In this document: positions 1 through 29,376 of the stretch, one piece after another
How the letters are laid out: every line of letters starts with the position of its first letter
Position numbering within the stretch: position 1 is the first letter of the stretch
Virus record (IMG/VR): IMGVR_UViG_3300027969_000323
Location: 1 to 29,376 of that record
Length of the DNA stretch: 29,376 nt
From: a virus
Direction: 5' to 3' (one strand)
Notes under the pieces: generated by a model
Seen by the model: only the letters and a program-made list of their open reading frames with translations
What the model was told of the DNA's origin: nothing
Database searches by the model: none
Made by a program: the position numbers and the translations under genes

Positions 1-1
1 A

Positions 2-130
2 GATAGATGGTATGGATGGACTTACAATATTAATTCTAAGCGCTATTACTTTGATGATATCGGTAACAAATCGTTGATGGGCTTATGGGAAGACCAATGG
101 CTAAGAGAAGCAGATGACAATAAAGCTTAA
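2..130 (+). CDS. C-terminal end of an unidentified phage protein (partial)
   Basis: The window opens inside a reading frame that runs in frame 2 to a TAA at 128-130. The visible 42 residues are rich in Trp, Tyr, Asp and charged residues (RWYGWTYN near the start, LWEDQWLREADD near the end). No domain can be assigned from so short a tail. The next gene starts inside it (ATG at 114), so the two are probably translationally coupled in one plus-strand operon. Confidence 0.6.
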   Translation, partial: DRWYGWTYNINSKRYYFDDIGNKSLMGLWEDQWLREADDNKA

Positions 131-278
131 TGCTTTTTGTGTACCTTGTAATAAGAATGTGGAAGGCAGATTAACTGCCATAGTAGTACTAGAGTCGGGT
201 AACTGGCTACATGTTGGCGAATGCCCAGAGTGTTTTTATGAAATTAAAAGGATAGTGCCTAGGTTGAAGAAAGAATGA
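114..278 (+). CDS. small zinc-ribbon protein, 54 aa
   Basis: A short frame with two CxxC knuckles at C9/C12 and C37/C40, the spacing of a treble-clef or zinc-ribbon fold that binds one Zn2+. The start ATG overlaps the end of the preceding gene by 17 nt, and the stop overlaps the ATG of the sulfotransferase gene (ATGA type), which supports coupled translation. The tail is basic (RLKKE). The biochemical role is unknown; such mini zinc ribbons in phages can bind nucleic acid or act as adaptors to host proteins, which here is inference only. Confidence 0.7.
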   Translation: MTIKLNAFCVPCNKNVEGRLTAIVVLESGNWLHVGECPECFYEIKRIVPRLKKE

Positions 279-859
279 AGGTCCTTTGCTTAAGCTTAGG
301 TAGAAATGGAACGCAATCCTTTAATGATTTTATGTCACAACAAGGATTTACCACAACACATTTTTATGAATTCCAAAAGTTAGCCGTAGGGTCATTTAAA
401 GAGGATGCTGAAGGCATTGAAAAGCACTTTAATAGTCTGCCAGAGACCGATGTGCACGTAGACATACCAACCTGTCTTATATTCGATAGGCTGTATGAAA
501 GATTTCCTGATGCAAAATTTATTAATATAACACGGTCAGAAGCTGATTGGGTTGCTTCAATGAGAAGGATGCTTAAGAGATTAGATTATGTCAATGATCC
601 ATTTATATTTGAAGAAGCTTATTGCAATTTCTACTCTAATACAGGCAAGAAGATAATAAAAGACTTAACAGATTCAGAATTAATGTTTATAAGAAATAAA
701 CATCTAAACAAGATCAATGATTTATTTGCGGGCAAAGATAATTACTTAGAGGTTAGCTTAGATGATCCAAAGATTGGCGAAAAGATAAGGATGTTTGTCG
801 GCGGTAAGGTAGAAGTGCCATTCCCTTCAAGTGACGCATTTAGAAAGGACAGGGAATGA
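275..859 (+). CDS. sulfotransferase-family P-loop protein
   Basis: A 194-residue protein with the two PAPS-binding signatures of sulfotransferases. The N-terminal strand-loop SLGRNGTQS (7-15) corresponds to the 5'-phosphosulfate binding loop. INITRSEADWVASM (83-96) matches the 3'-phosphate site, with R87 and S95 as candidate ligands. A C-terminal FVGG...PFP segment resembles the end of family members. The predicted reaction is transfer of sulfate from PAPS to a hydroxyl or amine of a sugar or protein; the substrate is unknown. It overlaps the zinc-ribbon gene upstream and the second P-loop gene downstream by 4 nt, so the pair is probably co-translated. It could modify host surface glycans or phage virions, but the sequence does not decide this. 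Confidence 0.75.
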   Translation: MKVLCLSLGRNGTQSFNDFMSQQGFTTTHFYEFQKLAVGSFKEDAEGIEKHFNSLPETDVHVDIPTCLIFDRLYERFPDAKFINITRSEADWVASMRRMLKRLDYVNDPFIFEEAYCNFYSNTGKKIIKDLTDSELMFIRNKHLNKINDLFAGKDNYLEVSLDDPKIGEKIRMFVGGKVEVPFPSSDAFRKDRE

Positions 860-1479
860 TAATCTACTTGGACGGACTAGAAAGGTCTGGCAATGTATTC
901 TTATCCTATGCTATAGGCGAATCAATGGATGTTGAATTAAAGTCTCTCAGAACACATACTATAGCGACATTAAAAGATTACAATGAAACAAATCCTTTTA
1001 TTGTGCCAGTAAGAGATGCGCTTCCGTCTATTGTGTCTGCTAAAATTTTTAGAGATTATGTGCATAATAATAAACTATTCAATGACAACGATCCTCACGA
1101 AAGCAACCTAGAGACAATTATATCTAGATATAAAGCATACGTATCTTATCTGGTAGATTCCCCTAAATTCTTTATAGCACCATTTCATAGGTTTATTGAA
1201 GATCACAATGAAACAATTGACAAGATAGTTAAATTCTATAACAATGATAGCTTTAAGATAACTGACAGATATACCAAAGAAGAGATTGTCTTAAATGCAA
1301 AAAAAGATGAAAATGATTTTGGCAAATATGCATTTCACCCACAGCTTGGCAATTTTCCTAGGACAAAAGGTCAAGAAAAAGAGGATGTAGAGTCTATGAT
1401 TTTAAGCAAGTATGCAGAAGATATAAATGATATACAGAAAAATATAGATATCTTATATGAAAGATATTATGCGATATAG
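856..1479 (+). CDS. second sulfotransferase-like P-loop protein
   Basis: A 207-residue protein that begins directly with a P-loop-like strand, DGLERSGNVFLSYAI (6-20), and carries VPVRDALPSIVSA (50-62). The spacing and the Arg53/Ser58/Ser61 set resemble the 3'-phosphate binding segment of sulfotransferases. The P-loop differs from the upstream gene (ERSGN in place of GRNGT), so it is a diverged relative, not a recent duplicate. The start ATG overlaps the upstream TGA. The sulfotransferase fold is inferred from the two short motifs. A different P-loop transferase or kinase is the main alternative. Confidence 0.5.
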   Translation: MIIYLDGLERSGNVFLSYAIGESMDVELKSLRTHTIATLKDYNETNPFIVPVRDALPSIVSAKIFRDYVHNNKLFNDNDPHESNLETIISRYKAYVSYLVDSPKFFIAPFHRFIEDHNETIDKIVKFYNNDSFKITDRYTKEEIVLNAKKDENDFGKYAFHPQLGNFPRTKGQEKEDVESMILSKYAEDINDIQKNIDILYERYYAI

Positions 1480-1508
1480 ATCGCAATTAGTGAAGCGGAA
1501 AAGTAGAG

Positions 1509-2018
1509 ATGAATTTTCAATCTGAATCAAAACGCTCAGGAGATGAATTTGAGGACCTTGTCCTACAAGATCTCAAAGAGCGTGGCTTTACTTCTATTAA
1601 GAAGAACGTATACATGCCTGGAACAGGCTGTGAGGTCGACTTTGTTGCATCTGGACAAGAAATGACAACACTTTATGTTGAGGCCAAGGGTGGCCGTAAA
1701 GACGATAAGAAGCGCCCTGGAGCCCAAAGAACAGACAACGTAAAGAAGGCTGTGGCCAATGGTGCTTTAATTAAAACCATATATCCAGATACAAACTACG
1801 TGGTTTACTTCTCAGCAAAGCCTATTACGAATAGCTATTCAGATCAAATGATAGATACAGCCCTATGCCATAAAATTATAGATGAAGTTAGATATATTAA
1901 ATACTACACATTAGATCACAATGAACTACAACTTGATTTCAGTAATAGTGAATTCGGCGGCGGTAGAGACTATTCAGTCAACTACGTTGACACATTTAAT
2001 GATATAATTGAGGAATGA
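1509..2018 (+). CDS. PD-(D/E)XK-type nuclease
   Basis: A 169-residue protein with the restriction-endonuclease-like core. An N-terminal helix has E13 (GDEFEDLVLQDLKERGF), then comes the strand pair EVDFVA with D44, and LYVEAKGG with E58 and K60, giving the D...ExK metal-binding triad. The layout resembles Mrr/HJR-like or Cas4/RecB-like nucleases of phages. The likely activity is Mg2+-dependent DNA cleavage in recombination, repair or host DNA degradation. It lacks the Cys cluster expected of a Cas4-type Fe-S nuclease. The gene starts 30 nt after the preceding one and its TGA overlaps the next ATG. Confidence 0.75.
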   Translation: MNFQSESKRSGDEFEDLVLQDLKERGFTSIKKNVYMPGTGCEVDFVASGQEMTTLYVEAKGGRKDDKKRPGAQRTDNVKKAVANGALIKTIYPDTNYVVYFSAKPITNSYSDQMIDTALCHKIIDEVRYIKYYTLDHNELQLDFSNSEFGGGRDYSVNYVDTFNDIIEE

Positions 2019-2119
2019 TGACAAAGAAGAAGAGACCCATAAGATTCTTGAAGAACCCTATTAGATATATTAGGCTTCATCTTGCTATAAGGAAAATAAA
2101 GAAAGACCTAAACAGATAG
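2015..2119 (+). CDS. very small basic protein, 34 aa
   Basis: A micro-ORF whose ATGATG start overlaps the stop of the nuclease gene. About a third of the residues are Lys or Arg (KKKRP..., RKIKKDLNR), so it would bind nucleic acid or membranes non-specifically if made. There is no recognisable family. The support is the tight coupling and the continuous frame. It could equally be a translated spacer. Confidence 0.4.
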   Translation: MMTKKKRPIRFLKNPIRYIRLHLAIRKIKKDLNR

Positions 2120-2136
2120 AAATGGAGAACCAACAA

Positions 2137-2226
2137 ATGACTGAAAACCTAAACAATAATTGCTGTGCTGAATGCACTTGCCCAGATCCTCACAGATCAA
2201 AACCACAAGAAGACGCAGCAGAATAA
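2137..2226 (+). CDS. Cys-rich micro-protein, 29 aa
   Basis: The start at 2137 is chosen because GGAG lies nine bases before it; an upstream in-frame ATG at 2122 lacks such a site. The peptide holds a compact CCAECTC cluster followed by PDPHR, so Cys and His could bind one metal. Its stop TAA overlaps the ATG of the next gene. The function is unknown. Confidence 0.45.
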   Translation: MTENLNNNCCAECTCPDPHRSKPQEDAAE

Positions 2227-2459
2227 TGACTGATATTAATGTCCCATCAGATGAAGAGATCTCAAAAGGATATGAATCTGATAACGAAGAAGAAGACAAC
2301 TGGGACAACCTAGAGAAGGCTTGTTGGAGCGGCTACAAGCAGGTAGGAATGAAGGATAAGAACGGTAGGAGAGTTCCTAACTGCGTACCTATCAAGAAGT
2401 CTCTATTTGGCACAGAAGGTCCACAAACGCTAATACCAAGAAATAAAGTAGTTGACTAG
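2226..2459 (+). CDS. small phage protein with WSGYKQVGMK...VPNCVP motif
   Basis: A 77-residue protein: an acidic N-terminal half (DNEEEDNWDN) followed by CWSGYKQVGMKDKNG and then VPNCVP. This C-terminal motif recurs at the ends of small and structural proteins of many tailed phages; its function is not established. The start at 2226 (TAATG overlap with the previous stop) is preferred over an upstream in-frame ATG at 2172, which would put the preceding Cys-rich gene in a fully overlapping frame. The last codons, GTTGACTAG, double as a -35 element for the next transcript. Confidence 0.6.
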   Translation: MTDINVPSDEEISKGYESDNEEEDNWDNLEKACWSGYKQVGMKDKNGRRVPNCVPIKKSLFGTEGPQTLIPRNKVVD

Positions 2460-2481
2460 AATTATATTCATATAGTATAAT
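2452..2481 (+). promoter_or_regulatory. sigma70-type promoter, probably leaderless
   Basis: TTGACT at 2452-2457, an 18-bp spacer, and TATAAT at 2476-2481. Six bases separate the -10 box from the ATG at 2488, so the inferred transcript begins at the A of the start codon. The -35 box lies in the final codons of the upstream gene. Confidence 0.65.
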
Positions 2482-2487
2482 ATCTAT

Positions 2488-2733
2488 ATGACAAAGAAAA
2501 AGAATGAGTTCCCAAATAAGAAGGAACTTGCTAAATGGGAAAGAGAAATGAAGGCGGCAGGCTTATGGCCTGAAAAGATCCCTTTAAGAGTAAGTAAGAA
2601 CCCTAGGATAAAAGCTAGGAAAGTTGGTGTTTCTATAAATACTGCAACTGTAACTAGAGTATCACAGGATGAAGGCTTATTGGTAAAGAATATACTGGAA
2701 GACACTAGATTCTATAGAGCAAGGTGGATGTAA
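2488..2733 (+). CDS. small basic protein of unknown function, 81 aa
   Basis: A Lys/Arg-rich protein with no recognised domain: a charged N-terminal helix (FPNKKELAKWEREMKAAGL), then a beta-prone stretch (ARKVGVSINTATVTRVSQDEG). The ATG follows TATAAT by six bases with no Shine-Dalgarno sequence, which suggests a leaderless mRNA, as is common in actinobacteria. The stop is immediately followed by the ATG of the zinc-ribbon gene. The high charge may mean a DNA- or RNA-binding role, but this is inference. Confidence 0.55.
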   Translation: MTKKKNEFPNKKELAKWEREMKAAGLWPEKIPLRVSKNPRIKARKVGVSINTATVTRVSQDEGLLVKNILEDTRFYRARWM

Positions 2734-2925
2734 ATGAGCGATGCCCTATGTACCAAATATGGATGTGACTATAAGCTAGACCTTGATGGTCAAGTCACAT
2801 GCGACAATTGTGGTGCTATGGGCGATGATATGCCCAATCCTCAACCTGGGTATAGCACAGGCAAATGGTCGGATGATGACGATGTTCATCCAACAATAAC
2901 TCCAATATTTGGACCGAATAGATAA
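2734..2925 (+). CDS. small zinc-ribbon protein, 63 aa
   Basis: Four cysteines at C6, C11, C23 and C26 fit a zinc ribbon with CxxxxC and CxxC knuckles. The C-terminal half is acidic and Pro/Gly-rich (KWSDDDDVHPTITP). AGGTGG lies about ten bases before the ATG, which directly abuts the previous stop. No specific function is recognised. Confidence 0.65.
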   Translation: MSDALCTKYGCDYKLDLDGQVTCDNCGAMGDDMPNPQPGYSTGKWSDDDDVHPTITPIFGPNR

Positions 2926-2937
2926 GGACGGGAACCG

Positions 2938-3126
2938 ATGATAGAGATACTACTAATAGCCATTACATGGTATATAACCAAGATATACTATACAAGAGAT
3001 CCTTTGATTAATATGCCAGAAAATGATTCTGAGATAGTTAGATCTATATGTGTTGGTTGTGCTCGAACAGAGTATATTCATAGAGATAACCTACGTGTTC
3101 CATATTACTGCATGAGTTGTAAATAA
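2938..3126 (+). CDS. membrane-anchored zinc-ribbon protein, 62 aa
   Basis: An N-terminal hydrophobic segment (residues 2-18, IEILLIAITWYITKIYY) is followed by a ribbon with C38/C41 and C58/C61. The layout suggests a single membrane anchor with a Zn-binding domain. GGACGGGA precedes the ATG. The stop TAA overlaps the start of the next membrane micro-protein. The function is unknown; association with the host envelope is inferred from the hydrophobic segment only. Confidence 0.6.
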   Translation: MIEILLIAITWYITKIYYTRDPLINMPENDSEIVRSICVGCARTEYIHRDNLRVPYYCMSCK

Positions 3127-3239
3127 TGTGGATCTGGTATATATATTGGATCTATTTTATGCTAGGCATATCAGCAATTGCTATCATAGATGGAGTAATT
3201 GAGCTATTTCGCTCATGTAAATGCAGTCTCTGCAAGTAG
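3126..3239 (+). CDS. membrane micro-protein with CxCxxC tail, 37 aa
   Basis: A hydrophobic, Trp/Tyr-rich peptide (residues 1-28 predicted to span the membrane) that ends in CKCSLCK. The ATG overlaps the preceding TAA. The same plan, one membrane segment plus a Cys pair, is seen in the gene just upstream, so the two may work together. It is the last gene of the left plus-strand block. Confidence 0.45.
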   Translation: MWIWYIYWIYFMLGISAIAIIDGVIELFRSCKCSLCK

Positions 3240-3309
3240 AGCATTTAGCTAACTCCTATATCCCCCTCCCATTTATCTCCTCTCTAATAGCCCTTAGAAG
3301 GCTTATATA

Positions 3310-3335
3310 GTGGAGTAAAGTGGAGCATTGTGGAG
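3310..3335 (+). repeat. three GTGGAG units with 10-bp period
   Basis: GTGGAG occurs at 3310, 3320 and 3330, each followed by four variable bases, directly before an A/T-only run. The 10-bp period puts all three on one face of the helix, as expected of iterons or a multi-site protein binding region. Confidence 0.5.
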
Positions 3336-3575
3336 AATATATACTCTAGATAACATATCATATACTATAGATATATATAGTTAAACATACATATGTAATT
3401 GAGCATACCCCATCTTAATCGTAATGTCAATAGGACAAATCGGACATATATAGCAGCATATTGATCCATATTTGTCAATAGATTTCATGAGGAATTTTGA
3501 TCTATTTTGCCATATTCTCTACAGATTTGTCGACATTTATAATGTATAATTATCTATTCTGACATATTCTGTAGC

Positions 3576-3681
3576 AAATTTCAGGGATTTTGTCAAGCCT
3601 TCGTAAATAGAAAATTTGGCCCACTTGTCAGAAATTTCAGGGATTTAGATCAGCTGGTCGTAAATGAAAAATTTGGCCCAC
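3576..3681. repeat. two tandem copies of the intergenic repeat (copies A1, A2)
   Basis: Copies at 3576-3624 and 3632-3681 share AAATTTCAGGGATTT, then TCGTAAAT about 12-14 bases later, then AAATTTGGCCCAC. The CAGGG...CGTAA core recurs in at least seven other intergenic gaps of the minus-strand block. Confidence 0.75.
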
Positions 3682-3693
3682 ATTCCCACACAT

Positions 3694-3730
3694 ACAAAAA
3701 ATCCACAGAATGTGGAAACATCCTGTGGAT
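3694..3730 (-). terminator. intrinsic terminator at the end of the minus-strand block
   Basis: ATCCACAG (3701-3708) pairs with CTGTGGAT (3723-3730). Read on the minus strand the stem is followed by a T run (the plus-strand A run ending at 3700). It closes the leftmost minus-strand transcription unit, downstream of the gene that stops at 3790. Confidence 0.75.
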
Positions 3731-3789
3731 CATTTGGGCTATATATGTTTATCTATATAACCAGGCATTCTTCTCTCATTGTATATGCC

Positions 3790-4152
3790 TTAATTGAATG
3801 GATCTAGTTCTTCACTCCGCCATCCAAATGTATGTGTCTTTGGTTCCTCCCGCTTTGGAACTTTAAAAGAACGGGAAGGCAGTTTTAGATTATTTAATTG
3901 TACATTCTCCTGATAAGCCTTGATACATTCATTAAGTTCATTTGCTAGAAGCAATCCTTCGGATGTGGAATTGTTTCTACCATGTATCTTAGATTGTTCA
4001 GAGATGATTGATACAACCATTTCCATAATTCTGTCAATGGTGTAATGTGGTTGTTCTGCTAGATATCTACCAAAGACTGTTGGATTAAACCAATGGGACT
4101 CTGTTAGATTAACTATTGCTTCCGCCACTTTTATTTCTGGTGATTTACTCAT
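3790..4152 (-). CDS. protein of unknown function, 120 aa
   Basis: A mostly helical, soluble protein with no recognised domain. The N-terminal two thirds (AEAIVNLTESHWFNP..., IMEMVVSIISEQSK) would form helices; the C-terminal third is basic and extended (RSFKVPKREEPKTHTFGWR). The start at 4152 follows GGCGGAGGCGGAT. It is the last gene of the minus-strand block and has its own promoter just upstream. Confidence 0.6.
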   Translation of the reverse strand: MSKSPEIKVAEAIVNLTESHWFNPTVFGRYLAEQPHYTIDRIMEMVVSIISEQSKIHGRNNSTSEGLLLANELNECIKAYQENVQLNNLKLPSRSFKVPKREEPKTHTFGWRSEELDPFN

Positions 4153-4178
4153 ATCCGCCTCCGCCTATAGAACCTGCT

Positions 4179-4207
4179 ATTATATCAAAAAAGAAGGAGG
4201 GTGGCAA
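4179..4207 (-). promoter_or_regulatory. promoter overlapping an upstream terminator
   Basis: Read on the minus strand: TTGCCA (4207-4202), a 17-bp spacer, TATAAT (4184-4179). The -35 box lies in the 3' arm of the terminator stem of the neighbouring gene and the T tract forms the spacer, so one element ends a transcript and starts the next. Confidence 0.6.
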
Positions 4208-4230
4208 GGACCAACGAAGCCCTGCCACCC
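4185..4230 (-). terminator. intrinsic terminator after the Lsr2-like gene
   Basis: GGGTGGCA (4199-4206) pairs with TGCCACCC (4223-4230), an 8-bp GC-rich stem. On the minus strand it is followed by TTCTTTTTT. It stops the transcript of the gene that ends at 4238. Confidence 0.75.
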
Positions 4231-4237
4231 CCAAGTA

Positions 4238-4387
4238 TTACTTTGCCTTGCCTGCTGGTGTTTCTGCTGTAAACTTAATGCCCTTGGCCTCCGCCTCAGC
4301 TAGAGCTACCTTAGCTGCTCCTGAGAATCGACCACGTACGCCTACTGCAATGCCCTGCTGCTTAAGATATTCACGCTTTGTTGCCAT
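4238..4387 (-). CDS. Lsr2-like small DNA-binding protein, 49 aa
   Basis: A 49-residue basic protein, roughly MATKREYLKQQG...VGVRGRFSGAAKVALAEAEAKG. It matches the pattern of the Lsr2 C-terminal DNA-binding domain: a first helix (REYL..QG), an RGR loop that inserts in the minor groove of AT-rich DNA, then a second helix. Lsr2 is the actinobacterial xenogeneic silencer; phage copies of only this half may compete with or mimic it. AAAGGAG precedes the ATG. The gene has its own strong promoter with a 22-bp palindrome over the -35 region, so autoregulation is plausible. The Lsr2 assignment rests on a short motif. Confidence 0.65.
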   Translation of the reverse strand: MATKREYLKQQGIAVGVRGRFSGAAKVALAEAEAKGIKFTAETPAGKAK

Positions 4388-4419
4388 TTGTTTATCTCCT
4401 TTCAAGAGATGTTTTATTT

Positions 4420-4451
4420 ATTATATCAACTATTTACAATTTTGTAAATAG
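4420..4451 (-). promoter_or_regulatory. promoter of the Lsr2-like gene with a 22-bp palindromic operator
   Basis: On the minus strand TTTACA (4448-4443), a 17-bp spacer and TATAAT (4425-4420). The palindrome CTATTTACAA-TT-TTGTAAATAG (4430-4451, 10-bp arms) covers the -35 box and much of the spacer, a position where a bound dimer would block RNA polymerase. Confidence 0.65.
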
Positions 4452-4497
4452 GTTTCAGGCTATTTATTTTTATTACCGTAAGGAAAAATTTTGGCCC
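4451..4497. repeat. intergenic repeat copy B (diverged)
   Basis: GGTTTCAGG, then CCGTAAGG about 18 bases later, then AAAATTTTGGCCC. The 3' part is closest to copies A1 and A2. It fills the gap between the Lsr2-like gene's promoter and the gene that ends at 4498. Confidence 0.55.
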
Positions 4498-4635
4498 TTA
4501 CTGATCAATTGCTTCCATTCGATCTTTGATTAATTTAGCAATGATGTTATGGGCTTCAATATTTTCTGTTTCAGATCCACCCCACAAAAGCTTTTGGGCT
4601 TTATTTAATTGTTCATCGATGTACGGGTCACTCAT
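4498..4635 (-). CDS. small helical protein, 45 aa
   Basis: A short, mainly helical protein (MSDPYIDEQLNKAQKLLWGG at the N-terminus, IIAKLIKDRMEAID near the end). The ATG lies inside the last codons of the preceding gene (8-nt overlap), which argues for translational coupling. No family is recognised. Confidence 0.55.
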   Translation of the reverse strand: MSDPYIDEQLNKAQKLLWGGSETENIEAHNIIAKLIKDRMEAIDQ

Positions 4636-4939
4636 CTTCATCTTCTTCCTCCTCTATATCTTCAGGGTCCAATAGGTAGCCCTTCTCAAACATCCAGTCT
4701 CGGATGTCTTCTTGAATCTGTTCCGCCCCATACTCCAAGGAGAAGCCGTTACCAGCCTCTACAGCCTCACAGAGGTGGTCCCACATCTCGTCTTCGGTAA
4801 CTGTGCACGTATACTCGTTGTCTTGCATGTTGTATTTAATTACATCCCATGTCCATAACCAAACCAGGGAAAGGCCTAGGTCTGTGGATTCAAGGATAGA
4901 GATACATTCATTTAGTTTATCTTTATCTTCAGGCTTCAT
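4628..4939 (-). CDS. acidic protein of unknown function, 103 aa
   Basis: An acidic helical protein that ends in a poly-Glu/Asp tail (IEEEEDEDE). The start at 4939 is chosen because TTGGAG precedes it and the ATG overlaps the preceding gene's end; a further in-frame ATG at 4969 lies deep in that gene. The middle holds Trp-rich LVWLWTWDVI. The acidic tail could mimic nucleic acid or bind a basic partner; this is inference. Confidence 0.55.
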   Translation of the reverse strand: MKPEDKDKLNECISILESTDLGLSLVWLWTWDVIKYNMQDNEYTCTVTEDEMWDHLCEAVEAGNGFSLEYGAEQIQEDIRDWMFEKGYLLDPEDIEEEEDEDE

Positions 4940-5201
4940 TACGTGCTCCAATCGCAAATGATAAATCATAAGTTAGTTTATATAGTTCGCCATATGTGTC
5001 TAGGACACCTTCCCAATACTTACGTTCCATGGAGTCCATGGCTTCCCCTGATTCCTCTTCGGTTTCTTGGGCCAACGTTAGTTCTTGTTCAGCAATTAGC
5101 ATGAGGTTCTTTAGTTCCCCGTGCATGATGTCAAGGCCCGTTACTCCAGCATTGACCATGCGTTGCAAATGGGGCGGGAGCCCAATATCTTCTGCATTCA
5201 T
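4929..5201 (-). CDS. helical phage protein with LPPHLQRMV motif, 90 aa
   Basis: The N-terminus (IGLPPHLQRMVNAG) resembles a short motif, LPPHxQRxV, common at the start of small phage proteins of unknown role. The rest is a helical, Glu-rich domain (ELTLAQETEEESGEAM). GAAAGG lies before the ATG, part of the repeated start-associated sequence (here TAACGAAAGG), and promoter P1 lies 30-50 bp upstream, inside the preceding gene. Confidence 0.6.
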   Translation of the reverse strand: MNAEDIGLPPHLQRMVNAGVTGLDIMHGELKNLMLIAEQELTLAQETEEESGEAMDSMERKYWEGVLDTYGELYKLTYDLSFAIGARNEA

Positions 5202-5386
5202 TATTCATACCTTTCGTTAGTAGAGTTCATTATATCAGTAGCCACTGACATCAAATGCTCAGTTGCATATATTTGTCCTGGGATATCAATTACATTGATA
5301 GATTCAGGATTCATTTCTAAGTCCTGGTTAAGACTAATTAAATGAAGTTTCATATACTCCATAAAGGTACTAGTCTTGGTAACCAT
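5201..5386 (-). CDS. protein of unknown function, 61 aa
   Basis: A helical protein with an amphipathic first half (STFMEYMKLHLISLNQDLEM). Its last 16 codons coincide with promoter P1 (MSVATD is the translation of the promoter), so the C-terminus is constrained by regulatory DNA. AGAGGG precedes the ATG and the start overlaps the preceding gene by 17 nt. No homologous family is recognised. Confidence 0.5.
   Translation of the reverse strand: MVTKTSTFMEYMKLHLISLNQDLEMNPESINVIDIPGQIYATEHLMSVATDIMNSTNERYE
5229..5250 (-). promoter_or_regulatory. promoter P1 of the TGTCAG-N10-TAYAAT class
   Basis: On the minus strand TGTCAG (5250-5245), 10 bp, TATAAT (5234-5229). It lies inside the 3' end of the gene 5201-5386, so the next gene gets an extra internal promoter. 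No CRP-type operator is seen upstream. Confidence 0.7.
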
Positions 5387-5555
5387 CAAAATATCCCTCT
5401 GCCCATAAGCCTTGAAGAAAACTGACTGTCTTTTCCAAGCTTTTAACTAATGGCTCTTTATCGATCAAATCGGACGGGGTCCTAAGATAGAATAACTTAG
5501 CATCATGTACTGAGTTAATCATCTCATCTATATCTGACATCTCATAACCTAGCAT
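5370..5555 (-). CDS. protein of unknown function, 61 aa
   Basis: A soluble helical protein (DIDEMINSVHDAKLFYLRTP, then LVKSLEKTVSFLQGL). The start at 5555 uses the TAATG overlap with the preceding gene and a GGGAGG ribosome site. It ends in Tyr/Gly/Asp residues (EGYFDGYQD). No function can be given. Confidence 0.55.
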   Translation of the reverse strand: MLGYEMSDIDEMINSVHDAKLFYLRTPSDLIDKEPLVKSLEKTVSFLQGLWAEGYFDGYQD

Positions 5556-5725
5556 TACTTTACCTCCCAATACTCTAGTATTAAATTAATTGCACCACAT
5601 ACATTACAATCACAGTCTCCACCATTCATGTTATCCATAAATTCTAGGTGACTATAATTATCATTATAGATTTCATCTACTAATTGACCTACTGTCATAG
5701 CCCTTAGTTTTTCAACAGTTCTCAT
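5555..5725 (-). CDS. small protein with CxCxxC metal motif, 56 aa
   Basis: An N-terminal helix (VEKLRAMTVGQLVDEIY) is followed by GGDCDCNVCG with cysteines at 38, 40 and 43, a likely metal site. The ATG overlaps the stop of the Api92-like gene (ATGA) and its stop overlaps the next ATG, so it is firmly inside the operon. The function is unknown. Confidence 0.6.
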   Translation of the reverse strand: MRTVEKLRAMTVGQLVDEIYNDNYSHLEFMDNMNGGDCDCNVCGAINLILEYWEVK

Positions 5726-6495
5726 GCTTCCACCTTTTCTGTAGTTTCCAATAATACACTATGGGTCTGACATTCTTTCATAGCCTCTTCATCTTGCCAA
5801 GAACCTTGGTTGCATTCTGAGCAAAATTCACCACAGTCATCTTCACAATAATCTAATGTATTAAATGACTGACATGCATAGCAGCGATTCTCATATTCTA
5901 GAATCTCCTTGACATCACCACGGACAATTTCATATTCCCCACCCCAACCTGTTTCTTCTTCATACTCTAATGTGAGCAGGCAGTTCGGAACAAGATTAGA
6001 TAGTTTAGTTAAGATAGTTACAGCAGGTGACCAAGCAGTTTCATATTTGTAGACAAGCCAATTGTCATCACCTTCTGACTTATATTCAATTAGTTCTGTT
6101 TCAGGATATTTATCATCATCTGATACAGCCACATCCCATTTGGTTCCCCAATTAGTATTATTCCATGAATACCAATCCTTCTGAGTTTTAGCATGGGCAA
6201 CCTCTTGTGCAAACCAATTAGGGTCTTTCATGTCTGCACCTGAACGTGTAGGCTGGCAGGCATATTCCTCATCAGTAATACCTTCATCTTTATATGAGTG
6301 GATATTAAAGAAAGCAAAGACAGGATTAGAATAAGTTACTTCTTTAATTTTGGTGGGGAAACCCATAGATGAAATATCACCCATACCATGAGTCTCAATA
6401 GCCAATGTAAAAGGCTTATTCAATCTATCTTTAATCATATCTATCTCAGACTTAGGTCCTTGAATAGTTAATGTGTTATAACACCAATTTGGCAT
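5722..6495 (-). CDS. Api92-like phage protein with C-terminal zinc-finger region
   Basis: A 257-residue protein beginning MPNWCYNTLTIQGP, the hallmark N-terminus of the phage Api92-like (ferredoxin-like) family. Family members share a Trp-rich domain around residues 60-190, seen here as NTNWGTKWDVAV and YETAWSPAV. The C-terminal 55 residues add six cysteines (C205, C208, C217, C221, C225, C228), which would bind one or two Zn2+. The start at 6495 follows CAACGAAAGG; upstream in-frame codons belong to promoter P2. The molecular role of the family is unknown. Neighbours downstream are co-transcribed with 1-4 nt overlaps. Confidence 0.75.
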   Translation of the reverse strand: MPNWCYNTLTIQGPKSEIDMIKDRLNKPFTLAIETHGMGDISSMGFPTKIKEVTYSNPVFAFFNIHSYKDEGITDEEYACQPTRSGADMKDPNWFAQEVAHAKTQKDWYSWNNTNWGTKWDVAVSDDDKYPETELIEYKSEGDDNWLVYKYETAWSPAVTILTKLSNLVPNCLLTLEYEEETGWGGEYEIVRGDVKEILEYENRCYACQSFNTLDYCEDDCGEFCSECNQGSWQDEEAMKECQTHSVLLETTEKVEA

Positions 6496-6522
6496 TTTAT
6501 ATCCTTTCGTTGATATAAGAGA

Positions 6523-6578
6523 ATTATACATTGGACCACTGACAAATGGAATAGATTTCCCCTGTGTTCTACACCACA
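6523..6578 (-). promoter_or_regulatory. promoter P2 (TGTCAG-N10-TATAAT) with a weak CRP-type box
   Basis: On the minus strand TGTCAG (6544-6539), 10 bp, TATAAT (6528-6523). At 6563-6578 lies TGTGT-N6-CCACA (8 of 10 consensus positions), centred 54.5 bp upstream of the inferred start. CAACGAAAGG follows in the leader before the ATG at 6495. Confidence 0.7.
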
Positions 6579-6603
6579 TCTGATCGCTGCCGATCTCAAA
6601 TTG

Positions 6604-6638
6604 TGGAATTTTCAGGGTTTTTACTTGACATCCGTAAA
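6604..6638. repeat. intergenic repeat copy C
   Basis: GGAATTTTCAGGGTTTTT followed about 10 bases later by TCCGTAAAAC. It keeps the CAGGGTT...CGTAA core but lacks DnaA-box-like flanks. It sits between promoter P2 and the terminator of the predicted small RNA. Confidence 0.6.
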
Positions 6639-6669
6639 ACAAATATGTTACCCTCAGTCTTTTGTGGGC

Positions 6670-6698
6670 AAAAAAAATGCCCCCCGTTTTCACGGGGG
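6670..6698 (-). terminator. strong intrinsic terminator
   Basis: CCCCCG (6681-6686) pairs with CGGGGG (6693-6698); the minus-strand product continues as GCATTTTTTTT. It ends the predicted small RNA and isolates promoter P2 from upstream transcription. Confidence 0.85.
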
Positions 6699-6787
6699 AG
6701 CTAATGATAAGGCTGCCTGGATCTCCAACGAAAGGAATAGATCCGCTTTACTTAGCGACTTGCGGGACACGCTTAACTAGCCGCACC
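6670..6787 (-). ncRNA. candidate small RNA with an anti-ribosome-binding-site loop
   Basis: This gene-free stretch encodes, on the minus strand, an ordered set of structures. UGCGG...CCGCA forms a 5' stem. GGAUCU-AUUCCUUUCGUUGG-AGAUCC forms a perfect 6-bp stem with a 14-nt loop (6719-6744). A GC-rich terminator with eight T's follows (6670-6698). The loop contains CCUUUCGUUG, the exact complement of the start-associated sequence CAACGAAAGG found upstream of many genes transcribed from the same strand. Its promoter is not clear: a TATGAT at 6798-6793 lacks a convincing -35, and processing from the upstream operon is possible. No ATG follows the plus-strand copy closely, so it is not simply a ribosome site for a divergent gene. 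Confidence 0.55.
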
Positions 6788-6800
6788 ATATCATATTCTT

Positions 6801-6825
6801 CTATTAAAACCAGGACCGTAGTCCT
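6801..6825 (-). terminator. short hairpin with T tract after the gene 6833-7207
   Basis: AGGAC-(4 nt)-GTCCT at 6812-6825; on the minus strand it is followed by GGTTTTAATAG. It is a weak terminator or attenuator, so some transcripts may read on into the predicted small RNA. Confidence 0.5.
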
Positions 6826-6832
6826 AGATTAA

Positions 6833-7207
6833 TTATACCATAGCAGGCTCTTCTAGTTGACTGTATTTATTTACAAATACATCCAGCGAAGTTTCAAATA
6901 CAATTGTCTGCAGGTCTTCTTCAAACAATGTAAACGTTGCCTTGTTCCAGTCGATTACTGGTACCTTGTGCTCGTTGTCAGCCAATTCATTTATTGTAAT
7001 GCCCCAACCTGTTTCGCTAGGCCATTCATCATTAATCAATTGACTAATAGCAATACGTGTTGCATATGATTCATCGGTCCACCTAGGACGTGCATGCTCT
7101 ACAGCATTTGCTAAATTCTCAAGCATGCGATGTCCAGCCCAGTGTCCATACAAGTACACAGTATCGCCCTTGCGGTCTCTGAATCCGAAGTTTGCTCTAT
7201 CTCCCAT
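6833..7207 (-). CDS. conserved small phage protein (MGDRANFGF type), 124 aa
   Basis: It begins MGDRANFGFRDRKGDTVYLYGHWAGH, a pattern I associate with small conserved proteins of actinobacteriophages of unknown function. A central helical region (LENLANAVEHARPRW) and an acidic beta-rich C-terminal half follow. AAAGGCGG precedes the ATG, which lies two bases after the previous stop. It is the last gene of the operon from promoters P3/P4. Confidence 0.6.
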   Translation of the reverse strand: MGDRANFGFRDRKGDTVYLYGHWAGHRMLENLANAVEHARPRWTDESYATRIAISQLINDEWPSETGWGITINELADNEHKVPVIDWNKATFTLFEEDLQTIVFETSLDVFVNKYSQLEEPAMV

Positions 7208-7208
7208 T

Positions 7209-7391
7209 TTATTCCGCCTTTGTTAGTTCTTGCTCGTAGTTGAGTAATTGTACCATTTCATGGGCCCAGTCCACAAGAGACTCGCCCTGTGCATTTTTGT
7301 GATGTCCACAAAAATAAAGTGACATTGCATCTTTCTTTGCTTCCCACATAGCTTGGGCTGCACATTGATCACACTTAAGCCATTCAGCCAT
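7209..7391 (-). CDS. DUF7455-like zinc-binding protein, 60 aa
   Basis: Cysteines C7/C10 (CDQCAAQA) and the motif YFCGHH (C28, H30, H31) match the DUF7455 family of actinobacteria and their phages, in which CxxC plus CGHH binds one Zn2+. The function of the family is not known. The ATG at 7391 is preferred; a GTG at 7394 is in frame. It overlaps the stop of the gene upstream. Confidence 0.7.
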   Translation of the reverse strand: MAEWLKCDQCAAQAMWEAKKDAMSLYFCGHHKNAQGESLVDWAHEMVQLLNYEQELTKAE

Positions 7392-7537
7392 CACAGGTTT
7401 CCACCCTCAATCATTTCAGAAAGACGGTCAAGAATCCAAGAGTCGATGTCAGCAATATCAATCTCTGCTAACTTCTCCATAATCTCTTCACGAGCAAACT
7501 TATACCCGTCATCAAATCCATCTTTATAGTCTGACAT
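7391..7537 (-). CDS. small conserved phage protein (DGYKFARE type), 48 aa
   Basis: MSDYKDGFDDGYKFAREE begins an amphipathic helical protein that continues with IDSWILDRLSEMIEGG. This pattern resembles small conserved phage proteins of unknown role. AAGGAG lies seven bases before the ATG, and the start overlaps the previous TAA (TAATG). It is one of five co-directional genes in the P3/P4 operon. Confidence 0.65.
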   Translation of the reverse strand: MSDYKDGFDDGYKFAREEIMEKLAEIDIADIDSWILDRLSEMIEGGNL

Positions 7538-7749
7538 TATTTCTCCTTGTATCCTGTTGACTCTTTATCTGACCAGTAAGATTCAGTTAAACCATACTTA
7601 TCACGAATGCGACTTACCTTCTCAATACTACCAGTTCCAATATTGAAAGTCAATGGTCCGCATTGTTCAGGGTCTAATCCAATTAACTCAGCATCCCAGA
7701 TAGCCCTTGCATAGGCTACCTGAGATGGAGCAGTAAGTTCAAAATACAT
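7537..7749 (-). CDS. protein of unknown function, 70 aa
   Basis: A mixed helix/strand protein (VAYARAIWDAELIGLD, then CGPLTFNIGTGSIEKVSRIRDKYG). The ATG at 7749 is chosen over one at 7755 because AGGGA sits six bases before it and it overlaps the upstream TAA. No family is recognised. Confidence 0.55.
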   Translation of the reverse strand: MYFELTAPSQVAYARAIWDAELIGLDPEQCGPLTFNIGTGSIEKVSRIRDKYGLTESYWSDKESTGYKEK

Positions 7750-8192
7750 TAGCATTCCCTAACGTGACATACTTCTTGGTCAGCAATTTCAATACGACCT
7801 GATTGTGAATCAACATAAAGATTATCTGTAATTTCATCTTCGATGTCGTAGTCTTCAAGTAAATCTAATTCAATAGTTCCGCTAACTTCGATAGTTGCAG
7901 TCCACTCAACTGTTCGAGTAAGTTCGATACCTAGCGCTTCAGCAATTGAACGAAGTGTATCTTGGTCTGAAGAATCAGCATATGCCTCGGCAATGATATC
8001 TTTAGCAGTGTTAATTTTATCTTGAAGAACATTGTTTTGCTTTTGTGCTTGACGTCCGTTATGCAAATCCCACTCAAGAGATGTTATCTTTGATGTTGCA
8101 TATTCAGCATCAGAGTAGCCACGAATTACTTTGTATGTAACTACTAGGTCTGAGTTGTATGATGCAGGCACTTCGTTGATTGTTGTTTCCAT
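7749..8192 (-). CDS. acidic protein of unknown function, short form, 147 aa
   Basis: The start at 8192 is preceded by CAACGAAAGAGG and by promoter P3. The protein has a helical middle part (WDLHNGRQAQKQNNVLQDKINTAKDIIAEAY) and an acidic beta-rich C-terminal part (ELDLLEDYDIEDEITDNLYV) that ends in CHVREC. The same frame is open upstream to a second start at 8384, which gives a longer form. The function is unknown. Confidence 0.6.
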   Translation of the reverse strand: METTINEVPASYNSDLVVTYKVIRGYSDAEYATSKITSLEWDLHNGRQAQKQNNVLQDKINTAKDIIAEAYADSSDQDTLRSIAEALGIELTRTVEWTATIEVSGTIELDLLEDYDIEDEITDNLYVDSQSGRIEIADQEVCHVREC

Positions 8193-8384
8193 TTTTTCCT
8201 CTTTCGTTGTTGTTGAAGGTGTAATTGTAGCATCGACCACTGACAATAAGATGCAATCCGTACCGCATCTGCATGTGAGGTCCATCACACCTGCTGGCCA
8301 TCCGTAGCCATCTTTGAATGTATATTCAATTAATGCATCGCAGTCACCAGGACATATCCAAGTGTACTTCTGATAGTTGGTCAT
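7749..8384 (-). CDS. long form of the same protein with N-terminal zinc-binding domain, 211 aa
   Basis: In frame with the gene at 7749-8192 and without a stop between them. The extra 64 residues hold WICPGDCDALIEYTFKDGYG and DLTCRCGTDC (C11, C15, C38, C40, C44), a likely Zn-binding unit. The ATG at 8384 lies six bases after the TACAAT of promoter P4, so this mRNA would be leaderless. Promoter P3 and its operator are embedded in the codons of the extension. Alternatively the N-terminal unit may be a separate ancestral gene that lost its stop codon. Confidence 0.45.
   Translation of the reverse strand: MTNYQKYTWICPGDCDALIEYTFKDGYGWPAGVMDLTCRCGTDCILLSVVDATITPSTTTKEEKMETTINEVPASYNSDLVVTYKVIRGYSDAEYATSKITSLEWDLHNGRQAQKQNNVLQDKINTAKDIIAEAYADSSDQDTLRSIAEALGIELTRTVEWTATIEVSGTIELDLLEDYDIEDEITDNLYVDSQSGRIEIADQEVCHVREC
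8224..8289 (-). promoter_or_regulatory. promoter P3 with a perfect CRP/GlxR-type operator
   Basis: On the minus strand TGTCAG (8245-8240), 10 bp, TACAAT (8229-8224). The operator TGTGA-GGTCCA-TCACA lies at 8274-8289, centred 64.5 bp upstream of the inferred start, and falls inside codons of the long form. The leader carries CAACGAAAGAGG. Confidence 0.75.
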
Positions 8385-8390
8385 GCGAGT

Positions 8391-8465
8391 ATTGTACAGT
8401 ACCACACTGACATTTACAATAGAATTCCAGGGTTATTTTTAGCTCTTCGTATGATAAGGATCACA
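8391..8465 (-). promoter_or_regulatory. promoter P4, leaderless, with a CRP-type operator
   Basis: On the minus strand TGTCAG (8412-8407), 10 bp, TACAAT (8396-8391), six bases, then ATG at 8384. TATGA-N6-TCACA (9 of 10) at 8450-8465 is centred 73.5 bp upstream of the inferred start. Confidence 0.65.
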
Positions 8466-8516
8466 CCCGCATATATGGGGGCCGTGCATATTTATTCAAA
8501 GTTTTGCATATTTATT
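8421..8516. repeat. intergenic repeat copy D plus paired TGCATATTTATT
   Basis: GAATTCCAGGGTTATT, then TTCGTATGAT, the CRP-type box, a CCCGCATATATGGGGG hairpin, and two TGCATATTTATT units at 8485 and 8505, exactly 20 bp apart. It lies between promoter P4 and the tRNA-Asp gene. Confidence 0.6.
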
Positions 8517-8522
8517 TACTAG

Positions 8523-8596
8523 CGATCCCTACGAGACTTGAACTCGCAACCTCTACCGTGACAGGGTAGCGCTCTAACCAATTGAGCTAAGAGATC
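8523..8596 (-). tRNA. tRNA-Asp (anticodon GTC)
   Basis: A complete cloverleaf on the minus strand. Acceptor GATCTCT pairs with AGGGATC; T8 and A9 are present; D-stem GCTC/GAGC; anticodon stem CTACC/GGTAG with loop CTGTCAC, giving anticodon GTC. The variable loop is AGGTT and the T-stem GCGAG/CTCGT encloses TTCAAGT. The discriminator is G73, as expected for Asp. The CCA end is not encoded. The 5' end is at 8596. Confidence 0.92.
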
Positions 8597-8635
8597 GTGT
8601 TGAGCAGTTTTAAATCTTGCTCAGGATTTTTTTAT

Positions 8636-9640
8636 TTAGAAAGTTGCAACCATTCGATACAACTTATTTTTTTCTGCGGTTAGAACTGGGTCGAAACCAG
8701 ATGCACCCGCCATAAGAGTTTCACCATTACCGCGACCAGAACGATAATAATCAAGGCGCTCAGTAAGTGCATTAAACGCACCCCACTTTGTTCCCTTGAT
8801 TGTAGCGTTAGTTGGTGAGTTATGATAAAGGTCATCAAGAAGAACGACTTTGTTTTCCCACTTCTTAATTGCGCCCTTAGCATCTTTTTCAGGCTTTGGA
8901 TAAATTGTCTGAATCAACTTTGAGAATTCAGCATCAGTAATTGCTTGAGAATAAAGTGCTTTTGCTTGAACTTCGAATTCATCGAAATATCCAAGAGCAA
9001 GCCCAAGAGTTTCACGAGCAACTTGAATTCGTCCTTCAACAGATTGTGTGTGACGAATTTTGAAAGATTGCTTTGCATTACGCATTGCAAGATTCAATGT
9101 GTTTTGGCAAACAACACGAACAGGTGTAACCGCTGCTTGAACAGCAACAGAACCATCGTGAGATGTCCAAACAATTAGATAAAGTTTTGTTTCGTCATTA
9201 GCGCCTTGAGGGTCAAGAACCATTGTGCGGGGAATATCTACAGTTCCAAACACAACTTTGCCCTTTTTCAATGAGCCAGCGGATTCCCAACGGCAATCTG
9301 CATTGGCATCGTGAATTGCATCAGCAAACGCAAACAATTCTTCATTTTGCACAGGCTTATAACGCTTTCCAACAGTAGCGAGAACATCAGTTTCGCCATT
9401 GAAAGGGTTGTCACGAATGACAAGAGATGCGTTAGAAACATCATTCCAAGATTCTGAAATGTGGTCAGTTAGTGGAGATAAGCGAACATTCCAATTTGCT
9501 AACTTTGCTTCTTCAAGCATTGTTGAGGTTGTAACTTCCTCATCTTGTGAGAAGATACGATTTGCAAGGTTGTGCCAAGCAGGTGCGCCACGAAGAGCAA
9601 ACGCAACTTCGCTGCCATTAGTTTCTAGGTTGTGAGCCAT
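8636..9640 (-). CDS. DUF932 family phage/plasmid protein
   Basis: A 334-residue protein of the DUF932 (phage/plasmid-like TIGR03299) family. Family-type segments include AHNLE near the start, RGAPAWHNL (17-25), ATVGKRYKPVQNEELFAFAD, a WTSHDGSVAVQAAVTPVRVVCQNTL segment around the middle, and KWGAFNALTERLDYY near the C-terminus. Its biochemical function is unknown; it is common in phages and conjugative plasmids. The start at 9640 follows TCGAAAGGAAATAAAT; in-frame codons further upstream translate promoter P5 (MSVPP) and are not part of the protein. It is preceded by a long intergenic region and forms a single-gene unit. Confidence 0.85.
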   Translation of the reverse strand: MAHNLETNGSEVAFALRGAPAWHNLANRIFSQDEEVTTSTMLEEAKLANWNVRLSPLTDHISESWNDVSNASLVIRDNPFNGETDVLATVGKRYKPVQNEELFAFADAIHDANADCRWESAGSLKKGKVVFGTVDIPRTMVLDPQGANDETKLYLIVWTSHDGSVAVQAAVTPVRVVCQNTLNLAMRNAKQSFKIRHTQSVEGRIQVARETLGLALGYFDEFEVQAKALYSQAITDAEFSKLIQTIYPKPEKDAKGAIKKWENKVVLLDDLYHNSPTNATIKGTKWGAFNALTERLDYYRSGRGNGETLMAGASGFDPVLTAEKNKLYRMVATF

Positions 9641-9671
9641 ATTTATTTCCTTTCGATTGGTTGATTGTGCA

Positions 9672-9747
9672 ATTATAACAGGTGGCACTGACATTGTCTA
9701 GATTAGTTAGTCATTTGTCCGATTTGATCCGTGTGAGTAATCTCACA
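9672..9747 (-). promoter_or_regulatory. promoter P5 with a perfect CRP/GlxR-type operator
   Basis: On the minus strand TGTCAG (9693-9688), 10 bp, TATAAT (9677-9672). TGTGA-GTAATC-TCACA at 9732-9747 is centred 74.5 bp upstream of the inferred start. It drives the DUF932 gene. Confidence 0.75.
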
Positions 9748-9807
9748 AATTTTCAGGGTTTTCCACAGATGATCGTAAGCCTGTGGATAACCCCGCACAT
9801 GTGCGGG
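9748..9807. repeat. intergenic repeat copy E with inverted DnaA-box pair and terminator palindrome
   Basis: AATTTTCAGGG is followed by TTTTCCACA (9759-9767), a 14-bp gap containing CGTAAG, and TGTGGATAA (9782-9790) in the opposite orientation. Then comes the perfect 16-bp palindrome CCCGCACATGTGCGGG (9792-9807), a likely terminator for the gene ending at 9838. Confidence 0.75.
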
Positions 9808-9837
9808 CTTGCCCGCAGCTTCACAGCTGGGATCGGC

Positions 9838-10101
9838 TTACGCCAACCCCAACTGCTTTGCTGTGTCTTGTTTTAAGTTGAGATTATATTTATTTACTGT
9901 TTGCTCATCAAGGAACATTGCTGTTGTTTTCTTTTTCTTTACATTATCAAAAACATAAGCATTTACTTTTCCGCTAAACTTGCGGAGGTTAGAATAAACT
10001 AATTCAGTTAGGTATTCTTTATCTACACCCTGCTCTGAATAAATAGTTACATCATTGAGTTTGTTTGCGTCATAGATTTCTACTCTAAAACGATTTGCCA
10101 T
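9838..10101 (-). CDS. protein of unknown function, 87 aa
   Basis: A small mixed alpha/beta protein (FRVEIYDANKLNDVTIYSEQ at the N-terminus, a KKKK patch in the middle, a helical C-terminus LKQDTAKQLG). The ATG follows AAAGGCAACAAA. It is separated from the upstream gene by two RNA hairpins, so its expression may be set by partial termination. No domain is recognised. Confidence 0.55.
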   Translation of the reverse strand: MANRFRVEIYDANKLNDVTIYSEQGVDKEYLTELVYSNLRKFSGKVNAYVFDNVKKKKTTAMFLDEQTVNKYNLNLKQDTAKQLGLA

Positions 10102-10123
10102 TTTGTTGCCTTTGTTAGTAGGA

Positions 10124-10158
10124 ACACCCGAAGGTGTGAGCAGTTTGGCGACTTGCTC
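10124..10158 (-). promoter_or_regulatory. two intercistronic hairpins
   Basis: On the minus strand GAGCA...TGCTC (10158-10138) is followed by ACACC-TTCG-GGTGT (10137-10124). The latter has a stable cUUCGg tetraloop. No T tract follows, so attenuation or mRNA-end protection is more likely than full termination. Confidence 0.5.
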
Positions 10159-10173
10159 AGGTCGTTGGATTAG

Positions 10174-10590
10174 TTAGAGATACTTAGCAATTTGCTTCAT
10201 TGTAGAAGCATTTACTGTTTCCTCATCTGTCATCTTGAGAATTGTGAGAGCATTTGTGATGTCCTCTTTCATCTCACGATAAGTGTGTTGATGAATAATC
10301 TCGAAGTCTTTTTCAGGTTCAGTAGGGAAATCGCTTTCCTTTGTGATGATGTCAAAATCAACATTGAGAGAGTTATTCCAAGAACGATAGTTTGTTCTGA
10401 TGTTTTCAGCCTTTGAGAAGTGGTCAATAGCCCACTTGCCAATTTCCTTCTGCCACTTTTCACGGGCTTTCTGATACTTGGCTTCATTTGCTGATTGAGA
10501 AGTGTAATCCTTCTCTAGTTGTGCTAGGCGAGTTTCTAGTGCCTTGATTACCTTTGGTGTTGCCACCTTTACTGTGATTGCTCTGCTCAT
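10174..10590 (-). CDS. coiled-coil phage protein of unknown function, 138 aa
   Basis: It begins MSRAITVKVATPKVIKALETRL, followed by a Lys/Glu/Ala-rich helical stretch (residues 18-60) that would form a coiled coil, then a mixed part and a helical C-terminus (EDITNALTILKM). The start pattern resembles small conserved actinophage proteins, but no function is known. CAACGAAAGG lies before the ATG and promoter P6 drives it. Confidence 0.6.
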   Translation of the reverse strand: MSRAITVKVATPKVIKALETRLAQLEKDYTSQSANEAKYQKAREKWQKEIGKWAIDHFSKAENIRTNYRSWNNSLNVDFDIITKESDFPTEPEKDFEIIHQHTYREMKEDITNALTILKMTDEETVNASTMKQIAKYL

Positions 10591-10628
10591 TTGTTATTAC
10601 CTTTCGTTGGTTGGTTGTTGTTATGAGT

Positions 10629-10660
10629 ATTATAGCAGGGGGGTCTGACAACCCCCCTGC
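10629..10660 (-). promoter_or_regulatory. promoter P6 embedded in a terminator hairpin
   Basis: On the minus strand TGTCAG (10650-10645), 10 bp, TATAAT (10634-10629). A perfect 9-bp stem, GCAGGGGGG (10635-10643) with CCCCCCTGC (10652-10660), places TGTCAG in the hairpin loop and the -10 box right after the stem. The hairpin starts seven bases after the upstream gene's stop. Confidence 0.7.
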
Positions 10661-10666
10661 CCTGAA

Positions 10667-10849
10667 CTATGCGCCTACTAGGGCAGAGTCGCTAACTGTT
10701 GTCCAACGAGTTTCCTTTGTTGGCATTTCTAGTAGCACTCGCACCGAGCCAGATGCGTTAGGAATAATCTCTTTGATTACTCCTGTCTTTTTTGACTTTA
10801 GGGTGGTGAATAAATCGCCAACCTTGTAAGTGTATCCATTTACTGTCAT
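10667..10849 (-). CDS. small basic protein of unknown function, 60 aa
   Basis: A beta-rich small protein (MTVNGYTYKVGDLFTTLKSKKTGVIKEI...) with the feel of an SH3-like or KOW-type barrel: GDLFTTLKSKKTGVIKEIIP resembles the turn-rich motif in such domains. This is a weak impression only. The start at 10849 follows GAAAGGAAG. In-frame codons further upstream translate promoter P7 (MSDPYATILTYKKGSK) and are excluded. Confidence 0.55.
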   Translation of the reverse strand: MTVNGYTYKVGDLFTTLKSKKTGVIKEIIPNASGSVRVLLEMPTKETRWTTVSDSALVGA

Positions 10850-10874
10850 TTTGCTTCCTTTCTTGTAGGTGAGT

Positions 10875-10930
10875 ATTGTAGCATAGGGGTCTGACATTTA
10901 TCAAGCCCCTATCGTGTGATAAAAATCACA
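10875..10930 (-). promoter_or_regulatory. promoter P7 in a terminator hairpin, with a perfect CRP/GlxR-type operator
   Basis: On the minus strand TGTCAG (10896-10891), 10 bp, TACAAT (10880-10875). ATAGGGG (10883-10889) pairs with CCCCTAT (10906-10912), so the box again lies in a hairpin loop. TGTGA-TAAAAA-TCACA at 10915-10930 is centred 54.5 bp upstream of the inferred start and overlaps the stop of the upstream gene. Confidence 0.75.
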
Positions 10931-11195
10931 ATTCTTCTTGTGGTAGCCAAGCGTCTAGGTGGTGGGCATCTACGATTGCAGACGCAGGGCAGGAAGTTTT
11001 ACCTCGCCAAGAGATACCTTCAGGCAAGTTAATCTCACGATCAAAATCTTCTTCATAGTATGCGTCAATAGCATCTATGCAAGGTTGCACCATAGAGACG
11101 GGAACGGGTGGATAGTGATTACCTTGCAAGTGATAAGCAAGTCCAGCTTCGAGTGATAAATCTTCTTCAAGTGCTAACGCTGTTGTGTATCCCAT
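10926..11195 (-). CDS. conserved phage protein (GNHYPPVP type), 89 aa
   Basis: The pattern LAYHLQGNHYPPVPVSMVQ, then a Cys, then LPEGISWRG and AIVDAHHLDAWL is one I have seen in small actinobacteriophage proteins without known function. The paired HH near the end and the Cys could bind metal, which is inference. The ATG overlaps the preceding TAA, in the operon of promoter P8. Confidence 0.6.
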   Translation of the reverse strand: MGYTTALALEEDLSLEAGLAYHLQGNHYPPVPVSMVQPCIDAIDAYYEEDFDREINLPEGISWRGKTSCPASAIVDAHHLDAWLPQEEL

Positions 11196-11419
11196 TAGTT
11201 ATTCTCCTTAATTGTTAATTCTGCCCAATAGTTATTTTCATTTGCAACTGTAAGTGTGTTAGACATAGCAAGAGCGTGTGCTGTTGCACCCTTACACATT
11301 TCTGTAATTAAACTTGTATCCATAGTTAGCAGGCGTGGCAATAAACTTGCAGGAATTTTATCCAAGTCAATTACTGCCTCGAACTCGATAGTGTGTGGAA
11401 CTTTCATTAGATTAGACAT
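11195..11419 (-). CDS. protein of unknown function, 74 aa
   Basis: A small soluble protein (VPHTIEFEAVIDLDKIPASLLPRLL, then a helical middle, then ENNYWAELTIKE). CCAACGAAAGG precedes the ATG, with promoter P8 upstream. It is the first gene of a two-gene operon. No family is recognised. Confidence 0.6.
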   Translation of the reverse strand: MSNLMKVPHTIEFEAVIDLDKIPASLLPRLLTMDTSLITEMCKGATAHALAMSNTLTVANENNYWAELTIKENN

Positions 11420-11448
11420 AACTTACCTTTCGTTGGTTGAATAAGAGT

Positions 11449-11519
11449 ATTGTAGCGTAAGCCACTGACATTTCCTAATCTATCCTCGGCGTGTCGCAGC
11501 TTTTGTGATATTTCTCACA
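11449..11519 (-). promoter_or_regulatory. promoter P8 with a perfect CRP/GlxR-type operator
   Basis: On the minus strand TGTCAG (11470-11465), 10 bp, TACAAT (11454-11449). TGTGA-TATTTC-TCACA at 11504-11519 is centred 69.5 bp upstream of the inferred start, the only one of the ten boxes that is half a helical turn out of phase. Confidence 0.7.
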
Positions 11520-11612
11520 ATTTCCAGGGTCTGTGGATAAGTTACGTAAGCCTGTGGATAACCGCCCACAAAGATGGGGGCAGCGGTCCCCTTTTGTCAA
11601 GGGGACACGCCG
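11519..11612. repeat. intergenic repeat copy F with tandem DnaA-box-like sites
   Basis: AATTTCCAGGG, then TGTGGATAA at 11532-11540 and 11553-11561 (same orientation, 21 bp centre to centre, CGTAAG between), then a GC-rich hairpin, then the stem GTCCCCTT/AAGGGGAC (11586-11606). GGCGTGTCGC at about 11489 and GACACGCCG at about 11604 flank the copy as inverted repeats. Confidence 0.7.
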
Positions 11613-11629
11613 ATAGGTTACCAGCCTAT

Positions 11630-11779
11630 TTATTTTTCCCAACGATTTGGCACGTCATCATGACCGTCACCGTCGACATCTATTTTAGAACTATGCAGCA
11701 TGTACACCGCTAAAATAATTGGTGAGCACAAGAAAAATATTAATATGATTCCGATCAAGGATCCAATCACATCCGTCAT
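11630..11779 (-). CDS. membrane micro-protein with DxDxDG calcium-type motif, 49 aa
   Basis: One hydrophobic segment (residues 4-28, VIGSLIGIILIFFLCSPIIL) is followed by KIDVDGDGHDDVP, a DxDxDG metal-binding pattern (D34, D36, D38) as in EF-hand or thrombospondin type 3 loops. The ATG overlaps the end of the GP88 gene (4-nt overlap). A Ca2+-sensing or structural role at the membrane is inference. Confidence 0.6.
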   Translation of the reverse strand: MTDVIGSLIGIILIFFLCSPIILAVYMLHSSKIDVDGDGHDDVPNRWEK

Positions 11780-12495
11780 TTCTTACTCGCAGAAAATCTA
11801 ATATCCGCCTTACCATAAACACATAGGCCACATGAAACACATGCGGACCCTGCATTGCTAATCAGCGGAATAGACTTATTATTCTCAGGACACTTAGCAC
11901 CAGGCTTGCCAGTTAATTCTTTCATGGTGCCCTCAGTGGCCGAGAATGTCTTTCCCAAATAAGCCAGGCGGACCCCGTCATTAAGTTTTAAATCATGAGC
12001 AATTTCTTTATTTTCATCATCGGTAGAATAATAAAGAGATAGGTTAGAGATATCTTTAAGAATAAGCGCTGCAGACTTTACTCGTGTATAAACCCAGAAT
12101 TGAACATCTGCATGATTAGAGATAACAGTCTTCCAGGCATATGCATAGGTATCATTAAAGAAATCGCCGTCCCAGTGGATACGGAATAACTTAGGCGCTT
12201 TTTTCTTTTCACAATCATTGATAAAGTCAATAATCATTTCATCCAGCAATTGGACCATGGTCTCATTGTCTGCATTACGTAGGAGCTCCCAATTGTGGAG
12301 CAGGTTAACCTTTACGCCCTTGAAGAGTTTTTCAAGCTTGCCTGCATAGCAAACACTTTCGCAGATAGACGTAGCGCCAGGACATGAATAGTCTTTTCCT
12401 GCAGGTAATCCGAACGTGTTAGCAATTGCGGCTTGCTTTCCATTTTTTGTAACAAGGTTAGCCACCTTTCTATCATTTGAACGTTTAAGTTTCAT
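11776..12495 (-). CDS. GP88-family phage protein with cysteine cluster
   Basis: A 239-residue protein. The N-terminal part, NTFGLPAGKDYSCPGATSICESVCYAG, is diagnostic of the gene-product-88 family of actinobacteriophages, with C38, C45 and C49. A second cysteine group lies near the end (C202, C219, C222, C225). The pattern CxxxxxxCxxxC plus the C-terminal set suggests metal or Fe-S binding, but the activity is unknown. The start at 12495 is chosen: it lies seven bases after TATAAT of promoter P9 and the protein then begins MKLKRSNDRK. A start at 12525 would add ten residues that translate the promoter, although GAGGA lies before it. Confidence 0.75.
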   Translation of the reverse strand: MKLKRSNDRKVANLVTKNGKQAAIANTFGLPAGKDYSCPGATSICESVCYAGKLEKLFKGVKVNLLHNWELLRNADNETMVQLLDEMIIDFINDCEKKKAPKLFRIHWDGDFFNDTYAYAWKTVISNHADVQFWVYTRVKSAALILKDISNLSLYYSTDDENKEIAHDLKLNDGVRLAYLGKTFSATEGTMKELTGKPGAKCPENNKSIPLISNAGSACVSCGLCVYGKADIRFSASKK

Positions 12496-12502
12496 AGGGG
12501 TG

Positions 12503-12524
12503 ATTATACTAGTTAGGTCTGACA
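12503..12524 (-). promoter_or_regulatory. promoter P9 of the TGTCAG-N10-TATAAT class
   Basis: On the minus strand TGTCAG (12524-12519), 10 bp, TATAAT (12508-12503), seven bases, then ATG at 12495, so a near-leaderless mRNA. No CRP-type box is seen upstream, where the DNA codes for the preceding gene. Confidence 0.65.
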
Positions 12525-12734
12525 TTAGTAGTCCTCATCCATTCCATGGCCAGCAGACGCAAGAGCGTCGGAATCTGCCCAGCCAGCAGTTTCATAGAAT
12601 TCCATTTCTTCGGAATCATAGCATTCGGCGCACATATAGTCATCGCCATAAATTTCATATTCGGCTTCATCGAAGAAAGTTGTAGTAGCGCCACAAATTT
12701 CATAGTTCAAGCAAGCAACAGTAAAATTATCCAT
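12525..12734 (-). CDS. acidic Cys-containing small protein, 69 aa
   Basis: An acidic protein with cysteines at C8, C14, C35 and C38 (CLNYEIC and MCAEC), a likely zinc ribbon, followed by a Glu/Asp/Ala-rich tail (WADSDALASAGHGMDEDY). The start at 12734 follows CCAACGAAAGGCC; upstream in-frame codons translate promoter P10 and are excluded. Its stop overlaps ATG 12525, an alternative start for the GP88 gene. Confidence 0.6.
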   Translation of the reverse strand: MDNFTVACLNYEICGATTTFFDEAEYEIYGDDYMCAECYDSEEMEFYETAGWADSDALASAGHGMDEDY

Positions 12735-12762
12735 GAGGGGCCTTTCGTTGGTAGTTGAGAGA

Positions 12763-12827
12763 ATTATAACAGAACGGACTGACATTTACTAATCGACACG
12801 CAAATTTCCAGGGTGATTTACATCACA
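12763..12827 (-). promoter_or_regulatory. promoter P10 with a CRP-type operator
   Basis: On the minus strand TGTCAG (12784-12779), 10 bp, TATAAT (12768-12763). On the plus strand GGTGA-TTTACA-TCACA (9 of 10) lies at 12812-12827, centred 63.5 bp upstream of the inferred start. Confidence 0.65.
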
Positions 12828-12900
12828 TCGTACCGACACGCCCGACCCCGCACATATGTGGGCGCAGCTGCATATTTATGCGCTATTCTGCATATTTATT
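12800..12900. repeat. intergenic repeat copy G plus paired TGCATATTTAT
   Basis: AAATTTCCAGGGTGA, then TCGTACCGACACGCCC, then a CACATATGTG palindrome (12851-12860) in a GC-rich hairpin, then TGCATATTTAT at 12869 and 12889, again exactly 20 bp apart as in copy D. No DnaA-box pair is present in this copy. Confidence 0.6.
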
Positions 12901-13017
12901 TTTATGCTTGATCTTGCGTGTGTAAGTTTTTTTATTGCGAACAGGTTGCGCCGCATTACTGCGACGCAATTCCTGAATGCGTTTTACTTTATCGAGAAGA
13001 GAATTTCGGGACAACAT
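12883..13017 (-). CDS. small basic protein, 44 aa
   Basis: A Lys/Arg-rich helical peptide (LLDKVKRIQELRRSN, then KKTYTRKIKHKNKY) that would bind nucleic acid or ribosomes if made. It overlaps the preceding gene by 29 nt in another frame, and a weak GCGAG site lies before the ATG. Its end overlaps the TGCATATTTAT repeat. Confidence 0.4.
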   Translation of the reverse strand: MLSRNSLLDKVKRIQELRRSNAAQPVRNKKTYTRKIKHKNKYAE

Positions 13018-13183
13018 AGCCACTCGCTTCGTGAAATTTATTTACATTGAAATTAGGATTTTCATTCGCACACAATTCAGCAAAATCCAAAACCATTTTA
13101 GAAAAAACAGCGGGGTGAGTTTTGTTTGAATTGTATTTAAGAATTTTGGCAATAGCCTCAAAGTGTTTGCGTGTCATTGTCAT
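12989..13183 (-). CDS. small conserved phage protein (RKHFEAIAKIL type), 64 aa
   Basis: MTMTRKHFEAIAKILKYN, then MVLDFAELCANENPNFNVNKF. This pattern (RKHFEAIA...F...ENPNF...F) recurs in small proteins of very diverse tailed phages. Its function is not known to me. The start overlaps the previous stop by 4 nt. Confidence 0.7.
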   Translation of the reverse strand: MTMTRKHFEAIAKILKYNSNKTHPAVFSKMVLDFAELCANENPNFNVNKFHEASGYVVPKFSSR

Positions 13184-13389
13184 TTTACAGTTACAACCTT
13201 TCTGTCTTCACGATAAAAGTGGCGAGTAAAGCATTTCATTTCTGAATTATAAAGATTTACAGTTGAGTATTCGTTAGCAAATCCCCAATCAACAAAAGCA
13301 AAGAAATCTTTCCAAGCGTCAAATTCGCTTTCGTAGTCTTGTTGCCAATGTGGTGCATTTCCGTCATAAGATAAAGTTAGTTTATACAT
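13180..13389 (-). CDS. protein of unknown function, 69 aa
   Basis: An aromatic-rich small protein (HWQQDYESEFDAWKDFFAFVDWGFANEY, then TRHFYREDRKVV). The ATG lies inside the preceding gene's last codons (8-nt overlap). No motif is recognised. It is part of the operon driven from promoter P11. Confidence 0.55.
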   Translation of the reverse strand: MYKLTLSYDGNAPHWQQDYESEFDAWKDFFAFVDWGFANEYSTVNLYNSEMKCFTRHFYREDRKVVTVK

Positions 13390-13525
13390 TATCGCTCTCC
13401 CAGTCTAGTGTTACGCATTCGCATTTTGTTATTTCGATTGTGTTTCCCTTTTGCCAAACTGTTGCGAGAGTATCGCAATTATCGCAAAGAAAAATTCCGT
13501 CAAGGCTATCTTTTACCATTCCCAT
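13382..13525 (-). CDS. small zinc-ribbon protein, 47 aa
   Basis: Cysteines C14/C17 (FLCDNCDT) and C35/C37 (KCEC) fit a small zinc ribbon. The ATG follows the previous stop with no gap, with GGTGA as ribosome site. Overlap with the next gene is 8 nt. The function is unknown. Confidence 0.6.
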   Translation of the reverse strand: MGMVKDSLDGIFLCDNCDTLATVWQKGNTIEITKCECVTLDWESDNV

Positions 13526-13732
13526 TTATTCACCAACCTTTACTGCGATTGTTGCGAATTTATTTCGCAAACCGCCTGTGCGGATTTCGATTAAAAACGC
13601 TTCGGTTTTTTCGCCATACCAAATTGCTGGGCGTGGTTCAGCAGATACGATTTCGCCTGAAAAGTGGCGAGAGTTTGAGCGGTAAGTCTTGCCGATTAGC
13701 AAGTTTTCGATTGTGTATAGTTTAGTTGCCAT
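13526..13732 (-). CDS. beta-rich small protein, 68 aa
   Basis: A compact, probably all-beta protein (LYTIENLLIGKTYRSNSRHFSGEIVSAEPR...). The start at 13732 follows CAACGAAAGAAGG. It overlaps the end of the gene 13722-13853 by 11 nt in another frame. It is the first gene of the operon from promoter P11. No family is recognised. Confidence 0.6.
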   Translation of the reverse strand: MATKLYTIENLLIGKTYRSNSRHFSGEIVSAEPRPAIWYGEKTEAFLIEIRTGGLRNKFATIAVKVGE

Positions 13733-13853
13733 TAGTGGCACCTTCTTTCGTTGTTGTTGATACGGACATTGTAGCAGATAGCACTGACATGGCTTCCGCT
13801 TTTGAGGCTTGTCGTGTCGCTAACACATGAGCCTTGAATTCATCGAGATTCAT
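13722..13853 (-). CDS. micro-protein overlapping promoter P11, 43 aa
   Basis: The start at 13853 follows CAACGAAAGG and promoter P12. The protein begins MNLDEFKAHVLATRQASKAEA; its C-terminal half (MSVLSATMSVSTTTKE) is simply the translation of promoter P11 and the next gene's leader. The N-terminal half is probably the selected part. It may be a short regulatory peptide or a decaying gene. Confidence 0.45.
   Translation of the reverse strand: MNLDEFKAHVLATRQASKAEAMSVLSATMSVSTTTKEGATNGN
13768..13789 (-). promoter_or_regulatory. promoter P11 of the TGTCAG-N10-TACAAT class
   Basis: On the minus strand TGTCAG (13789-13784), 10 bp, TACAAT (13773-13768). It lies inside the coding frame of the gene 13722-13853. 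No CRP-type box is seen. Confidence 0.7.
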
Positions 13854-13884
13854 TTGGCTTCCTTTCGTTGAAGTTATAGTAGAC

Positions 13885-13970
13885 ATTATAGCGGATAGGA
13901 CTGACAAAGTGTTAATTTTGCAAGGGTTTGTCTCAATATGTGGAGCGTGGGTTATGTGTTTAATATCACA
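13885..13970 (-). promoter_or_regulatory. promoter P12 with a CRP-type operator
   Basis: On the minus strand TGTCAG (13906-13901), 10 bp, TATAAT (13890-13885). On the plus strand TGTGT-TTAATA-TCACA (9 of 10) lies at 13955-13970, centred 84.5 bp upstream of the inferred start. Confidence 0.7.
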
Positions 13971-13993
13971 CGGATCTCGGGCGTGTCGCTGCA

Positions 13994-14060
13994 AAAATTC
14001 CAGGGTTATCCACATATAGCCGTAAGTTATCCACAGCCCCCACACCCATGTGGGCGGCAT
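13994..14060. repeat. intergenic repeat copy H with tandem DnaA boxes
   Basis: AAATTCCAGGG, then TTATCCACA at 14006-14014 and 14027-14035 (same orientation, 21 bp centre to centre, CGTAAG between), then CCCAC...GTGGG. GGGCGTGTCGC (about 13979) and CGACACGCCG (about 14076) flank it as inverted repeats, as in copy F. Confidence 0.75.
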
Positions 14061-14090
14061 GCCGATTTGTCAAGTCGACACGCCGTAGCG

Positions 14091-14210
14091 TTAGTGTGAT
14101 TTACTCCACTCTCGAAAATCGCTAACGATCTCACGCAATACTATGCGCCCCATATAGAGGGCGGGAATTCCAATAGCTATCTGCACTAGGCTAGTTAGTA
14201 GTCTATTCAT
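14091..14210 (-). CDS. membrane micro-protein, 39 aa
   Basis: An N-terminal hydrophobic segment (LLTSLVQIAIGIPALYM) is followed by a charged helix (GRIVLREIVSDFREWSK). The ATG overlaps the preceding TGA by 4 nt. It is the last gene of the P13 operon. The function is unknown. Confidence 0.55.
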   Translation of the reverse strand: MNRLLTSLVQIAIGIPALYMGRIVLREIVSDFREWSKSH

Positions 14211-14362
14211 TTACTAGTATCCACTTCTCTTACATTAAAGGTAAACCCTTTACCTAGTTTATTTAGTTCTTCGATAACCGCTAAGATTTCTTCGGGCTTG
14301 CTTGCCTTGTTGTTAACGCTTAGTAGTTGGCTACCTTGCCATAGTGAGTAGGTGATAGTCAT
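14207..14362 (-). CDS. small alpha/beta protein, 51 aa
   Basis: A beta-beta-alpha-beta pattern is suggested by ITYSLWQGSQLLSVNN, then KPEEILAVIEELNKLG, then FTFNVREVD. The start overlaps the previous TAA (TAATG) and the stop overlaps the next ATG, so it is firmly inside the P13 operon. No family is recognised. Confidence 0.6.
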   Translation of the reverse strand: MTITYSLWQGSQLLSVNNKASKPEEILAVIEELNKLGKGFTFNVREVDTSK

Positions 14363-14484
14363 TAGATTGCTCCCTCTTGTAGTAGTCCGATTTCGATATC
14401 TAGTAATTCGCTAGGTGTTGCGTCTGCTAGGTCTACCCAGCCAGCACCCTCTTCATTCATTCTAAAGATTTCTATGTAACCCAT
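14362..14484 (-). CDS. small acidic protein, 40 aa
   Basis: A 40-residue peptide (MGYIEIFRMNEEGAGWVDLADATPSELLD...) with a short strand and an acidic helix. Both ends overlap neighbouring genes by a single base (TAATG), which supports translation. The function is unknown. Confidence 0.55.
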   Translation of the reverse strand: MGYIEIFRMNEEGAGWVDLADATPSELLDIEIGLLQEGAI

Positions 14485-14666
14485 TACGCTACCTCTGCCA
14501 TTTCTGCTAGTAGTGCGTCTACTTGCTCATCTGTTAATTCATCTTCTAATTCATCTTCATCTTGCTCTACCTCTTCATCTAGGTAAGCGTATGCGTCTGC
14601 GACATCTGCCTGAATAGTGTCCCACTTAGAGAGGCTATTGGTGCGTGTGTTGTATGCGTATGACAT
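14484..14666 (-). CDS. acidic helical protein, 60 aa
   Basis: A strongly acidic protein: DEEVEQDEDELEDELTDEQVDALLAEMAEV forms the C-terminal half. Such runs may mimic DNA or bind a basic host protein, as in phage anti-restriction factors, but there is no direct evidence here. AACGAAAGAAG precedes the ATG and promoter P13 drives the operon of which it is the first gene. Confidence 0.6.
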   Translation of the reverse strand: MSYAYNTRTNSLSKWDTIQADVADAYAYLDEEVEQDEDELEDELTDEQVDALLAEMAEVA

Positions 14667-14700
14667 TTATTTCTTCTTTCGTTAGTTCGTTATGTATGGA

Positions 14701-14766
14701 ATTGTAGCGGATAGGGCTGACATTATCAAGCGACACGCCGTTAGGCAGAGTGTGAGTTATCCCACA
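14701..14766 (-). promoter_or_regulatory. promoter P13 with a CRP-type operator
   Basis: On the minus strand TGTCAG (14722-14717), 10 bp, TACAAT (14706-14701). On the plus strand TGTGA-GTTATC-CCACA (9 of 10) at 14751-14766 is centred 64.5 bp upstream of the inferred start and lies in the last codons of the upstream gene. CGACACGCCG lies between the two. Confidence 0.7.
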
Positions 14767-14926
14767 TCTCTTTACATTGGTTAGGGTTATCCCACCAAGG
14801 GAAGCCCTCGTGATAGTTAGAGGGTGCTAACACTACCTGACCGCAAGGGCAGAGGTTCATCATACCCTTCGGATAGTCGGATACGGAGGCGAAGCCTCTC
14901 GCTCTTTCATACATTGAGTTAGTCAT
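14741..14926 (-). CDS. small Cys/Trp-rich protein, 61 aa
   Basis: MTNSMYERARGFASVSDYP... with CPCG (C26, C28) and a late Cys (C51), then a Trp-rich tail (GFPWWDNPNQCKEMW). A metal-binding site from three Cys plus His is possible. The start at 14926 follows AAAGGAG; longer in-frame versions run through promoter P14. It is the first minus-strand gene of the block. Confidence 0.6.
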   Translation of the reverse strand: MTNSMYERARGFASVSDYPKGMMNLCPCGQVVLAPSNYHEGFPWWDNPNQCKEMWDNSHSA

Positions 14927-14976
14927 AGTCTCTAACTCCTTTCTAAGTAAGTCTCTCTTACTTTCTTTATACCTTA

Positions 14977-15062
14977 AGCATAGCAAGGGGGACTGACATT
15001 TATCAAGTCGCAACACCGACAATTCGGACATTTTGAAAAAATACTTTGTGAGATACACCACA
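14977..15062 (-). promoter_or_regulatory. promoter P14 with a CRP-type operator
   Basis: On the minus strand TGTCAG (14998-14993), 10 bp, TATGCT (14982-14977), the only copy with a degenerate -10 box. On the plus strand TGTGA-GATACA-CCACA (9 of 10) at 15047-15062 is centred 84.5 bp upstream of the inferred start. Confidence 0.6.
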
Positions 15063-15176
15063 TCGGCTAAGTAATCACGCTCAATATGTGCGGTCTATCC
15101 TAAATGTCCGTTTCTTTAAAATGTGTGTATCGTGCAAATTAAAAATTTATTAACATTTTTTGAAATATGAAAAGGG

Positions 15177-15204
15177 TTGACACCGAAAATACAAATGTTA
15201 TACT
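15177..15204 (+). promoter_or_regulatory. sigma70-type promoter for the oxygenase genes
   Basis: TTGACA (15177-15182), a 16-bp spacer and TATACT (15199-15204), preceded by a TG extended -10. The inferred start is near 15211, giving a leader of about 118 nt. The gap 15063-15328 otherwise holds tandem repeats (GGGGGGTC twice at 15211-15226, AGACCTA twice near 15264-15277) and a second TATAAT at 15301. Confidence 0.7.
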
Positions 15205-15210
15205 TTTCTA

Positions 15211-15277
15211 GGGGGGTCGGGGGGTCAGTAAATCAATAAATATTAAATATATTATATATAGTAAGACCTAAGACCTA
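15211..15277 (+). repeat. short tandem repeats in the oxygenase leader
   Basis: GGGGGGTC occurs twice in tandem at 15211-15226, exactly at the inferred transcript start, and AGACCTA occurs twice in tandem near 15264-15277. The G-runs could affect transcript initiation or fold into a G-rich structure. Confidence 0.5.
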
Positions 15278-15328
15278 AGATCAAGTGATACAACCAATGC
15301 TATAATTATATTCTAGCGTTAGGGAATC

Positions 15329-16228
15329 ATGGAACATATACTACTTACCAAAGATGTAATCCTTTTTAAAAACACATTAAAGGATCCAGCTGCAACTCAG
15401 GATTTTATTATACGCTCTAAATCCAATGGTGACAAGTGGTTTGGAAATTGGGAAGACTGGCGTCCATGGGGTCAATATTCAAAAGCTCATCCATTTGAAG
15501 ATCCTAGTTATATGCAAGATGAATCTGAAGGTGCGGAACATCTTAAAGAATTTTTAAATATCTTTTGGGATGCAATGAAAATTTACAAAGATAACTATTT
15601 AAATCCTGAATATTTTAACTTGATAGATGAAGATGCAAATATTCCAACATCTATGGAAGATATGAGACGTCATCCAAGCTATTTTACTGCTGACGTAGTA
15701 ATACTTGAATCAGAAAATACTGATCCTCAAAAACCACTATCAATGGAATACCATCAAGACCGTAGACCCTGGTTTGGCGGAACTCCACATATATTTAATT
15801 TTAATATTTATACTAACGACAACTACGAAGGTGGAGATATTTTAATAATCAATACCGAAGATGCAGAAAAATCAACTTACAAAGACGATGCTGGCGTTGA
15901 AAGAGAATGCCTAATGATTGATGCACCAGTAAGATATAAAATGGAAGCTGGGGATGGTTTACTATTTAGAACAGATGTTTATCATGCAGTTCTTCCAGTA
16001 GTAGGAAATAAATTCTATGTTCGTCAATTTTTAACAGCAGCTCCAAAACAAGAATGGTTTGATACAAAGGCTTCTATGTCTGCAGAAGATTTTGACCTAC
16101 TACTAAAAGAAAAAGAAAAAGAAGGATTTGCTAAATATGGATGGCAATGCAGAATTTATAATTCAAAAGAAGAAATTGGCAACGGTGGAAACGATAACCA
16201 GATAGTTTGTGTGGTAAAAAGTGTTTGA
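15329..16228 (+). CDS. 2OG-Fe(II) oxygenase-like protein
   Basis: A 299-residue protein with the iron-binding triad of 2-oxoglutarate-dependent dioxygenases. H142 and D144 lie in EYHQDRRPW, the distal histidine H219 in VYHAVLP, and R232 thirteen residues later (FYVRQFL) would hold 2-oxoglutarate. YEGGDILI (166-173) matches the strand before the distal half of the jelly roll, and EAGDGLLFRTDVYH is the usual approach to the second histidine. The reaction would be oxidative hydroxylation of an unknown substrate. AGGGA precedes the ATG. The downstream gene is a paralogue that overlaps by 8 nt. Confidence 0.8.
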   Translation: MEHILLTKDVILFKNTLKDPAATQDFIIRSKSNGDKWFGNWEDWRPWGQYSKAHPFEDPSYMQDESEGAEHLKEFLNIFWDAMKIYKDNYLNPEYFNLIDEDANIPTSMEDMRRHPSYFTADVVILESENTDPQKPLSMEYHQDRRPWFGGTPHIFNFNIYTNDNYEGGDILIINTEDAEKSTYKDDAGVERECLMIDAPVRYKMEAGDGLLFRTDVYHAVLPVVGNKFYVRQFLTAAPKQEWFDTKASMSAEDFDLLLKEKEKEGFAKYGWQCRIYNSKEEIGNGGNDNQIVCVVKSV

Positions 16229-17117
16229 TAGCTTTGAATTAACTAAAGGTGTTCTTGTTTTTAAAAATGTTTTAAAGGATCCCAAAAATACCTATAACGT
16301 TATAAAAAAATCTCAGACAGAAAAACACGAGCTGTTTACAGACTGGATGGATTGGGGTATATCAGGATTCAAATCTACGCTAGATCCATACGAGACTAGA
16401 GATTTAAATAATGAGCCTGGTGAGCTTATAAAAGAGCTAAAAGATATATATACTAAGTGTATAAATTACTATAAAGATAATTATCTCGATATGTATTATT
16501 TAAAGTCTTTAGATATAGATCCAAACTATAATATACCAGCAACCGAAGAAGAAGCAAAAGATTCTCATGGCTGGGGATCAGCAGATATATTATTAGTAGA
16601 CTACGCAGATAGCTTTGGAGATGATGGTTTTATAAATGGATATCATATAGATAGAACTCCATTTTGGGGATCTTCTCCACATGCATTTACATTAAACGTT
16701 TACCCATATGATGATTTTGAAGGTGGCGGATTATCTTTTATAAATATGGAAACGGCAGAAAGAAAAGTTACAGACAATGGCGTAGAGTACTATGAAATAG
16801 ATAAACCAGTAGAATATTTTCCTGAAGCTGGAGATGCTATGTTCTTTTCTTCATTACATTATCATGGAGTATATGGGACTAAAAATGGCGAGAAGGTATT
16901 TATTAGAATGTATGTAGAGTCTCCAATGCCTAATTCATATAAAAAAGAAATAGAGTTTATGACTCAAGATCAAATCAATGCAAAACGTGATATCTCTAGA
17001 AAAGAATGTTTTGCTACACATACTCATCAAGCTAATATTTATACTTCAGTAGAAGAAATCTCAAATTTACAAAAATTAAATAAAAAATTCATAGTCAGAA
17101 ATAAAGCAGTTGACTAG
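16221..17117 (+). CDS. 2OG-Fe(II) oxygenase-like protein, paralogue
   Basis: A 298-residue paralogue of the previous gene with the same order of motifs: FELTKGVLVFKNVLKDP at the N-terminus, H142-x-D144 (GYHIDRTPFWG), FEGGGLSF, EAGDAMFFSSLHYHGV with H215 (or H213) and R229 (FIRMYV). A GTG start at 16221 overlaps the end of the first oxygenase, consistent with duplication and coupled translation. The two proteins differ enough to have separate substrates or form a heterodimer, which is inference. The gene ends GTTGACTAG, the same ending as the gene at 2226-2459. Confidence 0.8.
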   Translation: MFDSFELTKGVLVFKNVLKDPKNTYNVIKKSQTEKHELFTDWMDWGISGFKSTLDPYETRDLNNEPGELIKELKDIYTKCINYYKDNYLDMYYLKSLDIDPNYNIPATEEEAKDSHGWGSADILLVDYADSFGDDGFINGYHIDRTPFWGSSPHAFTLNVYPYDDFEGGGLSFINMETAERKVTDNGVEYYEIDKPVEYFPEAGDAMFFSSLHYHGVYGTKNGEKVFIRMYVESPMPNSYKKEIEFMTQDQINAKRDISRKECFATHTHQANIYTSVEEISNLQKLNKKFIVRNKAVD

Positions 17118-17120
17118 GAT

Positions 17121-17131
17121 TATGGTATAAT
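17121..17131 (+). promoter_or_regulatory. extended -10 promoter, probably leaderless
   Basis: TATGGTATAAT: TATAAT at 17126-17131 with a TGG extension. The ATG at 17138 lies six bases downstream, the same geometry as at 2488 and 8384. A TTGACT at 17110 is only 10 bp from the -10 box and is unlikely to act as a -35. Confidence 0.6.
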
Positions 17132-17137
17132 AATATT

Positions 17138-17257
17138 ATGAAATGTGACTTTTGCGAAAACTCAAAGTATGTAGAGCGTATTAACGCTAAAGGCGTACTT
17201 GAAAATTTTTGCGTATCTTGCATTGAAAAATTAATCGGCGGGAACCGAATACGCTAA
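17138..17257 (+). CDS. small zinc-ribbon protein, 39 aa
   Basis: Two CxxC knuckles at C3/C6 and C25/C28 with a basic spacer and tail (EKLIGGNRIR). It is a minimal zinc ribbon similar in plan to the one at 114-278. The mRNA is probably leaderless. It precedes the tRNA-Ile gene by six bases, so the two are probably on one transcript. Confidence 0.65.
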   Translation: MKCDFCENSKYVERINAKGVLENFCVSCIEKLIGGNRIR

Positions 17258-17263
17258 TCCCTA

Positions 17264-17338
17264 GGGGATATAGCTTAATCTGGTTAAAGCATTTGTCTTA
17301 TATACAAACGACTCTGGGTTCAAATCCCAGTATCCCTA
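17264..17338 (+). tRNA. tRNA-Ile (anticodon TAT, reads AUA)
   Basis: Acceptor GGGGATA pairs with TATCCCT (G1-U72 is a wobble pair), T8 and A9 are present, D-stem GCTT/AAGC, anticodon stem TTTGT/ACAAA with loop CTTATAT, giving anticodon TAT. T-stem CTGGG/CCCAG encloses TTCAAAT. The discriminator is A73; CCA is not encoded. AUA codons are common in the surrounding genes, so this tRNA fits the AT-rich codon use. Confidence 0.9.
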
Positions 17339-17352
17339 CAAAGGAGGTCAAT

Positions 17353-17430
17353 ATGAATTGGCTTCAAGCAACAATTATATTTGGACCAATGATAATTGCT
17401 ATCATTGCGTTTTGGGATGATATTAAATAA
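17353..17430 (+). CDS. membrane micro-peptide, 25 aa
   Basis: MNWLQATIIFGPMIIAIIAFWDDIK: one hydrophobic helix flanked by Trp residues. AAGGAGGTC lies ideally spaced before the ATG, one of the best ribosome sites in the window, which supports translation despite the length. A role as a small holin or pinholin-like partner is possible but not shown. Confidence 0.55.
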   Translation: MNWLQATIIFGPMIIAIIAFWDDIK

Positions 17431-17450
17431 AGCAGTTGACTAGGATATAT

Positions 17451-17594
17451 ATGAAGAAATTATATGCATTAGTAAGTACCATTGCGATAGCAATCCTTTC
17501 AGGAGTTGCATTGTCTAAATTTTTAAATTGGGCGGGAACTGTAGAAATTTTTGATTTTGACCTAAATGAAAATATAGATCATGAAGAATTCTAA
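17451..17594 (+). CDS. small membrane or secreted protein, 47 aa
   Basis: MKKLYALVSTIAIAILSGVALS forms a hydrophobic N-terminal anchor or signal peptide; the C-terminal half is acidic (EIFDFDLNENIDHEEF). AGGA lies five bases before the ATG. No cleavage motif is clear. The function is unknown. Confidence 0.55.
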   Translation: MKKLYALVSTIAIAILSGVALSKFLNWAGTVEIFDFDLNENIDHEEF

Positions 17595-17673
17595 ACTATA
17601 TAGGTCAATACTCTGGCTATCTTGGATACTCATTGCATGGTATATAATTGGTACAATATGGATAATACGGTAA
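17581..17673 (+). CDS. membrane micro-peptide, 30 aa
   Basis: MKNSKLYRSILWLSWILIAWYIIGTIWIIR: basic N-terminus and a single Trp/Ile-rich membrane helix. It overlaps the genes before and after it in other frames. Similar in composition to the peptides at 2938-3126 and 3126-3239. It is weakly supported because of its length. Confidence 0.4.
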   Translation: MKNSKLYRSILWLSWILIAWYIIGTIWIIR

Positions 17674-17933
17674 ATTCGGACAAAGCAGACCAGTTAGCGA
17701 GATATTTGCTAGATCGTCGATATGAAGAGTGCAATTATTATCAAGCTGACAAGTTCATTGCACGGTGTTCGCTAGAATGGGTCATAAAAGGGCTTCAGAG
17801 CCGATTAGAGACATGTTTGAATGCAGAGTCAGGGGTATGTGACATATGGTACTTAGAAAGCCATTCAGAGTGTAAGTTGTTAATGGATCTTATCTACGAA
17901 TATAGTAATAATCCCCTGTATGATGCTAAATAA
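17658..17933 (+). CDS. Cys-containing helical protein, 91 aa
   Basis: A helical protein with five cysteines (RYEECNYYQ, ARCSLEW, ETCLNAESGVCDIW, SECKLL). The start is uncertain: ATG 17658 is used here, while ATG 17637 and TTG 17622 are in frame. TATAAT at 17643-17648 could give a near-leaderless mRNA starting at 17658. Cysteine spacing is irregular, so this is not a standard zinc ribbon. No family is recognised. Confidence 0.5.
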   Translation: MDNTVNSDKADQLARYLLDRRYEECNYYQADKFIARCSLEWVIKGLQSRLETCLNAESGVCDIWYLESHSECKLLMDLIYEYSNNPLYDAK

Positions 17934-17983
17934 TAAAATTGGTTCTTCTACCGCCGCCGCACTTCAATTTTTTCACTTTTGCA

Positions 17984-18457
17984 CTATATAGGTCTTTTGT
18001 CCCTTTTGTATGTATTAGAGATTGTTTTAGATAGATACTTGTATTTTGATCTTGTTTCATCATAACTAAAAAACATTGATATAGATAATCTATCAGCGCC
18101 CAAAACTTCTGTTACCTCATGAGGGGTGTTCTTATTACTATTAAAAAAAAGTAGTTGACCAGAATTTGGTTTAACTTTTATGTTTTGAAAAATAAATTCT
18201 CCACCATTGTAATCATTATTTAAATAAAGTATTGCAGATATTAGATTTTCTTCATCATTATCTATGTCTGTATGTAAAGAATTAAATGATCCAGGCTTCA
18301 TAGTTAGAAATTCAACCCATTGTGTATAAACTTTAGCATTATTACATTTAGATATTATGCTAGAAGCTTTATCTACTATTAAATCAATAGAAGTTTTTTT
18401 ATTTAAAAAAGATTCAATTTCTTCTTTAGATAAAAAATTATTTATCGATACCAGCAT
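17984..18457 (-). CDS. 2OG-Fe(II) oxygenase, prolyl-4-hydroxylase-like
   Basis: The start used is 18457 (157 aa); an in-frame ATG at 18466 adds three residues. Numbering from the longer form, the triad is H65-x-D67 (SLHTDIDN) and H116 (TPHEVTEV), with R126 as 2OG ligand (DRLSISMFFS). YNGGEFIFQ and KPNSGQLLFFNS are the strands between, the order of P4H-type enzymes. The small size matches single-domain hydroxylases. Its start overlaps the fusion gene upstream (stop at 18438), so the two are co-expressed. The substrate is unknown: a protein residue, a DNA base or a glycan are all conceivable. Confidence 0.8.
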   Translation of the reverse strand: MLVSINNFLSKEEIESFLNKKTSIDLIVDKASSIISKCNNAKVYTQWVEFLTMKPGSFNSLHTDIDNDEENLISAILYLNNDYNGGEFIFQNIKVKPNSGQLLFFNSNKNTPHEVTEVLGADRLSISMFFSYDETRSKYKYLSKTISNTYKRDKRPI

Positions 18458-19268
18458 TTTTTGCATTAATTACTTTATGTGTGTTATCGCAATATGGAAA
18501 GTCTGCTGATTGTCCACATATACATTTCTTTTTGCAGAAAGTAGTTTCTGGATATACTGTTCCAACCCAGCTTATTATTTCTTCACGATCAGTCATGTTT
18601 AAATGCTTCTCTGGATTAAATAATTCATATGTTCCAGGCGCATGCTCTTTTTCCATGCAAAAGTTTGAATAGGCATATCTTGTACCAGATGTAATCTTTC
18701 TTACTCCGTGCTCCCAAGGGTGAACGGCACCATGAATTGCTAAATCTCTAGGTCTTACATCTATTTCAAGACAATCTTCAAAATCCCCAGGTCTTTGTTT
18801 TACTGTGCCGTCTTTTTCAATATTGGGATAAAAAATTTGTCCGTCAGTGTAATCTCCAAAATATGTCACTATACCATGGCTTAGTCTGCAGCAGGTAGAC
18901 CATCTATCAAGTTGAGTTAAATTATGCTCCATGTTCATTCCTGGGCTATCGGCATGTACAAACATACCCTCATCCCCTGGACGCATTACATTTACAAATA
19001 GTTGTGGATGAATGTAATGTTCTGGGTAAAGTGCTAATGAAATTCTGTCCCATATAGGTTTTAGCTCAATCATTAATGGTCCAGTTTTATCTTTATACCA
19101 GTCTATTGCTTGATCTTCAAATTTAAAAGCTTCTTCTTTTTTGTCAAATCTACTTTCATGAGCTTTCATAAGATTCATGATTTGATTATTTTCTTCTTCT
19201 GTTACAAAATTACGCCAAACCCAAATTTGATCAGCAACCTGCTCAAAATTTTTATTATCTATAAACAT
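18438..19268 (-). CDS. 2OG-Fe(II) oxygenase-like domain fused to a CDGSH iron-sulfur domain
   Basis: A 276-residue protein. The N-terminal part (to about residue 205) has H105-x-D107 (FVHADSPG), H183 or H187 (AVHPWEHGV) and R197 (SGTRYAY), the layout of a 2OG-Fe(II) oxygenase. The C-terminal 35 residues hold CICGQSADFPYCDNTH: C249, C251, C260 and H264 match the CDGSH [2Fe-2S] ligand pattern CxCx2Sx3PxCDxxH. CDGSH domains bind a labile 2Fe-2S cluster with three Cys and one His and act in redox or cluster transfer. A fused redox centre could reduce or reactivate the oxygenase iron, which is inference. The gene is directly followed by another oxygenase. Confidence 0.75.
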   Translation of the reverse strand: MFIDNKNFEQVADQIWVWRNFVTEEENNQIMNLMKAHESRFDKKEEAFKFEDQAIDWYKDKTGPLMIELKPIWDRISLALYPEHYIHPQLFVNVMRPGDEGMFVHADSPGMNMEHNLTQLDRWSTCCRLSHGIVTYFGDYTDGQIFYPNIEKDGTVKQRPGDFEDCLEIDVRPRDLAIHGAVHPWEHGVRKITSGTRYAYSNFCMEKEHAPGTYELFNPEKHLNMTDREEIISWVGTVYPETTFCKKKCICGQSADFPYCDNTHKVINAKNAGIDK

Positions 19269-19420
19269 TATTTTTTCCTAACTATACGTTTAAAAAATCC
19301 TTTTATTTTATTCAGATTTTCTTCTATCTTTTTATCTGCTTTTCCGCTGGGTGTATCACCATAGCCAGGTGATGAAAAATAAGGGCTATGCATTGCTTTT
19401 GAAAAATGATCTCTAGCCAT
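19268..19420 (-). CDS. small basic protein, 50 aa
   Basis: MARDHFSKAMHSPYFSSPGYGDTPSGK, then a basic helical tail (KKIEENLNKIKGFFKRIVRKK) that would be amphipathic. The start at 19420 lies nine bases after TATAAT with a TGG extension (an extended -10 promoter), so a very short leader is likely. The tail resembles membrane-active or DNA-binding peptides; the role is unknown. Confidence 0.5.
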   Translation of the reverse strand: MARDHFSKAMHSPYFSSPGYGDTPSGKADKKIEENLNKIKGFFKRIVRKK

Positions 19421-19448
19421 AATAATATAATTATACCACTTAAATAAT

Positions 19449-19484
19449 AAAGCCCCATTCAGAGGCGGATCCGAAAGGGGCTTT
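19449..19484. terminator. bidirectional intrinsic terminator
   Basis: AAAGCCCC (19449-19456) pairs with GGGGCTTT (19477-19484), 8-bp stem with A/T flanks on both sides. It ends the minus-strand operon that stops at 19545 and isolates the promoter before 19420. Confidence 0.75.
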
Positions 19485-19544
19485 ATATACTGGGAGCAAA
19501 ACTCGACCAATACTTTAAAAGTATAAAGTATTATTTAAATAATG

Positions 19545-19733
19545 TCAAGGAGTTATGACGCCCTTTTCTACAAGAAGGTCATACATATTTCCCATTTGCC
19601 ATTGTAAAAATGGCTGATTTTTAATAATTTGCTGCTCAACATCTGCAATATCTGCTCCTGAAGAAACTCCAGCAAATCTTGTGTCATTATTTAATTTTTC
19701 TAGCATTAGTAGAACTACTTTTTCTTTTTCCAT
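19545..19733 (-). CDS. small helical protein, 62 aa
   Basis: MEKEKVVLLMLEKLNNDTRF, then VEQQIIKNQPFLQWQMGNMYDLLVEKG. The start at 19733 follows GAGGAAG and overlaps the last codons of the next gene upstream. Both proteins share a MYDLL segment, so they may interact or derive from one ancestor. No function is recognised. Confidence 0.55.
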   Translation of the reverse strand: MEKEKVVLLMLEKLNNDTRFAGVSSGADIADVEQQIIKNQPFLQWQMGNMYDLLVEKGVITP

Positions 19734-19734
19734 T

Positions 19735-19947
19735 TTATTCTTCCTCACCTGGTGTAAATGAAGGCGCTGGCCCCAAAAGGTAACCCGCCTCATGATATTC
19801 TATCATTTTTTGAGTATCTTCACTACCTACAATTTTATTTGAAATTAAGGTAAGAAGGTCATACATTCTGTGTAGCATAATATAATTTACCATGGGCAAA
19901 TTATCTTCAAGATTACTTGAAACTTCTTTATTCAGGTCTTCCTGCAT
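19735..19947 (-). CDS. small helical phage protein (VNYIMLHRMYDLL type), 70 aa
   Basis: The core MVNYIMLHRMYDLLTLISNKI resembles small conserved phage proteins found near tail and lysis genes; their role is unknown. The C-terminus is Pro/Gly/Glu-rich (PAPSFTPGEEE). The start lies inside the preceding gene. Confidence 0.55.
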   Translation of the reverse strand: MQEDLNKEVSSNLEDNLPMVNYIMLHRMYDLLTLISNKIVGSEDTQKMIEYHEAGYLLGPAPSFTPGEEE

Positions 19948-20035
19948 CTAACCAAAAGATCTCTCTACCCATAGAATCAGTAATAGGTATATTAGCAGAT
20001 TCTTTATTGCATTCACAATATTGCTTATTGCACAT
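19928..20035 (-). CDS. Cys-containing micro-protein, 35 aa
   Basis: MCNKQYCECNKESANIP...: three cysteines at 2, 7 and 9 could bind metal. It overlaps the upstream zinc-ribbon gene by 11 nt and the downstream gene by 20 nt. The evidence is the tight overlap and the motif only. Confidence 0.45.
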   Translation of the reverse strand: MCNKQYCECNKESANIPITDSMGREIFWLDAGRPE

Positions 20036-20243
20036 TTATATTTTCCTCAACAAGTTTTACTATGTTTTGATAAGTAGACAAACCAATATTTTTTTTATAT
20101 TCACACTCTAAGCAATATAAAGATATGTTGTCTTCTAAATCTTGATTACAAAAAAGAAGGGATTGGTCTACTGGGCATAAAAGCTTTTCAACCAATCCTT
20201 CTTCTGACATGGAGATGTAAGTTGATACATATTGTATCTTCAT
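20025..20243 (-). CDS. small zinc-ribbon protein, 72 aa
   Basis: Cysteines C23, C32, C44 and C47 (LLCPVD, LFCNQD, YCLEC) fit a zinc ribbon. The protein starts ten bases after the stop of the lysis enzyme gene and is preceded by AAAGGAGATGGGATG. It probably belongs to the lysis operon. The function is unknown. Confidence 0.6.
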   Translation of the reverse strand: MKIQYVSTYISMSEEGLVEKLLCPVDQSLLFCNQDLEDNISLYCLECEYKKNIGLSTYQNIVKLVEENINVQ

Positions 20244-20253
20244 CCCATCTCCT

Positions 20254-20796
20254 TTATTTTGTCGGAAATTTTAATAAAAATTCCTTAGCTTTAGGGGTCA
20301 TACCCTTCCAGCTTGACCAATCACTGCCGCCATCGGTCATATAGTACGTTATCTCTGCGTTTGTTACTGGGTCGAATAACTCTTTGTTACTCTGTAGATC
20401 AAATTTCTCAAGTCTTTCAGGACCAAGATTTCCAATCATGTTAATCTGAAACAGTCCATAAGAACTGTCCCCTGTTTTCCTATTCCCGTTATATGCAAGC
20501 GGTCTTCCATTAGATTCACGCTTTGCTATGGACCAAGCTTTCTTAAGGCCTACTCCTTCGAATCCTACAGTCTCCAGAAGTGTTAACAACTCTTGATCTG
20601 TAAGCATCTCAGATGAACTGTAATTTGCATTACTGAACTGATCTAAGACTTCTTGCTTTAATTGGGCTTCAGTTTTCACTAAAGGTTTTACAGTCAAAGC
20701 ATTTGCTGGGTTACTAGAAAACAAAAACAGTGTTGTCACTGTTATTATTGTCCAGTCACGAACCAAATCGCTAAACTGTTGTTTTATATTCTCCAT
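20254..20796 (-). CDS. secreted lysozyme-like transglycosylase (probable endolysin)
   Basis: A 180-residue protein. Residues 12-33 (VRDWTIITVTTLFLFSSNPANA) form a signal peptide or signal anchor with an A-N-A cleavage motif. The domain at about 80-178 has AKRESNGRPLAYNGN (catalytic E94 in RESNGR), DSSYGLFQINMIGNLGP and a Tyr/Thr-rich end (AEITYYMTDGGSDWSSW), typical of lysozyme-like transglycosylases of actinobacteria and their phages. It would cleave the glycan strand of peptidoglycan. The start at 20796 gives an ideal AGGAGG spacing; ATG 20802 is too close to that site. The own promoter is at 20830-20859. It might instead be a resuscitation-promoting-factor-like enzyme. Confidence 0.8.
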   Translation of the reverse strand: MENIKQQFSDLVRDWTIITVTTLFLFSSNPANALTVKPLVKTEAQLKQEVLDQFSNANYSSSEMLTDQELLTLLETVGFEGVGLKKAWSIAKRESNGRPLAYNGNRKTGDSSYGLFQINMIGNLGPERLEKFDLQSNKELFDPVTNAEITYYMTDGGSDWSSWKGMTPKAKEFLLKFPTK

Positions 20797-20829
20797 TGGC
20801 ATTTCCTCCTATAGAGATAACGAACTATA

Positions 20830-20859
20830 ATCATAACATTAATATATAAGCAATGTCAA
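20830..20859 (-). promoter_or_regulatory. sigma70-type promoter of the lysis gene
   Basis: On the minus strand TTGACA (20859-20854), an 18-bp spacer and TATGAT (20835-20830) with a TGT extended -10. It lies in the 200-bp divergent gap before the ribonucleotide reductase gene. Confidence 0.75.
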
Positions 20860-20997
20860 CCTAGTTAACTAAAACAATGTATCATTATTTGAGATATATA
20901 AAATTTTTTTCACCCCTAGACCGCTAAATAAAAGTTTGATACACTAGGACTTCATCTAAAAATTACACCGCAAGGCGGAGAAAAGGTCGTATAATAA

Positions 20998-22932
20998 ATG
21001 TCACAAACTATTGAAAATCCTTACGAAAACTTTATTGCTTTATCTAGATATGCAAAATGGGTAGAAGCAGAAGGAAGAAGAGAAACTTGGGGAGAAACAG
21101 TAGATAGATATTTTTCTTTTATGACTAATCATTTAAAAACAAATCATAATTATATTCCAAATGAAAAGCTAGTTGCGGAATTAAAAGAGTTTGTTTTTGA
21201 ACGAAATGTAATGCCATCAATGAGATCTGTTATGACATCTGGTGCAGCATTAGAAAGAGACAATGTAGCTGGATATAACTGTGCTTTCTTGCCAGTAGAT
21301 TCTCCAAGATCATTTGATGAAACTATGTATGTGTTAATGTGTGGGACTGGTGTTGGATTCTCTGTTGAATACAAGTATATTAACAAACTTCCTGCCGTCC
21401 CAGAAAAACTTGAAAAGTCAGACACAGTAATTGTTGTAGAAGATTCAAAACAAGGTTGGGCAAAAGCATATCGTGAATTACTTGCTTTGCTATGGACTGG
21501 TCATATTCCAGCAATTGATGTTTCTAAAGTAAGGCCCGCAGGTGCACGTCTAAAAACAATGGGCGGAAGATCATCTGGCCCACAGCCACTTATTAATCTT
21601 TTTGATTTTACTATTGCAAAGTTTAAAAATTCAGCAGGAAGAAATCTTAAGCCAATTGAATGTCACGATATTATGTGTAAGATTGGCGAAGTTGTTGTTG
21701 TTGGAGGAGTTCGGCGTTCAGCAATGATTTCTTTGTCTAATATTAATGACATTGAAATGGCGCAAGCAAAAGCTGGAAATTGGTGGGAGAATAGTCCACA
21801 AAGAGCTTTATCAAATAACTCTGTTGCATATTCACGCAAACCAGAGATGGAACAATTTATTGCAGAATGGAAATCTTTATATGACTCAAAGTCTGGTGAA
21901 CGTGGAATCTATAATGTCGCAGCAGCGCAAGCGCAAGCAGCTAAATTTGGTCGTAGAGATCCTGAGATCCATTATGGAACAAACCCATGTTCAGAAATTA
22001 TTTTACGTCCTTATCAGTTTTGTAATCTTTCAGAAGTCGTATTACGTGAAAAGGACACAAAGAAAGATATTCAACGCAAAGTTGAGCTTGCTACAATTCT
22101 TGGGACATGGCAATCAACATTAACAGATTTTAAATACTTACGAAAGATTTGGAAAGATAATACAGAAGAAGAAAGACTGCTTGGCGTTTCCTTAACTGGA
22201 CAATTTGGGCATAGGTTTATGTCAGGCAAAGAAGACATTATTGCTCTTGAAGCATTTTTAATGTCAATGCGTGACAGAGCAAGAGAAGTAAATAAAGAAG
22301 AGGCTGGAAAGATTGGAATTCCTGAGTCTGCAGCTATTACATGTGTAAAGCCGTCTGGAACAGTCTCTCAGCTGGTTGGTGTATCTTCAGGAATGCACCC
22401 TTGGCATTCACAATATTACATTCGTACAGTTCGTGGATCAAAGGGCGATCCAATTTCTACATTTTTAAAGGAAGTTGGAATTCCAGTAGAAGATGACGTA
22501 ATGAAGCCAAACGATACATATGTATTTTCATTTCCAGTTAAAGCACCAGAGGGTGCAATTGTAAGAAATGATCTTACAGCAATTGATCATTTAAATATCT
22601 GGCTTGTTTATCAACGTGCATGGTGTGAGCATAAACCTTCAATTACAGTTTCTGTAAAAGAAGATGAATGGATGGAAGTTGGAGCTTGGGTCTATAAAAA
22701 CTTTGACGAGGTTTCTGGAATTTCATTCCTCCCACATTCAGATCACACATATAAGCAGGCTCCTTACCAAGAAGTAGGAAAAGAAGAATATGATGCTCTT
22801 GTTGCAAAGATGCCAACAAATATTCGATGGGAAGATCTTTCTTTTTATGAGACAGAAGACGGAACTTCGCCAACAGCTACGCTTGCTTGTAGCTCAGATG
22901 GAAATTGTGAGCTTGTAGATATTTCTGCTTAA
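20998..22932 (+). CDS. nrdJ: adenosylcobalamin-dependent class II ribonucleotide reductase, monomeric type
   Basis: A 644-residue enzyme that reduces ribonucleotides to deoxyribonucleotides with a 5'-deoxyadenosyl radical from vitamin B12. The radical-site segment YGTNPCSEIILRPYQFCNLSE holds C331 (radical-forming Cys), E333 and C342. C95 in GYNCAF is the reducing-pair partner. C631 and C637 at the C-terminus (ACSSDGNCEL) are the shuttle pair re-reduced by thioredoxin or a glutaredoxin. The sequence resembles monomeric ribonucleoside-triphosphate reductases (L. leichmannii type, about 740 residues) but is shorter. No activator or small subunit is needed, so infected cells require cobalamin. 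It would supply dNTPs for phage replication. No B12 riboswitch motif is seen upstream. Confidence 0.9.
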   Translation: MSQTIENPYENFIALSRYAKWVEAEGRRETWGETVDRYFSFMTNHLKTNHNYIPNEKLVAELKEFVFERNVMPSMRSVMTSGAALERDNVAGYNCAFLPVDSPRSFDETMYVLMCGTGVGFSVEYKYINKLPAVPEKLEKSDTVIVVEDSKQGWAKAYRELLALLWTGHIPAIDVSKVRPAGARLKTMGGRSSGPQPLINLFDFTIAKFKNSAGRNLKPIECHDIMCKIGEVVVVGGVRRSAMISLSNINDIEMAQAKAGNWWENSPQRALSNNSVAYSRKPEMEQFIAEWKSLYDSKSGERGIYNVAAAQAQAAKFGRRDPEIHYGTNPCSEIILRPYQFCNLSEVVLREKDTKKDIQRKVELATILGTWQSTLTDFKYLRKIWKDNTEEERLLGVSLTGQFGHRFMSGKEDIIALEAFLMSMRDRAREVNKEEAGKIGIPESAAITCVKPSGTVSQLVGVSSGMHPWHSQYYIRTVRGSKGDPISTFLKEVGIPVEDDVMKPNDTYVFSFPVKAPEGAIVRNDLTAIDHLNIWLVYQRAWCEHKPSITVSVKEDEWMEVGAWVYKNFDEVSGISFLPHSDHTYKQAPYQEVGKEEYDALVAKMPTNIRWEDLSFYETEDGTSPTATLACSSDGNCELVDISA

Positions 22933-22998
22933 TGGTAGAATTATAGTATTGGGTAAAACCAAAATTCCTGGGCACCTTGCCCACAAGGAGATGACAAA

Positions 22999-23244
22999 AT
23001 GGCTAAATTTGCAAAAGCAGATTTAAACAAAGATGGAAAGGTAACAATGCAGGAGCAAATTCTTTCAGCATTATCAAGCTACGGAAGAGCATTTCTATCC
23101 GCAGTACTTGCACTTTACATGACAGGAAATACAAATCCTAAAGACCTTCTATTAGGTGGAATCGCAGCAATTGCGCCCGTTATTTTGAAGGCCCTAAATC
23201 CAAATGATAAGAGCTTTGGATTTACAATTAGTGGCAAAAACTAA
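22999..23244 (+). CDS. holin-like membrane protein with an EF-hand loop, 81 aa
   Basis: Residues 8-19 (DLNKDGKVTMQE) form a textbook 12-residue EF-hand calcium loop: D8, N10, D12, G13, V15 and E19 are at positions 1, 3, 5, 6, 8 and 12. Two hydrophobic segments follow (YGRAFLSAVLALYMTG and LLLGGIAAIAPVIL), then ALNPNDKSFGF. The GRAFL...LYMTG...NPNDxxFG pattern resembles small actinophage holins. It is separated from the lysis enzyme by nrdJ. A hairpin GGGCA-CCT-TGCCC (about 22971-22983) precedes AAGGAG and the ATG. Holin function and calcium binding are inferred. Confidence 0.7.
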   Translation: MAKFAKADLNKDGKVTMQEQILSALSSYGRAFLSAVLALYMTGNTNPKDLLLGGIAAIAPVILKALNPNDKSFGFTISGKN

Positions 23245-23315
23245 CCCCTAAAGTTATAGTTGATTAGGAACGTCCTTATGCTAAAATTGGCATAAGGGCT
23301 TTTCTAATTTAGGGG
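23245..23315 (+). terminator. terminator nested in an outer repeat that covers the next ribosome site
   Basis: Inner hairpin CCTTATGC (23274-23281) with GCATAAGG (23290-23297), followed by GCTTTTCT, is an intrinsic terminator. Outer arms CCCCTAAA (23245-23252) and TTTAGGGG (23308-23315) can also pair; the latter contains the AGGGG ribosome site of the next gene. TTGATT at 23260 with TAAAAT at 23282 could be a promoter inside it. Confidence 0.65.
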
Positions 23316-23320
23316 TAAAT

Positions 23321-23665
23321 GTGGCAGCGCAAAAAAATTTTGAAGTTGATCAAAATACTACTTTTACATTTGAAGTACAGTATTTAGATGAAGATCAGAC
23401 ACCCATACAATTAAACCACCATACTGCTAAACTTCAGGTTAGAGATACCCAGGGCGGCAAAAAGCTAGCATTTACACTGACAGAAAATGATGGTATTGTT
23501 ATTAGCCCAACAGAAGGAAAACTAAAGATTTCCATTTCTGCAGATAGAACAAATAAAATGTTTTATCCAAAATCTGCATACGATCTAATTTTAATTGACC
23601 CAAGTGTTAATAAAACAAGATTGTTAGAAGGGTATATGACCTTAAGTAGGTCGGTGACAGTATAA
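23321..23665 (+). CDS. phage structural protein, 114 aa
   Basis: A beta-rich protein: FEVDQNTTFTFEVQYLDEDQTPIQL..., then AKLQVRDTQGG, then YDLILIDPSVNKTRLLEGYMTLSRSVT. This matches small virion proteins found before tail-fibre genes in tailed phages, with an Ig-like sandwich as a likely fold. GTG start at 23321 with AGGGG five bases before; the stop overlaps the next ATG. It is the first gene of the tail-fibre cluster. Confidence 0.6.
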   Translation: MAAQKNFEVDQNTTFTFEVQYLDEDQTPIQLNHHTAKLQVRDTQGGKKLAFTLTENDGIVISPTEGKLKISISADRTNKMFYPKSAYDLILIDPSVNKTRLLEGYMTLSRSVTV

Positions 23666-24102
23666 TGGCAACACGCTTAATAGTAACCGAGAATAAACCA
23701 CTTGTTGTAGTTAGATCAAGCGGTGCCCCAGGCAGAACAATTATAAGTGGAGAAGGAAATCCAGCTAATACCCTAGGCGTACCTGGAGATTTTTATTTTG
23801 ATACAGAAACAACAAGATTTTGGGGCCCTAAAAACGATCAAACAAATAGCTGGGATATAAATAGCAGCTTTGTATTAGACAAACAAATCTCTTTAAGCTA
23901 TAGCTGGGAAATGGCGCAAATTACTGGACCAGTTCAAGGAATATATTCCGTAGCTATTAATCATAATCTTGGGTTCCACCCCAATGTAACTGTTAAGTCA
24001 AGCGCAGGGGATATCCTAGAAACAGGAATAGACTATAATAGTATTAATCAAATAACACTGACTATGGCGCAACCGTTTTCAGGGACAGCACATCTGTCAT
24101 AA
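23665..24102 (+). CDS. tail-fibre-like protein, 145 aa
   Basis: Contains a Gly/Pro turn segment (RSSGAPGRTIISGEG), then GDFYFDTETTRFWGPK, the short beta-repeat found in phage fibre proteins, and a C-terminal INHNLGFHPNVTVKSSAGD unit shared by many phage fibres. The start overlaps the previous stop. It probably forms part of the host-recognition fibre together with the three genes after it. Confidence 0.65.
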   Translation: MATRLIVTENKPLVVVRSSGAPGRTIISGEGNPANTLGVPGDFYFDTETTRFWGPKNDQTNSWDINSSFVLDKQISLSYSWEMAQITGPVQGIYSVAINHNLGFHPNVTVKSSAGDILETGIDYNSINQITLTMAQPFSGTAHLS

Positions 24103-24114
24103 GGGAGAAAGAAA

Positions 24115-25086
24115 ATGGCAAAAAAGTTTTTAGTTAGTATTGACCTCAACAAGAATGAGTTGCTCAATGCTAGAATTCAAAATTTAGGGTCTGCCCCTTC
24201 ATCACCAGTCGCTGGTCAAATCTACTTTGATACTGGCACACATGTATTGTACTTCTACAATGGAACAGAGTGGACACCAACCTCTGGCTCACAAGAAGTA
24301 ATTCAAGATTTAATTGGCTCCACAGTTGTTGGCGGAACAGGATTAACTGCAACATACAGTGATGCAGCAGGAACACATACATTAAAATTAAATGATACCG
24401 CAGTAACAGCTGGAACATATGGCTCAATTACAAAAGTACCAACATTCACTGTTGATCAGCAAGGTCGTTTAACTGGAGCAAGTGAAGCTAATTTAGTTAT
24501 TCCCCTAGATTCACAAACAACAGGTGACTATGTAGCAACTATTGTTGGAACAGCTAATGAAGTTACAGTTTCACCAAATAGCGGACATAATGCAGCTGTA
24601 ACTATTGGTTTGCCAGATAACGTAGAGATTACTGGTAACTTACAAGTTGGTGGAAACTTAAATGTTATTGGAACTGTTAATTCTGTAAATACAACACAGA
24701 TTAATATTGAAGATAACAAAGTAAAGCTTAACAGTGGATTTGCAGGAACCCCTACAACAGATGCAGGAATTGTTGTAGAACGAGGAACATTAACAGATAC
24801 AGAGATACTATGGAATGAAACATCAGATAAGTGGACACTTACCAATGATGGAACAAACTACCATGCAATTGCCAGAAAATATGCAGAAACACTAGGTGCA
24901 TCAGCAACATCTTATGCAATTACTCATAATTTAGGTACAACAGACGTAACAGTTCAAATTTTTGAAGCGGCCTCACCATTTAGTCAAGTTGAAGCAGATG
25001 TAAAAAGAACAAGTTCAAATGTTGTTACAGTAGATTTTGCAATTGCGCCTGCAGCTGGAGAATATAAAGTAGTAATTGTAGGATAA
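24115..25086 (+). CDS. tail-fibre protein, 323 aa
   Basis: The N-terminus (MAKKFLVSIDLNKNELLNARIQNL) followed by SPVAGQIYFDTGTHVLYFYNGTEWT is a widespread phage tail-fibre start. The middle is a beta-helix-like repeat region (NVEITGNLQVGGNLNVIG), and the end (ITHNLGTTDVTVQIFE) is the common fibre C-terminal module. GGGAGAAAG precedes the ATG. It would form a trimeric or fibrous rod; the receptor is unknown. Confidence 0.75.
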   Translation: MAKKFLVSIDLNKNELLNARIQNLGSAPSSPVAGQIYFDTGTHVLYFYNGTEWTPTSGSQEVIQDLIGSTVVGGTGLTATYSDAAGTHTLKLNDTAVTAGTYGSITKVPTFTVDQQGRLTGASEANLVIPLDSQTTGDYVATIVGTANEVTVSPNSGHNAAVTIGLPDNVEITGNLQVGGNLNVIGTVNSVNTTQINIEDNKVKLNSGFAGTPTTDAGIVVERGTLTDTEILWNETSDKWTLTNDGTNYHAIARKYAETLGASATSYAITHNLGTTDVTVQIFEAASPFSQVEADVKRTSSNVVTVDFAIAPAAGEYKVVIVG

Positions 25087-25089
25087 TAA

Positions 25090-25551
25090 ATGTCTCGCCA
25101 AATGAAAGTTGCCCTTAACTTACTTACAGTAGCGTCAGATCCAGCAAACGCATCCGCTGGAGATGTTTACTTTAATATATTAAGCAAAAACTTAAGAATT
25201 TATAATGGCGAAGAATGGGTTGAGTTAACTCCACCAAGCAATGATCCTACTCCATTTTATAGACATACCCATACTTATGATGGCGATGTCCATACTATCG
25301 ATATACAAAATCCAATTACATTTGTAGACTATAATGAAGTTGCATCTCCCGCAATTACATTGCCGCAGGTAGTTGGTGTTGATGGGGGAAGCCCAACTTC
25401 TAATACAACAGAAGCTAGCTGGGAATCTTTAACTTTATTTGATGCAGGTCAACCAGATTCTTTGTATTGGCCAGATAATAATGATACAATAAATAATAGT
25501 GGAAATGCAGATACTAATTTTAGCAATACAGTAGATGCAGGAGGAGCATAA
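25090..25551 (+). CDS. tail-fibre-associated protein, 153 aa
   Basis: The N-terminus (QMKVALNLLTVASDPANASAGDVYFNILSKNLRIYNGEEWVEL) has the same fibre-type GDVYFN...LRIYNGEEW unit as the neighbours. The C-terminal half is Asp/Asn-rich and probably flexible (DNNDTINNSGNADTN). It may be a linker or chaperone-like component of the fibre. Confidence 0.6.
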   Translation: MSRQMKVALNLLTVASDPANASAGDVYFNILSKNLRIYNGEEWVELTPPSNDPTPFYRHTHTYDGDVHTIDIQNPITFVDYNEVASPAITLPQVVGVDGGSPTSNTTEASWESLTLFDAGQPDSLYWPDNNDTINNSGNADTNFSNTVDAGGA

Positions 25552-25552
25552 A

Positions 25553-27238
25553 ATGTCAGTAAGAATTCAGCTAAGAAGAGATACAGCAGCCAATTGGACT
25601 TCAGTAAATCCAACTTTACTAAGTGGTGAAATTGGAATTGAAACAGATACTTTAAAATTTAAAATTGGAAATGGACAGAGATGGAATCAGACTACATCCT
25701 ATGCCTTTAAAGCTGGAGAAGCCAACGGACTTGCTACTTTAAATTCAGAAGGAAAAATTCCTACATCACAGCTTCCAACCGCTCTTTCTATCACAGCAGA
25801 TATTAATGCAGCTTTTGCCTCAATGACAACTTCATCAATTGCAGAAGGAACAAACCTTTATTTTACAGATGCAAGAGCAGTTGCAGCAGTAGCATCACAA
25901 ATTGCAGCAGAAGTTTCTGCTAGAAATGCAGCAATTGAAACAGCAAAAAGTCAAGCAGTTACAATTTCAACTACAGATGCAACTAATAAAGCAACAGCTG
26001 CACAACAAAATGCAATTGCAGCAGCAGAAAGCAAAGATTTAACTGCAATAGCATCTGCAACATCAGCTGCTAATAATTATACAGATTCAAAAATTTCTAC
26101 TGAAGTAACAAATAGAAATTCAGCAATTACATCAGCAGTCGCTGCAGAAGCTACAAATAGAGGCATTGCAATCAATGCTGCTATAGCTACAGAAGTAACA
26201 AACAGAAATGCAGCAATTGCAGCATCTGGTGGCGGATCAGCAAGCTTTAGCTCAAAAACAACAGATGATTTAGCAGAAGGGTCTAATAACCTTTATTATT
26301 CAGATGCAAAAGCTATTGCAGCCGTTTCTCCAAACATAACAAATGTTTTGATTGCATTAAATGGCAATATTGATGATTTATCAGCATCAATTGATTCTAC
26401 TTATGTTAAAAAATCAAATGCAGATACAAGATATGTTCTTCAAACAGGATTACAAAACTCTTTAGACCAATATGTATTAGAAAGTGGAAGAGATTCTGCT
26501 TTTGGATATGCAGGTTTAGATGCATCAGCCAAATTAGATGTTGCAGTAATACCAGCCTCTATTGCAAGAGCATCGGATGTAACCTCATCAATAAATACAG
26601 CAGTATCTACAGAGGTAACAAATAGAAATTCAGCAATATCAGGAGCAATAAATAATTTAATTAATTCAGCTCCAGGAACATTAGACACACTTGGAGAAAT
26701 TGCAACAGCTTTACAATCAAATCAAACAGCCGTTGGAGCCTTAACAACATCAATTGCACTAAAAGCTCCACTTGCATCCCCAACGTTTACTGGAACAGTT
26801 TCTGGTATTACAAAAACTATGGTTGGTTTAGGAAATGTAGATAACACTACAGATTTAAATAAACCTATATCAACATTAACACAAACAGCTTTAGACCTTA
26901 AGGCTCCGCTAGCATCACCAACTTTTACAGGGGCTGTAGATTTTTCTGGAGCAACCGTAACTGGATTAGATACAGCGCTTCCAAGTCAAATGGGATATTC
27001 TAACAAATATTTAAAAACAGATGGAATAAATGCTTCTTGGGAAGATATTGATTTAACTTTATATTTAACAAAAACACTTGCAGCAACAACATATGCAACT
27101 TTAGATAATGCAAAAACTTATGGATATCATAATGCAGGATCAAATACAGCAGGAAACAAAATTGCATATGGCTCTTCAGCTACAGGATATTCTTCAATAT
27201 CTTCACCAGCTGCTGGAGATATTTACATACAATACTAA
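25553..27238 (+). CDS. large tail-fibre protein with Mtd-like N-terminal domain, 561 aa
   Basis: It begins VRIQLRRDTAANWTSVNPTL, then GEIGIETDTLKFKIGNG, the pattern of the N-terminal domain of major tropism determinant-like fibre proteins. A long Ala/Thr-rich helical region with repeated EVTNRNSAI/EVTNRNAAI units (about 115-225 and again near 350) should form a trimeric coiled coil. Units EGTNLYFTDARA and EGSNNLYYSDAKA, and LKAPLASPTFTG twice (about 405 and 445), are typical fibre repeats. GGAGGAGC precedes the ATG. No C-type-lectin variable domain or reverse transcriptase is seen, so diversity generation is not indicated. Confidence 0.75.
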   Translation: MSVRIQLRRDTAANWTSVNPTLLSGEIGIETDTLKFKIGNGQRWNQTTSYAFKAGEANGLATLNSEGKIPTSQLPTALSITADINAAFASMTTSSIAEGTNLYFTDARAVAAVASQIAAEVSARNAAIETAKSQAVTISTTDATNKATAAQQNAIAAAESKDLTAIASATSAANNYTDSKISTEVTNRNSAITSAVAAEATNRGIAINAAIATEVTNRNAAIAASGGGSASFSSKTTDDLAEGSNNLYYSDAKAIAAVSPNITNVLIALNGNIDDLSASIDSTYVKKSNADTRYVLQTGLQNSLDQYVLESGRDSAFGYAGLDASAKLDVAVIPASIARASDVTSSINTAVSTEVTNRNSAISGAINNLINSAPGTLDTLGEIATALQSNQTAVGALTTSIALKAPLASPTFTGTVSGITKTMVGLGNVDNTTDLNKPISTLTQTALDLKAPLASPTFTGAVDFSGATVTGLDTALPSQMGYSNKYLKTDGINASWEDIDLTLYLTKTLAATTYATLDNAKTYGYHNAGSNTAGNKIAYGSSATGYSSISSPAAGDIYIQY

Positions 27239-27250
27239 AGGGGACATAGG

Positions 27251-29376
27251 ATGCCACTAAACATTTTTGATGGTTCCCAATGGAAACCTTTCAAAAAAAT
27301 ATCAATCTTCGATGGCTCTGCCTGGAAAGATTCAAAAGCATCTTATATTTATGATGGAACCCAATGGAAAAAATTTGGAGCTTCAGTACCAAAAAATACA
27401 GAAGCCCCTATATTTGGATGGCAAAATAATAATAGACAGGCTGGACAATATGTGTCAATCACAGCAGGTGTTTGGGAAAACTCACCAACTTCATTTACAT
27501 ATACATGGCAAAAAGCCCCATTTGCATTAAGCGGATCACACACAGAATCATCTTGGGTAACATTTGGAGACAACCAAAACTCTTCTTATATTGATAAGCA
27601 AATGATAGGTTATGTTTTAAGATGTAAGATAGTTGCTATTAATGAATTTGGAGAATCAGATCCAATATATGTAAATGGAAATAATTTAATTTCTATTTAT
27701 ACAAATGGAGTAGATTCAATTTCAACAGATGATCAAAATCAAGTTGTTAGACCACAAAATGTATTTTATGTAGATCATACATTAACTCAAAATGGTCGAA
27801 TTAATTTAAGATGGGTTAAGCCAATGGGTGCTGACCAGTACAGAGTATACTGGGTTGGACCAGGGGTACAGAATCAAAAAGATGTTACTACAGTAAATGA
27901 TGGAACTGCCTATGATACAACTTCAATTGATACAGGTTCTGCAGATGGCCAACTAACTGTTTATATTACTTCTCAGAATACAAATAATCCGTATACGCAA
28001 TCTTTGTATAACACTCCACTTGAAAGCCCAACATTTAAAGAATATGTTATACCAGACATGAAGCCTTTTAAGCCTTCTGTTTCAATATCAGTTTCTGACA
28101 TATTGCAAACAACAGCAACATTAACATGGGCTAATTCCAATTTAACACAAACAGCTTGGGAAATTTATTGGGTTAACCCAGACGGATCATCCATCCCAGC
28201 TGGGTCTGGAACTACACAAACAACAATTCCTTTAACATTTTTAACTGCAGGAGAAACTTATAGATATAAAGTTGTAGTTACAGGAACTGCAGATAGATTT
28301 ACAGAAACTTCATGGACTTCTAATACAGCACAATTTACTACAAATCCTGGAGTTTCATATTACATTGGTACATCTTCATGCAGTGGTCCAAGCGGACTTT
28401 ATAGATCAAATCCATCTGTAACTGGACCATTTGTAGCACAAGGAAATACCCTTCCTACAGATACAAGCATTCTTGACGGAGTATATCTTAATAAAACAGT
28501 TTATAGAACAACTTATGCAGAAGCACTCTACTATGCTGGAAATTCTAATTGCGATTTAACAATTACTCCAACACCAACCCCAACAGCCACCCCAACAACT
28601 TATGTTTATTATACTGGCACATCAACATGTAATCCATTTAGCGGAAACTATGGAGAATCTCCAAATGCTTCTGGTCCATTAAGTAACACAACTGGAATTC
28701 CATCAGACACCTACGATACTACTGGTACATATAGAAGAAAAACTGTTTATAGAACAACTTATTCAGCTGCACTTATAGCTGCAGGAAATGCAGCATGTGA
28801 TCCAAATATTGTTGCAACACCAACCCCTACACCAACACCAACGCCAACACCTACGCCAACACCTACGCCAACACCAACGCCAACACCAACGCCAACACCA
28901 AAACAAACTTGTCCAGGAACTTATACAAACCCAACATCTTATACCTGTGCGGAATTAGGTTATGTCAGGTTGGGAGGTTCAGATGTTTATAGCGTACCAG
29001 CAGGATGGTCTTGCTGTGGAGGAGCACTTGCAACACCAACCCCTACTCCAACTCCTACTCCAACTCCAACTCCTACTCCAGGGCCAACAGCTACTCCAAC
29101 CCCAACTGCAACCCCTACACCAACCCCTACACCAACACCTGCACCAACAAAACAAACTTGTCCAGGAACTTATACAAACCCAACATCTTATACATGTTCA
29201 GAATTAGGATATTCGTATTTAGGTAACTCATCAACTTATAGCGTACCAACAGGATGGCAATGTTGCGGTGGTGCATTAACTTTTGCTCCACCAAGTTTCT
29301 TTGCGCCTCCAGGGTTCTTCTCCCCTCCAGGGTTCTTTGCGCCTCCAGGGTTCTTTAGCCCTCCAGGGTTCTTCTC
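27251..29376 (+). CDS. large multidomain adhesin or tail-tip protein, runs off the window
   Basis: An open frame of at least 708 codons with no stop before the window ends. It starts with three copies of a DG(S/T)(Q/A)WK unit (residues 1-40), continues with Ig-like or fibronectin-like beta modules (RPQNVFYV..., ATLTWANSN...), then a Cys-containing module with YRTTY duplicated (about 375-440 and 455-518), Thr-Pro linkers, a second Cys-rich module ([16 protein letters not shown]...CCGGAL) duplicated (about 550-597 and 634-678), and finally hexapeptide repeats F(A/S)PPGF. The modules and Thr-Pro linkers resemble actinobacterial secreted enzymes and adhesins. It probably binds the host surface. 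Confidence 0.7.
28817..28899 (+). repeat. Thr-Pro linker coding repeat 1
   Basis: About 14 near-identical ACA/ACG-CCA-type hexanucleotide units encode (TP)n. Such short tandem repeats are prone to slippage in steps of six bases, which keeps the frame and changes linker length. Confidence 0.8.
29031..29147 (+). repeat. Thr-Pro linker coding repeat 2
   Basis: A second (TP)n run interrupted by PGPTATP and ending PAPTK, placed between the two copies of the Cys-rich CCGGAL module. Confidence 0.8.
29282..29376 (+). repeat. 18-bp tandem repeats encoding F(A/S)PPGF
   Basis: At least five units of about 18 bp, each with CCTCCAGGGTTCTT, encode [14 protein letters not shown] alternately. The run reaches the window edge, so its full length is unknown. 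Confidence 0.8.

Follow-up and report, generated by a model that had tools for sequence, protein, structure and literature searches.

The window analysed here, 29,376 nucleotides of the IMG/VR virus record IMGVR_UViG_3300027969_000323, carries on its minus strand a hairpin at 6719-6744 (GGATCT-ATTCCTTTCGTTGG-AGATCC, with a stem of 6 bp and a loop of 14 nt) whose loop is complementary to a sequence found just in front of many genes of the same window, which raises the question of whether the hairpin belongs to a small RNA that acts on the mRNAs of those genes. An initial annotation had proposed exactly this, and the hairpin and the leader matches that it described are all present. The 10-mer CAACGAAAGG occurs without mismatch on the minus strand at 6503-6512, 10600-10609, 11426-11435, 12741-12750 and 13861-13870, just 5' of the starts at 6495, 10590, 11419, 12734 and 13853; its sole plus-strand copy in the window, at 6726-6735, is the complement that lies in the loop. 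Matches of 9 nt precede the starts at 5201, 8192 and 13732, and one of 8 nt precedes 14666, again as annotated. The argument that such an arrangement is improbable by chance also holds, with 9 matches of at most one mismatch observed against 1.33 expected (0 of 100 shuffles); the first observation is thus confirmed, and it is stronger than originally noted.

The predicted pairing of the loop with these leaders is strong. For the five exact copies the duplex energies are -17.3 kcal/mol (gene at 6495, DUF1281_C, Api92-like), -18.3 (10590), -18.2 (11419), -18.0 (12734) and -19.1 kcal/mol (13853). The near-exact minus-strand leaders give -15.9 kcal/mol for TAACGAAAGG at 5210-5219 (gene at 5201), -14.0 and -12.9 kcal/mol for CAACGAAAGA at 8200-8209 and 13744-13753 (genes at 8192 and 13732), and -13.4 kcal/mol for AACGAAAG at 14676-14683 (gene at 14666). 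A tenth predicted target is the DUF932 gene at 9640, whose bulged minus-strand leader match AATCGAAAGG at 9649-9658 reaches -17.3 kcal/mol, so that the ten span -12.9 to -19.1 kcal/mol. Pairing against the leaders had been suggested as a check by the annotation, and the mean energy over nine leaders (the bulged DUF932 match is omitted from this control) is -16.3 kcal/mol, versus -5.9 ± 1.3 kcal/mol for 1000 shuffled loops, none of which is as low. The 16S tail on the same leaders gives -6.0 to -14.3 kcal/mol, and the loop is the stronger partner for 8 of the 9. One non-target, the plus-strand leader of the gene at 15329, pairs with the loop at -14.8 kcal/mol; the remaining leaders tested are all weaker than -12 kcal/mol. 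GAAAGG is the only Shine-Dalgarno candidate in the target leaders, and the predicted helix covers it together with bases upstream, in line with the annotation. A small conserved gene of the same cluster, at 4405 on the minus strand, has a leader TCTTGAAAGG without a match to the loop and, in its leader and the 60 nt upstream, a different promoter with the dyad TTTACAA..TTGTAAA.

The hairpin lies between a conserved -10 and a terminator. The predicted transcript runs on the minus strand from 6826 to 6670 (~155 nt) and comprises the conserved core and the terminator behind the conserved -10; its 5' end is placed near 6825 from the position of the -10, and its 3' end within the T run. The -10 element, TATAAT at 6832-6837 (minus), is kept in relatives and shares bases with the stop codon of the gene before it (6833-7207); a sigma-70 -35 was not found upstream of it. 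A GTCR box lies 11 nt before this -10 in most relatives, and is missing in the window type and in class-4 RNAs. A terminator-like 5' hairpin, P0 (GGAC-UACG-GUCC, 6810-6827, minus), is different or missing in divergent relatives. The annotated terminator at 6670-6699 (minus) consists of a terminator-like hairpin at 6680-6699 followed by eight T at 6670-6677. The annotated size of 90-120 nt, on the other hand, should be revised: given the 5' hairpin and the TATAAT, the transcript is likely to be ~155 nt long. The overlap of this -10 with a stop codon, and the gene that comes next at 6495, would also suit an element that works in cis and not in trans, as the 3' UTR of the gene before it or as a leader or attenuator of the gene at 6495; however, the terminator stands before 6495, relatives keep the TATAAT and the loop has matches at ten genes rather than one, and we regard this reading as very improbable.

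Pattern searches returned seven IMG/VR contigs besides that of the window with a near-identical core, and a protein search with the upstream gene product (MGDRANF...) gave 80 loci. Homologs of the RNA were detected with nhmmer in 88 of the 88 IMG/VR loci first collected, from viral or window sources (several loci are the same contig twice), and additional searches yielded far more divergent copies. Most homologs sit directly 3' of one conserved gene. Identity among the closest relatives is 98.9-100% in the core, compared with 76-84% in the adjacent gene and 62-76% in the terminator region, where the terminator hairpin is swapped for unrelated hairpins; such replacement is expected of an independent transcript. 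Just past the terminator (window 6630-6670, minus), nearly all relatives retain the string GCCC(A/G)CAAAAGACTGAGGGTA despite this replacement.

The comparative fold of the core, all on the minus strand, consists of a closing stem P1 (6786-6793 with 6705-6712), P2 (6779-6784 with 6755-6760), a conserved single-stranded linker UAAGUAAA (6747-6754) and the hairpin P4 (6739-6746 with 6715-6716 and 6719-6724), which carries the seed loop (6725-6738). A covariation search in related phages, another check proposed by the annotation, bears this fold out: stems P1, P2 and P4 score 0.365, against 0.139 ± 0.010 for shuffled alignments (0 of 500 reach the observed value). Across 47 distinct rows 91% of cells pair, and both sides change in 13 of 22 pairs (118 cells), including 5 of the 8 pairs of P1 and, somewhere in the family, all 6 upper pairs of P4; in P2 every cell is paired, and one pair appears as GC, AU, CG and UA. 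Fitting the alignment to the model works in favour of structure, but once the partner strand is slid the score falls to 0.05-0.09, so that an alignment artefact is unlikely. From an unfitted MAFFT alignment, RNAalifold recovered P2 with double-sided changes, and did not recover P1 and P4. Folded singly, the sequences have energies no better than those of shuffles (z -0.6 to -1.6), and for the full window transcript the minimum-energy structure is unlike the comparative fold. Indels in the P2 loop disrupt any reading frame common to the classes, which removes a short coding ORF as an explanation and argues that the element is non-coding. Judged by its comparative record, the element is a structured non-coding RNA family, whose paired positions are kept through double-sided changes in many homologs.

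No described family fits this RNA: in Rfam, the window matches at gathering score are tRNAs only, the best sub-threshold match is suhB (15.1 bits versus 41), and the C4 model (RF01695) does not match the element. An identity as tmRNA or tRNA was rejected, ARAGORN and Rfam giving only tRNA-Asp and tRNA-Ile in the window. A nucleotide search of INPHARED returned chance matches only, and scans of bacterial genomes for the upstream protein, and for the RNA core (GTDB), gave none, or pattern hits without model support, so that no host was identified; the phages that carry the RNA appear to be uncultured freshwater (lake) phages of actinobacteria.

The core is conserved beyond what pairing with leaders would need. 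The linker UAAGUAAA and the junction sequences GGUGC and AGCAGCC show little or no variation across the family, an excess over antisense requirements that suggests a tertiary fold or a protein partner. A pairing of linker with loop (AAGUAA with UUACUU) was considered and fails in some classes. The same near-invariance would fit an RNA whose main role lies elsewhere, with a protein or ribosome partner bound through linker and junction and with the leaders acting as a sponge or pairing incidentally. Yet the 8-mer of the loop, which matches the leaders, varies no more than the junction does, and the RNA and the leader set occur together across genomes (below), and we therefore hold such a role to be rather improbable.

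The 56 distinct cores were classed by a pattern that itself requires CUUUC, and seed conservation was therefore judged on the model alignment (47 distinct rows). The window seed, CCUUUCGUUG at 6726-6735 (minus) within the P4 loop, is complementary to the leader motif and contains the 8-mer CUUUCGUU, which is kept in 46 of the 47 distinct sequences, whereas the stem letters on either side of the seed and the base just 5' of it vary. The 8-mer complements AACGAAAG without mismatch; in the leaders this core is conserved and the flanking positions vary. The exception is a single contig (L008, close to L001), in which the loop reads CUUUCGAUGG and the leaders are unchanged. The annotation had held that loop and leader changing independently in related phages would speak against its proposal, and this was seen in that single variant, the other 46 sequences all retaining CUUUCGUU. 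Loop and leader each vary so little that no clean co-change is seen. In class 4, where the loop is AAUUCCUUUCGUUUG, the leaders AACGAAAGGAA are far more uniform than in other classes (G 98%, A 81%, A 84%, n=64), a trend that is confounded with lineage; outside class 4, position-by-position co-change of loop and leader flanks is unconvincing.

Seed conservation also bears on whether the loop is simply a copy of the 16S rRNA 3' end that titrates mRNAs or imitates a ribosome site generally. The window class, with GGAUC...UCCUUUC...GGAG, does resemble the well-known bacterial 16S tail, but the other classes keep CUUUCGUU only, and GUU(GG) has no 16S counterpart. With the likeness confined to the window class, we rejected this explanation as having very little probability.

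The RNA and its putative targets occur together. Each of ten near-complete genomes (107-120 kb) has exactly one copy of the RNA and 9-12 sites of the form AACGAAAG-N4-11-ATG, nearly all of them on the RNA's own strand and close to its gene, so that the leaders form a repeated, start-associated sequence placed just upstream of many starts and mostly in one orientation. Six relatives without the RNA have 0-4 such sites (Mann-Whitney p = 0.00025, for genomes that are phylogenetically non-independent and with some of the RNA-less records being fragments). Leaders of ACGAAAGG type are also found in RNA-less actinophages, namely DSL-LC01, a metagenome-assembled phage with the predicted host Actinomycetia (PMC10611076), and Karimac, and the leader therefore does not depend on the RNA. 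In the more distant DSL-LC01 (L090, 11600-24300), ~20 genes have ACGACGAAAGGACAA-type leaders and share a near-identical promoter, TTCTAAAG-N3-GTTATAATNGAATCA; an exact antisense copy to these leaders was not found there. The examined parts of Streptomyces phage Karimac contain a few CGAACGAAAGG-type leaders and give no match to the RNA model. The leader style may predate the RNA, which would later have adapted to the leader. In Karimac (NC_048724; L092, 5337-6031), a homolog of the gene upstream of the RNA is followed by an annotated tmRNA gene, a different RNA occupying the same gene position.

The leaders belong to single-gene units, each with its own promoter. In 70 of 85 leaders a GTCA(G) box precedes a TANNAT -10 by exactly 11 nt, and no other spacing was seen; this promoter stands upstream of most of the window target leaders (minus) and also occurs in L002, L026, L028, L035 and other loci. 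This distance is too short for a sigma-70 -35, and the box may define a phage-specific promoter class. Between the -10 and the leader motif lie anywhere from 3 to 29 nt (10-16 nt in most), and the motif is therefore best read as an element that acts at the RNA level. The position of the leaders just 3' of strongly conserved promoters would also suit a phage regulator that binds the sequence as a double-stranded DNA operator, reversed in the RNA gene, in which case its place in a loop would be coincidental. We rejected this as highly improbable: the spacing from the -10 is variable, and within the RNA gene the sequence is invariably part of the apical loop of a hairpin that covaries.

Together, the covariation, the invariant 8-mer, the replacement of terminators and the co-occurrence with the leader set strongly support a real small RNA with loop-to-leader pairing, so that the interpretation given by the initial annotation is partly supported. 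The element has one property expected of a trans-acting base-pairing sRNA, an unpaired seed that complements several mRNAs encoded at other loci. Computation directly supports the fold, seed conservation, pairing potential and co-occurrence of RNA and leader set; transcription of the RNA, its pairing in the cell, repression and the timing of that repression are inferred. Our preferred explanation, to which we assign a probability of roughly 70%, is that a trans-acting antisense RNA of ~155 nt blocks translation initiation across an early-gene regulon. In this model the RNA would begin with a 5' hairpin, continue with a core in which P1, P2 and P4 form a three-way junction, and end in an intrinsic terminator, and the P4 loop would display CUUUCGUU(GG) for pairing with AACGAAAG in the short 5' leaders of ~10 single-gene transcription units, which lie in the same leftward, presumably early, gene cluster as the RNA. 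The resulting helix of 8-13 bp would mask the Shine-Dalgarno sequence GAAAGG and exclude 30S loading, and so would lower translation of the whole target set at once. Translational repression is the natural expectation since GAAAGG and the bases upstream lie within the helix. Its targets being early-type single-gene units clustered around its own gene, the RNA would serve as their common off-switch or buffer. The opposite outcome, in which the RNA pairs with the leaders and activates or protects the mRNAs, for instance by masking an RNase site near a short 5' end, draws on the closeness of the motif to the predicted mRNA 5' ends (10-16 nt past the -10 in most), where a duplex could protect; but the helix covers the sole Shine-Dalgarno candidate of these leaders, and we consider activation unlikely.

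As a class, the mechanism of a base-pairing sRNA is already known. The bacterial RNAs RNAIII and LhrC act on multiple targets with a loop-exposed, pyrimidine-rich seed directed against the ribosome sites of several mRNAs; they are host-encoded and have looser targets, whereas here a near-identical tag is found on leaders in the same phage genome. Among phage RNAs, C4 pairs at the ribosome site. C4 (phages P1/P7, RF01695), P22 sar and lambda OOP are, like the RNA described here, phage-encoded antisense RNAs directed at phage mRNAs (PMC2864571, PMC12197685), with C4 and sar acting on an antirepressor gene; these RNAs mainly address one operon or mRNA and are often cis-encoded (PMC12197685), in contrast to one RNA that would reach ~10 separate units through a shared label. 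Phage T4 shuts off many early mRNAs at the ribosome site through RegB and RegA (PMC3014915), which are proteins (an endonuclease and a translational repressor, respectively) and not a non-coding RNA, and a 2010 review stated that no small trans-acting regulatory RNA from T4 had been functionally characterised (PMC3014915). If correct, our model would provide an RNA-only counterpart to this protein-based early-gene shut-off, and a simple tag-plus-antisense control of many genes at once. Within the open-licence PubMed Central literature and Rfam, the RNA family and a regulon linking one RNA to a start-associated sequence appear to be new.

The closest analogy is to the Start-Associated Sequences (SAS/ESAS) of cluster K mycobacteriophages, known since 2011, for which Pope et al. 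left open whether the partner is an RNA or a protein (PMC3203893) and whose role is still unresolved in later work (PMC11373665). Like the leaders studied here, SAS are repeats that span and exceed the ribosome site, lie a few nt before many non-structural genes and often have their own promoter; the SAS consensus GGGATAGGAGCCC and the leader core AACGAAAG are unrelated in sequence, and the two are analogous, not homologous. No partner RNA has been reported for cluster K in the open-licence PubMed Central literature, whereas for the present label the proposed partner is an RNA that is conserved and covaries, a concrete candidate for the reader of an SAS-like label in that its invariant loop 8-mer complements the label. 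It is possible, though we put it forward tentatively and with more doubt than confidence, that the SAS of actinobacteriophages are address labels read by a dedicated anti-label RNA, the same logic perhaps having arisen separately in cluster K1; this would explain the purpose of SAS repeats, with one structured RNA controlling a dispersed gene set. Pope et al. described a single reverse-oriented SAS copy in four K1 phages (PMC3203893), and in Anaya (JF704106; L352, 34839-34900, right end) we find that a GC-rich hairpin holds the lone reverse SAS in its loop, CCTCCTATCC. The architecture resembles that of the RNA studied here, which is a lead and not proof. The CCTCCTATCC loop hairpin was not found in Pixie, which carries many SAS, or in Keshu; the same hairpin is present in Angelica, Validus, Peanam and Enkosi.
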